Source of the DNA: Sulfuritalea sp.
Lineage (GTDB): Bacteria; Pseudomonadota; Gammaproteobacteria; Burkholderiales; Rhodocyclaceae
Length of the DNA: 64,000 bases
Reading direction: 5' to 3'
NCBI GenBank assembly: GCA_022842325.1
Contig: JALHPU010000001.1
Coordinates: 208,934-272,933 of the forward strand
Part shown: in pieces, positions 1 through 64,000 of the stretch
How the letters are laid out: each line of letters opens with the position of its first letter
How positions within the stretch are numbered: the first letter of the stretch is position 1
Position numbers and translations under genes: made by a program
Notes under the pieces: model-generated
Seen by the model: the letters and a program-made list of their open reading frames with translations, nothing else
Database searches by the model: none
What the model was told of the DNA's origin: nothing

Positions 1-449
1 TTGTAGGTGCCGAGCAGTCGCCCCGCATTCGACAAGGGCACCACCACCATGGCCTGGCAGCCGGTGTTGAAGAATTCCTCGCCGTTGCGCTCGGCGCAGG
101 GCTTGAGGTCGATCTCGAACAGGGGCCGGTTCTGCCGTATCGCGATGCCGCACTGGCCGCAGTCGCGCGAGACCAGACGCTCCTTTTCGACCACCGCCGG
201 CGGCAGTCCGCGCGAGGCCACCATGCGCAAATGCAGGCCGTCGCTGGTCAGCACCCGCACCACGCCGGCGTCGGCCTTGGCCAGGCGGATCATGGTGCCG
301 AGGAAGCGGCCCAGCAGTTCGTCGAGATCGTCCTCGTCGGCCAGATTGCTCGATATCTCGGCGAGCACATGCAGCGCTTCCAGCGTGTGGCTGCCGGAAG
401 GATCGAGATCCAGGTCTTGCAGAGGGTGGGCGGTATCGGGCCGGGCCAT
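1..449 (-). CDS. GAF-domain sensor protein, N-terminal 149 residues (gene runs off the left edge)
   Basis: Reading leftward from the ATG at 449, an open frame continues to the window edge and encodes 149 residues. Residues 20-149 look like a GAF domain of the kind found before histidine kinase or GGDEF outputs: a helical lead-in with LAEISSNLADEDDLDELL, then ADAGVVRVL and VVVPLSNAGRLLGTY. Four cysteines stand out: DCGQCG (97 and 100), KPC (118) and TGC (131), reminiscent of the cysteine cluster in the central module of NarX/NarQ-type nitrate sensors. The gene starts 3 bp after the Nudix gene stop, so the two are probably co-transcribed. The output domain is outside the window, so kinase versus cyclase cannot be decided. 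Confidence 0.7.
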   Translation of the reverse strand, partial: MARPDTAHPLQDLDLDPSGSHTLEALHVLAEISSNLADEDDLDELLGRFLGTMIRLAKADAGVVRVLTSDGLHLRMVASRGLPPAVVEKERLVSRDCGQCGIAIRQNRPLFEIDLKPCAERNGEEFFNTGCQAMVVVPLSNAGRLLGTY

Positions 450-452
450 GAT

Positions 453-1016
453 TCAGTCAGGCAGGGGCCAGGCGCCGGAGGCGATCTTGTCTGCCCACAT
501 CAGGGCGCTGATGGTCTTGCCGTCAGTGATTTCGCCATCCTGCACGGCGAGCAGGGCATCGGCGACGGTCATCTCGATCACCTCGAGGAACTCGCCGTGG
601 TCGCGCTGATGGCCCACGTAGATCAGGCCGCTGGCCCAAAAGATTTCAATGCGTTCGTCGGAGTAGCCGATGCAGGGATGCATGGTGGCCAGGTGTCGCC
701 AGAATTTGGCCTGATGCCCGGTTTCCTCGCGCAGTTCGCGTTTGGCGGTGTCCAGCGGATGCTCGTCGGGATCAATCTTTCCGGCCGGCAGTTCGACGAA
801 GACACGCTGCAGCGGGTAGCGGAACTGGCGCTCGAACAGCAACTTGCCGTTATCCAGCGTGGCGACCACCACCACTGCGCCCGGATGCGCGATCCATTCG
901 CGCACGGCCTCGTGGCCATTGTTCATGCGCACCGTGTCGCGTCGCACGTGCAACAGCTTGCCGTCGAAAACCGGCTCGCTGGCGACAGTATGTTCAATCA
1001 GGTCGGAATCATCCAT
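453..1016 (-). CDS. Nudix hydrolase, ADP-ribose pyrophosphatase type
   Basis: A 187-residue protein with a complete Nudix box: GKIDPDEHPLDTAKR followed directly by ELREETG, matching Gx5Ex7REUxEExGU. The upstream strand with FERQFRYPLQRVFVELPAG is typical of the NudF/ADP-ribose pyrophosphatase group, which hydrolyses ADP-ribose to AMP and ribose-5-phosphate in the cytoplasm. The ATG at 1016 (MDDSDL) is preferred to an in-frame GTG at 1025. In many betaproteobacteria a Nudix gene lies just after nuoN in the same direction; here a gene on the other strand lies between them. The family call is firm, the exact substrate is inference. Confidence 0.88.
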   Translation of the reverse strand: MDDSDLIEHTVASEPVFDGKLLHVRRDTVRMNNGHEAVREWIAHPGAVVVVATLDNGKLLFERQFRYPLQRVFVELPAGKIDPDEHPLDTAKRELREETGHQAKFWRHLATMHPCIGYSDERIEIFWASGLIYVGHQRDHGEFLEVIEMTVADALLAVQDGEITDGKTISALMWADKIASGAWPLPD

Positions 1017-1101
1017 GCTGCGCACAGGGTAATAATTGATACTTGAACTTTCATCATCGGACGCTATCTTATATTAGCCAATATTGATTGAGGAGGCATA
1101 T

Positions 1102-1557
1102 ATGTCGGGCTTGATTCCAGGTTTGAGTAGCGACGGTGTGGTGACCATCAACCGCGTACTGCTTCGCGAAGGATATACCATCGACGACCTCGAAGAGCGC
1201 GTTGCGGTGCTGTGCGAGAACGTAAAAACCTACCACTCGGAAACCGGATTTCTCGGCGGCATGGTGGTCCTCAACAGCGGCCAGGTGTCCAATGAAGGCA
1301 GCACCCTCGGTCAGGCGGTGGCGAGCCCGTTGCAGGATCGCGAGGCACTGATCATCACCTTCTGGGAATCGTTTGCGCAGCACGAGGCATCACACCGCAG
1401 CGAGACTTTCCAGCCGCTGTTTCGCCAAGTTCTCGAATTGTGCGAAAACGGAAATGAAGAAATCGCGTATCGCATGCTTTGGTCGGGCAAGGCCTACTCG
1501 CCACAGGAAGCGGCGGAGGCAAGGGCAGCGAAGGAACGATACGCGAAAGCCGCGTAG
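1102..1557 (+). CDS. Conserved hypothetical protein, 151 aa, possible ABM-like fold
   Basis: I do not recognise this protein. The ATG at 1102 has a strong AGGAGG ribosome site about 7 bases upstream, so the in-frame TTG at 1084 is rejected. It is soluble, with no signal peptide or membrane segment. The pattern GGMVVLNSG..., REALIITFWESFAQHEAS..., FQPLFRQVLELCENG loosely recalls antibiotic-biosynthesis-monooxygenase-like dimeric beta-alpha barrels (strand, FWxSFxxHEA, helix), but that is weak inference. It lies convergent to nuoN and divergent from the Nudix gene. Its last 113 bp are repeated at 1634-1746. Confidence 0.75.
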   Translation: MSGLIPGLSSDGVVTINRVLLREGYTIDDLEERVAVLCENVKTYHSETGFLGGMVVLNSGQVSNEGSTLGQAVASPLQDREALIITFWESFAQHEASHRSETFQPLFRQVLELCENGNEEIAYRMLWSGKAYSPQEAAEARAAKERYAKAA

Positions 1558-1633
1558 CGGATTTTCAATTCCGCTTCGGTGCAGGCTAAGCTGAGCGCAG
1601 CGAAGATTAAGCGCCAAAGGCGCGGCCGCAGCC

Positions 1634-1746
1634 AAAACGGAAATGAAGAACTAGCGTATCGCATGCTGTGGTCGGGCAAGGCTTACTCGCCGCAGGAAGC
1701 GGCGGAGGCAAGGGCTGCCAAGGAACGCTACGCGCAGACCGCGTAG
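1634..1746 (+). pseudogene. Decayed second copy of the 3' end of the 1102-1557 gene
   Basis: These 113 bp align without gaps to 1445-1557, shifted by 189 bp, with 11 mismatches (about 90% identity). In frame they read NGNEELAYRMLWSGKAYSP and on to the same stop codon. Of nine changed codons six are synonymous and three are conservative (I to L, K to Q, A to T). No start or ribosome site lies upstream, and the 76 bp between the copies are unrelated. It looks like the tail of a once complete paralog rather than a fresh partial duplication. Confidence 0.8.
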
Positions 1747-1788
1747 CGTTGTGTCCAGCAAGGCTTGGAAGAAGCTGCCGGTGCGCCG

Positions 1789-3270
1789 CTACAGCGAGCG
1801 CATCAGCGTGGTGGTGCAGACCAGCATCACTTCGTCGGGGAACAGGCCGAAAGCAGCAATCGCCAGACCGTTCAGCGACACCAGCACGCGCACGTCGAGA
1901 CCGGCAGTGATCGGTGCCGAATCGACCGGAGCGTCGAAGTACATCAGCTTGACCACCCGCAGGTAGTAGAACGCGCCCACCAGCGAGAACATCACGGCAA
2001 TCACGGCCACTGCCGTGTAGCCGGCCTTGATCGCCGCCAGCAGCACGGCGAACTTGGCGAAAAAGCCGATGAAGAACGGGATGCCGGCCATGGAGAACAT
2101 CATGATCAGCATCATCGCGGCAAACCACGGGCTGCGCTTGTTGAGTCCCTTGAAGTCTTCGAGGTTCTCCGCTTCGTAGCCGGCGCGCGACAGCAGCAGC
2201 ACCATGCCGAAGGCGCCGAGCGACATCAGCACATAGGCCACCGTGTAGTACAGCGCCGAACTGTAGGCATTGACGGCGGTGAATGGATCGACCTGACCGC
2301 CGACCAGGCCCGACATCAGGCCCAGCACCATGTAGCCCATGTGGGAAATCGCCGAGTAGGCCAGCATGCGCTTGATGTTGGTCTGCGCGATCGCCGCCAG
2401 GTTGCCGAGACCGATCGACAGCACGGCCATGATCAGCAGCATCTTCTGCCAGTCCAGCGCCAGTCCGAACAGCCCATACACCAGCAGGCGCAGGGCCATG
2501 GCGAAGGCGGCCAGCTTCGGCGCCGAGCCGATGAACATGGTCACGGCCGTCGGTGCACCGTGATAGACATCGGGAATCCACATGTGGAACGGCACCAGGC
2601 CGAGCTTGAAGGCGACGCCGGCGACAAGGAAGACGAGGCCGAAGACCAGCACGGGCTTTTCCGCATTGCCCTGATACAGGGCCTGGGCCACACCGCCGAG
2701 TTCCAGACTGCCGGTGGCGCCATAAATCATCGACATGCCGTAGAGCAACATGCCTGACGCGAGGGCGCCGAGCACGAAATACTTCATCGCCGCCTCGGTC
2801 GCGCGCGAGTTGTCACGGTCAATCGCAACCAGGGCGTAAAGCGAGAGCGACATCAGTTCCAGACCAAGGTACATGGTCAGGAAATTCGCCGCCGAGATCA
2901 TGACCATCATGCCCAGCGTGGCGTAGAGCACCAGGACGTAATACTCGCCCTTGTCCAGCCCGCGGTCCGCCATGTACTGCCGGCCGTAGATCAGCATCAT
3001 GATCACGGCGAGATAGGTGACCAGCTTGAGGAAGTCCGACAGGAGGTCGTCGACGAACATGTTGCTGAAGGTCAGCGTGGTCTGTCCGTCGGAGGTGACC
3101 AGCGTAATGGCGGCGCAACCGATCAGCGTGATCACGCTCAGCATGGCGGCCATCCAGCGGTGGGTGGCACCGAAGATCAGGTCGACAAACAGCACCAGGA
3201 AGGACATCAGCAGGAGAAAGATCTCCGGCGCCGCCGGGTACAGGTCGGGCATCACGAAATTATTCAGCAT
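1789..3270 (-). CDS. nuoN: NADH-quinone oxidoreductase subunit N
   Basis: A 493-residue polytopic membrane protein, one of the three antiporter-like proton-pumping subunits of complex I. It has about 14 hydrophobic segments and the family hallmarks: [19 protein letters not shown], then [22 protein letters not shown] with its conserved lysine, and [27 protein letters not shown]. The start [20 protein letters not shown] fits the family. It is the last gene of the nuo operon, 39 bp after nuoM. Confidence 0.97.
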
Positions 3271-3309
3271 CGCTTCTCTCGTGTCTCTCTTATCGTGTGC
3301 CTGCGTTCA

Positions 3310-4785
3310 TCACAGCTTGCTCGCCGCAACATGCTTGAGCAGGTTATCCACCGAAGCGTGCATCACTTCGGTGAAGGGGAAGGGGTAGAGGCCCATGGCC
3401 AGGACGCAGACTGCCAGCAGTCCGAGCACCAGGAATTCGCGGCCGCCGATGTCCTTGAGGGCGGCGACGTGATCGTTGGCCACCGCGCCGAAGACCACGC
3501 GCTTGATCATCCACAGGGTATAAGCAGCACCGAGAATCAGCGTGGTGGCGGCGGCAAAGCCGACCCAGAAGTTGAACTTGATGGCGCCCAGGATGACCAT
3601 GAACTCGCCGACGAAACCCGAGGTGGCGGGCAGTCCGGAATTGGCCATGGCAAAGAAGATGAACAGCGCGGCGAACTTCGGCATGGTATTCACCACGCCG
3701 CCGTAGTCGGCGATCATGCGCGAATGCATGCGGTCGTACATGACGCCTACGCAAAGGAACATTGCCGCCGAGACGAAGCCGTGCGAAATCATCTGCACCA
3801 GCGCGCCTTCGATGCCGATCTGGTTGAAGATGAAGAAGCCGAGCGTGACGAAGCCCATGTGCGAGATCGACGAATAGGCGATCAGCTTCTTCATGTCGGT
3901 CTGCACCAGCGCCACGAAGCCGATGTACACCACGGCAATCAGCGACAGCGCAATCATCAGCGGCGCCAGCTGGTGGCTGGCGTCTGGCACGATCGGCAGC
4001 GAAAACCGCACGAAACCGTAGGCACCGAGCTTCAGCGCGATCGCCGCCAGCACCACCGAACCGCCGGTGGGTGCCTCGACGTGGGCGTCGGGCAGCCAGG
4101 TATGCACCGGCCACATCGGCACCTTGACCGCGAAGGACACCAGGAAGGCGATGAAAATCAGGATCTGCGGCGCGATACCGATGCGCAACTGGTGCCAGTC
4201 GAGGATGTTGAAGCTGCCGCCGGATTCGAGGAACAGCCAGATCAGCGCGACCAGCATCAGCAGCGAGCCGAGCAGCGTGTAGAGGAAGAACTTGAAGGCC
4301 GCATAGACGCGGTTCGGGCCGCCCCAGGCGCCGATGATGATGTACATCGGGATCAGCGAGGCTTCGAAGAAGACGTAGAACAGTACACCGTCGAGCGCGC
4401 TGAAAATACCGTTCATGAGGCCGGACATGACGAGGAAGGCGCCCATGTACTGTGCCTGCTTTTCTTCGATGACTTCCCAGCCGGCCAGCACTACCAGCAC
4501 GGTGATCAGGCTGTTGAGCAGAATGAAGGGCATCGAAATGCCGTCCACCCCGAGGAAATACTGAACGTTGAAGCGGGTAATCCAGGGAGTCTGCTCGACG
4601 AACTGCATGCCGCTCTGCGTTACGTCGAAGCCGGTGTAGAGCGGGATCGTCACCAGAAAGCCAGCGACGGCCACTGCCAGCGACAGCCAGCGCACCAGCG
4701 TGCGGCGCTCGGAGCCGACCCAGAACACCGGGACGGCGCCAAGGATCGGGATCCAGATTGCAAGACTCAGGAGTTGCGAATTCAT
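3310..4785 (-). CDS. nuoM: NADH-quinone oxidoreductase subunit M
   Basis: A 491-residue antiporter-like membrane subunit of complex I. Typical motifs are the WEVIEEKQAQY region with its conserved transmembrane glutamate, HTWLPDAHVEAPTGGSVVLA, and TDMKKLIAYSSISHMGF with the proton-channel lysines. Length and hydrophobic pattern match full-length NuoM. It lies between nuoL (46 bp gap) and nuoN in the conserved order and should be made from the single nuo transcript. Confidence 0.97.
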   Translation of the reverse strand: MNSQLLSLAIWIPILGAVPVFWVGSERRTLVRWLSLAVAVAGFLVTIPLYTGFDVTQSGMQFVEQTPWITRFNVQYFLGVDGISMPFILLNSLITVLVVLAGWEVIEEKQAQYMGAFLVMSGLMNGIFSALDGVLFYVFFEASLIPMYIIIGAWGGPNRVYAAFKFFLYTLLGSLLMLVALIWLFLESGGSFNILDWHQLRIGIAPQILIFIAFLVSFAVKVPMWPVHTWLPDAHVEAPTGGSVVLAAIALKLGAYGFVRFSLPIVPDASHQLAPLMIALSLIAVVYIGFVALVQTDMKKLIAYSSISHMGFVTLGFFIFNQIGIEGALVQMISHGFVSAAMFLCVGVMYDRMHSRMIADYGGVVNTMPKFAALFIFFAMANSGLPATSGFVGEFMVILGAIKFNFWVGFAAATTLILGAAYTLWMIKRVVFGAVANDHVAALKDIGGREFLVLGLLAVCVLAMGLYPFPFTEVMHASVDNLLKHVAASKL

Positions 4786-4831
4786 CGGTTTTTCATTCCA
4801 TCTGGCCGGTGTGCATGAGTGCGCCTTTGCA

Positions 4832-6862
4832 TCAGGCCCTGTTGAACCAGAGCGTCAGCAGCGCAAAGACGCCGAAGATCATGCCGAAGGCGTACTGGTA
4901 GATGCGGCCGGTCTGGACCAGACGGACCAGGCTTGAAATCCAGCCCACCGCGGCAGCCGAGCCATTGACCATGACACCGTCGATCAGGACCTGGTCGCCG
5001 CCTTTCCAGAGGCCGCGACCCAACAAGCGGGCGCCACCGGCGAAGAACCAGTCGTTGAACCTGTCGAAGCCGTATTTCTCTTCGAGGATGGTCGCCAGAA
5101 TGCCGGACTTGGCCTTGATCACCGCCGGCAGGTCCGGACGCACGATGTAGAGGTACCACGCCGTTACCGCGCCGGAAAGCGCCAGCCAGAACGGCAGCGT
5201 CGTCACGCCGTGGGCCATCATGCCGAACACGCCATGGAATTCGTGGGCCATGGTCGCCATGCCCTTGTGCACGTCGGCGATGGTGATCGCATTGCCGAAC
5301 CAGTTGCCATAGAGAATCGTGCCGATCAGCCAGCCCGAGCCGATCGCCGGGATGGCCAGCAGGATCAGCGGCACGGTAACGACTTTGGGCGATTCATGCG
5401 GCTCGACGGGACCATGATGGCCATGGTCATCGTGGTGCGCGTCATGGCCGTGGGGGTCGTGCGCCTGCTCACGGAAACGCTCCTTGCCGTGGAAGGTAAA
5501 GAAGATCAGGCGGAAGGAATACAGGCCGCCGACGAACACCGCCGCCAGCGCGCAGAAATAGGCGAAGCCGGCGCCCGGCACCTGGGCCAGATGCACGGCC
5601 TCGATGATCGAATCCTTGGAGAAGAAGCCGGCGAAGGGCGGCAGGCCGGCGTTGGCGATGGCGCCGATCAGCATTGTCGCGTAGGTGATGGGCAGGTACT
5701 TGCGCAGGCCTCCCATCTTGCGCATGTCCTGCTCATGGTGCATGGCGATGATCACCGAGCCGGCGCCGAGGAACAGCACGGCCTTGAAGAAGGCATGCGT
5801 CATCAAGTGGAAGATCGCCACCGAGTAGGCCGAAGCACCGAGCGCCATGGTCATGTAACCGAGCTGCGACAAGGTCGAGTAGGCGACGACGCGCTTGACG
5901 TCGGTCTGGACGATGGCGATCAGCGCCATGAACAGCGTGGTGATGGCGCCGATGACCATGACGAAGGACAGCGCAGTATCGGAAAGCTCGAACAGCGGCG
6001 ACATGCGCGAGACCATGAAGATGCCGGCCGTGACCATGGTTGCGGCATGGATCAGCGCGGAGATCGGGGTCGGGCCTTCCATCGAATCGGGCAGCCAGAC
6101 ATGCAGCGGGAACTGCGCCGACTTGCCCATGGCGCCGATGAACAGGCAGATGCAGGCGGCGGTGATCAGCGGCCAGCCGGTGACGGTCTCGGTCATCGCG
6201 GCCAGTTCATTGCGCTTGGCGAACACCGTGGCGTAGTCGAGGCTGCCGGCATAGGCGGCGATCAGGCCGATGCCAAGCAGGAAGCCGAAGTCGCCGACGC
6301 GGTTGACCAGGAATGCCTTGAGGTTGGCGTAGATCGCGGTCGGCCGTACCGACCAGAAGCCGATCAGCAGGTAGGAGACGAGACCCACCGCCTCCCAGCC
6401 GAAGAACAGCTGGACGAAGTTGTTGCTCATCACCAGCATCAGCATCGAGAAGGTGAACAGCGAGATGTAGCTGAAGAAGCGCTGATAGCTGTTGGTGCCG
6501 GCCTTGCTGTCCGCCGGCCAGTTGTCCTCGTCGTGCGCCATGTAGCCGATGGTGTAGACATGCACCATGAGCGAGACGAAGGTGACGACGAGCATCATCA
6601 GTACGGTCAGCTGGTCGATCAGGAAGCCGATCTCGAGCTTCAGGCCACCCGATTCCATCCAGGTGTAAACCGCCCCATTGAAGATGTGGCCGGCCTGTAC
6701 GTCCTGGAAGATCATTACCGACAGCAGGAAAGAGATCGCCACACCGAGTATCGTCACGGTATGCGCGCCCTTGCGACCAAGGAGTCCGCCGAAGAATCCG
6801 GCGAGGATCGCGCCGGCCAGCGGAGCGAGGGGAACCAGCAGATAGAGTGTCTTCATGCCCAT
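4832..6862 (-). CDS. nuoL: NADH-quinone oxidoreductase subunit L
   Basis: A 676-residue membrane subunit, the most distal proton pump of complex I, which carries the long C-terminal amphipathic helix. Diagnostic stretches are WEAVGLVSYLLIGFW, HVWLPDSMEGPTPISALIHA, TDVKRVVAYSTLSQLGYM and MTHAFFKAVLFLGAGS. A histidine-rich loop near residue 480 (DPHGHDAHHDDHGHH) is common in betaproteobacterial NuoL. The start could be 6862 (MGMKTLYLL) or 6856 (MKTLYLL); both are ATG and the shorter form matches many homologs. It begins 6 bp after the nuoK stop. Confidence 0.96.
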   Translation of the reverse strand: MGMKTLYLLVPLAPLAGAILAGFFGGLLGRKGAHTVTILGVAISFLLSVMIFQDVQAGHIFNGAVYTWMESGGLKLEIGFLIDQLTVLMMLVVTFVSLMVHVYTIGYMAHDEDNWPADSKAGTNSYQRFFSYISLFTFSMLMLVMSNNFVQLFFGWEAVGLVSYLLIGFWSVRPTAIYANLKAFLVNRVGDFGFLLGIGLIAAYAGSLDYATVFAKRNELAAMTETVTGWPLITAACICLFIGAMGKSAQFPLHVWLPDSMEGPTPISALIHAATMVTAGIFMVSRMSPLFELSDTALSFVMVIGAITTLFMALIAIVQTDVKRVVAYSTLSQLGYMTMALGASAYSVAIFHLMTHAFFKAVLFLGAGSVIIAMHHEQDMRKMGGLRKYLPITYATMLIGAIANAGLPPFAGFFSKDSIIEAVHLAQVPGAGFAYFCALAAVFVGGLYSFRLIFFTFHGKERFREQAHDPHGHDAHHDDHGHHGPVEPHESPKVVTVPLILLAIPAIGSGWLIGTILYGNWFGNAITIADVHKGMATMAHEFHGVFGMMAHGVTTLPFWLALSGAVTAWYLYIVRPDLPAVIKAKSGILATILEEKYGFDRFNDWFFAGGARLLGRGLWKGGDQVLIDGVMVNGSAAAVGWISSLVRLVQTGRIYQYAFGMIFGVFALLTLWFNRA

Positions 6863-6868
6863 GGCCCG

Positions 6869-7174
6869 TTAGCCCTTCAGGCGGTCGAGGTCTTCGACTT
6901 CGATCGAGGACAGGTTGCGGAACAGCACCACCAGAATCGCGAGACCGATGCCGGACTCGGCGGCAGCCACGACGAGTATGAAAAATACGAAAAGCTGGCC
7001 CGCGAGGTCATTGAGGTAATGCGAAAAGGCGACAAAATTCAGATTCACCGCCAGCAGCATCAATTCGATGGCCATCAGCAGCACGATCAGGTTCTTCCGG
7101 TTGAGGAAGATGCCGACGATGCTGATCGCAAACAGGATGGCGGCCAGGATCAGGTAATACGACAGCGGGATCAT
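6869..7174 (-). CDS. nuoK: NADH-quinone oxidoreductase subunit K
   Basis: A 101-residue protein with three membrane helices. It has the conserved buried glutamates of NuoK ([11 protein letters not shown] and [14 protein letters not shown]), which take part in proton transfer in the complex I membrane arm. The start [15 protein letters not shown] overlaps the nuoJ stop by 4 bp (ATGA), implying translational coupling. Length is normal for the family. Confidence 0.97.
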
Positions 7175-7803
7175 GCCTGCTCCCCCTTGTTTGCCGGCGC
7201 GGGAAGCTCGACGTCCGGTGCCATTTTGACCAGCCGCATGCGATCCTTGCTCTTGACCGCTATCTGGTCCGACGGATGCATGGTCTTGGTATCCTTGCGC
7301 CGGCGCAGGGTCAACATCACCGCCGCAATGATGCCCACCAGCAGGATCACCGAGGCGATTTCGAAGGGATAGGCGTAGTCGGTATAAAGCACCCGCGCCA
7401 GTTCCTTGGTATTGCTGTAATTCGCCGGCAGGTTGTGCGGCGGCAGGTTGGCCAGACCAAAATAGCGCCCCGAGAGCACCACGGCCATCTCGGCCACCAT
7501 CAAGCCGCCAACCAGCGCGCCCAAGGGCAGGTTTTTCCAGAAGCCCTGACGCACCCGCTCGATATTGATGTCTAGCATCATTACCACGAAGAGGAACAGC
7601 ACCATCACCGCCCCGACGTAGACCATGATCAGCGCCAGTGCCAGGAACTCCGCCTGCAGCAGCATCCACAGGCCCGCCACATTGAAGAAGGCCAGCACCA
7701 GGAACAGGGCGGCATGCACCGGATTGCGCGCCGTGATCACGCGCAGTGCGGCGAGAACCGTCACTGTCGAGAAAACGTAGAAAAGTAGAGTCTTGAATTC
7801 CAT
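7171..7803 (-). CDS. nuoJ: NADH-quinone oxidoreductase subunit J
   Basis: A 210-residue membrane subunit of complex I with five helices followed by a hydrophilic C-terminus. Characteristic segments are [41 protein letters not shown] and the pi-bulge helix region. It overlaps nuoK by 4 bp and follows nuoI by 18 bp. The C-terminal 45 residues are charged and typical of betaproteobacterial NuoJ. Confidence 0.96.
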
Positions 7804-7821
7804 GGCGTGGTCAGCGGGGCA

Positions 7822-8307
7822 TCAGCGGAAAGGGGCATCCTGCGCGCGATCGGCGGCGATCTGCGCTTCGTTGCGGTCACCCACGGCCAGCAGCATCTGC
7901 TTGGTGTAGTAGAGATCGCCGCGCGCTTCGCCGTGATATTCGAAAATGCGGGTCTGCACGATGGCGTCCACCGGACAGGCCTCTTCGCAGAAACCGCAGA
8001 AAATGCACTTGGTCAGATCGATGTCGTAGCGGGTAGTACGACGGCTGCCGTCTTCCCGCTCGGCAGCTTCGATGGTAATGGCCAGGGCCGGACAAACCGC
8101 TTCGCAGAGTTTGCAGGCGATGCAGCGCTCCTCGCCGTTGGGATAGCGACGCAGCGCGTGCAAGCCGCGGAAGCGATTGCTCTGCGGCGTCTTCTCTTCC
8201 GGATATTGCACAGTAATCTTGCGCGCGAACATGTAGCGGCCGGTAACCGCCATGCCCTTGAACAGTTCCTTGAGGAACAGGCTGCCAATGAAATCTTTTG
8301 CACCCAT
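7822..8307 (-). CDS. nuoI: NADH-quinone oxidoreductase subunit I (two [4Fe-4S])
   Basis: A 161-residue ferredoxin-like subunit that links the peripheral arm to NuoB. Two complete 4Fe-4S motifs are visible, [12 protein letters not shown] and [12 protein letters not shown], which bind clusters N6a and N6b. The N-terminal [15 protein letters not shown] helix lies on the membrane. It is 17 bp downstream of nuoH in the nuo operon. Confidence 0.97.
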
Positions 8308-8324
8308 GGTGATCTCTCCCGGCC

Positions 8325-9410
8325 CTATTTCCAGATGGTCAGCGGCGACATCATCCAGACGCCGACCACCAGAATCCAGACCAGCGTCAGCGGCACGAAA
8401 ACCTTCCAGCCCAGACGCATGATGTGGTCATAACGGTAACGCGGAAACGTGGCACGGATCCAGAGGAAGAAGAACAGGATCGCCGCCATTTTTGCCGCCA
8501 TCCAGTGAAAGCCGTCGGGAATGAAGCCGACCGGAGACAGCCAGCCGCCGAGGAAGAAGATCGAGGTCATCGCCGAAATCAGGATCATGTTGGCGTATTC
8601 GGCGAGGAAAAACATCGCGAAGGCCATGCCGGAATATTCGACCATGTGGCCGGCGACGATTTCCGATTCGCCCTCGACCACGTCGAAGGGCGCGCGGTTG
8701 GTTTCCGCCACCCCGGAAATCAGGTACACGGCGAACATTGGCAGCAGCGGCAGCCAGTTCCAGGACAGAAAGTCGAGCCCGTAGCCGGCGAAACGGCCCT
8801 TGTTCTGCGCCATGACGATGTCGGTCAGGTTGAGGCTGCTCGACACCATCAGCACCGTGATCAGAGCCAGACCCATCGAAACCTCGTAGGAAATCATCTG
8901 CGCCGATGCGCGCATGGCGCCAAAGAACGGATATTTCGAATTGGAGGCCCAACCGGCGATGATGATGCCGTAGACCCCGACCGAACTGATGGCCAGCAGA
9001 TACAGCACGCCGGCATCCACATTGGCCAGCACCCAGCCGGGCGAGAACGGGATCACAGCCCACAAGGCGAGTGCCGGTGCGATGGCCATGATCGGGCCGA
9101 GCACGAACAGCTTCTTGTCTGCCGCCGTCGGGAACAGCACTTCCTTGAAGAACAGCTTCAGACCGTCGGCGATCGGCTGCAGCAGACCCCACGGACCGAC
9201 GCGATTGGGACCGATCCGGACTTGCATCCAGCCGATGACCTTGCGCTCCCAAAAGGTCAGGTAGGCAACCGACAATAGCAGCGGCACCATGATCAGGACT
9301 ATCTTGAGCAGGGTCCAGATCAGCGGCCAGACCGACTTGATCACATCCCACAGCGGAGCCCACAAGGGGCCCAGCAACCACGCCAGCAGGTTCAGGACGT
9401 TGGCTTCCAT
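8325..9410 (-). CDS. nuoH: NADH-quinone oxidoreductase subunit H
   Basis: A 361-residue membrane subunit that forms much of the quinone chamber and links it to the proton channels. Family signatures include [21 protein letters not shown], the [24 protein letters not shown] loop split over about 220-245, and LGGW. The ATG at 9410 shares its first base with the last base of the nuoG stop (TGATG). An in-frame GTG one codon earlier is possible but less likely. Confidence 0.96.
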
Positions 9411-11746
9411 CACGCCTTCTCCACGCTCAGTACACCAGACATCGGACCAAGCGCCAGGCTGGCCGCATGTGCCGCGGCGACGCGCACTACGCCGTCCGGC
9501 AGGCCGGCGTCAATCTGCGCCGGAAGTATCACGTTCGCCGTGCCGCCAGCGCCGACTCTTGCCTTGTCACCGGCGACCAGACCGAATTTCGCCAGCATCG
9601 CCGCATTCATGCGCGCCGTCGGCGCTGCGGAATCCGCTGCTTGTTGCAGGGCGGGTGAGCGCCGTACCAGAGCATCGGCAAAATGGATTGGCACGTCGGC
9701 AACGCGTTCGATGCCGCCGGCCGCAGCCGTCAGGTTCAGCGCGATGCCATCAATGCCGTTGTCCAGGCCGGCGACGAATTCCGGCTGACCACCCAGCGCT
9801 TCGGCACGCACATCCTCGCTGCTGTTGAATTCGAAACCGTTGAAGGCCAGCAGATTTCCCAGCACCCGCAGCACCTTCCAGGCGGGGCGTGTATCGCCCA
9901 GCGGCTTGGCAGCGGCGTAAAAACTTTGCGCGCGACCTTCGGTATTGACGAAGGTGCCGGAGGTTTCGGAGAACGGCGAGACCGGCAGCAGAACCGCCGC
10001 GTAATCGAGCATGGCCTGCGACTTGAAGGGGCTCAGCACCACTACAGCCGCCGCCTTGGTCAGCGCGGCCAGCGCCTGGGCGCCGTCGGCGCAATCGAGT
10101 TCGGGTTCGGCGCCGAGCACTACATAGGCCTGACGCGGATCCTTGAGCATCGCCGCGGCATTCAGCCCGGCAGCGCCCGGCACAGCCTTGGCCACGTAGC
10201 CGCCAACGCTGTTGGCCGCCTCGCCGAGGAAACCGAAGCTGCCGCCAAGTGCTGCAGCCAGTTGGTGACCCAGCGCATGCAGCATTGCGGCCTGGGGATG
10301 TTGTTGCGCGAAATTGCCCAGCAGGATGCCGCTGTTAATGCCAGACGCCAGGCTCTGGGCGATGGCTTGCGCCTCGGCAGAGACGGTAACTCCAGCAAGC
10401 GCGGCATCTGCCACGACACCCTTGATCTGACACACGGCCTTGACGATCTGGGCCAGCACCGCCGGCAACTGCGACGGCACGGCAATGGCGCGCGCCGCCA
10501 GCTTGATCAGCAGGTCGTCGTCGGCACTGTGCAAAATGCTGACTTGAGCGCCGCGCTTGGCCGACTGACGCAGGCGCTGGGCGATCAGCGGATGATCCTT
10601 GCGCAGGAAGGAACCGACCACCAGCGCGCGGTCGAGGCGGCTGATGTCGGCGATCTTCATGCCCAGCCACGGCGCGCCGCGGCGGTGCCCGTCGGCCGAA
10701 AAATCGCTGTGGCGCAGGCGGAAATCGATGTTCTCGCTGCCCAGGCCGCGCAGCAGCTTCTGCGCCAGATACATTTCCTCCAGCGTCGCATGCGGGCTCA
10801 GCACGCCGCCGATCGCCGCACCGCCGTGGGTCTTGGCCACGTCGCGCAGCGCGTGTGCGGCATAGTCAAGCGCGACGTTCCAGTCGACTTCCTTCCACTC
10901 GCCGCCCTGCTTGACCATGGGTTTGGTCAGACGCTCGGCAGAATTGAGGCCCTGGTAGGAGAAACGCTCCTTGTCGGTCAACCAGCATTCATTGATGTCT
11001 TCATTTTCCAGCGGCAATACGCGCATCACGCGGTCGCTCTTGGTCTGCACGATCAGGTTGCTGCCCAGCGCGTCGTGCGGGCTCACCGATTTGCGGCGGG
11101 ACAATTCCCAGGTGCGGGCCGAGAAGCGGAAAGGCTTGGAGGTCAGCGCGCCGACCGGGCACAGGTCGATGATGTTGCCGGAGAGTTCGGTATCCACCGT
11201 CTTGCCGATGAAGGGCATGACCTCGGCGCGCTCGCCACGATAGGACTGGCCGAGTTCCATGAAGCCTGCGATCTCGGCGGTGAAGCGGATGCAGCGCGTG
11301 CAGTTGATGCAGCGCGTCATGTCGGTCGACACCAGCGGACCGAGGTCCTTGTCCGGGACGACGCGCTTCTCTTCTTCGTACTTCGAGGCGGATTCGCCGT
11401 AGCCGACCGCGAGGTCCTGCAACTGGCACTCGCCGCCCTGATCGCAGATCGGGCAGTCGAGCGGGTGGTTGATCAGCAGGAACTCCATCACCGCCTTCTG
11501 TGCCTTGACGGCCAGATCGGAATGGGTGAATACCTTCATGCCGTTGGTCACCGGCGTGGCGCAGGCCGGCATCGGCTTCGGTGCCTTCTCCACCTGAACC
11601 AGGCACATGCGGCAGTTGGCCGCGATCGACAGCTTCTTGTGGTAACAGAAGTGCGGGATGTAAGTGCCCAGTTGATGGGCGGCTTCGATGATGGTGCTGC
11701 CCTCGGCAACCTGCAGCGTCTTGCCGTCGATTTCGATCTCGACCAT
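9410..11746 (-). CDS. nuoG: NADH-quinone oxidoreductase subunit G
   Basis: A 778-residue iron-sulfur subunit of the peripheral arm. The N-terminal third carries the ligands for a [2Fe-2S] and two [4Fe-4S] clusters: [35 protein letters not shown] and [10 protein letters not shown]. The rest is a degenerate molybdopterin-oxidoreductase fold that binds no molybdenum in this family. The C-terminal 350 residues are alanine-rich and variable. Near residue 735 the frame runs through a copy of the dispersed 26-bp repeat (9536-9562), read as ARVGAGGTA. The start uses the TGATG overlap with the nuoF stop. Confidence 0.96.
9536..9562 (-). repeat. Copy of dispersed 26-bp repeat inside nuoG
   Basis: Read on the minus strand, these bases contain the repeat core GAGTCGGCGCTGGCG preceded by CAA and followed by a short variable triplet and ACGGCG. 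It matches the copy at 34843-34868 at all but two positions. It lies in the variable C-terminal part of nuoG. Confidence 0.55.
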
Positions 11747-13077
11747 CACGCCGCTCCCGCCTTGAAGAAGCCACTACCGGCACGCTGAACGTCCGGATCG
11801 ACCAGGCACTTCTTGTTCTCGATGTGGTACTCGAATTCGCTCTTGAAGTGCTTGATGAAGCTGCGCACCGGGAAGGCGGCGGCATCGGCCAGCGCACAAA
11901 TAGTCTTGCCCATCATGTTGTCGGTCACGCGATTCAGCAGATCGAGATCTTCGGCACGGCCCTGGCCGTGCTCGATGCGATGCACGACGCGATACAACCA
12001 GCCGCTGCCCTCGCGGCACGGGGTGCATTGGCCGCAGGATTCTTCGTAGTAGAAATAGGACAGGCGCTCCAGCGCCTTGACCATGCAGACCGTCTCGTCC
12101 ATGACGATCACGGCGCCCGAACCGAGCATGGAGCCGGCCTTGGCGATCGAGTCGTAATCCATGGTGCAATCCATCATCACGTCGGCCGGCAATACCGGGG
12201 CCGAGGAACCGCCGGGGATCACCGCCTTGAGCTTGCGTCCGCCACGCATGCCGCCGGCCATTTCCAGCAGCTTGGCGAAGGGCGTGCCCATCGGCACTTC
12301 GTAGTTGCCGGGACGATTGACATGGCCCGACACCGAGAACAGCTTGGTGCCGCCGTTGTTGGGTTTGCCGAGGTTGAGGTAGGCCTCGCCGCCCATGCCG
12401 AGGATGAAGGGAATCGCGGCAAAGGTCTCAGTGTTGTTGATCGTGGTCGGCTTGCCGTAGAGGCCGAAGTTCGCCGGGAAGGGCGGCTTGTAGCGCGGCT
12501 GGCCCTTCTTGCCTTCGATCGACTCGAGCAGGCCGGTTTCTTCGCCGCAGATGTAGGCGCCCCAACCGTGGTGCGCAAACAGATCGAAGCTGAATTCGGA
12601 ACCGAGGATGTTGTTGCCCAGATAGCCGGCGGCGCGCGCCTGGTCGAGGGCTTCCTCGAAACGCTGGTAGATCTCGAAGATCTCGCCATGAATGTAGTTG
12701 TAACCGCGCTTGGCGCCGACCGCATAGCCGGCGATGATCATGCCTTCGATGGTCGAATGCGGATCGAAACGCAGCAGGTCGCGGTCCTTGAATGTCCCGG
12801 GTTCGCCCTCGTCGGTGTTGCAGACGACGTACTTTTCCGGCGCCGCCTTGGGCATGAAGCTCCACTTGAGGCCGGTGGGAAAACCGGCGCCGCCGCGGCC
12901 GCGCAGGACCGACTTCTTGACCTCGGCAATCAGGTCATCCTGGCTCATCTTGCTGGACAGAATCCGCTTCAGCTGGGCGTAACCGCCGCGCGCTTCGTAA
13001 TCCTTGAGGCTCCAGCCGGCATCACCCTTGGCCCAGCCGGTGGTCAGCAGAGGATTGATGGTGTCGATCAGAGCCAT
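11746..13077 (-). CDS. nuoF: NADH-quinone oxidoreductase subunit F (FMN, NADH site)
   Basis: A 443-residue flavoprotein subunit, the NADH entry point of complex [16 protein letters not shown] is the NADH/FMN glycine-rich loop. [15 protein letters not shown] is the conserved FMN region. [12 protein letters not shown] plus a later cysteine ([10 protein letters not shown]) bind the N3 [4Fe-4S] cluster. It starts 1 bp after the nuoE stop and overlaps nuoG by one base, so translation is probably coupled. Confidence 0.97.
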
Positions 13078-13078
13078 C

Positions 13079-13582
13079 TTATTTGCACTCCGCCAACAGC
13101 TTGTCGATCTGTTCCGGCAGCATGAAACTGCACATGCGCTTGTTGTTCACCAGCATCACCGGTGCATCGCCGCAGGCCCCCATGCACTCGCCTTCCTTCA
13201 GGGTGAACTTGCCGTCGGCAGTGGTCTCGTTGAAATCGATGCCGAGCTTTTCCTTGACGTAATCCGCCGCATGCACGCCACCCGACAGAGCGCAGGGCAG
13301 GTTGGTGCACACCGTCAGCTTGTACTTGCCCACGGGGTGCAAGTCGTACATGTTGTAGAAGCTGGCGACCTCGTAGGCGGCAATCGGCGCCATGCCCAGA
13401 TAGCCGGCGACAGCGGCAATGGTTTCCGTGGACAACCAGCCCTTCTCGTCCTGGGCGATGACCAGCGCCGCCATCACCGCCGACTGCTTCTGGTCCGCCG
13501 GATACTTGGCTACTTCCCGGTCAATTTTCCGGAGCGACTCGGGGCTCAATTCGGGACTCAACAAGGTGTTCTGCGTATTCAT
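13079..13582 (-). CDS. nuoE: NADH-quinone oxidoreductase subunit E ([2Fe-2S])
   Basis: A 167-residue thioredoxin-fold subunit that binds cluster N1a. The ligands are the pairs CTNLPC and CMGAC ([12 protein letters not shown]), in the family spacing. [19 protein letters not shown] is typical of the core. It sits between nuoD (5 bp gap) and nuoF. Confidence 0.97.
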
Positions 13583-13587
13583 GCGGT

Positions 13588-14841
13588 CTATCTGTCAACG
13601 TCGCCAAGGACCAGGTCGATGGTGCCGATCACGGCGGTGGCATCGGCCAGCATGTGGCCGCGGCACATTTCATCCGTGGCGGCCAGGTGGGGAATTCCCG
13701 CGGTGTGCAGCTTGATGCGATACGGCTTGTTGGCGCCGTCCGACACGGCCCAGACGCCCATCTCGCCCTTGGGATGCTCGATCGCGACATAGGCTTCGCC
13801 GGGCGGAACGTGCATGCCCTCGGAGAACAGCTTGAAATGATGGATCAGCTCTTCCATGCTGCCCTTCATCTTCGCCCGCGGCGGCGGCGCAACCTTGTGG
13901 TCGTCGGTAATCACCGGGCCGGGATTCTTGCGCAGCCATTCGATGCACTGCTTGATGATGCGGTTGGCCTGGGCCATCTCTTCCATGCGTACCAGATAGC
14001 GGTCGTAGGTATCGCCGTTGACGCCGACCGGAATGTCGAAATCCATGCGGTCATAAACTTCGTAGGGCTGCTTCTTGCGCAAATCCCATTCGATGCCCGA
14101 GCCGCGCAGCATGGCGCCGCTGAAACCCAGTTGCAGGGCACGTTCCGGACTGACGACGCCGATGCCGACGGTACGCTGCTTCCATATCCGGTTGTCGGTC
14201 AACAACGTGTGATATTCGCTGAGATAGACCGGGAAACGGTTGGTGAAGTCCTCGAGGAAGTCGAGCAGCGAACCACTGCGCGCCTCATTGAGTTCCTTGA
14301 CCGTTTGCGCATTCTTGAAGCGGTTTTCCTGATACTTCGGCATCTGATCGGGAAGATCGCGATAGACACCACCCGGCCGGTAATAGGCCTGATGCATGCG
14401 TATGCCGCAGGTGGCCTCGAGCACGTCGAACAGATCCTCGCGCTCGCGGAAGGTGTAGAGCACCATGGTCATGGCGCCGATATCGAGCGCATGGGTGCCG
14501 ATGTTGAGCAGGTGGTTCTTGATCCGTGCGATCTCGTCGAACATGACGCGAATGTACTGGGCGCGAATCGGCACCTCGACGCCCAGCAAACGTTCGACTG
14601 CGAGGCAGTAGGCATGCTCGCTGGGAATCATCGACGTGTAGTCGAGACGATCGAGGTAGGGCAGAGTCTGCAGCCAGGTGCGGGTCTCGGCCAGCTTTTC
14701 GGTGCCGCGATGCAGCAGGCCGATGTGCGGGTCGGCGCGCACCACCACCTCGCCGTCGAGTTCCAGCACCAGGCGCAGCACGCCGTGCGCCGCCGGATGC
14801 TGGGGGCCGAAATTGAGGGTGTAGTTCTTGATGTCAGCCAC
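13588..14841 (-). CDS. nuoD: NADH-quinone oxidoreductase subunit D
   Basis: A 417-residue 49-kDa-type subunit related to the large subunit of NiFe hydrogenases. With NuoB it forms the quinone-reduction site. [22 protein letters not shown] carries the quinone-site histidine, and [14 protein letters not shown] and [14 protein letters not shown] are conserved. It overlaps the nuoC 3' end by 8 bp. The C-terminus ends in the usual DLVLGDVDR. Confidence 0.97.
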
Positions 14842-15436
14842 GGCCGCCGCCTTTTCCGTAGTTTTCTTCGCGCACGATGCGCGGCGTCACTTCCCGCGGC
14901 TCGATCGTCACCGGCTGATAGATCACGCGCTTTTGCTCAGGGTCGTAACGCATCTCGACATAGCCCGAAATCGGGAAATCCTTGCGGAAGGGATGGCCGA
15001 CGAAGCCGTAGTCGGTCAGGATGCGACGCAGGTCGACATGGCCCTCGAAGTGGATGCCGAAAAGATCGAAGGCTTCGCGTTCGTACCAGTTGGCACTGTT
15101 CCAGATATCCATCACCGACGCCACGACGGGGAATTCGTCGTCCGGCGCGAAAACCCTGACGCGCAAACGCCAGTTATGGGTGATCGACAGCAACTGGCTG
15201 ACGGCCGCGAAACGTTTGCCCTGGTAGCCGGTATATTCGGAATAGTCGATGCCGCTGAGATCCATCAGCTGCTCGAAGCGGAACAGCGGGTCGTCGCGCA
15301 ACTGGCGCATCACGTCCAGGTAGTTCTCGGCGGGAACCACCACGGTCAGCTCACCCAGGGCGAGCACCGGTTCACCGATGCGCTCGCCGAAAGCTTCCTT
15401 CAGTTGCCTGCTAAGACGTTCCAGTTTGGCGCTCAT
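14834..15436 (-). CDS. nuoC: NADH-quinone oxidoreductase subunit C
   Basis: A 200-residue 30-kDa-type subunit of the peripheral arm. [22 protein letters not shown] and [15 protein letters not shown] are the family signature. The start at 15436 ([12 protein letters not shown]) is chosen because the open frame further upstream runs into the nuoB coding region and does not look like NuoC. It is separate from nuoD, as in most betaproteobacteria, unlike the nuoCD fusion of enterobacteria. Confidence 0.95.
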
Positions 15437-15450
15437 GAATTTGGCCCGGC

Positions 15451-15927
15451 TCAGCGGGCGATGGTGGTAGTGCGGCGGATCTTGCTCTGCAGCTGGATCA
15501 ACCCGTACAGCAATGCCTCGGCCGTCGGCGGACAACCCGGCACATAGACATCGACCGGCACGATGCGATCGACGCCGCGCACCACGGAATATGAATAATG
15601 GTAATAGCCGCCGCCGTTGGCACAGGAACCCATGGACAACACCCAGCGCGGCTCGGCCATCTGGTCGTAGACCTTGCGCAAGGCGGGCGCCATCTTGTTG
15701 GTCAGTGTCCCGGCGACGATCATCACGTCGGACTGGCGCGGACTCGGGCGAAATACGATGCCGAAGCGATCGAGGTCATAGCGCGAACAACCGGCGTGAA
15801 TCATTTCGATCGCGCAACAGGCCAGACCGAAAGTCATCGGCCACATCGAACCGGTACGCGTCCAGTTGATGATCTTGTCCAGCGATGTGGTGACGAAGCC
15901 TTCCTGCAGAACGCCTTCGATGCTCAT
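15451..15927 (-). CDS. nuoB: NADH-quinone oxidoreductase subunit B (cluster N2)
   Basis: A 158-residue subunit carrying cluster N2, the direct electron donor to quinone. The four ligands are visible: the adjacent pair in [10 protein letters not shown] (C37, C38), GSCANGGG (C102) and [10 protein letters not shown] (C132). The start at 15927 ([13 protein letters not shown]) is preferred, because the upstream extension overlaps nuoA and has no family similarity. Confidence 0.97.
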
Positions 15928-15934
15928 GCGCCGC

Positions 15935-16309
15935 TCACTCCCAGTCCAGCGCGCCCTTGGCCCAGGCGTAGATGTAGCCGACGACCAGGATGCCAATGAA
16001 CACGAACATTTCGACGAAGCCGAACATCTTCACCGCCTCGGTATTGACGATCTCCTTGAAGATCGTCGCCCACGGGAAAAGAAAGGCGATTTCAAGGTCG
16101 AACAGGATGAAGAGAATGGCAATCAGGTAGTAGCGCACGTCGAACTTCATGCGCGCGTCTTCGAAGGGAACGAAGCCGCATTCGAAGGCGGAAAGTTTTT
16201 CGCTGTCCGGCCGATTCGGTGCAACCAGCCAACCAAGCAGGATGGGGGCGCAACCGAAAGCGAGGCCTACCAGGATGAAGACGAGGATCGGGAAGTAGTT
16301 ATCAAGCAT
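15935..16309 (-). CDS. nuoA: NADH-quinone oxidoreductase subunit A
   Basis: A 124-residue protein with three membrane helices, the first gene of the nuo operon. The loop [24 protein letters not shown] contains the conserved cysteine near the quinone site, and [13 protein letters not shown] is diagnostic. The operon promoter should lie in the 110 bp between this start and the tRNA-Leu gene, or transcription may continue from the tRNA promoter. Confidence 0.97.
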
Positions 16310-16419
16310 TTTTGTGGCACGGCCACTTCTTCACTCGTTGCTCTTGACCGGCCGTCCCGCGAGGCGGGAAAACCGACGCTCGACTACCCTTTGCTGCCGC
16401 TTCCGTTACTGCCAGTTAC

Positions 16420-16504
16420 TGGTGCCGACGGTGAGACTCGAACTCACACAGCTTGCGCCACTACCCCCTCAAGATAGCGTGTCTACCAATTTCACCACGT
16501 CGGC
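16420..16504 (-). tRNA. tRNA-Leu (anticodon GAG)
   Basis: On the minus strand an 85-nt cloverleaf can be folded. Acceptor stem GCCGACG pairs with CGTCGGC, and the 3' ACCA is encoded. The D arm contains AAATTGGTAGA. The anticodon stem CTATC/GGTAG closes loop TTGAGGG with GAG at positions 34-36. A long class II variable arm (TGGCGCAAGCTGT) is typical of leucine tRNA, and the T arm GTGAG-TTCGAGT-CTCAC is perfect. It reads CUC codons. The secG/tRNA-Leu/nuoA order is common in betaproteobacteria. Confidence 0.97.
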
Positions 16505-16531
16505 TATTTCGTTACTGCGGGAGCGGCGCGA

Positions 16532-16537
16532 ATTATA
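16532..16537 (-). promoter_or_regulatory. Probable -10 box of the tRNA-Leu promoter
   Basis: The minus strand reads TATAAT here, 27 bases before the tRNA 5' end. It is followed by a GC-rich discriminator (TCGCGCCG), as expected for a stable-RNA promoter under stringent control. The -35 box is not clear. Confidence 0.5.
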
Positions 16538-16602
16538 TAACAAGCCATTGACTCGTTAGTGCGCCGCAACAAAAAAATCTATGGACCTTCAGGCTTCAAG
16601 GA

Positions 16603-16953
16603 TCACTTCGGAATGTCTTTGGCCTTCGAATCCGGCGCGGCCGGCGGCTCTGCCGGAACTGCAGGAACGGTCGGTATCGCAGCCGAATCCATCACGCTGC
16701 CCGATACCGTGGGCCGTGACGTAGCGATGTACGACAAGCCAAGACTGGTCAAGAAAAACACCACCGCGAGGACGGCCGTCACGCGCGACAGGAAATTGGC
16801 CGACCCCGTGGCACCGAACAGGCTGCCGGAGGCGCCGCTGCCAAACGCGGCACCCATGTCGGCACCCTTGCCGTGCTGCAGCAGCACGAAGCCGATAATG
16901 CTGAGACCGGCGATGATGTGCACAGTCAGAATTACGGTATGCAGTAGATCCAT
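16603..16953 (-). CDS. secG: Protein translocase subunit SecG
   Basis: A 116-residue inner-membrane protein that assists SecYE during export. It has two hydrophobic helices (residues 5-22 and about 55-76) and, between them, the conserved loop with LLQHGKGADMGAAFGSGASGS and FGATGSANFLSR, which is diagnostic of SecG. The C-terminal tail is proline/alanine-rich and variable. It follows tpiA by 29 bp in the same direction, a conserved pairing. Confidence 0.95.
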   Translation of the reverse strand: MDLLHTVILTVHIIAGLSIIGFVLLQHGKGADMGAAFGSGASGSLFGATGSANFLSRVTAVLAVVFFLTSLGLSYIATSRPTVSGSVMDSAAIPTVPAVPAEPPAAPDSKAKDIPK

Positions 16954-16982
16954 TGGAGCCTCTTCAAATCATCAAGTTGTAT

Positions 16983-17726
16983 TCAGGCCGCAGCGCAAAT
17001 CGCGAGGAAATCCGTCGCCACCAGCGAAGCGCCGCCGATCAGTCCGCCATCGATGTCGGGCTGACCGAGCAGTTCGGTCGCGTTGCTCGGCTTGACGCTG
17101 CCGCCATACAGAATGCGCAGCCCTGCCGCGACATCCGCACTGTCGCGCGCAAAACGCGCTCGAATCAGGGCATGAACCTCCTGCGCCTGTTCGGGCGAAG
17201 CCGTGCGTCCGGTGCCGATCGCCCATACCGGCTCATAGGCCACGACTGCCTTGGCGAAGGCGGCAACGCCGGAACCGGCGAGTACGGCGTCGATCTGCCG
17301 CGTCACCACCTCGCCAGTGATGCCCGCTTCGCGCTCCGCCAGTGATTCGCCGACGCACAGCACCGGAATCAACCCGGCCAAGAGCGCTGCGGAAAATTTG
17401 GCCGCAACCACGGTGTCGGTGTCACCGAAAAACGACCGGCGCTCGGAATGGCCGACAAGCACGTAACGACAACCGAAATCCGCCAGCATCGCTCCACTCA
17501 CCTCGCCCGTCCAGGCACCCTGCGCGTGCTCGGAGACATCCTGCGCGCCCCAGGCCACGCTGCTGCCATCGAGCGCCGCCTGCGCTTGGGCAAGATAGGG
17601 ATAAGGGACGCAGACGGCCGTCTCGGCGCGGCCCTTGGCCCCGTCTCGAACGGCATTCAGCAGCCCCAGGTTGGTAGCGAGACTACCGTGCATTTTCCAG
17701 TTACCGGCAACAAGTTTGGTGCGCAT
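16983..17726 (-). CDS. tpiA: Triosephosphate isomerase
   Basis: A 247-residue TIM-barrel enzyme that interconverts dihydroxyacetone phosphate and glyceraldehyde 3-phosphate. Catalytic motifs are present: GNWKMHGS (Lys), LVGHSERR (His) and AYEPVWAIGTG (Glu), plus the phosphate loop ILYGGSVKPSN. Length matches the family. It is probably co-transcribed with secG and divergent from frdA. Confidence 0.98.
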   Translation of the reverse strand: MRTKLVAGNWKMHGSLATNLGLLNAVRDGAKGRAETAVCVPYPYLAQAQAALDGSSVAWGAQDVSEHAQGAWTGEVSGAMLADFGCRYVLVGHSERRSFFGDTDTVVAAKFSAALLAGLIPVLCVGESLAEREAGITGEVVTRQIDAVLAGSGVAAFAKAVVAYEPVWAIGTGRTASPEQAQEVHALIRARFARDSADVAAGLRILYGGSVKPSNATELLGQPDIDGGLIGGASLVATDFLAICAAA

Positions 17727-17927
17727 GGCGACAAGGTAGCGTTTACACGAAGCCCGCGATTATAACGGCTGCGCCAAGTGAATGCCAGACCGGCCGACCG
17801 GCGGCGCCTTCCGCCAATGCGGTGCGTCCCATGCGCCGCCCGCGATTTTTGACACAAATCAACAAGAGCACCGGCAAAGGGCCGATACTGGCGCCCGATA
17901 CCAACGTTTATGTCATGGATGGGCACA

Positions 17928-19685
17928 ATGGAAACGATTTCAACCGATGTGGCAATCATAGGCGCCGGAGGAGCGGGGCTGCGCGCCGCAATCGCCCTCG
18001 CCGAAGCCAACCCGGGCCTGCGCATCGCGCTGATCTCCAAGGTGTACCCGATGCGCAGCCATACCTGTGCCGCGGAAGGCGGCGCCGCCGGCGTGATCAA
18101 GCCCGACGACAGCTTCGACATGCACTTCGACGATACCGTGGGCGGCGGCGACTGGCTTTCGGACCAGGATTGCGTCGAATATTTCATCCATGAAGCGCCC
18201 AAGGAACTGCTGCAGCTCGAGCACTGGGGTTGCCCCTGGAACCGCGAAGCCGATGGCTCGGTGGCGGTACGGCCCTTCGGCGGCATGAAAAAGCAAAGAA
18301 CCTGGTTCGCCGCCGACAAGTCCGGTTTCCATATCCTGCACACCCTGTTCCAGACCTCGCTGCAGTTCCCGACCATCACGCGCTACGACGAGTATTACGC
18401 GCTCGACCTGCTGGTCGATGACGGTCGCTGCCAGGGCGTGACCGCCATGGAAATGCGCAGTGGTGAGTTGCGCCAGTTCCACGCCAAGGCCGTGATCATT
18501 GCCGGCGGCGGCGCCGGCCGCATGTTCCCCTTCTCCACCAACGGCGCGATCAAGACCGGCGACGGCATGGCCATGGCCTACCGCGCCGGCGCGCCGCTGA
18601 AGGACATGGAGTTCGTCCAGTACCACCCGACCGGCCTGCCCAACACCGGCAGCCTGCTGACCGAAGCCTGTCGCGGCGAAGGCGGCATCCTGGTGAACAA
18701 GCACGGCCGACGCTACCTCGCGGACTACGGCATGGGCCCGGAAACGCCGGTGGGCAAGCCCCAGCTGAAGACCATGGAACTCGGACCGCGCGACCGCGTC
18801 AGCCAGGCCTACTGGCACGAATTGCAGAAGGGCAACACGGTCACCACTCAGTGGGGCGAATGCGTGCTGCTCGACATGCGCCATCTCGGCGAAAAGAAAA
18901 TCAACGAGCGCCTGCCGCTGGTGCGCGAACTGGCCGAGGCCTATCTCGGCGTCGATATCGTCAAAGATGCCGTGCCGATCCGCCCCGTGGTGCATTACAT
19001 GATGGGCGGCATTTCCACCAATACCGCAGCTGCGACGCCCCTGCCCGGCCTCTTCGCCGCCGGCGAGTGCGCCTGCGTCAGCCTCAACGGCGCCAACCGG
19101 CTGGGCTCGAACTCACTGGTCGAACTGCTGGTGTTCGGTCGCCGCGCCGCGCTCTCCGCCGCCGAACACGTGCAGGGCCTGCCGGCCTCCAACGCCGCCG
19201 CGCTGAACGCCCAGGCCGAAAAGACCCAGCAGCGCATCGGCGAACTCTTCTCCCGTACCGACGGCACTGAATCGATGTCCAGCCTGCGCAAAGAGATGCA
19301 GGACACAATGGAAAAGAACGTCGGCATCTACCGCACCGAGGCAGGCCTGCAGGAGGGCGTTACCAAGATCCACGAACTGCGGCAGCGCTATCGCCGCGTC
19401 AAGCTCACCGACAAGAGCAGCGTCTTCAACACCGACCTGTTCCAGGTGCTGGAACTCGGCTCCATGCTCGACTGCGCCGAAGCCGTCACCGTCGGCGCAC
19501 TGGCGCGCAAGGAATCGCGCGGTGCGCACCAGCGCCTCGATTACGTCGAACGCGACGACAAGAACTTCCTCTGCCACACCATGGTCTACCATCAGGGTCT
19601 GGACGTTCCACGCGTTGGCTACCTTGACGTGGTCATCACCAAATCGCCGCCAGGCGTGCGCGATTATTCGGGAGACCACAAATGA
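17928..19685 (+). CDS. frdA: Fumarate reductase flavoprotein subunit
   Basis: A 585-residue FAD subunit that reduces fumarate to succinate on the cytoplasmic side. The start METISTDVAIIGAGGAG aligns with E. coli FrdA, so the ATG at 17928 is preferred over the one at 17910. RSHTCAAEGG holds the FAD-linking histidine. QYHPTGLPNTGSLLTEACRG and the GANRLGSNSL loop match FrdA more closely than SdhA. The membrane subunits behind it are also FrdC/FrdD-type, which supports the fumarate-reductase call, though such enzymes can also run as succinate dehydrogenase. It overlaps frdB by 4 bp. Confidence 0.93.
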   Translation: METISTDVAIIGAGGAGLRAAIALAEANPGLRIALISKVYPMRSHTCAAEGGAAGVIKPDDSFDMHFDDTVGGGDWLSDQDCVEYFIHEAPKELLQLEHWGCPWNREADGSVAVRPFGGMKKQRTWFAADKSGFHILHTLFQTSLQFPTITRYDEYYALDLLVDDGRCQGVTAMEMRSGELRQFHAKAVIIAGGGAGRMFPFSTNGAIKTGDGMAMAYRAGAPLKDMEFVQYHPTGLPNTGSLLTEACRGEGGILVNKHGRRYLADYGMGPETPVGKPQLKTMELGPRDRVSQAYWHELQKGNTVTTQWGECVLLDMRHLGEKKINERLPLVRELAEAYLGVDIVKDAVPIRPVVHYMMGGISTNTAAATPLPGLFAAGECACVSLNGANRLGSNSLVELLVFGRRAALSAAEHVQGLPASNAAALNAQAEKTQQRIGELFSRTDGTESMSSLRKEMQDTMEKNVGIYRTEAGLQEGVTKIHELRQRYRRVKLTDKSSVFNTDLFQVLELGSMLDCAEAVTVGALARKESRGAHQRLDYVERDDKNFLCHTMVYHQGLDVPRVGYLDVVITKSPPGVRDYSGDHK

Positions 19686-20434
19686 CGCCACTGAAAGAGC
19701 GCCTGGTCCAGTTGGAGGTTCTGCGCTACAACCCGGACACCGATACCGAAGCCCACTTCCAGCGCTATGAAGTGATGTGTCAGGAGGAGTGGGTGGTGCT
19801 TGACGCCCTCAACAAGATCAAGGCTGACATCGACCCCACGCTGAACTACCGCTGGTCCTGCCACATGGCCGTCTGCGGCAGTTGCGGCATGATGATCAAT
19901 GGCGAGCCGAAGCTGTCCTGCCATGCCTTCCTGCGCAACTACGAAGGCGTGATCCGGGTCGAGCCCCTCGCGCATTTCCCCATCGAGCGCGATCTGGTGA
20001 CCGCGCCCGACGACTTCATGGAGAAGCTCAAGCGCGTCAAGCCCTACCTGATCCCGAAGGAAGAGAAGCCGATCAGCGAGGGCGAATACAAGCAGACGCC
20101 GGCGCAACTGATGAAGTTCCGCCAGTATTCGATGTGCATCAACTGCATGCTGTGCTACGCCGCCTGCCCGGAATACGGCCTGGATCCGGAGTTCGTCGGC
20201 CCGGCGGCGCTGACCCTGGCCCACCGCTACAACCTGGACTCACGCGATGGTGGCCGCAAGGAGCGTCAGGAAGTGGTAGCCACCCATGAAGGGGTGTGGA
20301 CCTGCACCTTCGTCGGTGCCTGCTCCGAAGTTTGCCCGGCCCACGTCGATCCAGCGGGCGCGCTGCAACAGCTGAAGATCACCAGCTCCGTCGACTGGAT
20401 CGTCGAGCACCTGATTCCGGGAGGAAAATCATGA
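19682..20434 (+). CDS. frdB: Fumarate reductase iron-sulfur subunit
   Basis: A 250-residue electron-transfer subunit between FAD and quinol. Ligands for three clusters can be read: [2Fe-2S] in CHMAVCGSCG plus LSC; [4Fe-4S] in CINCMLCYAACP; [3Fe-4S] in CTFVGACSEVCPAHVDP. The start ATG overlaps the frdA stop (ATGA), and the end overlaps frdC the same way, so all four genes are coupled. Confidence 0.95.
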   Translation: MTPLKERLVQLEVLRYNPDTDTEAHFQRYEVMCQEEWVVLDALNKIKADIDPTLNYRWSCHMAVCGSCGMMINGEPKLSCHAFLRNYEGVIRVEPLAHFPIERDLVTAPDDFMEKLKRVKPYLIPKEEKPISEGEYKQTPAQLMKFRQYSMCINCMLCYAACPEYGLDPEFVGPAALTLAHRYNLDSRDGGRKERQEVVATHEGVWTCTFVGACSEVCPAHVDPAGALQQLKITSSVDWIVEHLIPGGKS

Positions 20435-20823
20435 GCCGCAGACCCCTGCTTCGCGAATGCCCGCCGACCACCTGGTATTTCCGGCAGCCACGCTATTTAC
20501 GTTACATGTCGCGCGAGATCACCAGCATTTTCGTCGGTGCCTACTGCGTGCTGCTGGTGGTCGGCCTGCACCGCCTCTCCGCCGGCCCGGTGGCCTGGGA
20601 AGGCTTCCTGACGGCGCTGAAGAGTCCCGCTTCAATCCTGTTTCAGTTCCTGTGCCTGGTCGCCGCGGTCTATCACGCCGCCACCTGGTTCAACGCCACG
20701 CAGAAAGCCATGCCGATTCAAATTGGCGAGGACTTCGTGCCCGGCAACCTGATTTCCGGTGCGCACTATGCGGCATGGGCGGTGCTGTCCTTCGTCGTGC
20801 TGTTTCTTGCGGGAGTGTTCTGA
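20431..20823 (+). CDS. frdC: Fumarate reductase membrane subunit C
   Basis: A 130-residue membrane anchor with three helices. The N-terminal RPLLRECPPTTWYFRQPRY and then LRYMSREITSIFVGAY align with E. coli FrdC, including the RE pair at the start of helix I (Glu29 region, near the quinol site). The middle motif YHAATWFNATQKAM is also FrdC-like (E. coli LHTKTWFELAPKA). No heme-ligand histidines of the SdhC type are evident, so this is probably a heme-free anchor like the E. coli enzyme. Confidence 0.88.
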   Translation: MSRRPLLRECPPTTWYFRQPRYLRYMSREITSIFVGAYCVLLVVGLHRLSAGPVAWEGFLTALKSPASILFQFLCLVAAVYHAATWFNATQKAMPIQIGEDFVPGNLISGAHYAAWAVLSFVVLFLAGVF

Positions 20824-20825
20824 CC

Positions 20826-21167
20826 ATGGCCAAGTCACACAAACCTGTCGTCTGGTTTCCCTTTGCCGCGGGCGGCACGGTCATCGCCTTCTGCATCCCG
20901 GTGATTGTCCTCCTCACCTTCCTCGCCGCGCTCGGCCATGTTCCCGCCGGCCTGAGCTACGAAAAACTGCATGCCTTCGCCGCCAGCGGAATCGGCAAGC
21001 TGATCATCTTTGGCGTGGTTGCCCTGTCGCTGTGGAGTTCGGCGCATCGCCTGCGCTGCACCTGCTACGACTTCGGCCTGCGCGCCGACACTTTGGTGGC
21101 AACGGTGCTTTATGTCGCCGCAATCGTTGGTAGTATTGCGGCCGCATTGTTTCTGATGCGAATCTGA
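20826..21167 (+). CDS. frdD: Fumarate reductase membrane subunit D
   Basis: A 113-residue membrane anchor with three helices. PVVWFPFAAGGTVIAFCIPVI, LSYEKLHAFAASGIGKLI and LWSSAHRLRC correspond to E. coli FrdD segments (VFWGLFGAGG, LSYERVLAFAQSFIGR, LWCGLHRMHH). It starts 2 bp after the frdC stop. With FrdC it anchors the complex and binds menaquinol or another low-potential quinol. Confidence 0.88.
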   Translation: MAKSHKPVVWFPFAAGGTVIAFCIPVIVLLTFLAALGHVPAGLSYEKLHAFAASGIGKLIIFGVVALSLWSSAHRLRCTCYDFGLRADTLVATVLYVAAIVGSIAAALFLMRI

Positions 21168-21198
21168 CCCATCACACTCCCGGAAAAGAACAAGACTA

Positions 21199-21969
21199 AT
21201 GGCACCACCCCCAATGGCCTCGCGCGAGGCGGTACGCGAACAACGTCTCGGCGATGTCTGGAGCAACGAACTGAACGACGTCTTCGCCGACGTCGCCCCT
21301 TACTACGACCGCGCCAACAACATCGCCGCGCTCGGCCAGTTCGGCAACTTTCTGCGGCGCTTCATGCAGCTGGTGGAACTGCAGCCGAAGCAGAAGGTGC
21401 TCGATGTCTGCGCCGGCACCAACGCCATCGGCATCGCCCTGCTCAAGCGCGAGCCGACGCTCGACGTGCATGCCATGGATCGCAGCGTCGCCATGCAGAC
21501 TGTCGGCCAGCAACGCGCCGCCGCCCAGGGCTTCCAGATCAAGAGCACCATCGGCGACGTGCACACGCTGCCCTTTCCCGACAACCATTTCGACGTCGTC
21601 ACGCTGCAGTTCGCCTCGCGCCACCTGCGCGTACGCGAGGTGTTCACCGAGATCCTGCGCGTGCTCAAGCCCGGCGGGCATTTCCACCACTCGGACATGC
21701 TGCGCCCGCGCAATCCGATCGTGAAGCAGCTTTACTACACCTACTTGCGCAGCTGCCTCGGCTTGACCGGCCTGATCGTCGGCAGCGGCCCCGCGGCAGT
21801 CAAGGCCAAGCAGTATTTCCTCGACGCGCTGGAACTGTTCTACACCGCTGAGGAACTTTCGATCCTGCTGCGCGAACTCGGCTTTGTCGAGGTCAAGGTG
21901 GATACCGTATTTCACGGCATGCTGGGTTTCCACCGCGCGGTAAAGCCGCAACGCGCCGAACCCGCCTGA
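21199..21969 (+). CDS. UbiE-like SAM-dependent methyltransferase linked to fumarate reductase
   Basis: A 256-residue class I methyltransferase. Motif I is VLDVCAGTNAIGIALL, where the usual GTG of UbiE/MenG is GTN. Motif II/III regions GDVHTLPFPDNHFDVV and VLKPGGHFHHSDMLRP are UbiE-like. A second part, residues 175-245 (YTYLRSCLGLTGLIVGSGPAA and ELLREL-type helix), carries hydrophobic stretches that could meet a membrane quinone. It starts 31 bp after frdD, so it is likely part of the same operon. Quinone modification for Frd is inference; the reaction (demethylmenaquinone methylation or a rhodoquinone-type change) cannot be read from the sequence. Confidence 0.7.
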   Translation: MAPPPMASREAVREQRLGDVWSNELNDVFADVAPYYDRANNIAALGQFGNFLRRFMQLVELQPKQKVLDVCAGTNAIGIALLKREPTLDVHAMDRSVAMQTVGQQRAAAQGFQIKSTIGDVHTLPFPDNHFDVVTLQFASRHLRVREVFTEILRVLKPGGHFHHSDMLRPRNPIVKQLYYTYLRSCLGLTGLIVGSGPAAVKAKQYFLDALELFYTAEELSILLRELGFVEVKVDTVFHGMLGFHRAVKPQRAEPA

Positions 21970-21982
21970 CGAGAAGGCTGCG

Positions 21983-22666
21983 GTGAAACCGGCGCGCTCC
22001 CTCGCGCGGCTCAACGGCCGGATCCTCAACGCCTACAGCCAGCGGACCACCGCGGCGCTGCGCGCCACGCTGCCGCTGCGCCTGGCGTTGCCCCACCTGG
22101 AGCCGGTGCTGGCGCTCAACGTGGCCAAGGAAGTGGAGAAGGACACGCTGGTCATCCTGCGCACCCGCGAACTGGCGACAGGTGCTGCGCCGGACTGGAA
22201 CGAACTGCTGCCGCAACTGCTGCAGGCGACCAAGGACATCGATCGCATGTTCCTCGCCCGCGTTGGCAGGTTCCCGGTCGAGATCGTGATCCGCTACGAC
22301 GAGATCGCACCCATCCGCGCCCGGCGCATGAAGCTGCTGCATGAAGCCGCGCTGCGCATCCTGCACGCCCACGGCAGCGGACATCGCCTGCGCAGCGCGA
22401 TGCGCACGAGCTATTCGCGCGAAGAGTTCGCGCAACTGCTCTACGAACTTTTTCGCCTCTACGCCGAAGAAACCCGCTCCCTGAGCCGCTCGGTGCGCCT
22501 GCCCGGCCCCCTGGCCGCGCTGCGCGAACTGATCGCACAGGAACTGCTCAACGTCATGCTCGGCGTCGCACGACCACTGGCGCAAGAGATCGCAGCGGCG
22601 GCGTTTCGCCCGATGGCGACCAGCATCCCGTCCGCATCGACCATGGGGACCGCTCCAGGCGATTGA
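21983..22666 (+). CDS. Hypothetical protein, 227 aa, end of frd operon
   Basis: I do not recognise this protein. It starts at GTG 21983, with GAGAAGG about 6 bases upstream, 13 bp after the methyltransferase gene. It is arginine- and leucine-rich, apparently helical, without signal peptide or clear membrane span. Segments such as DIDRMFLARVGRFPVEIVIRYD and MKLLHEAALRILHAH suggest a helical bundle. Position at the end of the frd operon hints at a role with the enzyme or its quinone. The C-terminal 30 residues look disordered. Confidence 0.6.
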   Translation: MKPARSLARLNGRILNAYSQRTTAALRATLPLRLALPHLEPVLALNVAKEVEKDTLVILRTRELATGAAPDWNELLPQLLQATKDIDRMFLARVGRFPVEIVIRYDEIAPIRARRMKLLHEAALRILHAHGSGHRLRSAMRTSYSREEFAQLLYELFRLYAEETRSLSRSVRLPGPLAALRELIAQELLNVMLGVARPLAQEIAAAAFRPMATSIPSASTMGTAPGD

Positions 22667-22749
22667 CTGCCACCGCCAAGTGCAGGGATACTCATGGCGC
22701 CATCGTTGAACGTTCAACGATTCCGACGCACCTCGACCAGGAGTGACCC

Positions 22750-23592
22750 ATGAAACCGCTTGTCCGGATTGCAGCACTCGCCGCCACGCTGGGCGCACTG
22801 TCCGCCCTGCCCCCGGCATCCGCGGCGGACGCCAGACTGCCGATTTTCGATGCCCACGTGCACTACAGCCACGACGCGTGGGAGAGCACGCCGCCCAAGG
22901 CGGCGATCGCCATCCTGCGCAAGGCGGGACTCAAGCGCGCGATGGTGTCCAGTTCCAGCGACGAAGGCACGCAGAAGCTCTACGCCGAGGCGCCCGACCT
23001 CGTGGTGCCGTCCCTGCGGCCCTATCGCAAGCGCGGCGAGATTTCGAGCTGGGTGCGCGACGAGACCATCATTCCCCACCTTGAAGATCGCCTGAAGAAG
23101 TATCGCTACGCGGCGATCGGCGAATTTCACGTCTATGGCGCCGACGCCGACCTGCCGGTGGTGCGGCGCACGGTGCAACTGGCGAAGCAGTACAAGCTCT
23201 GGCTGCACCTGCACGGCGACAGCGACGCCATCGAACGGGTGCTGGCGCAGGATCCCGAGGCGCGTATCCTCTGGGCCCATTCGGGATTCGACCGGCCCGA
23301 GGCGGTGCGCGCGATGCTCAGGAAGCATCGCAAGCTTTACGCCGACCTGGCCTTCCGCAACGACCACGCCAGCAACGGCAAGGTCGATCCCGCCTGGCGC
23401 GAGGCCTTTCTCGAATTTCCCGACCGCTTCCTGGTCGGCACCGACACCTTCACCCCCGAGCGCTGGTACTACATCGCCGAGCATGCCGACTGGTCGCGGG
23501 CCTGGCTGGCGGACCTGCCGCGCGAGATCGCCGAGAAGATCGGCTGGCGCAATGGCGAAACCCTGTTCGCTTCGATGATGGCAAACAAATGA
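22750..23592 (+). CDS. Exported metal-dependent amidohydrolase
   Basis: A 280-residue TIM-barrel hydrolase with a Sec signal peptide, cleavage probably after A25 (PASA-AD). Metal-site candidates follow the amidohydrolase-2 plan: DAHVH (H36, H38), GEFH (E125), HLHGD (H153, H155), AHSGF (H177) and GTDTF (D232). It has a good ribosome site (AGGAG). Most relatives are cytoplasmic, so periplasmic location is notable. It overlaps the next gene by 4 bp and belongs with two other exported proteins. The substrate is unknown. Confidence 0.78.
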   Translation: MKPLVRIAALAATLGALSALPPASAADARLPIFDAHVHYSHDAWESTPPKAAIAILRKAGLKRAMVSSSSDEGTQKLYAEAPDLVVPSLRPYRKRGEISSWVRDETIIPHLEDRLKKYRYAAIGEFHVYGADADLPVVRRTVQLAKQYKLWLHLHGDSDAIERVLAQDPEARILWAHSGFDRPEAVRAMLRKHRKLYADLAFRNDHASNGKVDPAWREAFLEFPDRFLVGTDTFTPERWYYIAEHADWSRAWLADLPREIAEKIGWRNGETLFASMMANK

Positions 23593-24029
23593 TCAATAGT
23601 CGGCGCTGGCGAGACGGCGGCCGTGCGCTCGTTGCGCTGGCCCTGGGCGTAATCACAAGCACCGCGCCAGCCGCCTGCCCACCTAACGCGACCGATGGCG
23701 CAGTGCTCAAGGCAGGCGAACTGGTGCTTGCCTATCGGCCGGTCGTGGCCGGCAAGACAAGCCGCATCCCGATGGCCCAACACTTCGCGCTGGAGGTGCA
23801 GTTGTGCGACAAGGCCGGCGTCTCCGCCGCCCGCCTGCAGAAGGTCGATGCGACGATGCCGGAACACAGGCACGGCATGAACTATCGCCCGCAGATAACG
23901 CCGCTGGGTGACGGGCGCTTTCGCGTCGAGGGCATGATGTTCCACATGGCCGGCCGTTGGCAGCTCGTCTTCGAGGTGCTGGCCGGAAAAGTGGCGACGC
24001 GCCTCCCCGATGACGTGCAGATCGACTAG
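23589..24029 (+). CDS. Exported YtkA/FixH-like protein with Met/His motifs
   Basis: A 146-residue protein with a signal peptide of about 28 residues (RALVALALGVITSTAPA) and a single beta-rich domain. Two cysteines (C30, C73) could form a disulfide. The motifs MPEHRHGMN (90-98) and GMMFHMAGRW (115-124) place several Met and His close together, as in periplasmic copper-binding or YtkA-like domains. The lipobox rule fails (Pro at -3), so it is probably soluble. The start codon region, encoding INSRRWRDGG, lies within a copy of the dispersed repeat. It overlaps its neighbours by 4 and 20 bp. Confidence 0.7.
   Translation: MINSRRWRDGGRALVALALGVITSTAPAACPPNATDGAVLKAGELVLAYRPVVAGKTSRIPMAQHFALEVQLCDKAGVSAARLQKVDATMPEHRHGMNYRPQITPLGDGRFRVEGMMFHMAGRWQLVFEVLAGKVATRLPDDVQID
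23598..23619 (-). repeat. Copy of dispersed 26-bp repeat at the start of a gene
   Basis: The plus strand reads AGTCGGCGCTGGCG followed by AGACGGCG, which differs by one or two bases from the copies at 34843 and 43630. It is translated as the first residues of the exported protein starting at 23589. Confidence 0.6.
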
Positions 24030-25215
24030 GAATGCGGTGCGCTGGCTGCTGATCGCCGCTGCGCTGGCCGCGTTGTCGGCCTCCGCAGCATTCGCCAGCG
24101 AGGATTTCAGCGCCGCGGAACTCGGCCGCATCGCCGCCCACGGACCGTGGCCGCTGCCGTGGACATCCGATCCCGGCAGTCGCGTGTCGGGCAATCCCGC
24201 GGCGATCCGCCTCGGCCATGATCTGTTTTTCGAGCCGCGCCTGTCGGCCAACCGGCGCATCGCCTGCGCTTCCTGCCACGACCCGGCGCGCGGCTTTCAG
24301 GATGGCCGCGCCACCGCTCGCGGCCTGGTCGCCGGCGTGCGCAACACCCCCGGCCTGTTCAACGTGCGCCACCAGCGCTGGTTCGGCTGGGACGGCGGCC
24401 ACGACAACCTGTGGTCGGCCAGCCTGCGCCCGATCCTCGATTCGCGCGAAATGGGCGGCAAGGCCTCACGCGTGGCACGCACCCTGCGCGGCACGGCTGT
24501 TCTGGATTGCCATTACAGCGCGGCCTTCGGCAAGCGGCCGCATGCCGGCGACCCGGAACTGCTGGTCAACGTCGCCAAGGCGATCGCCGCCTGGCAGGAA
24601 ACGCTGATCTCGCCGGCAACGCCCTTCGACCAATTCCGCGATGCGCTGCAGCGCGGCGACACGCAGGCGGCCGCGGCCTACCCGGCGACCGCGCAGCGCG
24701 GCTTGCGCCTGTTCCTCGGGCGCGGGCAATGCGCGACCTGCCACGCCGGGCCGCTGTTTACCAACGGCGAATTCGGCGACATCGGCGTGCCTTTCTTCAT
24801 CCGGCCCAACGAAGTCGATCCCGGCCGCCAGGGCGGCATCAAGCGCCTCCTCGCCAATCCCAACAACCGGCTCGGCGCCCACAACGACGATCCCACGCGC
24901 GCCAACGCCACGGGAACAAAATTCCTGCGGCCGGAGCATCGCAACTTCGGTGAATTCAAGGTGCCGAGCCTGCGCAACCTGACACTGACCGCGCCCTACA
25001 TGCACAACGGCAGCCTCGCCACGCTGCGCGACGTCGTGCGGCACTACTCGGAACTCGACGAAGACCGCCTGCACGCCGACGGTGAGCGCATCCTCAAGCC
25101 GCTCAAGCTGAGCGAGGCCGAGAGCGCCGATCTGGTGGCCTTTCTGGAATCGCTGTCGCCCGCGACACCGTTGCCGCCGCCAGTGGTGCCTTCCTCCGTG
25201 GCAGCCTGTCGTTAA
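24010..25215 (+). CDS. Diheme cytochrome c peroxidase / MauG-family protein
   Basis: A 401-residue periplasmic protein with a signal peptide (cleavage near residue 29, AFAS). It has two c-heme motifs: CASCH (86-90) and CATCH (241-245). RNTPGLFNVRHQRWFGWDGGHDNLW and SREMGG are the conserved surroundings of the low-potential heme. APYMHNGSL (329-336) carries the residue at the distal side of the second heme, Met here as in classical peroxidases, where MauG has Tyr. It could reduce peroxide or oxidise a protein partner, as MauG and MbnH do. It overlaps the preceding gene by 20 bp, which makes that small protein a plausible partner (inference). Confidence 0.85.
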   Translation: MTCRSTRNAVRWLLIAAALAALSASAAFASEDFSAAELGRIAAHGPWPLPWTSDPGSRVSGNPAAIRLGHDLFFEPRLSANRRIACASCHDPARGFQDGRATARGLVAGVRNTPGLFNVRHQRWFGWDGGHDNLWSASLRPILDSREMGGKASRVARTLRGTAVLDCHYSAAFGKRPHAGDPELLVNVAKAIAAWQETLISPATPFDQFRDALQRGDTQAAAAYPATAQRGLRLFLGRGQCATCHAGPLFTNGEFGDIGVPFFIRPNEVDPGRQGGIKRLLANPNNRLGAHNDDPTRANATGTKFLRPEHRNFGEFKVPSLRNLTLTAPYMHNGSLATLRDVVRHYSELDEDRLHADGERILKPLKLSEAESADLVAFLESLSPATPLPPPVVPSSVAACR

Positions 25216-25217
25216 AT

Positions 25218-25244
25218 CGCCGTATTGCCAGCGCCGACTCTTGG
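25218..25244 (-). repeat. Copy of dispersed 26-bp repeat (intergenic)
   Basis: It lies directly after the diheme protein stop. Read on the minus strand it has CAAGAGTCGGCG followed by CTGGCAATACGGCG, one mismatch from the copy at 34843. With the palindromes that follow, the 200-bp gap between this gene and pstB consists largely of repeats. Confidence 0.7.
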
Positions 25245-25298
25245 CTATCTGCTTCGTAATGCTGTATGGCTTGCTTCAGCCAGCTGGAGTGGTTGGCT

Positions 25299-25352
25299 GT
25301 AGGGCCGGCTTCAGCCGGCCGGCGGTGGTTGGCGGACTGAAGTCCGCCCTAC
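25299..25352. repeat. Two adjacent palindromic repeats between convergent genes
   Basis: Two near-identical hairpins stand next to each other. GGCCGGCT-TC-AGCCGGCC is at 25303-25320 and GGCGGACT-GA-AGTCCGCC at 25331-25348, each an 8-bp perfect stem, flanked by GTAGG and CCTAC-type ends. This family of short palindromes (GTAGGGCGGACTTCAG type) is scattered through many betaproteobacterial genomes. They sit between convergent genes and could end transcription of both, though there is no T-run. Confidence 0.65.
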
Positions 25353-25417
25353 GGTCCGCCCCACATTCCGCCCTACCGGCCGCCCAGGAATGAAACGGTC
25401 ATTTCGCCAGCGTTGCG

Positions 25418-26221
25418 CTAGCCGAACCGTCCGGTGATGTAGTCTTCGGTCGCCTTCTTCTGCGGCTTGATGAAGATCTGGTCGGTGACGCCGAACTCGA
25501 TCATCTCGCCGAGGTACATGTAGCCGGTGAAATCGGAAATCCGCGCCGCCTGCTGCATGTTGTGGGTGACGATCAGGATGGTGACCTTTTCCTTCAGTTC
25601 GGTGATCAGTTCCTCGATGCTGGCCGTGGCGATCGGGTCGAGCGCCGAGGTCGGTTCGTCGAACAGGATGATCTCGGGGTCGGAAGCCAGGGCGCGGGCG
25701 ATGCACAGGCGCTGCTGCTGGCCACCGGAAAGGTTGGCGCCAAGCTCCTTGAGCCGGTGGCTGACCTCGTTCCACAGCGCGGCGCCCTTGAGCGCCGATT
25801 CGACGCGATCGTCGAGTTCGTTCTTGTTGCGCATGCCGCGTACGCGCAGGCTGTAGGCGACGTTCTCGTAGATCGACTTGGGAAAGGGATTGGGCTTCTG
25901 GAACACCATGCTGATGCGCATGCGCACTTCGATCGGATCGACCTCGGGCGACAGAAGATTGGTGTCGTCCGGGTAGAGCACGATGCCACCGCCGGCATAG
26001 CGATTGCCCGGATAGAGGTCGTGCATGCGGTTGAAGCAGCGCAGCAGCGTGGACTTGCCGCAACCGGAGGGACCGATCAGTGCGGTGACCTTGTGATCGT
26101 AGATCGGCATCGATACCCGCTTCAGCGCATGGAAGGCGCCGTAGTAGAAATCCAGGTCGCGCACGTCGGCCTTGAGCACGGCACCTTCGACGCCAGCCTC
26201 GAATCCGGTAGGTAATTGCAT
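25418..26221 (-). CDS. pstB: Phosphate ABC transporter ATP-binding protein
   Basis: A 267-residue ATPase of the high-affinity phosphate importer. Walker [10 protein letters not shown], signature [15 protein letters not shown], Walker [13 protein letters not shown], and the switch histidine in VTHNMQQA are all present. [13 protein letters not shown] is PstB-specific. The ATG at 26221, with GGTGA upstream, is preferred to a GTG at 26233 that overlaps pstA. No phoU follows in this window; the next gene downstream is convergent. Confidence 0.97.
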
Positions 26222-26226
26222 GGTAT

Positions 26227-27153
26227 TCACCACTTGATGTTTTTGCGCAGACGATAGCGCACGTAGATGGCCAGGCCGTTCATGGCCAGGGTCATGAAGA
26301 CGAGGACGAAGCCCGCCGCCGCTGCATTGACGGTGAAGGCCGCCTCGGGCCGCGAGGTCCAGTTGAACATCTGGATCGGCATCACCGTGAAGGGCGCGAA
26401 CATCCAGTCGAACAGGCCGGCCGGCGGCTCGCCGGTGAAGGGCGCCGTCGGCAGGAAGGCGATGAAAGTCAGCGCGCCGATGGTGATGATCGGCGCCGTT
26501 TCGCCAATCGCGCGCGCCATGCCGATGATGACTCCGGTCAGGATGCCGGCCGATGAGTAGGGCAGGATATGGTCGCTGACCGTCTGCCAGGTGGTCGCAC
26601 CGCAGGCGTAGGAACCCTCGTGGATCGATTGCGGAATGGCGCGGATCGCCTCGCGCGTGGCGACGATGATCACCGGCAGGATCAGCAGCGCCAAGGTCAG
26701 GCCGGCCGAGAGGATGCTCTGGCCGAAGCCGAAGTAATACACGAACAGACCGAGCGCCAGCAGGCCATAGACGATCGACGGGATGCCGGCCAGGTTGCTG
26801 ATGTTGATTTCGATGATGTCGGTGATCCAGTTCTTCGGCGCGTATTCCTCGAGGTACACGCCGGCGGCGACGCCCAGCGGCACCGCCGCCAGCGCCGTCA
26901 GCAGCATCACCAGCACGGTGCCGACCCAGGCCGAGAGGATGCCGGCGTTTTCCGCACGGCGCGAGGGAAACGAGGTGAAGAACTCGTAGCTCAGGCGCGG
27001 CACGCCCTGGATCGCCATGTCGACGAAGAGCACCACAAACGTGAGAATCCCGACCATCAGCGACAGGATGCCGAGCAGGGAAAAGAACAAGTCCCAGCGC
27101 TTGGCGCGCACGATGATGGCGCGAATCGCAGCGAGGTCGGCGGCTTTCATCAT
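26227..27153 (-). CDS. pstA: Phosphate ABC transporter permease PstA
   Basis: A 308-residue inner-membrane permease with six main helices and the ABC-coupling EAA loop near [41 protein letters not shown] is typical of PstA. The start ATGATG directly abuts the MITE-like element that separates it from pstC. The C-terminus shows the usual [12 protein letters not shown]. Confidence 0.96.
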
Positions 27154-27426
27154 TTAGGACATGCTCCCTCTACGGAAATGGTCGCGAACGTTGCGAATCG
27201 GGATGCAGCGCAAGGCGCGTGGCCCGCAGTGCAGTAATCTGCATAAGGGACGCGCAACGCCGCGATGCGCCCGATTCGCGGCGTTCCCTTCTGGTTGGTT
27301 CGAAATCCGGCGTCTGCTGCGTTGTCGCACTTGGCAAGGGAACGACCCTTGCCTGCGCGCTCCGCCTTGCATCCATCCGGATTGCGAACCAACGCGTTCC
27401 ATTGCCGTAGAGGGAGCATGTCCTAA
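27154..27426. mobile_element. 273-bp MITE-like element with 28-bp terminal inverted repeats
   Basis: The ends 27154-27181 and 27399-27426 are inverted repeats of 28 bp with one mismatch, starting TTAGGACATGCTCCC and ending with its complement. Weaker inverted similarity continues inwards. No transposase is encoded. A TA dinucleotide flanks both sides of the GGAC...GTCC core, as after insertion into TA (IS630/Tc1-like). It sits exactly between pstC and pstA: its outer bases supply the pstC stop codon (TAG), and pstA starts at the next base. The transposon family is not recognised. Confidence 0.8.
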
Positions 27427-28376
27427 TACACCTCGCGGAAGCGCTTGCGCAGCCAGTAGCCGAGCAGGTTGAAGGCCAGCGTCATCAGCAGCAGGGTGAG
27501 GCCGGCGGCGAAGATGGTCTGGTAGCCAATCGAGCCATGCGGCAGGTCGCCCAGCGCCACCTGCACGATGTAGGAGGTGATGGTCGCGCCCGGCTCGGTC
27601 GGATTGAAGGTCAGGTTGGGCTGCATGCCGGCCGCGACGGCGAGGATCATGGTCTCGCCCACCGCGCGCGATATGCCGAGGATGTAGGCCGAGGCGATGC
27701 CCGATGTCGCCGCCGGCGTCACCACCCACAGCGCGGTCTGCAGGCGCGTCGCACCCATCGCGTAGGAGCCCTCGCGCAGCGCCATCGGCACCGCGCGCAT
27801 GGCGTCTTCCGACAGCGAGGCAACGTAGGGAATGATCATGATGCCCATGACGAGACCGGCGGACAGCAGGTTGAAGCCGGGCAGGTCGGGGTAGATTTTT
27901 TGCAGTATCGGCGTCAGGAAGGTCAGGGCGAAGTAGCCATAGACGATGGTCGGCACGCCGCCCAGCAGTTCGAGAAAAGGCTTGGCGATCTCGCGCACCT
28001 TGAAGCCGGCGAACTCGGACAGGTAGATCGCGATGATGGTGCCCAGCGGAATCGCCACCAGCAGGGCCACGCCGGAACTGGTCAGGGTGCCCGAGAGCAG
28101 CACCATGATGCCGTAGTGGGCGTCGTCGAACAGCGGCGTCCATTGCGTATCGAACAGAAAATCCGACAGCGGCACGGTCTGGAAGAAAACCCAGGATTCC
28201 TTGACCAGCACGTAGACGATGGCAACGGTGACGAACACCGAAAACGCCGCGGCACTGAACAGCAGCGCCTCGATGATGCGTTCCTTGACGTGACGCGACG
28301 CCTTCTTGCTCAGCCGGTCGCTGACGCCTTTGCCGATCGGCACGGAGAGGGGGGGCGCAGATGCGCTGGCACTCAT
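27423..28376 (-). CDS. pstC: Phosphate ABC transporter permease PstC
   Basis: A 317-residue permease partner of PstA. It has an N-terminal cytoplasmic tail of about 35 residues, then six helices. The EAA loop MRAVPMALREGSYAMGATRLQTAL and GISRAVGETMILAVAAG are typical. FLELLGGVPTIVYGYFAL is also conserved. The stop codon TAG lies within the left end (in gene orientation) of the MITE-like element. The gene is 108 bp downstream of pstS. Confidence 0.96.
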   Translation of the reverse strand: MSASASAPPLSVPIGKGVSDRLSKKASRHVKERIIEALLFSAAAFSVFVTVAIVYVLVKESWVFFQTVPLSDFLFDTQWTPLFDDAHYGIMVLLSGTLTSSGVALLVAIPLGTIIAIYLSEFAGFKVREIAKPFLELLGGVPTIVYGYFALTFLTPILQKIYPDLPGFNLLSAGLVMGIMIIPYVASLSEDAMRAVPMALREGSYAMGATRLQTALWVVTPAATSGIASAYILGISRAVGETMILAVAAGMQPNLTFNPTEPGATITSYIVQVALGDLPHGSIGYQTIFAAGLTLLLMTLAFNLLGYWLRKRFREVY

Positions 28377-28484
28377 TGCTGGGTTCCGGAACTGTTTAAT
28401 TCGGTGCTGTGCGCCATTATAGAAGCGCAGCAGGATGGAAACGGGGCCGCTATCGGCGACGCCCGTCCCACCGGTGACGGAAAC

Positions 28485-29471
28485 TTACTCCTTGGGGTTG
28501 CGCTTCAGCAGGTCGGCCACCTTGACGCCGACTTCCGCCTCGCCGCCAAACGCCGTGCCGGTCTTCTTCTTGCTGAAGTTGTCCAGCGCATGCTTGTAGT
28601 CGGCGGCGCCCAGCGGCACGTACTTGACTTCCTTGGCCAGCTTGCCGCCCTCCTTCAGGTAGAACTCGACGAATTCCCTGACCTCGGGCCTGTCCATCGA
28701 CTTGGCGCTGACGTAGATGAAGATCGGCCGTGCCAGCGGCTCGTATTCGCCGGCCATCACGGCATCGATCGACGGCGTCACGGCTTTGCCCTTGGGATTG
28801 ACGATCGGCACCGCCTTCAGCTTGCCCTTGTTTTCGTCGTAGTAGGCGAAGCCGAAGAAGCCCAGCGCATTGTTGTCGCGCGAAACGCCCTGCACCAGCA
28901 CGTTGTCGTCTTCGGAAGCGGTGAAATCGCCGCGGCTGGACTTGGACTTGCCGTTCACGGCCTCCGTGAAGTAGTCGAAGGTGCCCGAATCGGCGCCGGG
29001 ACCGAACAGCTTGAGCGGCGCGTCCGGCCAGGCCGGATTGACCTGGTTCCACTTGGTGATCTTGCCCTGGGCGCCCGGCTCCCACATCTTCTTCAACTCG
29101 GCCACGGTCAGCTGATTGATGAAGGTGTTCTTCGGATTCACCACTACGGTCAGCGCGTCGAAGGCCACCGGCAGTTCGACATACTTGATGCCGGCCTTGG
29201 CGCAGTCTTCCATTTCCTTCTTCAGGATCGGGCGCGAGGCGTCGGAAATGTCGATCTCGCCGCGGCAGAACTTCTTGAAACCGCCGCCCGTACCCGAAAT
29301 GCCCACGGTAACGCGGACGCTGCCCTTCTTGGCCTTCTGGAAATCCTCGGCCACGGCTTCGGTCACCGGGAACACGGTCGAGGAGCCGTCGATCTTGATC
29401 AGCGCCTGGGCATGGACAGTCGCAGCGGCGAAAACACCGGCGACGACGGCAGCAATTTTCAGGGATTTCAT
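28485..29471 (-). CDS. pstS: Periplasmic phosphate-binding protein
   Basis: A 328-residue protein with a signal peptide (AAATVHA-QA). [44 protein letters not shown] and [14 protein letters not shown] are the phosphate-binding loops of PstS. The start at 29471, behind a GGAG-type site, is clear from the signal peptide; the longer frame is rejected. It is the first gene of pstSCAB, with a Pho box 55 bp upstream. Confidence 0.96.
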
Positions 29472-29525
29472 AAACAGACTCCTTTGTGCTTGCGATGTAA
29501 GAAGCCTGAAGTTTAGGCAGCGAAT

Positions 29526-29543
29526 GTTACAGCGCCGTGAAAT
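29526..29543 (-). promoter_or_regulatory. Pho box upstream of pstS
   Basis: On the minus strand two 7-bp half-sites stand 11 bp apart: ATTTCAC and CTGTAAC, separated by GGCG. The PhoB consensus is two CTGTCAT-type repeats with a 4-bp A/T-rich spacer. The position, about 55 bp before the pstS ATG, fits activation by phosphorylated PhoB. Confidence 0.65.
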
Positions 29544-29575
29544 CTGCCGCGGCAACCGGAAACCCCGGAAAACCC

Positions 29576-29604
29576 CTTTATCCCCCGAGTCACGCCCCTG
29601 TAAC
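29576..29604 (+). promoter_or_regulatory. Pho box array upstream of the acyltransferase gene
   Basis: Half-sites CTTTATC (29576), GAGTCAC (29587) and CTGTAAC (29598) repeat at exact 11-bp steps, 23 bp before the ATG at 29627. The last two are the best matches. It shares the short intergenic region with the opposite-facing pstS box, suggesting joint control by PhoB. Confidence 0.55.
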
Positions 29605-29626
29605 GCGGGCCTTCTACGCTGGACCG

Positions 29627-30394
29627 ATGCGGCATTCCCCCCTCGTCATCCGTCTGCGCCTGTTGCTGATCGGGTTTCATCTTATGTCCGGCGCGCTCCA
29701 GGTCGCCCTGCTGTACCCGCTTGGCGGCAACACCGGGCGACAGCGCCTGAAACGCGCCTGGTCGCAGCAACTGCTGGTGCTGCTCGGCATCCGCATCGAA
29801 GCCGCCGAGGGTGGCCTGGCCGGCATCGAAAACGGCCTGCTGGTCTGCAACCATATTTCCTTCATCGACATTTTCGTTCTGAATGCCCTGCTGCCCTCTG
29901 GCTTCATCGCCAAGAGCGATGTCGCGCGCTGGCCGCTGATCGGCTGGCTCAGCCGGCATAACGACACCGTGTTCATCGAACGCGGCAGCCGCAAGGCGGC
30001 CCACGACACGCAACGCAACATGCTGGCCGCGTTCGGCGCCGGCAGGCGCCTGGTGGTCTTTCCGGAAGGCACCACGACTGCCGGCGACCGCCTGTTGCCC
30101 TTCCACGCCGCCCTGTTCCAGAGTGCGATCGACGCCGCCGTGCCGGTGCACGCGATCTGCCTGAGCTACCACGGCGCCGACGGCCAGCGCTCCGCCGCAC
30201 CGGCCTACATCGACGACATCGGTCTGCTGGCCTGCATGACGACAGTACTCGAAGCGCGCGGACTGACGGCGCGCGTCACGCTGGCGGCCCGCTTCGACCC
30301 GCCGCTGGCGGACCGCCGCCACCTCGCGCACCGCGCCCACCAGACGGTCGCCGCGGCGCTGTCGCATGCCGAGAGGTGCGCAACCTCGCTGTAA
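29627..30394 (+). CDS. 1-acyl-glycerol-3-phosphate / lyso-ornithine-lipid acyltransferase (PlsC/OlsA-like)
   Basis: A 255-residue membrane-associated acyltransferase. The catalytic NHISFID (HX4D) is at about 92-98 and [10 protein letters not shown] at about 147-156. An N-terminal hydrophobic helix follows [19 protein letters not shown]. Next to olsB it most likely performs the second step of ornithine lipid synthesis (OlsA: acylation of the lyso lipid), but a role as ordinary PlsC cannot be excluded. It is divergent from pstS. Its stop codon overlaps the Pho box array before olsB. Confidence 0.82.
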
Positions 30395-30417
30395 CACGGC
30401 GGCAATCAGGCGGTAAC
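30389..30417 (+). promoter_or_regulatory. Pho box array upstream of olsB
   Basis: Three half-sites at exact 11-bp spacing: CTGTAAC at 30389, CGGCAAT at 30400 and CGGTAAC at 30411. Two match the local PhoB half-site well. The first overlaps the acyltransferase stop codon. The array lies 49 bp before the olsB ATG, so olsB probably has its own phosphate-controlled promoter. Confidence 0.65.
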
Positions 30418-30465
30418 GCCGGGTTTCGAGAATGCAGGCGACCCCAGAGAGAAAAGGAGAACGCC

Positions 30466-31239
30466 ATGCAAAAGCAGCTGATCGAAACCACCGCCGCCAG
30501 CCTGAAGGTCGGCTACAGCGTTGCGCTGGCACGTAGCGAAGAAGAAGTCCGCGAAGCGCAACGCCTGCGCTACAAGGTATTCGTCGAGGAACTCGGCGCC
30601 CACATCCAGAGCCGCACCCCGGGCCACGACATCGATCTCTACGACCCGTTCTGCGAACACCTGATCGTGCGCGAAAGCCATGCCGACCGCATCGTCGGCA
30701 CCTATCGCATCCTCTCGCCGGCGGCCGCGCGCCGGGTCGGCAACTACTACTCGGAAAACGAGTTCTACCTCAACCGGCTGCAGAACCTGCGCGGGCGCAT
30801 GGTGGAAGTCGGCCGCTCCTGCATCCACCCCGAGCATCGCAGCGGCGCGGTGATTACCCTGCTCTGGGCCGGTCTGGCCGACTACATGGTGAGCAACAAG
30901 TACGACTACCTGATCGGCTGCGCCTCGATCGGCATGGCGGATGGCGGACACAATGCCGCCAACCTGTTCTGCCAGATCGCACCCGACCACATGGCGCCAG
31001 CGGAATACCGCGTGTTTCCCCAGCACGGGCTGCCCTTCGAGCGGCTCGCCAACGGCCAGCCGGCGCTGGTGCCGCCGCTGATCAAGGGTTACCTGCGGGT
31101 CGGCGCATGGATCTGCGGCGAACCGGCCTGGGATCCGGATTTCAATACCGCCGACCTGCTGCTGCTGTTGCCGATGTCGCGCATGAACCCGCGTTACATG
31201 CGCCACTTCATCAAGCCCGCGGAACCGGCCGCGGCATGA
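30466..31239 (+). CDS. olsB: L-ornithine N-alpha-acyltransferase (OlsB family)
   Basis: A 257-residue GNAT-type acyltransferase. RYKVFVEELGA near the N-terminus, DPFCEHLIVRE, the acyl-donor segment VEVGRSCIHPEHRSGAVI and the GCASIGM motif are characteristic of OlsB/hemolysin-like acyltransferases, which join a 3-hydroxyacyl chain from ACP to ornithine. The start at 30466 has an AGGAG site and is preferred over an upstream extension. It overlaps the following glycosyltransferase by 4 bp. Ornithine lipids contain no phosphorus, so the Pho box upstream makes sense. Confidence 0.85.
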   Translation: MQKQLIETTAASLKVGYSVALARSEEEVREAQRLRYKVFVEELGAHIQSRTPGHDIDLYDPFCEHLIVRESHADRIVGTYRILSPAAARRVGNYYSENEFYLNRLQNLRGRMVEVGRSCIHPEHRSGAVITLLWAGLADYMVSNKYDYLIGCASIGMADGGHNAANLFCQIAPDHMAPAEYRVFPQHGLPFERLANGQPALVPPLIKGYLRVGAWICGEPAWDPDFNTADLLLLLPMSRMNPRYMRHFIKPAEPAAA

Positions 31240-32501
31240 GCGTCGCCGGAATCGCCGGAATCACCGGAATCGCCGGCGACGCTCGCAGAAATCGCCGGAT
31301 GCATGTGCTGATGGTCAGCGACGTCTATTTTCCGCGCATCAATGGAGTCTCGACTTCGATCCAGACCTTTCATACCACCCTGGCCCGGCTCGGCGTGCAT
31401 GTCACGATCATGGCACCCGACTACCCGGGGACCGACAACGAGGCCGACGCCGACGCGGGCATCGTGCGCCTTCCTTCGCGCGCCGTGCCACTGGATCCGG
31501 AGGATCGGTTGATGCGCTGGAGTTCCCTCGCGGACCTGGATCGCCGTCTCGCCGGCGCCGACTATGACCTGGTGCATGTGCAAACCCCGTTCGCCGCGCA
31601 TTACGCCGGCCTGCGCCTGGCAAAGGCGCGCGGCATTCCGTGCATTGCGACCTATCACACGCACTTCGAGGAATACCTGTTCCATTACATCCGCTTCCTG
31701 CCGCGTGCCGCACTGCGTTACGCCGCCCGCGGCCTGGCGCGGCATCAGTGCAATGCCCTCGATGCCATCGTCGTGCCTTCGCAACCGATGGCCGCCACCC
31801 TGCGCGACTACGGCATCACCCGGCCGCTGCATGTGATTGCCACCGGGCTGCCGGAAAGCCAGTTCCTGCGCGGCGACGGCAAGCGCTTTCGCCAGGCCTG
31901 GGGCATCGCGCCGGAACACAAGGTCGCGCTGTTCGTCGGTCGCGCCGCCTTCGAAAAGAACATCGGCTTCCTGCTCGAAATGACGGCCCTGGCACGCCGC
32001 CAACGGCCGAACCTGATACTGGTGATCGCCGGCGAAGGTCCGGCATTGCCGGCCTTGCGCCGTCAGGCAGCCGCCCTGCGCATCGAGGACCACGTCCGCT
32101 TCGTCGGCTACCTGCCGCGCGACGGCGGCTTGCGCGACTGTTACGCCGCCGCCGACGTGTTCACCTTCGCCTCGCTGACGGAAACCCAGGGCCTGGTGCT
32201 GCTCGAAGCCATGGCCATCGGCCTGCCGGTGCTGGCCATCCCGGCGCTGGGCGCGGCCGAAATCATCAACCCGGCGCGCGGCGCCATTCCTGCCGCCGAA
32301 ACAGCGGAGGACTTTGCCGATCAACTGGTCGCGCTGCTGAACCGGCCGACCAAATTGCTCGCCATGGCCGACGCGGCGATCGCCTTCGCCCGCGAATGGG
32401 ATGCCGCAACACAGGGCGCCCGCCTTGCCGCGCTCTACAGCCAACTGCTGCGCGCGCCGCTCGCGGTCGACTGCCAGCAGCCCGTGCCCGTCGGCCGATG
32501 A
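31236..32501 (+). CDS. GT4-family glycosyltransferase 1
   Basis: A 421-residue GT-B fold enzyme. MHVLMVSDVYFPRINGVSTSI begins the acceptor domain. AYHTHFEEY-like TYHTHFEEYLFHY, FVGRAAFEKN and FASLTETQGLVLLEAMAIGLPV (the EX7E motif) are typical of GT4 diacylglycerol glucosyl- or galactosyltransferases (Agt/MgdA-like). The ATGA overlap with olsB gives a 21-residue extension built on 9-bp tandem repeats; the second ATG at 31299 may be the ancestral start. Acceptor and sugar are inferred from the lipid genes around it. Confidence 0.85.
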   Translation: MSVAGIAGITGIAGDARRNRRMHVLMVSDVYFPRINGVSTSIQTFHTTLARLGVHVTIMAPDYPGTDNEADADAGIVRLPSRAVPLDPEDRLMRWSSLADLDRRLAGADYDLVHVQTPFAAHYAGLRLAKARGIPCIATYHTHFEEYLFHYIRFLPRAALRYAARGLARHQCNALDAIVVPSQPMAATLRDYGITRPLHVIATGLPESQFLRGDGKRFRQAWGIAPEHKVALFVGRAAFEKNIGFLLEMTALARRQRPNLILVIAGEGPALPALRRQAAALRIEDHVRFVGYLPRDGGLRDCYAAADVFTFASLTETQGLVLLEAMAIGLPVLAIPALGAAEIINPARGAIPAAETAEDFADQLVALLNRPTKLLAMADAAIAFAREWDAATQGARLAALYSQLLRAPLAVDCQQPVPVGR

Positions 32502-32884
32502 ACACCGATCCCATTGCCGAGGAAAGCCCGTTCAAGGGTCAGACCGGATTGCGCCGCATCCTGAGCGCTTTCGGCTATTCGCTGTCCGGGCTGCGCGCGG
32601 CCTACCGCAATGAAGACGCCTTCCGCCAGGAGAGCCTGCTGGCGGTGCTGATGATTCCGCTCGCCCTGTTCCTGTCCGTGCCCAACCTGGGCAAGGCCCT
32701 GATGATCGGCAGCGTGCTGCTGGTGCTCATCGTCGAACTGCTCAACTCGGCCATCGAGGCCGCCATCGACCGCATCTCGCTGGATCGCCACCGGCTCTCC
32801 AAGCGCGCCAAGGACATCGGCAGCGCGGCGGTGCTGATCGCCCTGATCAACGTGCTGACGACCTGGACCCTGGTCCTGATCTGA
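32498..32884 (+). CDS. dgkA: Diacylglycerol kinase
   Basis: A 128-residue integral membrane kinase with three helices. RAAYRNEDAFRQE and VELLNSAIEAAIDRIS, followed by RAKDIGSAAV, are the DgkA signature including the catalytic Glu and Asp residues. It phosphorylates diacylglycerol to phosphatidic acid. Between two glycosyltransferases and a PlcP-type enzyme, it could return surplus diacylglycerol to phospholipid synthesis. It overlaps the preceding gene by 4 bp. Confidence 0.95.
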   Translation: MNTDPIAEESPFKGQTGLRRILSAFGYSLSGLRAAYRNEDAFRQESLLAVLMIPLALFLSVPNLGKALMIGSVLLVLIVELLNSAIEAAIDRISLDRHRLSKRAKDIGSAAVLIALINVLTTWTLVLI

Positions 32885-32885
32885 C

Positions 32886-34076
32886 ATGACACCCCCGCTC
32901 CACATCGCGATCGTCACGGAAACCTTCCCGCCCGAGGTGAATGGCGTGGCCATGACGCTGGGCCGCATGGTGCAGGGCCTGCTCGCACGCGGCCATCGCG
33001 TCGGCCTGACGCGACCGCGCCAGCATGCCGGCGAGGTGGCGGATACGTCGAGCCAGCATGCCACCACGCTGGTACGCGGCCTGCCGATTCCGGGCTACGC
33101 CGGCCTGAAATTCGGCCTGCCGGCGCCGCGACTGCTGCGCCGGCAGTGGCGCGCCGACCGGCCGGACGTGGTACAGGTGGTGACGGAAGGGCCGCTCGGC
33201 GCGTCGGCCATCGCCGTGGCGCGCGAACTGGGTATCCCGGTGGTTTCGGAATTCCACACCAATTTCCACGCCTACAGCCGCCATTACCGCTTGGGCTGGT
33301 TCGAAGACCTGGTCGCCGCCCACCTGCGGCGTCTGCACAACCGCAGCGGGATGACCCTGGTGCCGTCCCACCAGCTTGGCATCGACCTTGTGCGCCAAGG
33401 CTACCAGCGGGTGCGCGTGGTCGCGCGCGGCGTCGATACGCAGCTGTTCACACCGGCACGCCGCAGCGCCGCGCTGCGTGCCGCCTGGGGCGCCGGCGAG
33501 GACGATCTGGTGGTGGCCCATGTCGGCCGCATGGCTCCGGAGAAGAACCTGTCACTGCTGCTGACCGCCTTCACCGCGATCCATCGTTATGCGCCCAGCG
33601 CCCGTCTGCTGCTGGTCGGCGACGGCCCGTCACGGCGGCAACTGCAGCAGCAACATCCGCAGCATCTCTATGCCGGGATGCGCCATGGCGAGGATCTCGC
33701 GGCCCACTACGCCTCGGCCGACCTGTTCCTGTTTCCCAGCATGACCGAAACCTATGGCAACGTCACCCTCGAAGCTCTCGCCAGCGGTTTGCCGATGGTG
33801 GCCTACCGCATGGCGGCCGCCGCCGAACTGATCCGCCACGGCGACAACGGCATGCTGGCCGATCCCGGCGCCAGCGACCAGTTCGTGCGCGCCGCGCTCG
33901 ACCTCGTCACGCGTCCCAACGCCCGTCGGCGGATTGCCGCGGCAGCCACGAAAAGTGTCGTCACCCACGACTGGGAGCGCATTTACGTCCGGCTCGAGGC
34001 GGCACTGCGCGAGGCCATCGCGCGGCCAGCGCCGGCGGCGGCCGACCAGTCGCTCTATCGTTTCCTTCCGGACTGA
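32886..34076 (+). CDS. GT4-family glycosyltransferase 2 (SqdX/MgtA-like)
   Basis: A 396-residue GT-B enzyme. TETFPPEVNGVAMTLGRMV, SEFHTNFHAYSRHY, RGVDTQLFTP, HVGRMAPEKN and FPSMTETYGNVTLEALASGLP are typical of the GT4 branch that includes SqdX, mannosyltransferase MgtA and diacylglycerol glycosyltransferases. It starts 1 bp after dgkA and overlaps the metallophosphoesterase gene by 1 bp. The sugar and acceptor are unknown; a role adding a first or second sugar to diacylglycerol is inference. Confidence 0.85.
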   Translation: MTPPLHIAIVTETFPPEVNGVAMTLGRMVQGLLARGHRVGLTRPRQHAGEVADTSSQHATTLVRGLPIPGYAGLKFGLPAPRLLRRQWRADRPDVVQVVTEGPLGASAIAVARELGIPVVSEFHTNFHAYSRHYRLGWFEDLVAAHLRRLHNRSGMTLVPSHQLGIDLVRQGYQRVRVVARGVDTQLFTPARRSAALRAAWGAGEDDLVVAHVGRMAPEKNLSLLLTAFTAIHRYAPSARLLLVGDGPSRRQLQQQHPQHLYAGMRHGEDLAAHYASADLFLFPSMTETYGNVTLEALASGLPMVAYRMAAAAELIRHGDNGMLADPGASDQFVRAALDLVTRPNARRRIAAAATKSVVTHDWERIYVRLEAALREAIARPAPAAADQSLYRFLPD

Positions 34077-34921
34077 TGCACGTCCGTTCGATTTTCATCT
34101 CCGACGTCCATCTTGGCACCCGCGGCTGCCAGGCCGATCGCCTGCTCGACTTCCTGCGCGACTACGAGAGCGACCACCTGTTCCTGATCGGCGACATCAT
34201 CGACTTCTGGGCCATGAACCGCGGCATCCACTGGACTCCGGCGCAGAACACCGTGGTGCAGAAAATCCTGCGCCGCGCCCGTCATGGCCAGCGCGTGATG
34301 CTGATCCCCGGCAACCACGACGAAGCCATGCGCGAATACGACGGCGTCTCCTTCGGCGACATCGAGGTCAGGCTCGAACACATCCACGTCGCCGCCGACG
34401 GCAAGCGTTACCTGTTGCTGCACGGCGACGAGTTCGATCAGGTGACGCGCTATCACCGCTGGCTGGCGGTGCTCGGTGACGTCGGCTACAACCTGCTGGT
34501 GCGCGTGAACGCCTCGCTCTCGCGCCTGCGTCGCCTGCTGCGCCGCCCCGGCTACTGGTCGCTGGCCGGTTATGCCAAGTCCCGCGTCAAGCGTGCCGTT
34601 TCCTTCATTTTCGATTTCGAGGACTCGCTGATTCACGCCGTGCGCGAACGCGGGCTGGACGGCGTGATCTGCGGCCACATCCACAGCGCGGCGCTGCGCC
34701 CGGTCGGCGACGTGGTCTATGTCAATTGCGGCGACTGGGTGGATAGTTGCACCGCCATTGTCGAACACCACGACGGCCGGCTGGAGCTGGTGCGCGCCTG
34801 GCAGCCGGTCGCCGCCGCATTGCCGGCCGCGACCCGGCCGCACGCCGTATCGCCAGCGCCGACTCTTGACGAGTTGCCGCAGGCCGGCGTCGCTTGCAAC
34901 GACGGCAGCTGGCGACTGTAA
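34076..34921 (+). CDS. plcP: PlcP-type metallophosphoesterase (phospholipase C-like)
   Basis: A 281-residue calcineurin-like phosphoesterase with all metal motifs: ISDVHLGTRGCQ, GDIIDFW, PGNHDE, HGDEFD and CGHIHSA. The pattern DVHLGTRGCQA plus NCGDWVDSCTAIVEHHDG closely resembles rhizobial PlcP, which removes phosphorylated head groups from phospholipids under phosphate starvation. The family is often annotated as UDP-2,3-diacylglucosamine hydrolase (LpxH-like), which remains an alternative. The last 45 residues form a variable tail through a copy of the dispersed repeat (34843-34868). Confidence 0.8.
   Translation: MHVRSIFISDVHLGTRGCQADRLLDFLRDYESDHLFLIGDIIDFWAMNRGIHWTPAQNTVVQKILRRARHGQRVMLIPGNHDEAMREYDGVSFGDIEVRLEHIHVAADGKRYLLLHGDEFDQVTRYHRWLAVLGDVGYNLLVRVNASLSRLRRLLRRPGYWSLAGYAKSRVKRAVSFIFDFEDSLIHAVRERGLDGVICGHIHSAALRPVGDVVYVNCGDWVDSCTAIVEHHDGRLELVRAWQPVAAALPAATRPHAVSPAPTLDELPQAGVACNDGSWRL
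34843..34868 (-). repeat. Copy of dispersed 26-bp repeat in the plcP tail
   Basis: The minus strand has CAAGAGTCGGCG followed by CTGGCGATACGGCG, the best match to the consensus. In the plcP frame it reads [11 protein letters not shown], outside the conserved phosphoesterase domain. Confidence 0.7.
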
Positions 34922-34980
34922 TAATTTTTATGGCATGCGGGAGCTACACTCAGCAGCAATCTCATTCCGGCACCAATGTC

Positions 34981-36495
34981 ATGGCGCAACAAATTGCTCT
35001 CAAACTGGCGGTCGCCGAGGATCGCCACGCCGCCTTGCAACGTCACGCCCTGCTGGCGAGGGCAGCGCGCGAGCAGCAGCGCCTGGTCAGCATCTACTAC
35101 GATACCGGGCGCCTGGCCCTGCGCCGTGCCGGCATCCTGCTGCGGCTGCGGCGCCATGGCCCATCGTGGCAGCAGACGATCAAGCGCCAGGATGCTTCGG
35201 ACGGCGGCCTGACACTGCGGCCGGAATGGCAGGCGCCCTACCTCAACCACTTCGACTTCTCGCACGTCGACGACGCGGCACTGCGCGACTGGCTGCAGCG
35301 CGACAAGATCGCCGGCCGCCTCGCCGCCGTATTCGAGACCAGCTTCCGCCGCACCGTCTGGCAGCTCGCTCCGGACCCCGACACCCGCATCCTGGTCAAG
35401 CTCGACCGCGGCTGGATTGCCTCCAGCGGCCGGCGCGACACGATCTCCGAACTCGAACTGCAATTGCTGTCCGGCAGCGTTGACAGTCTCTATCTGCTGG
35501 CCCTCGAACTGGCGCAGACCCAGGCACTGCCGCCGCTGCTGCTGTCGAAGGCGGAACGCGGCTACCGGCTGTTCCTCGACACGCCGCCGGCGCCGGTGAA
35601 GGCCGGCGAGGTGCCGATCGATGCCGCCGACGCTCCGCTGGCCGCCTTCCGGCTGATTGCGCTGGATTGCCTGTCGCATCTGCAACTCAATCACGACGGC
35701 GCCGTGCGCAGCGACGATCCCGAATACGTGCATCAGATGCGCGTCGCCGCGCGTCGCCTGCGCGCCGCGCTGCGCATGTTCCGCCCGGTGCTGCCGGCGA
35801 GTTTCGCCGAACAGCTGACATCGCCGCTGCGCGAGCTGATGCAGACTCTGGGCCGGGCCCGCGACCTCGATGTGCTGATGGCCGAGATCGTCGCTCCGGT
35901 GGCCAAGGCGCTGCCCGACGAGCCGCGCCTCACCGACCTGGCCGGCGCCGTCACCAACCGCCTGTATGCCGCCCGCGGCAACATCCGTCATGTGCTGCGG
36001 CAAACCGGCTACAGCCGCTTGCTGCTGACTACCGGCAGCCTGCTCCAGCGTGCGCCCTTCGTCGGGCCACCCGCGGCCGATGCGGAAGCGCCGTCCCTGC
36101 TGCAATTCGCCGACCGTCGCCTGCGCCGGCAGCTGCAGCGAATTCAGGAACTGGCCGCTGCCGCCCGCGCCGACTATCCCCCCTCGCTGCACGCGTTGCG
36201 CATCGGCATCAAGCGCCTGCGCTATGCCATCGAGTTCTTCGGCCCGATGATTCCCGGCAAGGCGGGCAGCACGGCGATCAAGCGCCTGGCCGGGCTCCAG
36301 GAGGAACTGGGGCAACTCAACGATCTCGCCAGTGCCGGCACCCTGCTGATGGTCTGTGCCGGGCGCGACCCGCATCTGCGCGAAGCCGTGACGCTGATCG
36401 GCGGCTGGCACGGACCGCGTCACGCCGCCCTGCTCGCCGCCATCCCCGACCAGCTGAAAAGAGTCCGCGGCCTGAAGCTGCCGCGGCTGGCCTGA
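34981..36495 (+). CDS. CYTH-CHAD domain protein with degenerate ExExK motif
   Basis: A 504-residue protein: CYTH domain about 1-205, CHAD domain about 215-500. CYTH triphosphatases begin with ExExK (EIELK); here the residues are QIALK (4-8), so both metal-binding glutamates are gone. Other CYTH parts remain (LVSIYYDTGRLALRRAGILLRLR, SELELQLL). The CHAD half carries the two canonical helices HQMRVAARRLRAALRMF and LHALRIGIKRLRYAIEFF; CHAD domains bind polyphosphate. It may therefore bind rather than hydrolyse polyphosphate (inference). It lies 59 bp after plcP. Confidence 0.85.
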   Translation: MAQQIALKLAVAEDRHAALQRHALLARAAREQQRLVSIYYDTGRLALRRAGILLRLRRHGPSWQQTIKRQDASDGGLTLRPEWQAPYLNHFDFSHVDDAALRDWLQRDKIAGRLAAVFETSFRRTVWQLAPDPDTRILVKLDRGWIASSGRRDTISELELQLLSGSVDSLYLLALELAQTQALPPLLLSKAERGYRLFLDTPPAPVKAGEVPIDAADAPLAAFRLIALDCLSHLQLNHDGAVRSDDPEYVHQMRVAARRLRAALRMFRPVLPASFAEQLTSPLRELMQTLGRARDLDVLMAEIVAPVAKALPDEPRLTDLAGAVTNRLYAARGNIRHVLRQTGYSRLLLTTGSLLQRAPFVGPPAADAEAPSLLQFADRRLRRQLQRIQELAAAARADYPPSLHALRIGIKRLRYAIEFFGPMIPGKAGSTAIKRLAGLQEELGQLNDLASAGTLLMVCAGRDPHLREAVTLIGGWHGPRHAALLAAIPDQLKRVRGLKLPRLA

Positions 36496-36504
36496 GCCGC
36501 GACG

Positions 36505-36533
36505 GTTTCATGAAACTGCAATTCGACTGTCAC
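36505..36533 (+). promoter_or_regulatory. Pho box array upstream of the porin
   Basis: Half-sites GTTTCAT (36505), CTGCAAT (36516) and CTGTCAC (36527) repeat at exact 11-bp steps. The last two agree with the PhoB consensus at six or seven of seven positions. The array lies 118 bp before the porin ATG. No other Pho-like repeat in the remaining leader is as good. Confidence 0.55.
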
Positions 36534-36651
36534 ATTGCGTCCCTAGACTGCACTGCGCATCCTGAATTCGGGTCGCGACAGCACACAGTGACAAACCACG
36601 TGATATCTTTGTCAGCTGTTCAAATCAGGTCCTCTATTGGAGAAACGTTTT

Positions 36652-37731
36652 ATGCAGAAAAAGCTGATTGCGCTGGCCGTTGCCGGGTTGGTATCCGGCG
36701 GCGCCTATGCCCAGACCAACGTCACGATCTCCGGACAAATCCGGATGAGCATCGACCAATACAAGCTGAGCGACCTCCCCGCAGGGTTCACCGCCTCGAC
36801 CGAAACGCGCGTTACCGATGAGTCTTCCCGCCTCTTCATCAAGGGCAGGGAAGAACTTGGCGGTGGTACCTATGCCTCGTTCCAGATCGAAAACCGCTTT
36901 TCGCCCGACCTGGGTGCCTTCACCGCCGCCGGCAATACCAACGTCACCCTGGGTGGCAACTGGGGCGCGGTCGCCATAGGTCGTCAGGACCTGCACTACG
37001 GCACGGCGCTTGAGTCCTACCTCGCTTTCACCAACCAGAACTTCCTCGGCAACGGCCCCCTGTCGCAGGTCAACGGCACGGTGATCGCCGTCACCAGCCG
37101 CACCCCAAACGCGGTCTGGTACGACAGCCCGAACATGTCCGGCTTCACGGTGCGTCTCGCAGGCTCGACGGCGTTCGCGGGAGCCGAAGGTACCGGCTTG
37201 CGCGCCGCTGGCGCAGCGGATCCAGGCAAGGGCGGCGCCACCAACCTCGCCCTGAACTATGCCAATGGCCCGATCAAGGCCGGCTACAGTTACTGGAAAG
37301 CCACGGTTGAAGGCGGCAAGACCGCGGCGGTGGGCGATCAGCGCGGCGATACGCTGCAGTTCGGCTACAGCTTCCCGATGGGCATCAAGGTCGGCATCGC
37401 CTGGAACAAGTCGAAACTCGACTTCACCACCGGCGAAAGGTCGCGCACCGCCTGGCTGCTGCCGATTTCCTATGACTTCGGTTCCAACCGTGTGAACTTC
37501 ACCTATCTCAGCGCGGGCAATACCACCGGCGTGGCGGACTCGGGTGCCAAGGCTTACACCCTGGCTTTCGGTCACGCGCTCTCGAAGCGCACCAATGTGG
37601 GCATCAACTACAGCAAGCTGACCAACGAAACGGGCGCGACCTACAACCTGTTCGGCGGCGGCACGAGTACCGCGGCGACGCCCGGCGCCGACGTGTCGCA
37701 GCTTGCACTCACTGTGTATCACTCCTTCTGA
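36652..37731 (+). CDS. Gram-negative outer-membrane porin
   Basis: A 359-residue outer-membrane beta-barrel of the betaproteobacterial porin family. The signal peptide ends GGAYA-QTNVTISG. FIKGREELGGGTYASFQIENRF, WGAVAIGRQDLHYG and the terminal VYHSF with C-terminal Phe are hallmarks. The start at 36652 is set by GGAG upstream and by the signal peptide. The Pho box array and location next to pst/plcP suggest a phosphate-induced, anion-selective porin, but selectivity cannot be read from the sequence. Confidence 0.92.
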   Translation: MQKKLIALAVAGLVSGGAYAQTNVTISGQIRMSIDQYKLSDLPAGFTASTETRVTDESSRLFIKGREELGGGTYASFQIENRFSPDLGAFTAAGNTNVTLGGNWGAVAIGRQDLHYGTALESYLAFTNQNFLGNGPLSQVNGTVIAVTSRTPNAVWYDSPNMSGFTVRLAGSTAFAGAEGTGLRAAGAADPGKGGATNLALNYANGPIKAGYSYWKATVEGGKTAAVGDQRGDTLQFGYSFPMGIKVGIAWNKSKLDFTTGERSRTAWLLPISYDFGSNRVNFTYLSAGNTTGVADSGAKAYTLAFGHALSKRTNVGINYSKLTNETGATYNLFGGGTSTAATPGADVSQLALTVYHSF

Positions 37732-37771
37732 TCAGCCCCGGCCGAGCGGAATCCAAACAGCAGCAGGATCT

Positions 37772-37797
37772 ACGGCCACCGTCGGGTGGCCGTTTTT
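37772..37797 (+). terminator. Intrinsic terminator after the porin
   Basis: A 9-bp perfect stem ACGGCCACC/GGTGGCCGT with loop GTCG is followed by five T residues, 40 bp after the porin stop codon. Confidence 0.9.
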
Positions 37798-37849
37798 ATG
37801 GCGTAAAGCGAACAGTCCATCCGGCAAACCGGATGCGCCGGGTCTCACA

Positions 37850-37882
37850 GAGTCGGCGCCGTCCCGCCAGCGCCGACTCCTG
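37850..37882. repeat. Dispersed repeat in palindromic form
   Basis: GAGTCGGCGC (37850-37859) and GCGCCGACTC (37870-37879) form a perfect 10-bp stem with a 10-nt loop. The right part is a copy of the dispersed 26-bp repeat (about three mismatches). It is the only copy here that is paired as a full hairpin, like a REP element. Confidence 0.7.
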
Positions 37883-37921
37883 GCGCGCCGCTGCCCGCCT
37901 GAGCGTTGTAACGCCGATTCG

Positions 37922-37939
37922 CCGTCATGCCAGTGTCAC
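37922..37939 (+). promoter_or_regulatory. Pho box upstream of sixA
   Basis: Half-sites CCGTCAT (37922) and GTGTCAC (37933) are 11 bp apart with a GCCA spacer. The site lies 42 bp before the sixA ATG, a usual place for PhoB activation. Confidence 0.5.
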
Positions 37940-37981
37940 ACGCCCGAGGTAGTCTGTCGGCCTCACCCATCGGGATGGCAA

Positions 37982-38434
37982 ATGGATCTGATTCTCTGGC
38001 GACATGCCGAAGCGAAGGAAGCGTCGGACACACTGGCCGACGGCGACCGTGAACTCACCGCGCGCGGACTGAAACATGCGGAACAGATCGCCGAGTGGCT
38101 GCGCGGGCAGCGCCTGCCGAAAGCTGCAGTGCTGTCCAGTCCCGCCAAACGCGCCGTGCAGACCGCGCAGGCACTCGGCCTGCCCTTCAAGGTCAAGGCC
38201 CAGCTCGGCGTCGGCGCCAGTACCGCCGATCTGCTGGGCGCCGCCGACTGGCCGGATCATCCCGGCGCGATCATCCTGGTCAGCCATCAGCCGGCACTGG
38301 GGCGCCTGGCCTCACTGCTGCTGGCCGGCACCGAGGCCGACTGGACCATCAAGAAAGCGGGAGTGTGGTGGTTCACCAACCGCGTGCGTCACGACGAAAC
38401 CCAGACCGTGCTGCGCGCGGTACACAACCCCTAG
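37982..38434 (+). CDS. sixA: Phosphohistidine phosphatase SixA
   Basis: A 150-residue histidine phosphatase. LILWRHAEA is the catalytic RHG-type motif (RHA in SixA). LSSPAKRAVQTA and VSHQPALGRLAS supply the second arginine and histidine. SixA removes phosphate from histidines, for instance on PTS or HPt proteins, in the cytoplasm. It is convergent with glmM, 9 bp apart, so it is monocistronic. The Pho box suggests it belongs to the phosphate response. Confidence 0.9.
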   Translation: MDLILWRHAEAKEASDTLADGDRELTARGLKHAEQIAEWLRGQRLPKAAVLSSPAKRAVQTAQALGLPFKVKAQLGVGASTADLLGAADWPDHPGAIILVSHQPALGRLASLLLAGTEADWTIKKAGVWWFTNRVRHDETQTVLRAVHNP

Positions 38435-38443
38435 GTCGCGCGG

Positions 38444-39799
38444 CTAGGTGCCGAAAGCCTGCCGCACCGCGCCGGCAATCGCCTCGGCCTGCCCGCTGAC
38501 CACGGCCGCCTCGCGCCCTTCGACCATCACCCGCAACAGCGGCTCGGTGCCCGAGGGCCGCAGCAGCACGCGGCCGCCGCCGTCCAATGTCGCTTCCGCG
38601 GTCTTCACCGCCGCGCGGATGCCGCCATCGGCCGCCCAGTCGAAGCCGGCCGGCATCCTGACGTTGATCAGTTTCTGCGGATACAGCGTCAGGTCGGCAC
38701 AGGCCTCGGCCAGGGTCTCGCCGCTGGCACGCAACGCGGCCAGCACCTGCAGCGCGGCGATGATGCCATCGCCCGTGGTGTGGCGATCGAGGCAGATGAT
38801 GTGTCCCGAATTCTCGCCGCCGAGCAGCCAGCCTTTTTCCTGCATCATCTCGAGCACATAGCGGTCGCCCACCTTGGCGCGGCCGATGGCGATGCCCAGC
38901 CGTGCCAGCGCGTGCTCGAAACCGAGGTTGCTCATCTGCGTGCCGGCGACGCCGGGAACCGGGTGGTTGCGGGCGCGATGGCGGGCAATCACGTAAAGCA
39001 GCTGATCGCCGTCGTACAGCGTGCCGGCCGCGTCGACCATGACCAGCCGGTCGCCGTCGCCGTCGAGCGCGATGCCGCAGTCGGCGCGATGCTCCAGCAC
39101 GGCGGCGCGCAAGGCCGCGGGCGCCGTGGCGCCGACTTCGTGGTTGATGTTGAGTCCGTTCGGCGTGTCGCCAACGCCGACTGTCTCGGCGCCGAGTTCA
39201 TGGAATACGCTGGGCGCGACGTGATAGGCCGCGCCGTGGGCGCTGTCCACCACGATCTTGAGGCCGCGCAGGTCGAGGTCGTTGGGAAAGGTGCTCTTGC
39301 AGAATTCGATGTAGCGCCCGGCGGCATCATCGACGCGACGGGCCTTGCCGAGTTTGGCCGACTCCATGCAGTGCATCGGCTGTTCGAGCCGCGCCTCGAT
39401 GTCAAGTTCCACCGCATCCGGCAGCTTGGTGCCCTGCGCCGAAAAGAACTTGATGCCGTTGTCGTCAAAGGGATTGTGCGAGGCCGAGATCACCACGCCG
39501 GCCTGCAGGCGCAGCGCGCGCGTCAGGTAGGCCACCGCCGGCGTCGGCATCGGCCCGCACAGCATCACGTCGACCCCCGCGGCGGAAAAGCCCGCCTCGA
39601 GCGCGGCTTCCAGCATGTAGCCGGAAATGCGTGTGTCCTTGCCGATCAGTACCGCCGGGCGATCGTTCTGCCCCAGCCCGTCGCGCGCGACCAGCGCGGA
39701 ACCTGCGGCAAAACCCAGGCGCATGACGAACTCCGGCGTGATCGGCGCCTGCCCGACGCGACCGCGAATTCCGTCAGTGCCAAAATACTTGCGTCCCAT
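38444..39799 (-). CDS. glmM: Phosphoglucosamine mutase
   Basis: A 451-residue enzyme converting glucosamine 6-phosphate to glucosamine 1-phosphate for peptidoglycan and [16 protein letters not shown] starts the protein. [18 protein letters not shown] carries the phosphoserine. [11 protein letters not shown] is the magnesium loop, and [16 protein letters not shown] is the phosphate-binding loop. It begins directly after the folP stop, as in E. coli folP-glmM. Confidence 0.98.
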
Positions 39800-40633
39800 T
39801 CAGTAATCCTCCACCGCTTGCAATACGGCCAGCGCGTCGCGCGTTGCGGCAACGTCGTGCACGCGCACGATGCGCGCACCGCGCAACACGGCCATGACAT
39901 GCGCCGCAACACTGGCGTGGATCCGGTCGCTGGCGTCGCGCCCGGTAAGCAGGCCGAGCATAGACTTGCGCGACATGCCCACCAGCAAAGGCAGGCCCGG
40001 CACCACGAGTTCTTCCAGGCGGCGCAGCAGCGCAATGTTGTGCTCCAGCGTCTTGCCGAAGCCGAAGCCCGGATCGACCACGATCCGGTTCAGTGCGATC
40101 CCGGCCATTTCTGCCGCCGCCACGCGCTCACCGAGAAACTCGGCGACCTCGGCCACGATATCGCCATCATAGTGGGGCGCATCCTGCATGGTAGGCGGAT
40201 CGCCCTGCATGTGCATCAGGCATACCCCGGCCGGGCTGGCGGCGACGATTTCCAGCGCCCCCGGCGCACGCAGCGCGTTGATGTCGTTGATCATGTCGGC
40301 ACCGGCCGCCAGCGTGGCACGCATCACTGCGGGCTTGACGGTATCCACCGCCAGCGGCACGCCGCAGCCCAGCAGTCCCTCGATCACCGGCAGCAGGCGA
40401 TCGATTTCCTGCTGAGCCGACACCGGCGTCGCCCCCGGTCGCGAGGACTCGGCACCAAAGTCGAGGATGTGCGCGCCCTGTTCGATCATCCGCACCGCCT
40501 GCGCGATGGCAGCCCCAGTGTCGCCATGCAGGCTGTCGCCGGAGAAGGAATCGTCGGACAGATTGACGATGCCCATGATGAGCGGGCGCTCCGCATTGAG
40601 CACGAAGCGGCCGCAGTGGAAATTCTGGTTCAT
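39800..40633 (-). CDS. folP: Dihydropteroate synthase
   Basis: A 277-residue TIM-barrel enzyme of folate synthesis, joining p-aminobenzoate to dihydropterin pyrophosphate. LIMGIVNLSDDSFSGD and GAHILDFGAESSRPGATPV are the two signature loops; RIVRVHDVAATRDAL is the C-terminal one. The start at 40633 (MNQNFHCGRFVL) is preferred because the upstream extension has no family similarity. It lies between ftsH and glmM in the usual order. Confidence 0.96.
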   Translation of the reverse strand: MNQNFHCGRFVLNAERPLIMGIVNLSDDSFSGDSLHGDTGAAIAQAVRMIEQGAHILDFGAESSRPGATPVSAQQEIDRLLPVIEGLLGCGVPLAVDTVKPAVMRATLAAGADMINDINALRAPGALEIVAASPAGVCLMHMQGDPPTMQDAPHYDGDIVAEVAEFLGERVAAAEMAGIALNRIVVDPGFGFGKTLEHNIALLRRLEELVVPGLPLLVGMSRKSMLGLLTGRDASDRIHASVAAHVMAVLRGARIVRVHDVAATRDALAVLQAVEDY

Positions 40634-40694
40634 GAAAAAACAGTGGCCGCCGAATCGGAAAGGCTTCGGCGGCCGGGCTGGGTCGGTGTGGAAA

Positions 40695-42578
<1,884 letters not shown>

Positions 42579-42667
42579 GGTGTAGCCTCTCTTTCCCTGG
42601 AGCGGGATTACGTATCAGGCGATTCTAGTGCCGTTCGCCCTGCCCTGCAAACCACATAGACCGTCCG

Positions 42668-43318
42668 TCAAGCCTTCTTGTTCCGCGCCAGCAGGTATAT
42701 CTCGGCGCTGCGATTGCGCGAGGCCGCCGGCTTTCTCATCAGCAAGGTCTGAAACTGGTCCTGCAACGCACGACGCAGTTCCATGAAGCCATCGCCCTGA
42801 AACACCTTGGTCAGCATGTCACCGCCGGGTTTCAGATGCAGTGCGCAGAATTCCAGCGTCAATTCGGCCAAAACCATCACGCGCGCCTGATCGACCATGC
42901 CGATACCCGACATATTGGGGGCCATGTCCGACAATACAAGGTCGACCTGGCGGCCATCGAGGGCATCGGTCAGCGCCTGCAACACCGCGTCGTCATGGAA
43001 ATCGCCCTGGATGAACTCGACGCCATGCACCGGTTCCATCGGCAGCAGATCCAGCGCAATCAGCCGTCCGCCGGGAGCCACCCGCTTCGCGGCCACCTGC
43101 GACCAGCTGCCGGGCGCAGAGCCGAGGTCGACCACGGTCATGCCGGGCTTCAGCAGCTTGTCCTTGTCGTCGATCTCGGTCAGCTTGAAGGCCGCGCGGG
43201 AACGCCAGCCCTCGACCCGGGCCCGCTGCACGTAGGCGTCATTGACGTGCTCGGTAATCCAGGCCTTGGTGGTCTTGTTCTTCTTGACCTTCTGTTTGCT
43301 CTCGATCTTGCCGCTCAC
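42668..43318 (-). CDS. rlmE: 23S rRNA 2'-O-ribose methyltransferase RlmE
   Basis: A 216-residue methyltransferase of U2552 in 23S r[37 protein letters not shown] (SAM site), DMAPNMSG and the catalytic lysine in LTKVFQGDG are diagnostic. The start is the GTG at 43318 ([14 protein letters not shown]), since longer frames would enter the divergent yhbY gene; only 14 bp separate the two start codons. Confidence 0.95.
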
Positions 43319-43332
43319 GTTACAATTCCACC

Positions 43333-43722
43333 ATGACTGAAAACACCACCCCACTGAGCCCCATCCAGCGCCGTGCCCTGCGGGCCGCCGCGCATCATCT
43401 GAATCCCGTCGTTTCCATCAGCCAGAAGGGCCTGACGCCTTCGGTTCTGGCCGAAATCGACCGCTCCCTCAAGGCCCACGAACTGATCAAGTTGCGACTT
43501 TACGGCATCGAGCGCGAAAATCGCGCAACCTTGTTTACCGAAATCTGCACCGCGCTCAACTGTGCCGAGGTGCAGCACATCGGCAACCTGCTGGTGCTGT
43601 GGCGCGAAAACCCGAAGGATGCGTCTGCACAAGAGTCGGCGCCGGCGAGACGGCGCAAGGAGCCTCCGGCGACCAAAAAGCAGGCCGCGGCACGCAGCGA
43701 AGCGCGCAGCCGCAAGCGCTAA
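43333..43722 (+). CDS. yhbY: YhbY-family RNA-binding protein (CRM domain)
   Basis: A 129-residue protein. Residues 10-95 are a CRS1-YhbY (CRM) domain: [40 protein letters not shown] and [13 protein letters not shown]. YhbY binds pre-50S particles and acts in ribosome maturation. The C-terminal 30 residues are a basic tail ([20 protein letters not shown]) that begins within a copy of the dispersed repeat. It is divergent from rlmE, the standard arrangement. Confidence 0.93.
43630..43655 (+). repeat. Copy of dispersed 26-bp repeat inside yhbY
   Basis: The plus strand reads CAAGAGTCGGCG followed by CCGGCGAGACGGCG, two mismatches from the copy at 34843. It encodes QESAPARRR, exactly at the junction between the conserved CRM domain and the basic tail. 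Confidence 0.7.
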
Positions 43723-44180
43723 CGTCCCCTGCCCCGTTCCTGTAACAGCACCAGTGCGATCCCGAGCAGGGATTGCACCAGGTAAAGCCCGCTCGACACC
43801 CCGTGCCAGGTACGGAAGCGATCGCGCAGCGCGCTTTCCATCACCTGGCGCGGCAAGGCATCGGCCTTGAGCTGCGCCAATATCGGCTGCACCCCGAAAT
43901 GGCCGGCCACGGTCAGCGCCAGCATCAGCAGCACGATCCAGAACACGCCCGACTGCAGGGCGCGCCAGCCTTTGGCGAACAGGATAAACAGGATCAGGTA
44001 GGTCCCGCAGGCGATGCCGACCCAGGCCGTGACCGAGAACATCGCCCCGGCCACGTTGCCGGCCATGGCGCGATCCGCAAGCTGGGAGAACAGCACCGGC
44101 GCGGCAATGTAGCCGATCGCCAGCAAACTGCCGGCCCAGACGGCGATGCAAAGGCTGTAGAGCGCGCCGGCGAAGCGCAT
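43719..44180 (-). CDS. DUF4149-type membrane protein
   Basis: A 153-residue protein with four predicted membrane helices (about 5-27, 42-64, 75-97 and 128-148). [31 protein letters not shown] is typical of DUF4149 proteins found next to yhbY or greA in betaproteobacteria. Function is unknown. It overlaps greA by one base and yhbY (convergent) by 4 bp. Confidence 0.8.
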   Translation of the reverse strand: MRFAGALYSLCIAVWAGSLLAIGYIAAPVLFSQLADRAMAGNVAGAMFSVTAWVGIACGTYLILFILFAKGWRALQSGVFWIVLLMLALTVAGHFGVQPILAQLKADALPRQVMESALRDRFRTWHGVSSGLYLVQSLLGIALVLLQERGRGR

Positions 44181-44659
44181 CAGATGTACTTGACGTCGAG
44201 TATTTCGTATTCCCGTCGCCCGCCGGGCGTCTGCACCTCGGCCACGTCGCCGGCGAACTTGCCGATCAGGGCGCGGGCGACCGGCGAGTTGAGTGACAGC
44301 ATGCCGGCCTTGATGTCGGCCTCGTCGTCACCGACGATCTGGTAGGTCACCTTGCTGCCGTTGTCCATGTCTTCCAGTTCGACCGTAGCACCGAACACGA
44401 CACGGCCATCGGCATCCAGCGATGCCGGATCGATGATCTGCGCATTGCCCAGCTTGCCCTCGACTTCCTTGAGGCGGCCCTCGATGAAGCCCTGGCGCTC
44501 CTTGGCGGCGTCGTACTCGGCATTCTCCGAGAGGTCGCCATGCGAGCGCGCCTCGGCAATCGCGGCGATCACCGCCGGACGATCGATCGTCTTCAGCCGC
44601 TGCAACTCTTTTCGCAGCAATTCGGCGCCGCGCAGGGTAATCGGGAATTTGGTGCTCAT
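44180..44659 (-). CDS. greA: Transcription elongation factor GreA
   Basis: A 159-residue factor that restarts backtracked RNA polymerase by stimulating transcript cleavage. The coiled-coil tip has [20 protein letters not shown], with the acidic pair that holds magnesium. The C-terminal domain [21 protein letters not shown] is conserved. The start at 44659 ([15 protein letters not shown]) is clear. It lies downstream of carB. Confidence 0.97.
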
Positions 44660-44738
44660 GCCATCGTCTCCGCAGGGCAGCCCCAAGGGGACGACAAGTC
44701 AACCAACCGGAGCGGGCATAGCCCGCGAACCACTGTCA

Positions 44739-44759
44739 CCCCCTTCCTCGGGAAGGGGG
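44739..44759. repeat. Perfect hairpin between greA and carB
   Basis: CCCCCTTCC-TCG-GGAAGGGGG forms a 9-bp perfect stem in the 118-bp gap between carB and greA. There is no T-run on the minus strand, so it may be a repeat or an attenuator rather than a standard terminator. Confidence 0.6.
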
Positions 44760-44777
44760 ATGGGGGAAAGGTAGTGT

Positions 44778-48020
<3,243 letters not shown>

Positions 48021-48032
48021 GATTCCCGCCTG

Positions 48033-48680
48033 TCAATTCAAGGTCGAATCGGCGAGTCTGGCGCCAAATCCGATAAACATGGCGCCAACCCCGCCGGTGG
48101 CGCTCGCCGCAAGCCGTCGCCGGGTGCGGAACTGCTGCGCCAGATGGGCGCCACCGAAGATCAGCAGGGAAAGATAGACGCCGCTGATGATCTGGCAGAT
48201 CAACCCGAGGATGGCGAAGGACAAGGCCGGATAGGCGTAGCCCGGATCGACGAACTGGATGAAGAAGGAGACGAAGAACATGATGGCCTTGGGGTTCATC
48301 AGGCTGATCGCGAGCGCCGCGCGGAAAGGTCGCGACGCATCGACCCGCGACGGTGTTGCGTCACTCGCTGCCGGTGCATGCCAGGTCGCCCACGCGGCAC
48401 GCAGCAGGCCGATGCCGAGCCACGCCAGATAGGCGGCACCGATGTATTTGAGCACCATGAACAGCGCCGGACTGGCTTGCAGCAGGGAGGCCACGCCGGT
48501 CGCCGACAGCAGCATCAGGATCGCGTCGCCGGCAAATATCCCGCCGGCGCCCAGGTAGCCTGCACGCACGCCACGTTGCGAGGCCACGGAAAGCACGTAC
48601 AGGGAATTCGGCCCGGGCAGCAGCACGATGAAAATCGTGCCCAGCACATAGGTCGTGAGATCGGTAATGCCGTAAAACAT
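48033..48680 (-). CDS. LysE/RhtB-family amino-acid exporter, LeuE-like
   Basis: A 215-residue membrane protein with about six helices. The N-terminal motif FIVLLPGPNSLYVLSVASQRGVRAGYLGAGGIFAGD and the later ALAISLMNPKAIMFFVSFF are the LysE/RhtB signature; the N-terminus MFYGITDLTTYVLGTIFIV is close to LeuE. It likely exports leucine or similar amino acids. It lies between carA (17 bp) and carB (12 bp) in the same direction, so it is part of the car operon. Confidence 0.88.
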   Translation of the reverse strand: MFYGITDLTTYVLGTIFIVLLPGPNSLYVLSVASQRGVRAGYLGAGGIFAGDAILMLLSATGVASLLQASPALFMVLKYIGAAYLAWLGIGLLRAAWATWHAPAASDATPSRVDASRPFRAALAISLMNPKAIMFFVSFFIQFVDPGYAYPALSFAILGLICQIISGVYLSLLIFGGAHLAQQFRTRRRLAASATGGVGAMFIGFGARLADSTLN

Positions 48681-48697
48681 GGGCGCGTCAGACGGCC

Positions 48698-49840
48698 TCA
48701 GGTCGCCGGCCGCTGCGCGGCCATCGACAGGATGAAGCGGTCGAACAGGTAGGCCACGTCGTGCGGGCCCGGACTGGCTTCGGGATGCCCCTGGAAGCAG
48801 AAGGCCGGGCGGTCGGTCCAGGCCATGCCCTGCAGGCTGCCGTCGAACAGCGAGACGTGGGTCACTTTCACGTTCTTTGGCAGGCTTGCCGGATCGGCGG
48901 CAAAGCCGTGGTTCTGGCTGGTGATCAGGACCTGGCCCGATTCGAGATCCTTGACCGGATGGTTGGCGCCGTGGTGGCCGAATTTCATTTTCATGGTCTT
49001 GCCGCCCGCCGCCAGCGCCATCAACTGATGGCCGAGGCAGATACCGAAGACCGGCAAGCGCCGCTCAAGAAATTCGCGGATCGCCGCCACGGCGTAGTCG
49101 CAGGGCTCCGGATCGCCGGGGCCGTTGGACAGGAAAATACCGTCGGGATTGAGCGCCAGCACCTCGGCCGCCGGCGTTTGCGCCGGCACCACGGTGAGAT
49201 CGCAGCCGCGCGAGGCCAGCATGCGCAGTATGTTGCGCTTGATCCCGAAATCGTAGGCGACGACCTTGAAACGAAAGTTTTCGGGATGCGCAAAGCCGGC
49301 ACCGAGCTGCCACTCGCCTTCGCGCCAGGGATAGGACTGCGGCGCACTGACCACCTTTGCCAGATCCATTCCGGCGAGACCGGGAAAACCGCGGGCCTGA
49401 GCAATGGCCGCATCGGCATCGAGATGCTCGCCGGCCATCAGACATCCGGCCTGGGCACCCTTTTCGCGCAGGATGCGGGTCAGCTTGCGGGTGTCGATAT
49501 CGGCCAGGCCGAGCACATTCGCGTCACGCAGCCAGGCGTCCAGCGTCTGTTCGCTGCGGAAATTCGAGGCCAGCATGGGTAGATCGCGAATCACCAGACC
49601 GGCGGCATGAACGCGGGAGGCTTCGCAGTCCTCGCGATTGACGCCGTAGTTGCCGATGTGGGGATAGGTGAGGGTGACGATCTGGCTTGCGTACGACGGA
49701 TCGGTCAGGATTTCCTGGTAGCCGCTCATTGCGGTGTTGAACACCACTTCGCCGACGCTGGCGCCACTGGCGCCTATGCCCTTGCCTTTGAACACCGTTC
49801 CGTCGGCCAGGGCAAGAAGGGCAGGCGGAAAGTGAGGCAC
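48698..49840 (-). CDS. carA: Carbamoyl phosphate synthase small (glutaminase) subunit
   Basis: A 380-residue glutamine amidotransferase that feeds ammonia to CarB. The catalytic cysteine is in [14 protein letters not shown], with the His/Glu pair in [33 protein letters not shown] and [20 protein letters not shown] are conserved. The GTG at 49840, 7 bases after GGGAG, aligns with E. coli CarA. An ATG at 49864 is the alternative. Confidence 0.95.
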
Positions 49841-49989
49841 GATGAGGCTCCCGGAACAAGACATGCTGCAATCGGAACCGGACACGGCTTGATTCACATG
49901 GCGTCCGGCAAACCTTCGGATTATATCTTGTCGCGTCGCCCATCGCAAATTCGCGCGGGGCAACGCAGCCGGCCACCGTACCTGCCGAC

Positions 49990-50799
<810 letters not shown>

Positions 50800-51231
50800 T
50801 TACTTCTTCTCTGGAGTATCGGTGGCCGTGGTAGCGGCCGTGGCCGGTCCCGGAATGTCGATGACCTGGGCCGCCGGCCGCGGCGCATCGACCCTGGAAC
50901 TGTCCTCGGCGACGACGTCACCGGCGATCCGCGTCAGCTTGTTGTCCTGGAAAAACACCGTCATCACGCGCTGCTGCACCTCGCCGTGACCCGGCCGGAA
51001 GCGATAGACGTAGTCCCAGCGGTCAACGTGGAACATGTCCGCCACCAGCGGCGAGCCGAGAATGAAACGCACCTGCTCGCGGGTCTGGCCCGGCTTCAAC
51101 TGCGCCACCATTTCCTGGGTGACGAAATTGCCCTGACGCACATCGATGCGATAGGGCGTCAGGTAGCTGGTGATCTGTGGCGTGTTGGAACAGGCCGCCA
51201 GAAACGGCAGGAGCAGCAGGATTCGCTTCAT
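50800..51231 (-). CDS. bamE: Outer-membrane assembly lipoprotein BamE
   Basis: A 143-residue lipoprotein with lipobox LAAC (cysteine 15). The SmpA/OmlA domain shows [23 protein letters not shown] and DRWDYVYRF, which identify the BAM-complex component that stabilises BamD-BamA. The C-terminal 45 residues are an alanine/threonine-rich tail. It is divergent from fur, as in many proteobacteria. Confidence 0.94.
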
Positions 51232-51307
51232 CGGGGAATTCCGGAAAAACCACTAATTGGAGATGGCTGCCCAATTCCAGCAAGCCTCGTCTTGGTCCGA
51301 CGGCTTT

Positions 51308-51335
51308 TTCGCAATCGGGGCGCGAAAACTATATC
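51308..51335 (+). promoter_or_regulatory. Candidate sigma-70 promoter of fur
   Basis: TTCGCA and TATATC, 16 bp apart, about 61 bp before the fur ATG, in the divergent bamE-fur gap. The -35 is a partial match. No clear 19-bp Fur box was recognised around it. Confidence 0.35.
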
Positions 51336-51395
51336 ATAGCTGCCCGCCCACCCATGCGCGTCCCTGAGCGGTTCCACGCCTGCCCATATAGCTCC

Positions 51396-51833
51396 ATGAC
51401 CCATCCCGACGACCTGAAGAGTATCGGCCTCAAGGCAACCTACCCGCGCCTCAAGATCCTCGACCTGTTCCATAAACTGCAGGACGAGGGCTCGCCGCGC
51501 CATGTCACGGCGGAAGACGTCTATCGCCACCTGCTGGCCGACGGTTTGGACATCGGCCTGGCTACGGTCTATCGGGTGCTGACCCAGTTCGAACAGGCGG
51601 GCCTGTTGCAGCGTCACCACTTCGAATCCGGCAAGGCCATCTTCGAACTCAACGAAGGCCAGCACCACGACCACCTGGTCTGCGTCGATTGCGGACGGGT
51701 CGAGGAGTTCTATGACGCCGCGATCGAGAAGCGTCAGCAGAAAGTCGCCGAGGAACGCGGCTTCACGGTTCGCGAACACGCTCTGTACCTCTACGTCGAG
51801 TGCCATAAGACCGCCTGTCCGCATCGCAAGTAG
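51396..51833 (+). CDS. fur: Ferric uptake regulator Fur
   Basis: A 145-residue metal-dependent repressor. The DNA-binding winged helix includes [11 protein letters not shown] and [16 protein letters not shown]. The dimer/metal part has [16 protein letters not shown] and the second cysteine pair in VECHKTAC. The start at 51396 ([13 protein letters not shown]) fits the family; longer frames are rejected. Confidence 0.97.
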
Positions 51834-51944
51834 CCGTAGCGCTCATGGCTTCGATGAACCACTCGGCATCATGAAATACCTTGCCTTTGCCACGCCTCAA
51901 GCTGGCAAATGGTCCCGCCCCCTCCCATCCGCTGCGCGGCCCAC

Positions 51945-52027
51945 GGCTGGCTTTGCACAGCCAGCCGGCTGCGGCGGCGCGACGCGTGCGTCGCAAATTC
52001 CCGCCTCGCCCCCCTCGCGGGGGAGGC
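51945..52027 (+). other. Three consecutive hairpins in the leader of the UPF0016 gene
   Basis: Stems GGCTGGCT/AGCCAGCC (51945-51966), GCGACGC/GCGTCGC (51979-51994) and a bulged CCCCC/GGGGG stem (52003-52027) stand within 85 bp, inside the 257-bp gap between fur and the UPF0016 gene. No yybP-ykoY manganese riboswitch consensus is evident. This may be a structured 5' leader, a fur terminator region without T-run, or a repeat cluster. Confidence 0.4.
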
Positions 52028-52090
52028 TATTAATCGGCTCGCTGCGCTCGAACCTGGCACAGCGCCCTTGGCGATATATTTCACGTTAAT

Positions 52091-52663
52091 TTGGAAGCCT
52101 TCCTCACCTCGACCACGCTGGTCGCCATCGCCGAAATCGGCGACAAGACCCAGTTGCTGTCCTTCGTGCTCGCGGCACGGCTGAGGAAGCCCTGGGCCAT
52201 CATCGCCGGCATTTTTGTGGCAACGGTGCTCAACCACGCCCTGGCCGGATCGGTCGGCGTCTGGCTGGCGCAACTGATCGCGCCGCAATGGCTGCCGTGG
52301 ATCACCGGTGCGGTGTTCATCGCCTTCGGTCTCTGGGCGCTGCACCCGGATTCGCTCGACGAAGATCCGAAGATCCACCCGGCCGGTGCCTTCGTCACCA
52401 CCACGATCGCCTTCTTCATCGCCGAAATGGGCGACAAGACGCAGTTCGCCACCGTGGCGCTGGGTGCCCAGTATCAGGGAGCGCTGTTCGCCGTGGTGAT
52501 GGGCACCACGCTGGGCATGATGCTGGCCAATGTGCCGGCGGTCATCGTCGGCGAAAAGCTGGCCAAACGCCTGCCGTTGCACATCATTCGCTGGATCGCC
52601 GCCGGCGTGTTCATCGCCACCGGAATCTACACCATGCTCGGCGCGCCTGCGCTGCCGGGCTAG
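52091..52663 (+). CDS. UPF0016/TMEM165 (GDT1) family cation exporter
   Basis: A 190-residue membrane protein with six helices in two inverted halves, each with the EIGDKTQ/EMGDKTQ motif (AEIGDKTQLLSF and AEMGDKTQFATV). Related proteins export Mn2+ (MneA) or move Ca2+/Mn2+. It must start at TTG 52091 (MEAFLTSTTLV), as no ATG or GTG fits the conserved N-terminus. No clear Shine-Dalgarno is visible. fur upstream fits metal homeostasis. Confidence 0.9.
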   Translation: MEAFLTSTTLVAIAEIGDKTQLLSFVLAARLRKPWAIIAGIFVATVLNHALAGSVGVWLAQLIAPQWLPWITGAVFIAFGLWALHPDSLDEDPKIHPAGAFVTTTIAFFIAEMGDKTQFATVALGAQYQGALFAVVMGTTLGMMLANVPAVIVGEKLAKRLPLHIIRWIAAGVFIATGIYTMLGAPALPG

Positions 52664-52669
52664 GCGCAA

Positions 52670-54322
52670 CTAGGCCACGCCGAGCATTTCCGCCGCATGG
52701 CGGCGCGTGGTGTCGGTGATCTTCTCGCCGCCGAGCATGCGCGCGATCTCGCCGACGCGGGCGTCCCGATCGAGCACGCTGACCGACGAGGTCGTCGTGC
52801 CGCCTCGGGTTTCCTTGGCAATCGACCACTGCCAATCGGCCTGGGCCGCCACCTGCGGCAAGTGGGTCACGCACAGCACCTGGCGGTTCTTGCCCAGTTC
52901 GCGCAGCATGCGGCCGACGATTTCGGCAACGCGACCGCCGATGCCGACATCGACCTCGTCGAAAATCAGCGTGCCGGCAAGGTTGGCCTGGCTGGCGATG
53001 ACCTGCAAGGCCAGGCCGATGCGCGACAGTTCGCCGCCCGACGCCACCTTGGCCAGTGCCCGCAGCGGCTGGCCGGCATTCGCGGAGACGCGGAACTCGA
53101 CATTCTCCAGGCCGCACGAGGCGCCCTCGGGCAGCGGCTCCAGCGCAATCTCGAAACGCCCGCCGGCCATGGCCAGTTCCTGCATGCCGGCCGTCACCGC
53201 GGCGGACAGAATCTTGGCGGTCTTGGTGCGCAAGGCGGAAAGCTGCTTTGCCACGGTGCGAAATGCGGCTTCGGCCTGGCGCTCGCGCTCGGCCAGCGCG
53301 GCCGGATCAGCGCGCAGCGTGAGTTCGGCCAGCCGCGCCTGCAAGTCCTGCAGCAGGGTGGGCAATTCCTCGGGCGTGACGCGATGCTTGCGCGCCATCT
53401 GCGTCACGGCGTCGATGCGGTTGTCGAGTTCCTTGAGCCGCGCCGGGTCGAGCTCCAGGCGGTCCTGGTAACGCCGTAGCGCCAGCGCCGACTCTTCGAG
53501 CTGGATCAGCGCACTTTCGAACAGTTGCGCGGCTTCGCCCAGGGCCGAGTCGAAGCCGGTCAGTTCGGACAGCCGTGCCCCGGCATGCTGCAGCATGGGC
53601 AGGCTCGCTGCCTCGCCTTCCTCCAGCGCCGCCAGCGCCATGCCGGCGCCTTCCAGTAGCGCATTGGCATTGCCGAGGCGACGCTGTTCCTGTTCGGTTT
53701 CCTGCCAGTCGGCGGCATCGAAGGCCAGGGCGACCAGTTCCTTGACCTGCCATTCGAGCAGTTCGCGCTCGCGCACTGTGGCTTCGACATCCTTCTCGGC
53801 CGCCTGCCGCGCTTCGCGCGCCGTGCGCCATGCGCCGTAGGCGGCGGCGACGTCGCGCGCCAGCGCCTGCGCCCCGGCGTGGGTGTCGAGCAAGTCGCGC
53901 TGGGCATCGCCGCGCAACAGCGAATGATGGGCATTCTGGCCATGGATGTCGGCCAGAAAGTCGGCCACTTCGCGCATCTGCCCAAGCGTCGCCGCGGCGC
54001 CGTTGATGTAGGCGCGGGAACGCCCGGCGCTGTCGATCACGCGGCGCAGCAGGCAGGCCTCGGTGTCGTAATCGCTGGCCCGCAACCAGGCTTCGAGTGC
54101 GCCGCCCGGCGCCACGTCGAACTCGGCGGAAATCTCCGCACGCTCGGCGCCGCTCCTGACCACCGTGGCGTCGGCGCGCTCGCCCATGGCCAGCGACAGC
54201 GCATCGACCAAGATGGATTTGCCGGCGCCGGTCTCGCCGGTGAGGGCGCCAAAGCCGGTGCCGAACTCGAGTTCGAGCCGGTCTACTATGACGAAATCGC
54301 GGATGATCAGGCGCAGGAGCAT
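52670..54322 (-). CDS. recN: DNA repair protein RecN
   Basis: A 550-residue SMC-like ATPase for double-strand break repair. The N-terminal head has LIIRDFVIVDRLELEF and Walker A TGETGAGKSI. The long coiled coil covers about 155-360. The C-terminal head has LSRIGLALQVIASQ and Walker B TLIFDEVDVGIGG, then CVTHLPQVAAQAD. It is convergent with the UPF0016 gene and 15 bp after nadK. Confidence 0.97.
   Translation of the reverse strand: MLLRLIIRDFVIVDRLELEFGTGFGALTGETGAGKSILVDALSLAMGERADATVVRSGAERAEISAEFDVAPGGALEAWLRASDYDTEACLLRRVIDSAGRSRAYINGAAATLGQMREVADFLADIHGQNAHHSLLRGDAQRDLLDTHAGAQALARDVAAAYGAWRTAREARQAAEKDVEATVRERELLEWQVKELVALAFDAADWQETEQEQRRLGNANALLEGAGMALAALEEGEAASLPMLQHAGARLSELTGFDSALGEAAQLFESALIQLEESALALRRYQDRLELDPARLKELDNRIDAVTQMARKHRVTPEELPTLLQDLQARLAELTLRADPAALAERERQAEAAFRTVAKQLSALRTKTAKILSAAVTAGMQELAMAGGRFEIALEPLPEGASCGLENVEFRVSANAGQPLRALAKVASGGELSRIGLALQVIASQANLAGTLIFDEVDVGIGGRVAEIVGRMLRELGKNRQVLCVTHLPQVAAQADWQWSIAKETRGGTTTSSVSVLDRDARVGEIARMLGGEKITDTTRRHAAEMLGVA
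53472..53496 (-). repeat. Possible copy of the dispersed 26-bp repeat inside recN
   Basis: The minus strand reads GAAGAGTCGGCG followed by CTGGCGCTACGGCG, about two mismatches from the consensus. It encodes EESALALRR in the coiled coil, a sequence that could arise by ordinary codon choice, so this copy is less certain. Confidence 0.4.
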
Positions 54323-54337
54323 GTATTTGCAGCGTAA

Positions 54338-55216
54338 CTAATGGCGGGGAGTCGAGCTCCAGTGCAGCTTCTCCCGCAGCATGGCGAAATAGCTGTAGCC
54401 GGGCGGGTGCAGCAGGATGATGTGGTGGCGCGACCGCACGATGCGCACCACGTCGCCGGCGCGCGCGTCGAAGCGCGTCTGGCCGTCGAAGTGCACCCGC
54501 GCGTCGTGGGGCGGCAGCAGGGCGATATCGATCGTGCAACTGTCGCTGACCGTGATCGGCCGGTTCGACAGCGCGTGCGGACACAGCGGCACGATGGCGA
54601 TCCCGGCGATCGAGGGATGCAGGATCGGGCCGTTGGCGGATAGCGCATAGGCCGTCGACCCGGTGGGGGTGCACACGATCAGGCCGTCGGCGCGCAGGAC
54701 GTGGATCAACTCGCCATCGACCTTGACGTCGAGTTCGATCATGCGGCCGATGTCGCCCTTGTTCACCACGACGTCATTCAAGGCCAGTGTTTGATAGGCA
54801 CATTCGCCATCGCGCAGTATTTCAGCCTCGAGCAGAAAACGCTGTTCGCGGGAAAATTTCCCGTCGAGCAGGGCCGTGATGCTCTCGATCATCGCGCCCA
54901 GCGCGATATCGGTCATGAAGCCTAGCCGTCCCTGGTTGATGCCGACCAGCGGCACCGCGAAGCGGGCCAGGTGTCGGGCCGTATTGAGCATGGTGCCGTC
55001 GCCGCCGAGCACAATCGCCAGGTCGGCGCGATCGCCGATGGTCTCGTAGCCGGCCACCTCATAGCCATTGCTGCCCACCGCCGCCGCAGTCGCATCTTCC
55101 AGCAGCACGGCGATGCCGCGCCCCTTGAGGAAAGCCGCAAGCGACAGCAGGGACTCGGCGATTTCCCGGCTCTGGTACTTGCCGATCAGGGCGATGGTGC
55201 GAAATGCGCTGTTCAT
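54338..55216 (-). CDS. nadK: NAD kinase
   Basis: A 292-residue enzyme that phosphorylates NAD to [16 protein letters not shown] is the catalytic GGDGT motif, [10 protein letters not shown] and [19 protein letters not shown] form the NAD site. The start at 55216 ([14 protein letters not shown]) is chosen because the longer frame overlaps hrcA on the other strand. It is divergent from hrcA and upstream of recN, the standard order. Confidence 0.97.
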
Positions 55217-55315
55217 GCGAGCGATTAAACCACAATTGCCGGCGGCTTTTGGGCCACGGCCCGCCGGTCGAAGGCCGCTACGGAGACCATCGGCCGGACT
55301 GCTAGAATTGCCGCC

Positions 55316-56335
55316 ATGCTCGATTACCGCGCGCAAACCCTGCTGAAGACCCTGATCGAACGCTATATCGCCGAAGGTCAGCCGGTCGGTTCGCGCACGC
55401 TGTCGAAATACTCCGGCCTGGAACTGTCGCCGGCGACGATCCGCAACGTGATGTCGGACCTGGAGGAAATGGGCTTCATCGCCAGCCCGCACACCTCGGC
55501 CGGACGCGTGCCGACGCCGCTGGGTTACCGGCTTTTCGTGGATTCCCTGCTGACCGTGAAACCCCTGCGCGGCAGTGAGCTTTCCGAGATCAAGGAAGCC
55601 ATGCAGCCCGACCAGCCGCAGCTGGTGATCAGCCATGCCTCGCAGTTGCTGTCGCAGCTCACCGCGTTTGCCGGAGTCGTGGTAGCGCCGCGCCGGCAGC
55701 AGCCGCGCATTCGCCAGATCGAGTTTCTCAGCCTGTCCGACAAGCGCGTCCTGCTGATCATCGTCACCGCCGACGGCGACGTGCAGAACCGCATCCTCTT
55801 CACCCAGCGCAACTACAGCCCGACCGAACTGATCGAGGCGGCCAACTACCTGAACCAGAACTGCCTCGGCCTCGATTTCGACCAGGTACGCGCGAGGGTG
55901 GTGGAGGAACTGCGTCAGTTGCGCGCCGACATGTCGGAGCTGATGACCGCCGCGCTCGACGCCGGCAACCAGGCCATCTCCGACACATCGACGCAATACG
56001 TCATCAGCGGGGAGCGGAAGTTGCTCGACGTCGAAGACCTCTCGTCCAACATGACGCGCCTGCGCCGCCTGTTCGATCTGTTCGAGCAGCGCACCGGCTT
56101 GGCCCAGCTGCTGGAACTGTCCAGCCGCGCCGAGGGCGTGCAGGTGTTCATCGGCGGCGAATCCGGCATTGCCCCGCTCGACGAATGCAGCGTGGTCGCC
56201 GCCCCTTACGAGGTCGACGGCCAGATTGTCGGTACCATCGGCGTCATCGGCCCGACTCGCATGGCTTACGAACGCGTGATCCCGATCGTGGACATCACCG
56301 CCAAGCTGCTCTCCTCGGCGCTCTCCGCGCCCTGA
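55316..56335 (+). CDS. hrcA: Heat-inducible transcription repressor HrcA
   Basis: A 339-residue repressor that binds CIRCE operators. The N-terminal winged helix has [13 protein letters not shown] and [28 protein letters not shown]; the C-terminal GAF-like part has [21 protein letters not shown]. No CIRCE repeat (TTAGCACTC, 9 bp, GAGTGCTAA) was seen anywhere in this window, so its targets (probably groESL) lie elsewhere. Confidence 0.97.
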
Positions 56336-56356
56336 TCGTCCATTTCATCGAGCCTC

Positions 56357-57442
56357 ATGCCCCGCTACGCCCCCGAACCTGCGCCGAATCACGGCGCTCC
56401 GCGCCGCACCGCCGTCCTGCTGGTGAATCTCGGCACTCCGGAAGCACCGACCGCAGCCGCCCTGCGGCCCTATCTCAAGCAGTTCCTGTGGGACCCGCGC
56501 GTGGTCGAAATTCCGCGCCCGGTCTGGTGGCTGATCCTCAATCTCTTCGTGCTCAACCTGCGTCCGGCGAAGTCGGCGGCCAAATACGCCCAGATCTGGA
56601 TGCCGGACGGGTCGCCGCTGAAGGTGCACACCGAGCGCCAGGCCAAGCTGCTGCACGGCTGGCTGGGGCAAGCGGGGATGCCCGAACTCGTCGTGGCATG
56701 GGCCATGCGTTATGGCCAGCCATCGATCGCCAGCGTCCTCGACCGCTTCAAGCGCGAAGGCGTCGAGCGCGTGCTGGTGCTGCCGCTCTACCCGCAATAC
56801 GCCGCCAGCAGCACTGCCAGCGTGATGGATGACGTCGCCGACTGGATCAAGCGCAGTCGCAATCCCCTCGAGATTCGCTTTATCAAGCATTTCCACGACC
56901 ACCCCGGCTACATCGCCGCGCTGGCCGCCAGCGTTCGCGAACACTGGGCCGCCAATGGCCTGCCCGACAAGCTGGTGATGAGCTTTCACGGCCTGCCACG
57001 CCGCTCGCTCGATCTGGGCGATCCCTATCATTGCGAATGCCGGAAAACCGGCCGCCTGCTGGCCGAAGCCCTGGGGCTGGCCGAGAACAAATACCTGATC
57101 ACCTTCCAGTCGCGCTTCGGCAAGGCCGAATGGCTGCAGCCGTATACCCAGGCGACGCTGGAAAGGCTCGGCCGCGAAGGCACGGCGCGGGCCGATGTGA
57201 TTTGCCCCGGCTTTGTTGCCGACTGCCTCGAAACCCTCGAAGAAATCGCCATGGAATGCAAGGCGGCCTTCCTTTCCTCCGGCGGCAGGGAATTCCACTA
57301 CATTCCCTGCGTCAATGAACGGCCGGACTGGATCGCCGCCCTGGGCCAGGTTGCCTCGACCCACCTCGCCGGCTGGCCGCTGGCAAGCCAGACCGATCCG
57401 GCAGCGGCAGTCCGTGCCAGGGCGCTGGGCGCCCAGAGCTAG
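56357..57442 (+). CDS. hemH: Ferrochelatase
   Basis: A 361-residue enzyme inserting Fe2+ into protoporphyrin [16 protein letters not shown] starts the fold. [17 protein letters not shown] carries the catalytic histidine, and [15 protein letters not shown] and [15 protein letters not shown] are conserved. It is 21 bp after hrcA, a common pairing. Heme from this enzyme would supply the many heme proteins encoded nearby. Confidence 0.97.
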
Positions 57443-57528
57443 AATCTGTCGACAATCATGAAACAAACCAGGACCGCCGGGATTCGGCACGGTGCATTTC
57501 AGCAGACCCTTAATTTCAGGAGTGATCC

Positions 57529-57996
57529 ATGCGTGCTTTAATAATTACTTTGGCATTTGCCGGATGGGCCATGCTCGCTTCGTCGGCTGCGACGGCCCAG
57601 GAATACGTGACCAACAGTGCGGATATCGTCAAGGCCGCCAACTGGGAAGCCATGCAAACCGTGAATGTCGAGCTCAGCGAACACGATTTCGAACCCAAGC
57701 ATCTGAAGCTCAAGGCCGGCCAACCTTACCGCCTCGTCATCAAGAACACGGGAGAGGCCGATCACTACTACACCGCCGCCGAGTTCTTCCGGTCGATTGC
57801 CTGGCGCAAGGTGCAAACCCCCCGGCCGCATGGCGGCGAAGTCAAGGCGCCGTATTTCACGGCTGTCGAGGCCTACAAGAAGGGCGGCACCGTCGAACTG
57901 TTCTTTGTCCCGGTCAAGAAGGGAAGTTTCGAAGTGGTGTGCACCATCGACGACCACAAGGAAAAGGGCATGACCGGTTCGATAAGCGTCGATTAG
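57529..57996 (+). CDS. Exported cupredoxin-like protein
   Basis: A 155-residue protein with a signal peptide (ASSAATA-QEY). It has a beta-sandwich pattern of one cupredoxin domain. Candidate type 1 copper ligands are H79 (EADHYY), C138, H143 and M148 (VCTIDDHKEKGM), with spacing C-x4-H-x4-M like azurin/plastocyanin. The insert between strands (FFRSIAWRKVQTPRPHGGEVKAPYF) is unusual for a simple electron carrier and common in uncharacterised periplasmic cupredoxins. It is probably co-transcribed with the following heme protein gene. Confidence 0.8.
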   Translation: MRALIITLAFAGWAMLASSAATAQEYVTNSADIVKAANWEAMQTVNVELSEHDFEPKHLKLKAGQPYRLVIKNTGEADHYYTAAEFFRSIAWRKVQTPRPHGGEVKAPYFTAVEAYKKGGTVELFFVPVKKGSFEVVCTIDDHKEKGMTGSISVD

Positions 57997-58030
57997 GCCA
58001 CACCCGACGGCATTGACTTCCGCCTCGGAC

Positions 58031-58921
58031 ATGAAACTGCCGCTTGCCGCCGCTATGCTTGCCTGGTCCTGCGCGACATGGGCCCAGGCGCCGTTGCCGA
58101 TCCCGGTGGTCAACCTCGGCGCCGAGCCAAAAATCGACGGAAACCTCGGCGAATGGGGCAGCGCCGGCTGGATTCGGGTACCGGTCGTTCCGGCACTGGA
58201 AAAGGCGGACCGTGCCAAGTATGGCCTCGATCCGAACGACGACAGGAACCAGACCGGCAGCCTCACGGTGCAACTGAAAGCCGGGGTATTCGGCGGTCGC
58301 CTGTTCGTCGCCCTGAAGTATCCCGACAGCACCGAAGACACGGCTTCCCGGCACTGGGAGTGGCGCAACGACAAGTACGTCGAAGGCAAAGTGCGGGAAG
58401 ACATGTTCGCCCTGCGCTTTCACATGAGCGGCGACTTCGACAAGAGCATGCTGAGCACCAGGGAGTACCGCGCGGACGTCTGGCTGTGGTCGGCTGCCCG
58501 CACCAACCCGAGCGGGATTGCGGAAGACATGACGCATCTGGTGACGAGGCGCATGATCGAAGATGCTGCCGAATACGAGCCGGCAGACAAGAAGACCATC
58601 TACATCAAGAAGTCGCGCGATGCCGGCAACGCTCCCTACAAGTTGCTGCCGCGACCGAAAGAGCACCGCGGCGACAAACTGCCGTCCTTCGAAACCGGCA
58701 CCGCCACCGGCAGCTCAGCCGATGTCGCAGCCAGGGGTCGCTGGACGGCGGGACACTGGCAGCTTGAGTTCGCGCGCGCCCTCGTCACCGGCAACGCCGA
58801 CGATGCGGCGTTCAAGCCGGGGCAGAAGATTCTCGGCCAGATTGCCGTCTTCAACCAGGGTTACGCCGAGCACAAGAGCGTGTCGGAACTGCTGCTGTTC
58901 GACTTTTCAGAGATCAAGTAG
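58031..58921 (+). CDS. EB_dh-type periplasmic heme-binding protein
   Basis: A 296-residue exported protein (signal ending ATWA-QAPL). KIDGNLGEW..., LTVQLKAGVFGGRLFVALKYPD, DMFALRFHM and ADVWLWSAARTNPSGIAEDMTHL match the ethylbenzene-dehydrogenase-gamma / cytochrome c-552-like heme-binding domain, which holds a b heme by Met and Lys. No molybdenum subunit is present nearby, so it is a stand-alone member. It starts 34 bp after the cupredoxin gene. Function is unknown; electron transfer with the cupredoxin is plausible. Confidence 0.75.
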   Translation: MKLPLAAAMLAWSCATWAQAPLPIPVVNLGAEPKIDGNLGEWGSAGWIRVPVVPALEKADRAKYGLDPNDDRNQTGSLTVQLKAGVFGGRLFVALKYPDSTEDTASRHWEWRNDKYVEGKVREDMFALRFHMSGDFDKSMLSTREYRADVWLWSAARTNPSGIAEDMTHLVTRRMIEDAAEYEPADKKTIYIKKSRDAGNAPYKLLPRPKEHRGDKLPSFETGTATGSSADVAARGRWTAGHWQLEFARALVTGNADDAAFKPGQKILGQIAVFNQGYAEHKSVSELLLFDFSEIK

Positions 58922-58933
58922 CGCCCCGGCGAA

Positions 58934-60628
58934 TCAGCCGGCCAGCATCTCCGGCGTAGCCAGCGTGCAGCGGTTGCGCCCGCCTTCCTTGGAACGATAC
59001 AGCGCGAAGTCGGCGGCCTCGATCAGCGCCTCGGGGGTTTTCGCGTCGATCAGCGGGAAGCAGGCAATGCCGAGGCTGATGGTCACCGTGAGGCCATCGA
59101 CCTTCATCGCCTCGACGTCGAGGCGCAGGCGCTCGGCAACGTGCAGGGCGCCCTCGCGGTCGGTGCCCGGCAGTATCACCACGAACTCTTCGCCGCCATA
59201 GCGGCACGGAACGTCATACTCCCGCAGCGTCTGCTTCATCATCTTGCCCAGCATCTGCAGTACCCGATCGCCCTGATCATGGCCGTGGGTATCATTGAAT
59301 TTCTTGAAGTGGTCGGCGTCGAACATGACCACCGCCAGCGGCAGGCCGGTTTCGATGGCCCGGCCCAGTTCGATGCCGAGCGTGGCATCCAGATGGCGGC
59401 GGTTGAAAACGTCGGTCAGGGCGTCGGTGATCGACAGTCGCGCCAACTCCTTCAGCAGGGCCTGTTCCAGGGTGACGTCGCGCAACAGGGCGGCCGAGCC
59501 GAGCGGCGTGCCGGTTTCATCGCGAATCGTGGTGGCCGAGGTCAGCAACCAGCGCCCCTTGTACTCGAACAGCACCGGCTCGCGCGCCGGATTCGCATCA
59601 TCGAGCATGGCCCGGAAACGCTCCGGCTGATCGATCACATTGAAAATGCCTTCGGCCCGGATCTGCTCGATCTTCTTGCCCAGCAGGTCCTCGGCGGCGT
59701 CATTGACCAGAACTACCTCGCCGCCGGCATCGGTGACGATGACGGCTTCCTGGGCGCCCTGAATCACCGAGTAGAGCTTCTCCTGTTCGCTCTTCATTTG
59801 CCGGTAGCTGCGCTGCAGCTCGGCCGTCATCTTGTTGAAGCTGCCGGCCATCCTGCCGAGTTCGTCACGCCGCGCCGATCTGACCTGGACGTTGAAATTG
59901 CCGCCGGTAACCTTCTTCATGGCGGCAGTAATGTCCTCGATCGGCTTGGCGACGAAGCGGCCCAGCATGTAGCCGGTGATCGCCATGGTCAGCACCAGCG
60001 CGACCACCAGCACGATCAGCGATTGCAGGCGCGCCTTCATCATGTCGCGTTCCGCCTCCGCCATGGAGGTCGTGAGCTTGATCACGGCCCGCACCTTGCC
60101 ATTGCGTTCGTGGCATTCATTGCACTTCACGGTATGCGGAATCGGGTCGTAGAAATGCACGACCGTCCCTGCCGGCCCGGTGCCTACGCTCGCGGTAAGG
60201 ATGACTTCCTCGCCCTCGATGGCATTCGCGACGCCGGGGTCGGTGAGCGCAAACACCTTGGGCGCCTCTGCCGGATCCTTGCGTCGCGGAAATTTCGTCT
60301 CGCCCAGCTTCTGGTTGACCTGGTCGATGGTCAGGTTGTCCAGATAGGCTTCCGTGCCGTCCACGCGGGCGATGCGAAAATCGATCACGCCGGGCAGGTT
60401 CTTCAGGCGCCGGGCAAAGTCCGGCATGACTTCGGCATGCTGTCCGGCCATGATGGTCTCGATATTCATCGCCACCGACTCGGTCAGGCGGTGCAGCGTC
60501 CGCTGGTAGTCGGCAAGGATCGAAGTCTCGACCGCGCGCGTGTAGAAATAGGCGATGGTGGTGAACCCCAGCGACAGCGCGAGGGCCAGCACGATCAGCA
60601 GCTTGTGGCGGATGCGGCGGATTTTCAC
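58934..60628 (-). CDS. Membrane diguanylate cyclase with periplasmic heme c domain (1)
   Basis: A 564-residue sensor: TM1 about 10-30; periplasmic domain 31-201 with CNECH (169-173), a c-heme site; TM2 about 202-224; HAMP 225-278; PAS about 285-395; GGDEF 398-560. The active site is GGEEF (478-482), and an I-site REYD lies five residues before it, so it should make c-di-GMP with product inhibition. The periplasmic fold resembles DUF3365/Tll0287-type sensors. It overlaps the other cyclase gene by 4 bp. Redox or gas sensing is inference. Confidence 0.9.
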   Translation of the reverse strand: MKIRRIRHKLLIVLALALSLGFTTIAYFYTRAVETSILADYQRTLHRLTESVAMNIETIMAGQHAEVMPDFARRLKNLPGVIDFRIARVDGTEAYLDNLTIDQVNQKLGETKFPRRKDPAEAPKVFALTDPGVANAIEGEEVILTASVGTGPAGTVVHFYDPIPHTVKCNECHERNGKVRAVIKLTTSMAEAERDMMKARLQSLIVLVVALVLTMAITGYMLGRFVAKPIEDITAAMKKVTGGNFNVQVRSARRDELGRMAGSFNKMTAELQRSYRQMKSEQEKLYSVIQGAQEAVIVTDAGGEVVLVNDAAEDLLGKKIEQIRAEGIFNVIDQPERFRAMLDDANPAREPVLFEYKGRWLLTSATTIRDETGTPLGSAALLRDVTLEQALLKELARLSITDALTDVFNRRHLDATLGIELGRAIETGLPLAVVMFDADHFKKFNDTHGHDQGDRVLQMLGKMMKQTLREYDVPCRYGGEEFVVILPGTDREGALHVAERLRLDVEAMKVDGLTVTISLGIACFPLIDAKTPEALIEAADFALYRSKEGGRNRCTLATPEMLAG

Positions 60629-62289
60629 GCTGTCGCTCCCGCCGTCATGACGCAGTTGCGGCCGCTATCCTTGGCCCGATACAGGGCCGCATCGGCGGCC
60701 TCGATCAGTTCTTCCGAACCCGCAACCTGGATCGCAGGATAGCCGGCAACGCCCAGGCTGACATGCACATTCAGCCCTTCGATCACGGTCTGCGCCACCT
60801 TGAGGCGCAGGCTTTCGGCCAGCTTCGCCGCCTCCTCGGCGGACATGCCCGGCAGGATCGCCACAAACTCCTCGCCGCCGTAACGGCAGGGATAATCGAA
60901 GGGACGCACCAGTTCGCGCAGACAGCGCGCCACCATCTGCAAAACGCGGTCGCCAAGATCATGGCCATGGGTGTCGTTGAAGCGCTTGAAATGATCGATG
61001 TCGAACATGATCACGGCGAGCGGGCTGCGGCCGCGCACGGCGCGGTTGTACTCGGTATGCAGGGTGGCATCGAGGAAGCGGCGGTTGTAAAGACCGGTCA
61101 GCGCATCGGTGGTCGCCAGGCGGCGCAACTCGTCCTGCAGGCGCCGCGCTTCGGTCACATCGCGCACCAAGGCCACGGAGCCGACGACCTGACCGGCCCC
61201 GGTACGGATCACCGCGGCATGGATCTCCAGGCTGCGCTGGCGGTACTCGAGATCCTGCGGCGTGCCCAGCCGCAGGCACTCCTCGATGAAGCCGCGATCC
61301 TCGACGATCTCGAAAAAGCCGCCGGCGACGATCTCTTCCATGCTCCTGCCGAGTAATTCAACAGCGGCAGGATTCACCAGCACCACCTTGCCGGCCACGT
61401 CGGTAACGATCATGCCTTCGGTCGCCGTTTCGATCACCGTGGTCAGCTTGTCCTGTTCGCGTCGCAGATTCCGGTCGGTCTTCTGCAGTTCCGTGACCAT
61501 CAGGTTGAAGCTCGCGCCCATGCGTCCGATCTCGTCGCTGCCGCGCTCGGCGACCTTGTACTCGAGGTCGCCGCCGGAAATCCGGGCCATGGCGTAGGTG
61601 ACCTTCTCGATTGGCCGCACCACGATGCGACCGAGCATGTAACCCGTCGCCAGCACGGTAACGAGCAGCGCCAGGCCCATGACGGCAATCGACTCCTGGC
61701 GCGCCTTCAGGGTATCGCGTTCCACCGCCGTCAGCGAAGTTGCCAGGCGCAGCACGCCGCGCACCGGTTTGGCCTTGCCATGGCACTTGTAACAGGATGA
61801 CTGGTTCTTCAGTGGGGTCAGCAGGACCAGTTGCCGGTTGCCCGCGGCATCCTCGCCGTAAATCATGACCGGCTCGGTCGTGTCGACGGCACGCCGCAAA
61901 TCGGGATCGTCGGGCTTCATGACCTGGGTGACGTGCTCGTCGTCACGGCGGAAGAATTCCTCTTCGCCGCGCCGCAGATTCACGGCGTCGATGGTCTGGT
62001 TGTCGCGAAAGGCCTCGACGCCATCGATGCGCAGGATGCGAAACTCGATGATCTCGGGGACTTTCTTGATGCGATCGGCGAACGCCTGCGCGATGTCCGC
62101 CGAACCGGCCAGCATTACGCTGTGCAAACCGGCGCTGACCGTGTCGTTGAGCTTGCGTACGGAAAACTCGTTCTGCTTCAGCAGCGTCTGTTCCTGGTGC
62201 CAGCTGAAGAAGCCAACGGTCGCGATCAGCCCCAATGTCGTGGCGAGCGCCACAACCAGAAGAATCCGGTACCTGATTCGGTCAAGCAA
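60625..62289 (-). CDS. Membrane diguanylate cyclase with periplasmic heme c domain (2)
   Basis: A 554-residue paralog of its neighbour with the same order: TM1 about 8-28; periplasmic part with CYKCH (166-170) just before TM2 (about 200-222); HAMP; PAS about 282-385; GGDEF about 390-548. Active site GGEEF (471-475) and I-site RPFD (462-465) are intact. The periplasmic halves of the two proteins have diverged more than the GGDEF halves, so they may sense different signals. It is the first gene of the pair; the second starts within its stop codon. Confidence 0.9.
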   Translation of the reverse strand: MLDRIRYRILLVVALATTLGLIATVGFFSWHQEQTLLKQNEFSVRKLNDTVSAGLHSVMLAGSADIAQAFADRIKKVPEIIEFRILRIDGVEAFRDNQTIDAVNLRRGEEEFFRRDDEHVTQVMKPDDPDLRRAVDTTEPVMIYGEDAAGNRQLVLLTPLKNQSSCYKCHGKAKPVRGVLRLATSLTAVERDTLKARQESIAVMGLALLVTVLATGYMLGRIVVRPIEKVTYAMARISGGDLEYKVAERGSDEIGRMGASFNLMVTELQKTDRNLRREQDKLTTVIETATEGMIVTDVAGKVVLVNPAAVELLGRSMEEIVAGGFFEIVEDRGFIEECLRLGTPQDLEYRQRSLEIHAAVIRTGAGQVVGSVALVRDVTEARRLQDELRRLATTDALTGLYNRRFLDATLHTEYNRAVRGRSPLAVIMFDIDHFKRFNDTHGHDLGDRVLQMVARCLRELVRPFDYPCRYGGEEFVAILPGMSAEEAAKLAESLRLKVAQTVIEGLNVHVSLGVAGYPAIQVAGSEELIEAADAALYRAKDSGRNCVMTAGATA

Positions 62290-62382
62290 CGGATGCCCCT
62301 TTCCACCGACGCCGCGACAGTAGTACCAAAGGAATATTCACCGGGGCGAGGCTAACCGATCCGCCGAACGCCCGCAAGCCTT

Positions 62383-62399
62383 GGCAGACGGCGTCTGCC
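62383..62399. repeat. Hairpin in the cyclase-trxC intergenic region
   Basis: GGCAGAC-GGC-GTCTGCC is a perfect 7-bp stem in the 221-bp divergent gap. No T-run follows. Its role is unknown. Confidence 0.45.
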
Positions 62400-62455
62400 G
62401 GCGTGAACGCCAGATGCGAATTCGCGCCGCGACGTTCGCCGTGCCGAGCCTTGGC

Positions 62456-62483
62456 TTGAATTTGCGGTGGCGGACCTTACATA
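62456..62483 (+). promoter_or_regulatory. Candidate promoter of trxC
   Basis: TTGAAT and TACATA are 16 bp apart, 28 bp before the trxC ATG. The -35 overlaps a CTTGAA, so sigma-32 use is also conceivable, but no CCCCAT-type -10 follows. Confidence 0.35.
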
Positions 62484-62510
62484 AGAATGTACTGATATAT
62501 GGAGAACCCC

Positions 62511-62945
62511 ATGCCCGCACCAATGATCATCGTTTGTCCCCACTGCCACGCCGCCAACCGGATTCCCGCCGATCGCCTCGCCGACGGCGGCAGCTGCGGC
62601 AAGTGCAAGGCACCGCTGTTCGCCGGCGAGCCGCTGGAGCTCGGAGCGGCCAATTTCGATACCCACGCCGGGCGCTCGGACATTCCCTTGCTGGTCGATT
62701 TCTGGGCACCCTGGTGCGGCCCCTGCCGCAGCATGGCGCCGGCCTTCGCCCAGGCGGCGAAACAGCTCGAGCCGGAGTTCCGTCTGGCCAAGGTGAACAC
62801 CGAAGAAGAGCAACAGCTCGCGGCGCGCTTCGGCATTCGATCCATACCGACCCTGGCCCTGTTCCGCAATGGCCGGGAAGTTGCGCGCCAGGCCGGGGCG
62901 ATGGACGCCAACAGCCTGATCCGCTGGGTACGCAGTCAGGCGTGA
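62511..62945 (+). CDS. trxC: Thioredoxin 2
   Basis: A 144-residue thioredoxin with an N-terminal zinc finger (CPHC and CGKC) and active site WAPWCGPCRSM. It reduces disulfides and is typically oxidative-stress linked in proteobacteria. The start at 62511 is set by GGAG seven bases upstream; an in-frame ATG at 62499 is too early for that site. It lies upstream of grpE but has a separate promoter region. Confidence 0.94.
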   Translation: MPAPMIIVCPHCHAANRIPADRLADGGSCGKCKAPLFAGEPLELGAANFDTHAGRSDIPLLVDFWAPWCGPCRSMAPAFAQAAKQLEPEFRLAKVNTEEEQQLAARFGIRSIPTLALFRNGREVARQAGAMDANSLIRWVRSQA

Positions 62946-62978
62946 ATCCCGTCGCCCAAATAATTGTGCAGCCCGGGC

Positions 62979-63006
62979 CTTGAAGCCTGCTGATTCACCC
63001 TCATCT
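62979..63006 (+). promoter_or_regulatory. Sigma-32-type promoter of grpE
   Basis: CTTGAA (62979-62984) followed after 13 bp by CCCTCATCT, close to the heat-shock consensus CTTGAA-N13-CCCCATnT. It is 29 bp before the grpE ATG. Confidence 0.6.
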
Positions 63007-63034
63007 GCGTCGGGTTTCTTCAGGAGCCCGACCC

Positions 63035-63658
63035 ATGCAGGAAAAATCCAGCACCTCCAGCCAAGACCCCGCAAGCTTGCAGGACGCCGCCGTGCCGCCA
63101 GCGCCGTCCGCAAGGGATACCGCCTCCGGTTCCGCCGGAGGCATAACTCCTGATCCGGCACCCGAAGTCACGGTGATGCCCAGCCTCGAAGACCTGCTCA
63201 AGGCCGCCGAACTCAAGGCCGCCGAGCATCACGACGCCTGGCTGCGCGCCAAGGCCGAAGGCGAAAACATTCGCCGCCGCGCCCAGGAGGATATCGGCAA
63301 GGCCGGCAAGTTCGCGGTCGAGAGGTTCTCCGGCGAGCTGCTGGCCGTCAAGGACAGCCTCGAAGCCGCCCTGGCCAGCGACAACCAGAGTGCCGAACAC
63401 CTCAAGGAAGGTGTCGAACTGACCCTGCGCCAGCTGGTTGCGGCCTTCGAGAAATCCGGCCTGGCCGAAATCAGCCCGCTTGGCCAGAAGTTCGATCCGA
63501 ACTTTCACCAGGCCATCGGCCAGATCGAAGCCCCGGACGACAGCACCGAAGCCAACACCGTGCTCAGCGTGCTGCAGAAGGGCTATGCCCTGCACGGCCG
63601 CGTGATCCGCCCGGCGCTGGTGATGGTTTCGAAAGCAAAAGCAGCACCAGCGGCTTGA
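63035..63658 (+). CDS. grpE: Nucleotide exchange factor GrpE
   Basis: A 207-residue dimeric co-chaperone that releases ADP from DnaK. The N-terminal 50 residues are disordered. The long helix is [30 protein letters not shown]. The beta-domain [17 protein letters not shown] and [18 protein letters not shown] match the family. A partial match to the dispersed repeat lies at about 63088-63110 in the disordered part. AGGAG precedes the ATG. Confidence 0.96.
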
Positions 63659-63681
63659 AGCCACCCGCAATACCCCCATAT
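63654..63681 (+). promoter_or_regulatory. Sigma-32-type promoter of dnaK
   Basis: CTTGAA at 63654 and CCCCATAT at 63674, 14 bp apart, match the heat-shock consensus almost perfectly. The -35 overlaps the grpE stop codon. It gives dnaK its own heat-shock start inside the grpE-dnaK unit. Confidence 0.75.
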
Positions 63682-63690
63682 CAGGCATAG

Positions 63691-64000
<310 letters not shown>

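Follow-up and report, generated by a model that had tools for sequence, protein, structure and literature searches.

A gene for a small YtkA-like protein, with the predicted fold of a copper protein, and a gene for a MauG-like diheme enzyme form a pairing that looks both real and widespread, with carriers in alpha- and betaproteobacteria and in further families of the phylum. The core of the system is this pair, and the secreted amidohydrolase encoded with it in Sulfuritalea sp. lies outside the core. The favoured interpretation is that the diheme enzyme matures a copper site in its neighbour. More specifically, we propose, as a tentative reading that we rate somewhat short of probable, a two-protein system in which a MauG-like oxidant is dedicated to the His/Met copper site of a YtkA/CrdA-fold partner and probably oxidises a residue there; the pair is best read as a putative analogue of MbnH-MbnP with a different partner fold. 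The features concerned lie as follows in the window, i.e. the whole stretch of 64,000 nucleotides that was analysed:

22750-23592, + strand: secreted amidohydrolase (PF04909), TatD/amidohydrolase-like TIM barrel, 280 aa
23589-24029, + strand: small YtkA-like protein (PF13115), CrdA-like fold, presumed copper-binding partner, 146 aa
23856-23879, + strand: MPEHRHGM motif, small-protein residues 90-97, presumed copper ligands
23943-23960, + strand: HMAGRW, small-protein residues 119-124
24010-25215, + strand: MauG-like diheme c-type cytochrome (PF03150), 401 aa
24265-24279, + strand: first heme motif CASCH, diheme residues 86-90
24730-24744, + strand: second heme motif CATCH, diheme residues 241-245
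25045-25047, + strand: Tyr346 of the diheme enzyme, aligned with MauG Tyr294

The coordinates bear out the layout given in the preliminary description, with three open reading frames on the forward strand overlapping by 4 and 20 bp; all three products have a hydrophobic, signal-like N terminus (judged by eye), in agreement with the Sec signals assigned there, and the residues that it located are in place (MPEHRHGM at 90-97, GMMFHM at 115-120, W124, and Met331 within PYMHNG). Pfam matches place the amidohydrolase in Amidohydro_2 (37.4 bits, cut-off 26.4), the small protein in YtkA (27.2 bits, cut-off 25.9) and the diheme enzyme in CCP_MauG (133.9 bits, cut-off 25.6). A perfect 20-bp palindrome at 22702-22721 was rejected as a shared operator: it was not seen in front of the amidohydrolase gene at any other locus scanned, and the genome has a single copy of its 14-bp core.

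Among the best 80 of 449 loci encoding the small protein, a sample that measures linkage near the query and includes many draft MAGs, the diheme gene lies directly 3' of the small gene in 78 and the amidohydrolase gene directly 5' in 75, with all three in the same order in 74. This retention of gene order is far beyond chance, and the co-occurrence of the three families that had been suggested as a check is thus strong. Five of these loci lack an amidohydrolase match, two at a contig end (L061, L082) and three elsewhere (L073, L083, L092). The wider neighbours of the cassette reflect lineage synteny only, as judged by eye, for example sdh and pst genes in Sulfuritalea relatives; gene calls for these neighbours, as for the contexts of pairs without the amidohydrolase, are heuristic, with some strands mis-called. 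Such amidohydrolase-free pairs are common and occur in varied contexts, and a close amidohydrolase was found in 1 of 19 genomes with pairs, where it is located inside a full cassette. The idea of a three-gene system therefore holds for one sub-clade, which includes the window, and fails as a description of the general core, so that the amidohydrolase is ruled out as an obligatory member. HGMNY and H119 do not correlate strictly with the amidohydrolase, since two loci (L026, L031) carry MNY and HM in genomes (G102, G149) that gave no amidohydrolase match.

The association of the pair is not one of position only, in that a sequence motif of the small protein and the diheme gene track each other. 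All 50 YtkA-domain matches in 94 genomes were read, three genes holding two matches each: HxHG is present in 10, all of which adjoin a diheme gene, and absent in 40, none of which has a diheme match nearby, such that motif and neighbour agree in 50 of 50. In the reverse direction, the diheme profile gave 12 matches of at least 298 bits in the same genomes, with the next at 222; of these, 11 have a YtkA-like gene with M..HxHG next to them, and the motif was seen in none of 20 inspected loci of matches at or below 222 bits, with a wider motif pattern included. That wider pattern recovered the pair in G575, whose small protein reads MLGHGHG. The twelfth match (L228) has additional sequence at its N terminus with a faint resemblance to the small protein (hhalign probability 20%, E 0.001), which gave no Pfam YtkA match at E 0.1 and is weak as proof of an interaction by fusion. 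In a tree built on a selection of sequences, including 11 of the 78 linked diheme loci among others, the partnered diheme enzymes form one group (support 100/98). Individual loci are also informative. One (L130) is a natural loss of the motif alongside a missing diheme gene: it has no MPxHxHG, its FHM has become FLA, and its genome has no match to the diheme profile, despite which the Trp is retained. In another (L115) the motif is kept and the diheme gene is reduced to a remnant, perhaps through a recent loss, and in a third (L092) a small gene with the motif has no diheme gene beside it.

In the small-protein alignment, whose loci come from separate searches that partly repeat the same places and whose counts exclude two marginal rows (L034, L035), a truncated one (L029) and one from the same place as L032 (L036), M90, P91, H93 and H95 are invariant (104/104 rows), as are M120, G122 and W124, with H119 in 102 of 104; 42 of the 44 members of set A3 have a YtkA match at E 0.01. 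The structure model of the protein best matches CrdA of Helicobacter pylori (Z 12.9, rmsd 2.0 over 100 residues, 17% identity; Foldseek E 9e-5). Below CrdA, at Z 8-9, the VIA-align rows contain both copper proteins (P19, FetP, PmoD) and unrelated sandwich folds, filamin among them, and only CrdA is therefore used as evidence on the fold. By sequence, the alignment with CrdA is weak (E 0.32) and sets MPEM, GM and MxGxW of CrdA opposite MPEH, GM and MxGxW of the small protein; the small protein by itself retrieved no PDB sequence at E 1. The small protein accordingly has the predicted fold of a copper protein, and its His/Met motif, a presumed copper site, goes with the presence of the diheme gene. 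The attention given to W124 as a special mark fared less well: the equivalent Trp is present in 37 of 40 YtkA domains with no diheme neighbour, and in CrdA, so that its conservation is no evidence of modification and it may be structural only.

The diheme enzyme has the two CXXCH motifs (C86-H90, C241-H245) expected of the CCP_MauG superfamily. The preliminary description took Met331 in YMHNG as a sign of classical peroxidase chemistry, an argument that fails because MauG itself reads YMHNG; Met331 is ruled out as a heme ligand, the aligned ligand position being Tyr346. In classical bacterial cytochrome c peroxidases the sixth ligand of the high-potential heme is Met. Here, Tyr346 aligns with MauG Tyr294, the ligand of the six-coordinate heme, and all 96 rows with a letter have Tyr at this place (the other 7 of the 103 being gapped; L029 is excluded from the diheme and amidohydrolase counts), making the enzyme MauG/MbnH-like at this position. 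Tyr is also found there in the other, unpartnered diheme paralogues of the genome and therefore marks MauG-like proteins in general. As in MauG, the enzyme has PYMHNG and a Glu in the acid-base position of the peroxidatic heme (E147, presumably MauG E113; 102/102 rows with a letter). Residue 239, counted back from the heme motif and assumed to occupy the place of the hopping Trp199 of MauG, is Gly or Ala in 99 of 100 rows with a letter (Gly239 here, hence presumably no W199 equivalent), and 12 of 103 rows have Leu, Arg or His instead of Trp127, the residue at the inter-heme position. For the C-terminal part, the top PDB match is the di-heme enzyme 6e1c, which we take to be MbnH. The enzyme differs, however, from both relatives in scoring only 156.5 bits on the MauG model TIGR03791 (equivalog cut-off 443.85) and 153.1 bits on the MbnH model TIGR04039 (cut-off 362.85), and its partner, unlike MbnP, has the YtkA/CrdA fold; no NCBIfam model matched the small protein at E 1, which thus falls outside the MbnP model. 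The MbnP model in question is TIGR04052, which one source names alongside TIGR04039 (PMC3621798).

Known systems offer partial parallels, as described in the accessible parts of the papers cited. In the methanotroph pairs CorB-CorA and SACCP-MopE, too, a copper protein is co-transcribed with a diheme protein resembling peroxidases, and two His and a Trp-derived kynurenine are found at the copper (PMC3912023). The partner there is another protein, however, and the presumed site here is HxH plus Met, the Trp being common to the whole YtkA family. The mtoX-SCO1-mauG operon of methanethiol oxidase combines an enzyme, a copper chaperone and a MauG-like gene (PMC5739008), with a different enzyme and chaperone family, whereas the present pair is also found on its own, lacking the enzyme. 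BthA of Burkholderia, MauG-like and Tyr-ligated, likewise has a constant neighbour gene, which, however, encodes a putative phosphatase (PMC6405878). CrdA shares its fold with the small protein, and CtaK/YtkA of Bacillus subtilis its family (YtkA); both handle copper, as is presumed for the small protein. The accessible text mentions no diheme partner for either (PMC9182242, PMC13344008), and CrdA has no His, its proposed Cu(I) cluster consisting of Met69, Met72, Met75, Met78 and Met99 (PMC9182242).

The mechanism that we infer for the pair is as follows. H2O2 would activate the diheme enzyme to a high-valent state, and the activated enzyme would then oxidise a residue of the small protein, in or next to its copper site, so producing a functional copper site in what would be a chaperone or scavenger. 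By analogy with MopE and CorA, and with MbnP, W124 would be the favoured residue. The analogy itself is not firm: M. alcaliphilum has lost the CorB-like gene, a loss interpreted as showing that the partner can still bind copper, and the kynurenine was placed in the second sphere (both PMC3912023, in the part available).

A different relationship between the two proteins, which we regard as unlikely though as the main rival, is that the copper protein is a redox partner: the diheme enzyme would be a peroxidase taking electrons from Cu(I) at the His/Met site, and the pair would serve as a cuprous oxidase or copper-fed peroxidase of the periplasm, clearing Cu(I) and H2O2 together. It is the motif of the presumed metal site, and not the Trp, that tracks the diheme gene; the replacement of Met of the CrdA/CusB type by His in that motif is suited to cycling between Cu(I) and Cu(II); the acid-base Glu equivalent E147 is retained throughout; and Tyr-ligated BthA is reported to turn over H2O2 when electrons are supplied from outside (PMC6405878). 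Against this, MauG is called a poor peroxidase in the same source (PMC6405878), and YtkA and CrdA proteins are treated in the available literature as copper chaperones or delivery proteins, not as electron carriers (PMC9182242, PMC13344008).

That an ordinary periplasmic peroxidase and an ordinary copper chaperone simply sit in one operon, given that copper stress and peroxide stress coincide, with no action on one another, appears to us improbable. Both families do have such members, but shared regulation does not easily account for the way motif and gene go together across many families of the phylum, nor for the single group formed by the partnered diheme enzymes; in addition, the classical sixth-ligand Met is replaced by Tyr.

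On the favoured maturation reading, the secreted amidohydrolase would be an accessory third component added in one sub-clade. Its sequence suggests an intact metal site, with H36, H38, E125, H155 and H177 (94/94 rows with a letter), H153 (93/93) and D232 (93/94) conserved, which we take to be metal ligands. The site looks like that of an ordinary hydrolase, and a PDB sequence search with the protein returned only a nanobody (E 0.37), taken as a chance match. The proposal that diheme enzyme and chaperone both mature the amidohydrolase, as suggested for mtoX-SCO1-mauG, fits the order of roles in that operon (first gene, the enzyme; PMC5739008, as far as accessible), the conserved three-gene linkage, and the invariant W101, W175 and W216 (94/94 rows with a letter) beside a metal-type site, but is made highly doubtful by the common pairs that lack the amidohydrolase, the single close amidohydrolase among 19 genomes with pairs (in a full cassette) and a site that looks ordinary. 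More speculative still, and in our view very improbable, is that the cassette of the sub-clade carries out the whole maturation, in which the diheme enzyme would oxidise the conserved Trp to N-formylkynurenine and the amidohydrolase would remove the formyl group to leave a kynurenine copper ligand; if so, the amidohydrolase superfamily would include a kynurenine formamidase that acts on a protein.

MauG-like enzymes are common and, to our knowledge, few have a known partner. The YtkA-like/diheme pairing seems to be undescribed, no account of a YtkA/MauG-type pair having been found in a search of the literature outside preprints and most subscription journals. According to the accessible text of a 2025 paper, no YtkA domains other than two from B. 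subtilis have been studied experimentally (PMC12362106). Whether one starts from the motif or from the enzyme, the present results tie a group of MauG-like enzymes to a family of small, presumed copper proteins that has a defined site motif, and this tie makes it directly testable whether diheme maturation of copper sites is a general bacterial strategy or a speciality of methanotrophs.

The three genes of the cassette lie in the window as follows:

22750-23592, + strand, amidohydrolase of 280 aa, passing the curated Pfam cut-off for Amidohydro_2
23589-24029, + strand, YtkA-like protein of 146 aa, passing the curated Pfam cut-off for YtkA
24010-25215, + strand, diheme cytochrome of 401 aa, passing the curated Pfam cut-off for CCP_MauG

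Successive frames overlap by 4 and then 20 bp, as the preliminary description had stated and the ORF coordinates confirm. The closest named loci carry the names Sulfuritalea and Rhodocyclales. The preceding gene (21983-22666), for which Pfam gave no family match at E 1, adjoins the cassette in many close relatives. A perfect 20-bp palindrome (22702-22721) ends 28 bp ahead of the first start codon and may be a species-specific operator. The genome contains a single copy of its 14-bp core, and at the other loci scanned no copy was seen ahead of the amidohydrolase gene.

The small YtkA-like protein and the diheme enzyme go together. Among 150 related genomes, including that of the window, 27 contained a small-protein match, at 28 loci, with an adjoining diheme gene in 26 and an amidohydrolase in 20; the two loci lacking the diheme gene (L034, L035) match only marginally, and L032 and L036 denote a single place. 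A wider scan of 84,980 species, one genome each, yielded 449 relatives; among the best 80, which were retained, the diheme gene is directly downstream in 78, the amidohydrolase directly upstream in 75 and both in 74, i.e. the proposed check on co-occurrence of the three families found all of them at 74 of the best 80 loci. Their record titles place them among the beta- and alphaproteobacteria (Rhodocyclales, Burkholderiales, Reyranella, Rhodospirillaceae). Records that bear the title Bordetella parapertussis, all metagenome-assembled (L058, L064, L067, L068, L073, L074, L088, L105, L109), look like mislabelled environmental genomes, judged by their variety and sampling names.

The association was also followed both ways in a set of 94 genomes from the class (the window's own counted). 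At E 0.001 there were 50 YtkA-domain matches in 47 genes, every one of which was read; HxHG occurs in 10 of the 50, all 10 with an adjoining diheme gene, and no diheme hit lies near any of the 40 matches without HxHG, as far as the fetched stretch reaches (~1.5 kb each side, shorter at contig ends). In the reverse search, the diheme profile gave 12 matches at 298 to 648 bits, the next dropping to 222; an M..HxHG YtkA-like gene adjoins 11 of these 12, and the motif is in 0 of 20 fetched diheme loci at ≤222 bits. The twelfth, L228, has no YtkA gene in its fetched stretch; its diheme frame (L228:2534-4183, genome G582) has an extra N-terminal part, weakly similar to the small protein, which may be a degenerate YtkA domain without the His/Met motif. 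In a tree of 61 selected dihemes, rooted at the midpoint such that a group is strictly one side of a branch, all 32 partnered enzymes and L228 form one group (100/98), inside which 16 rows form their own group (100/99), 15 of them with an adjoining amidohydrolase. Because the matches share descent, these counts do not represent independent events.

The AlphaFold2 model of the small protein is all-beta (pLDDT 86.9), and its best PDB match is CrdA, in both the apo and the silver-bound form (Z 12.8-12.9, rmsd 2.0 over 100 residues; next Z 10.5). The profile match to CrdA is weak (E 0.32), and that alignment places MPEM, GM and MxGxW of CrdA opposite MPEH, GM and MxGxW. PMC9182242 proposes Met69, Met72, Met75, Met78 and Met99 of CrdA as a Cu(I) cluster and describes CrdA as lacking His. 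The partnered small proteins thus look like CrdA-type sites with His in place of Met. In B. subtilis, YtkA/CtaK has been linked to Cu(A) assembly (PMC13344008). All 104 rows share M90, P91, H93, H95, G115, M120, G122 and W124, and two Cys residues are nearly invariant (C30, 103/103; C73, 102/104). W124 had been put forward as a possible modification target; its conservation lends no support, since GxW is present in CrdA and in 37/40 unpartnered as well as 10/10 partnered YtkA-domain matches (L144, one of the three without it, is cut off ahead of that position). The Trp is characteristic of the fold family. Lying four residues past M120, W124 is perhaps near the presumed site and so stays a candidate for oxidation, for which conservation is no argument. 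A lipobox-like sequence lies within the first 60 residues of 7/80 small proteins (L037-L116), and some pair-only relatives appear lipoprotein-like by eye. YtkA domains also occur within long frames (L132:469-1938, L134-L139); in L132 the frame also encodes an RND periplasmic adaptor, CusB-like by eye, with Met-only motifs, a possible copper-efflux context.

With respect to the diheme enzyme, the earlier view that Met331 favours classical peroxidase chemistry was not borne out: the same PYMHNG is found in MauG, therefore Met331 is uninformative on this point, and Tyr346, opposite a Met of classical peroxidases, aligns with MauG chain residue 294, its Tyr ligand (PMC6405878). Among rows with a letter, Tyr346 (96/96) and Glu147 (102/102) are invariant, as is the diheme Trp124 (103/103). 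Trp127, which faces the inter-heme Trp, is Leu, Arg or His in 12/103 rows. A cassette sub-group (L057, L058, L062, L064, L067, L068, L073, L074, L094, L101) has Leu at the inter-heme Trp (RWFALDG), with the Trp three residues earlier invariant. The enzyme scores far under the model cut-offs (MauG, 156 vs 444 bits; MbnH, 153 vs 363 bits); in set A2 (n=16), 16/16 match both models at E 0.001, a threshold applied without the model cut-offs (best ~1e-51). Other alignable CCP_MauG paralogs in the window's genome also have Tyr at the ligand position, as FY, the partnered dihemes having HY. In genome G000 (L232, L233), contig C3 has two adjacent diheme genes and contig C6 a 901-aa frame made up of two diheme units; Rieske-like and molybdopterin-oxidoreductase-like genes (by eye) stand next to them. 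The arrangement resembles iodate-reductase (idr) clusters, C6 carrying the peroxidase pair as a fusion.

We tentatively favour, over all rivals, the possibility that the diheme enzyme matures the copper site of the small protein. The closest logic (PMC3912023, PMC3621798) is that of CorB-CorA and SACCP-MopE, and also MbnH-MbnP; in the first two the diheme neighbour is thought to convert Trp to kynurenine by the copper. The analogy is weakened by a mutant, reported in PMC3912023, that was read as copper binding in the absence of the diheme protein. A redox partnership of the two proteins is less likely than maturation, and ordinary co-regulation is unlikely.

Three loci depart from the pairing. 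L130 has a small protein that retains the Trp, with FLA instead of FHM and without MPxHxHG, and its genome has no match to the diheme profile; what disappeared together with the diheme gene there was thus the motif and not the Trp. L115 shows the reverse, keeping intact the amidohydrolase and a motif-bearing small gene in a genome with no match to the diheme profile; a diheme remnant (L115:5381-5730) consists of two ends only, with a stop. At L092 a small gene with the motif stands alone; the diheme match of that genome lies elsewhere and spans two frames.

Across the phylum, a profile of the small protein matched in 16/398 genomes (the window's own counted); of the other 15 loci, 13 have the diheme gene next door, and none of the 15 has an amidohydrolase within the 1.5 kb fetched on each side. 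The surroundings of 16 places, including the full cassette L178, showed no constant third gene by eye. The core is the pair of small protein and diheme enzyme. The amidohydrolase profile hits six of 19 pair-carrying genomes at E 1e-10; the only close match (G582, 381 bits) is inside a full cassette, and around the remainder (≤214 bits) the fetched stretch contains neither a small nor a diheme gene. The model of the amidohydrolase (pLDDT 89.4) resembles 3cjp, itself an amidohydrolase (Z 22.3), as well as TatD-like enzymes, and metal-type residues are conserved; that the pair matures this enzyme is very doubtful. At Reyranella-type loci (a cluster of 10), L099 and L130 among them, a putative 2-oxoglutarate Fe(II) oxygenase (by eye) lies upstream of the cassette or its degenerate remnant.

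That a MauG-like enzyme can have a dedicated partner is already known; we found no description of a YtkA/CrdA-type partner, or of its motif, in the searchable literature. On the maturation reading, the diheme enzyme would act on the small protein, maturing its copper site.
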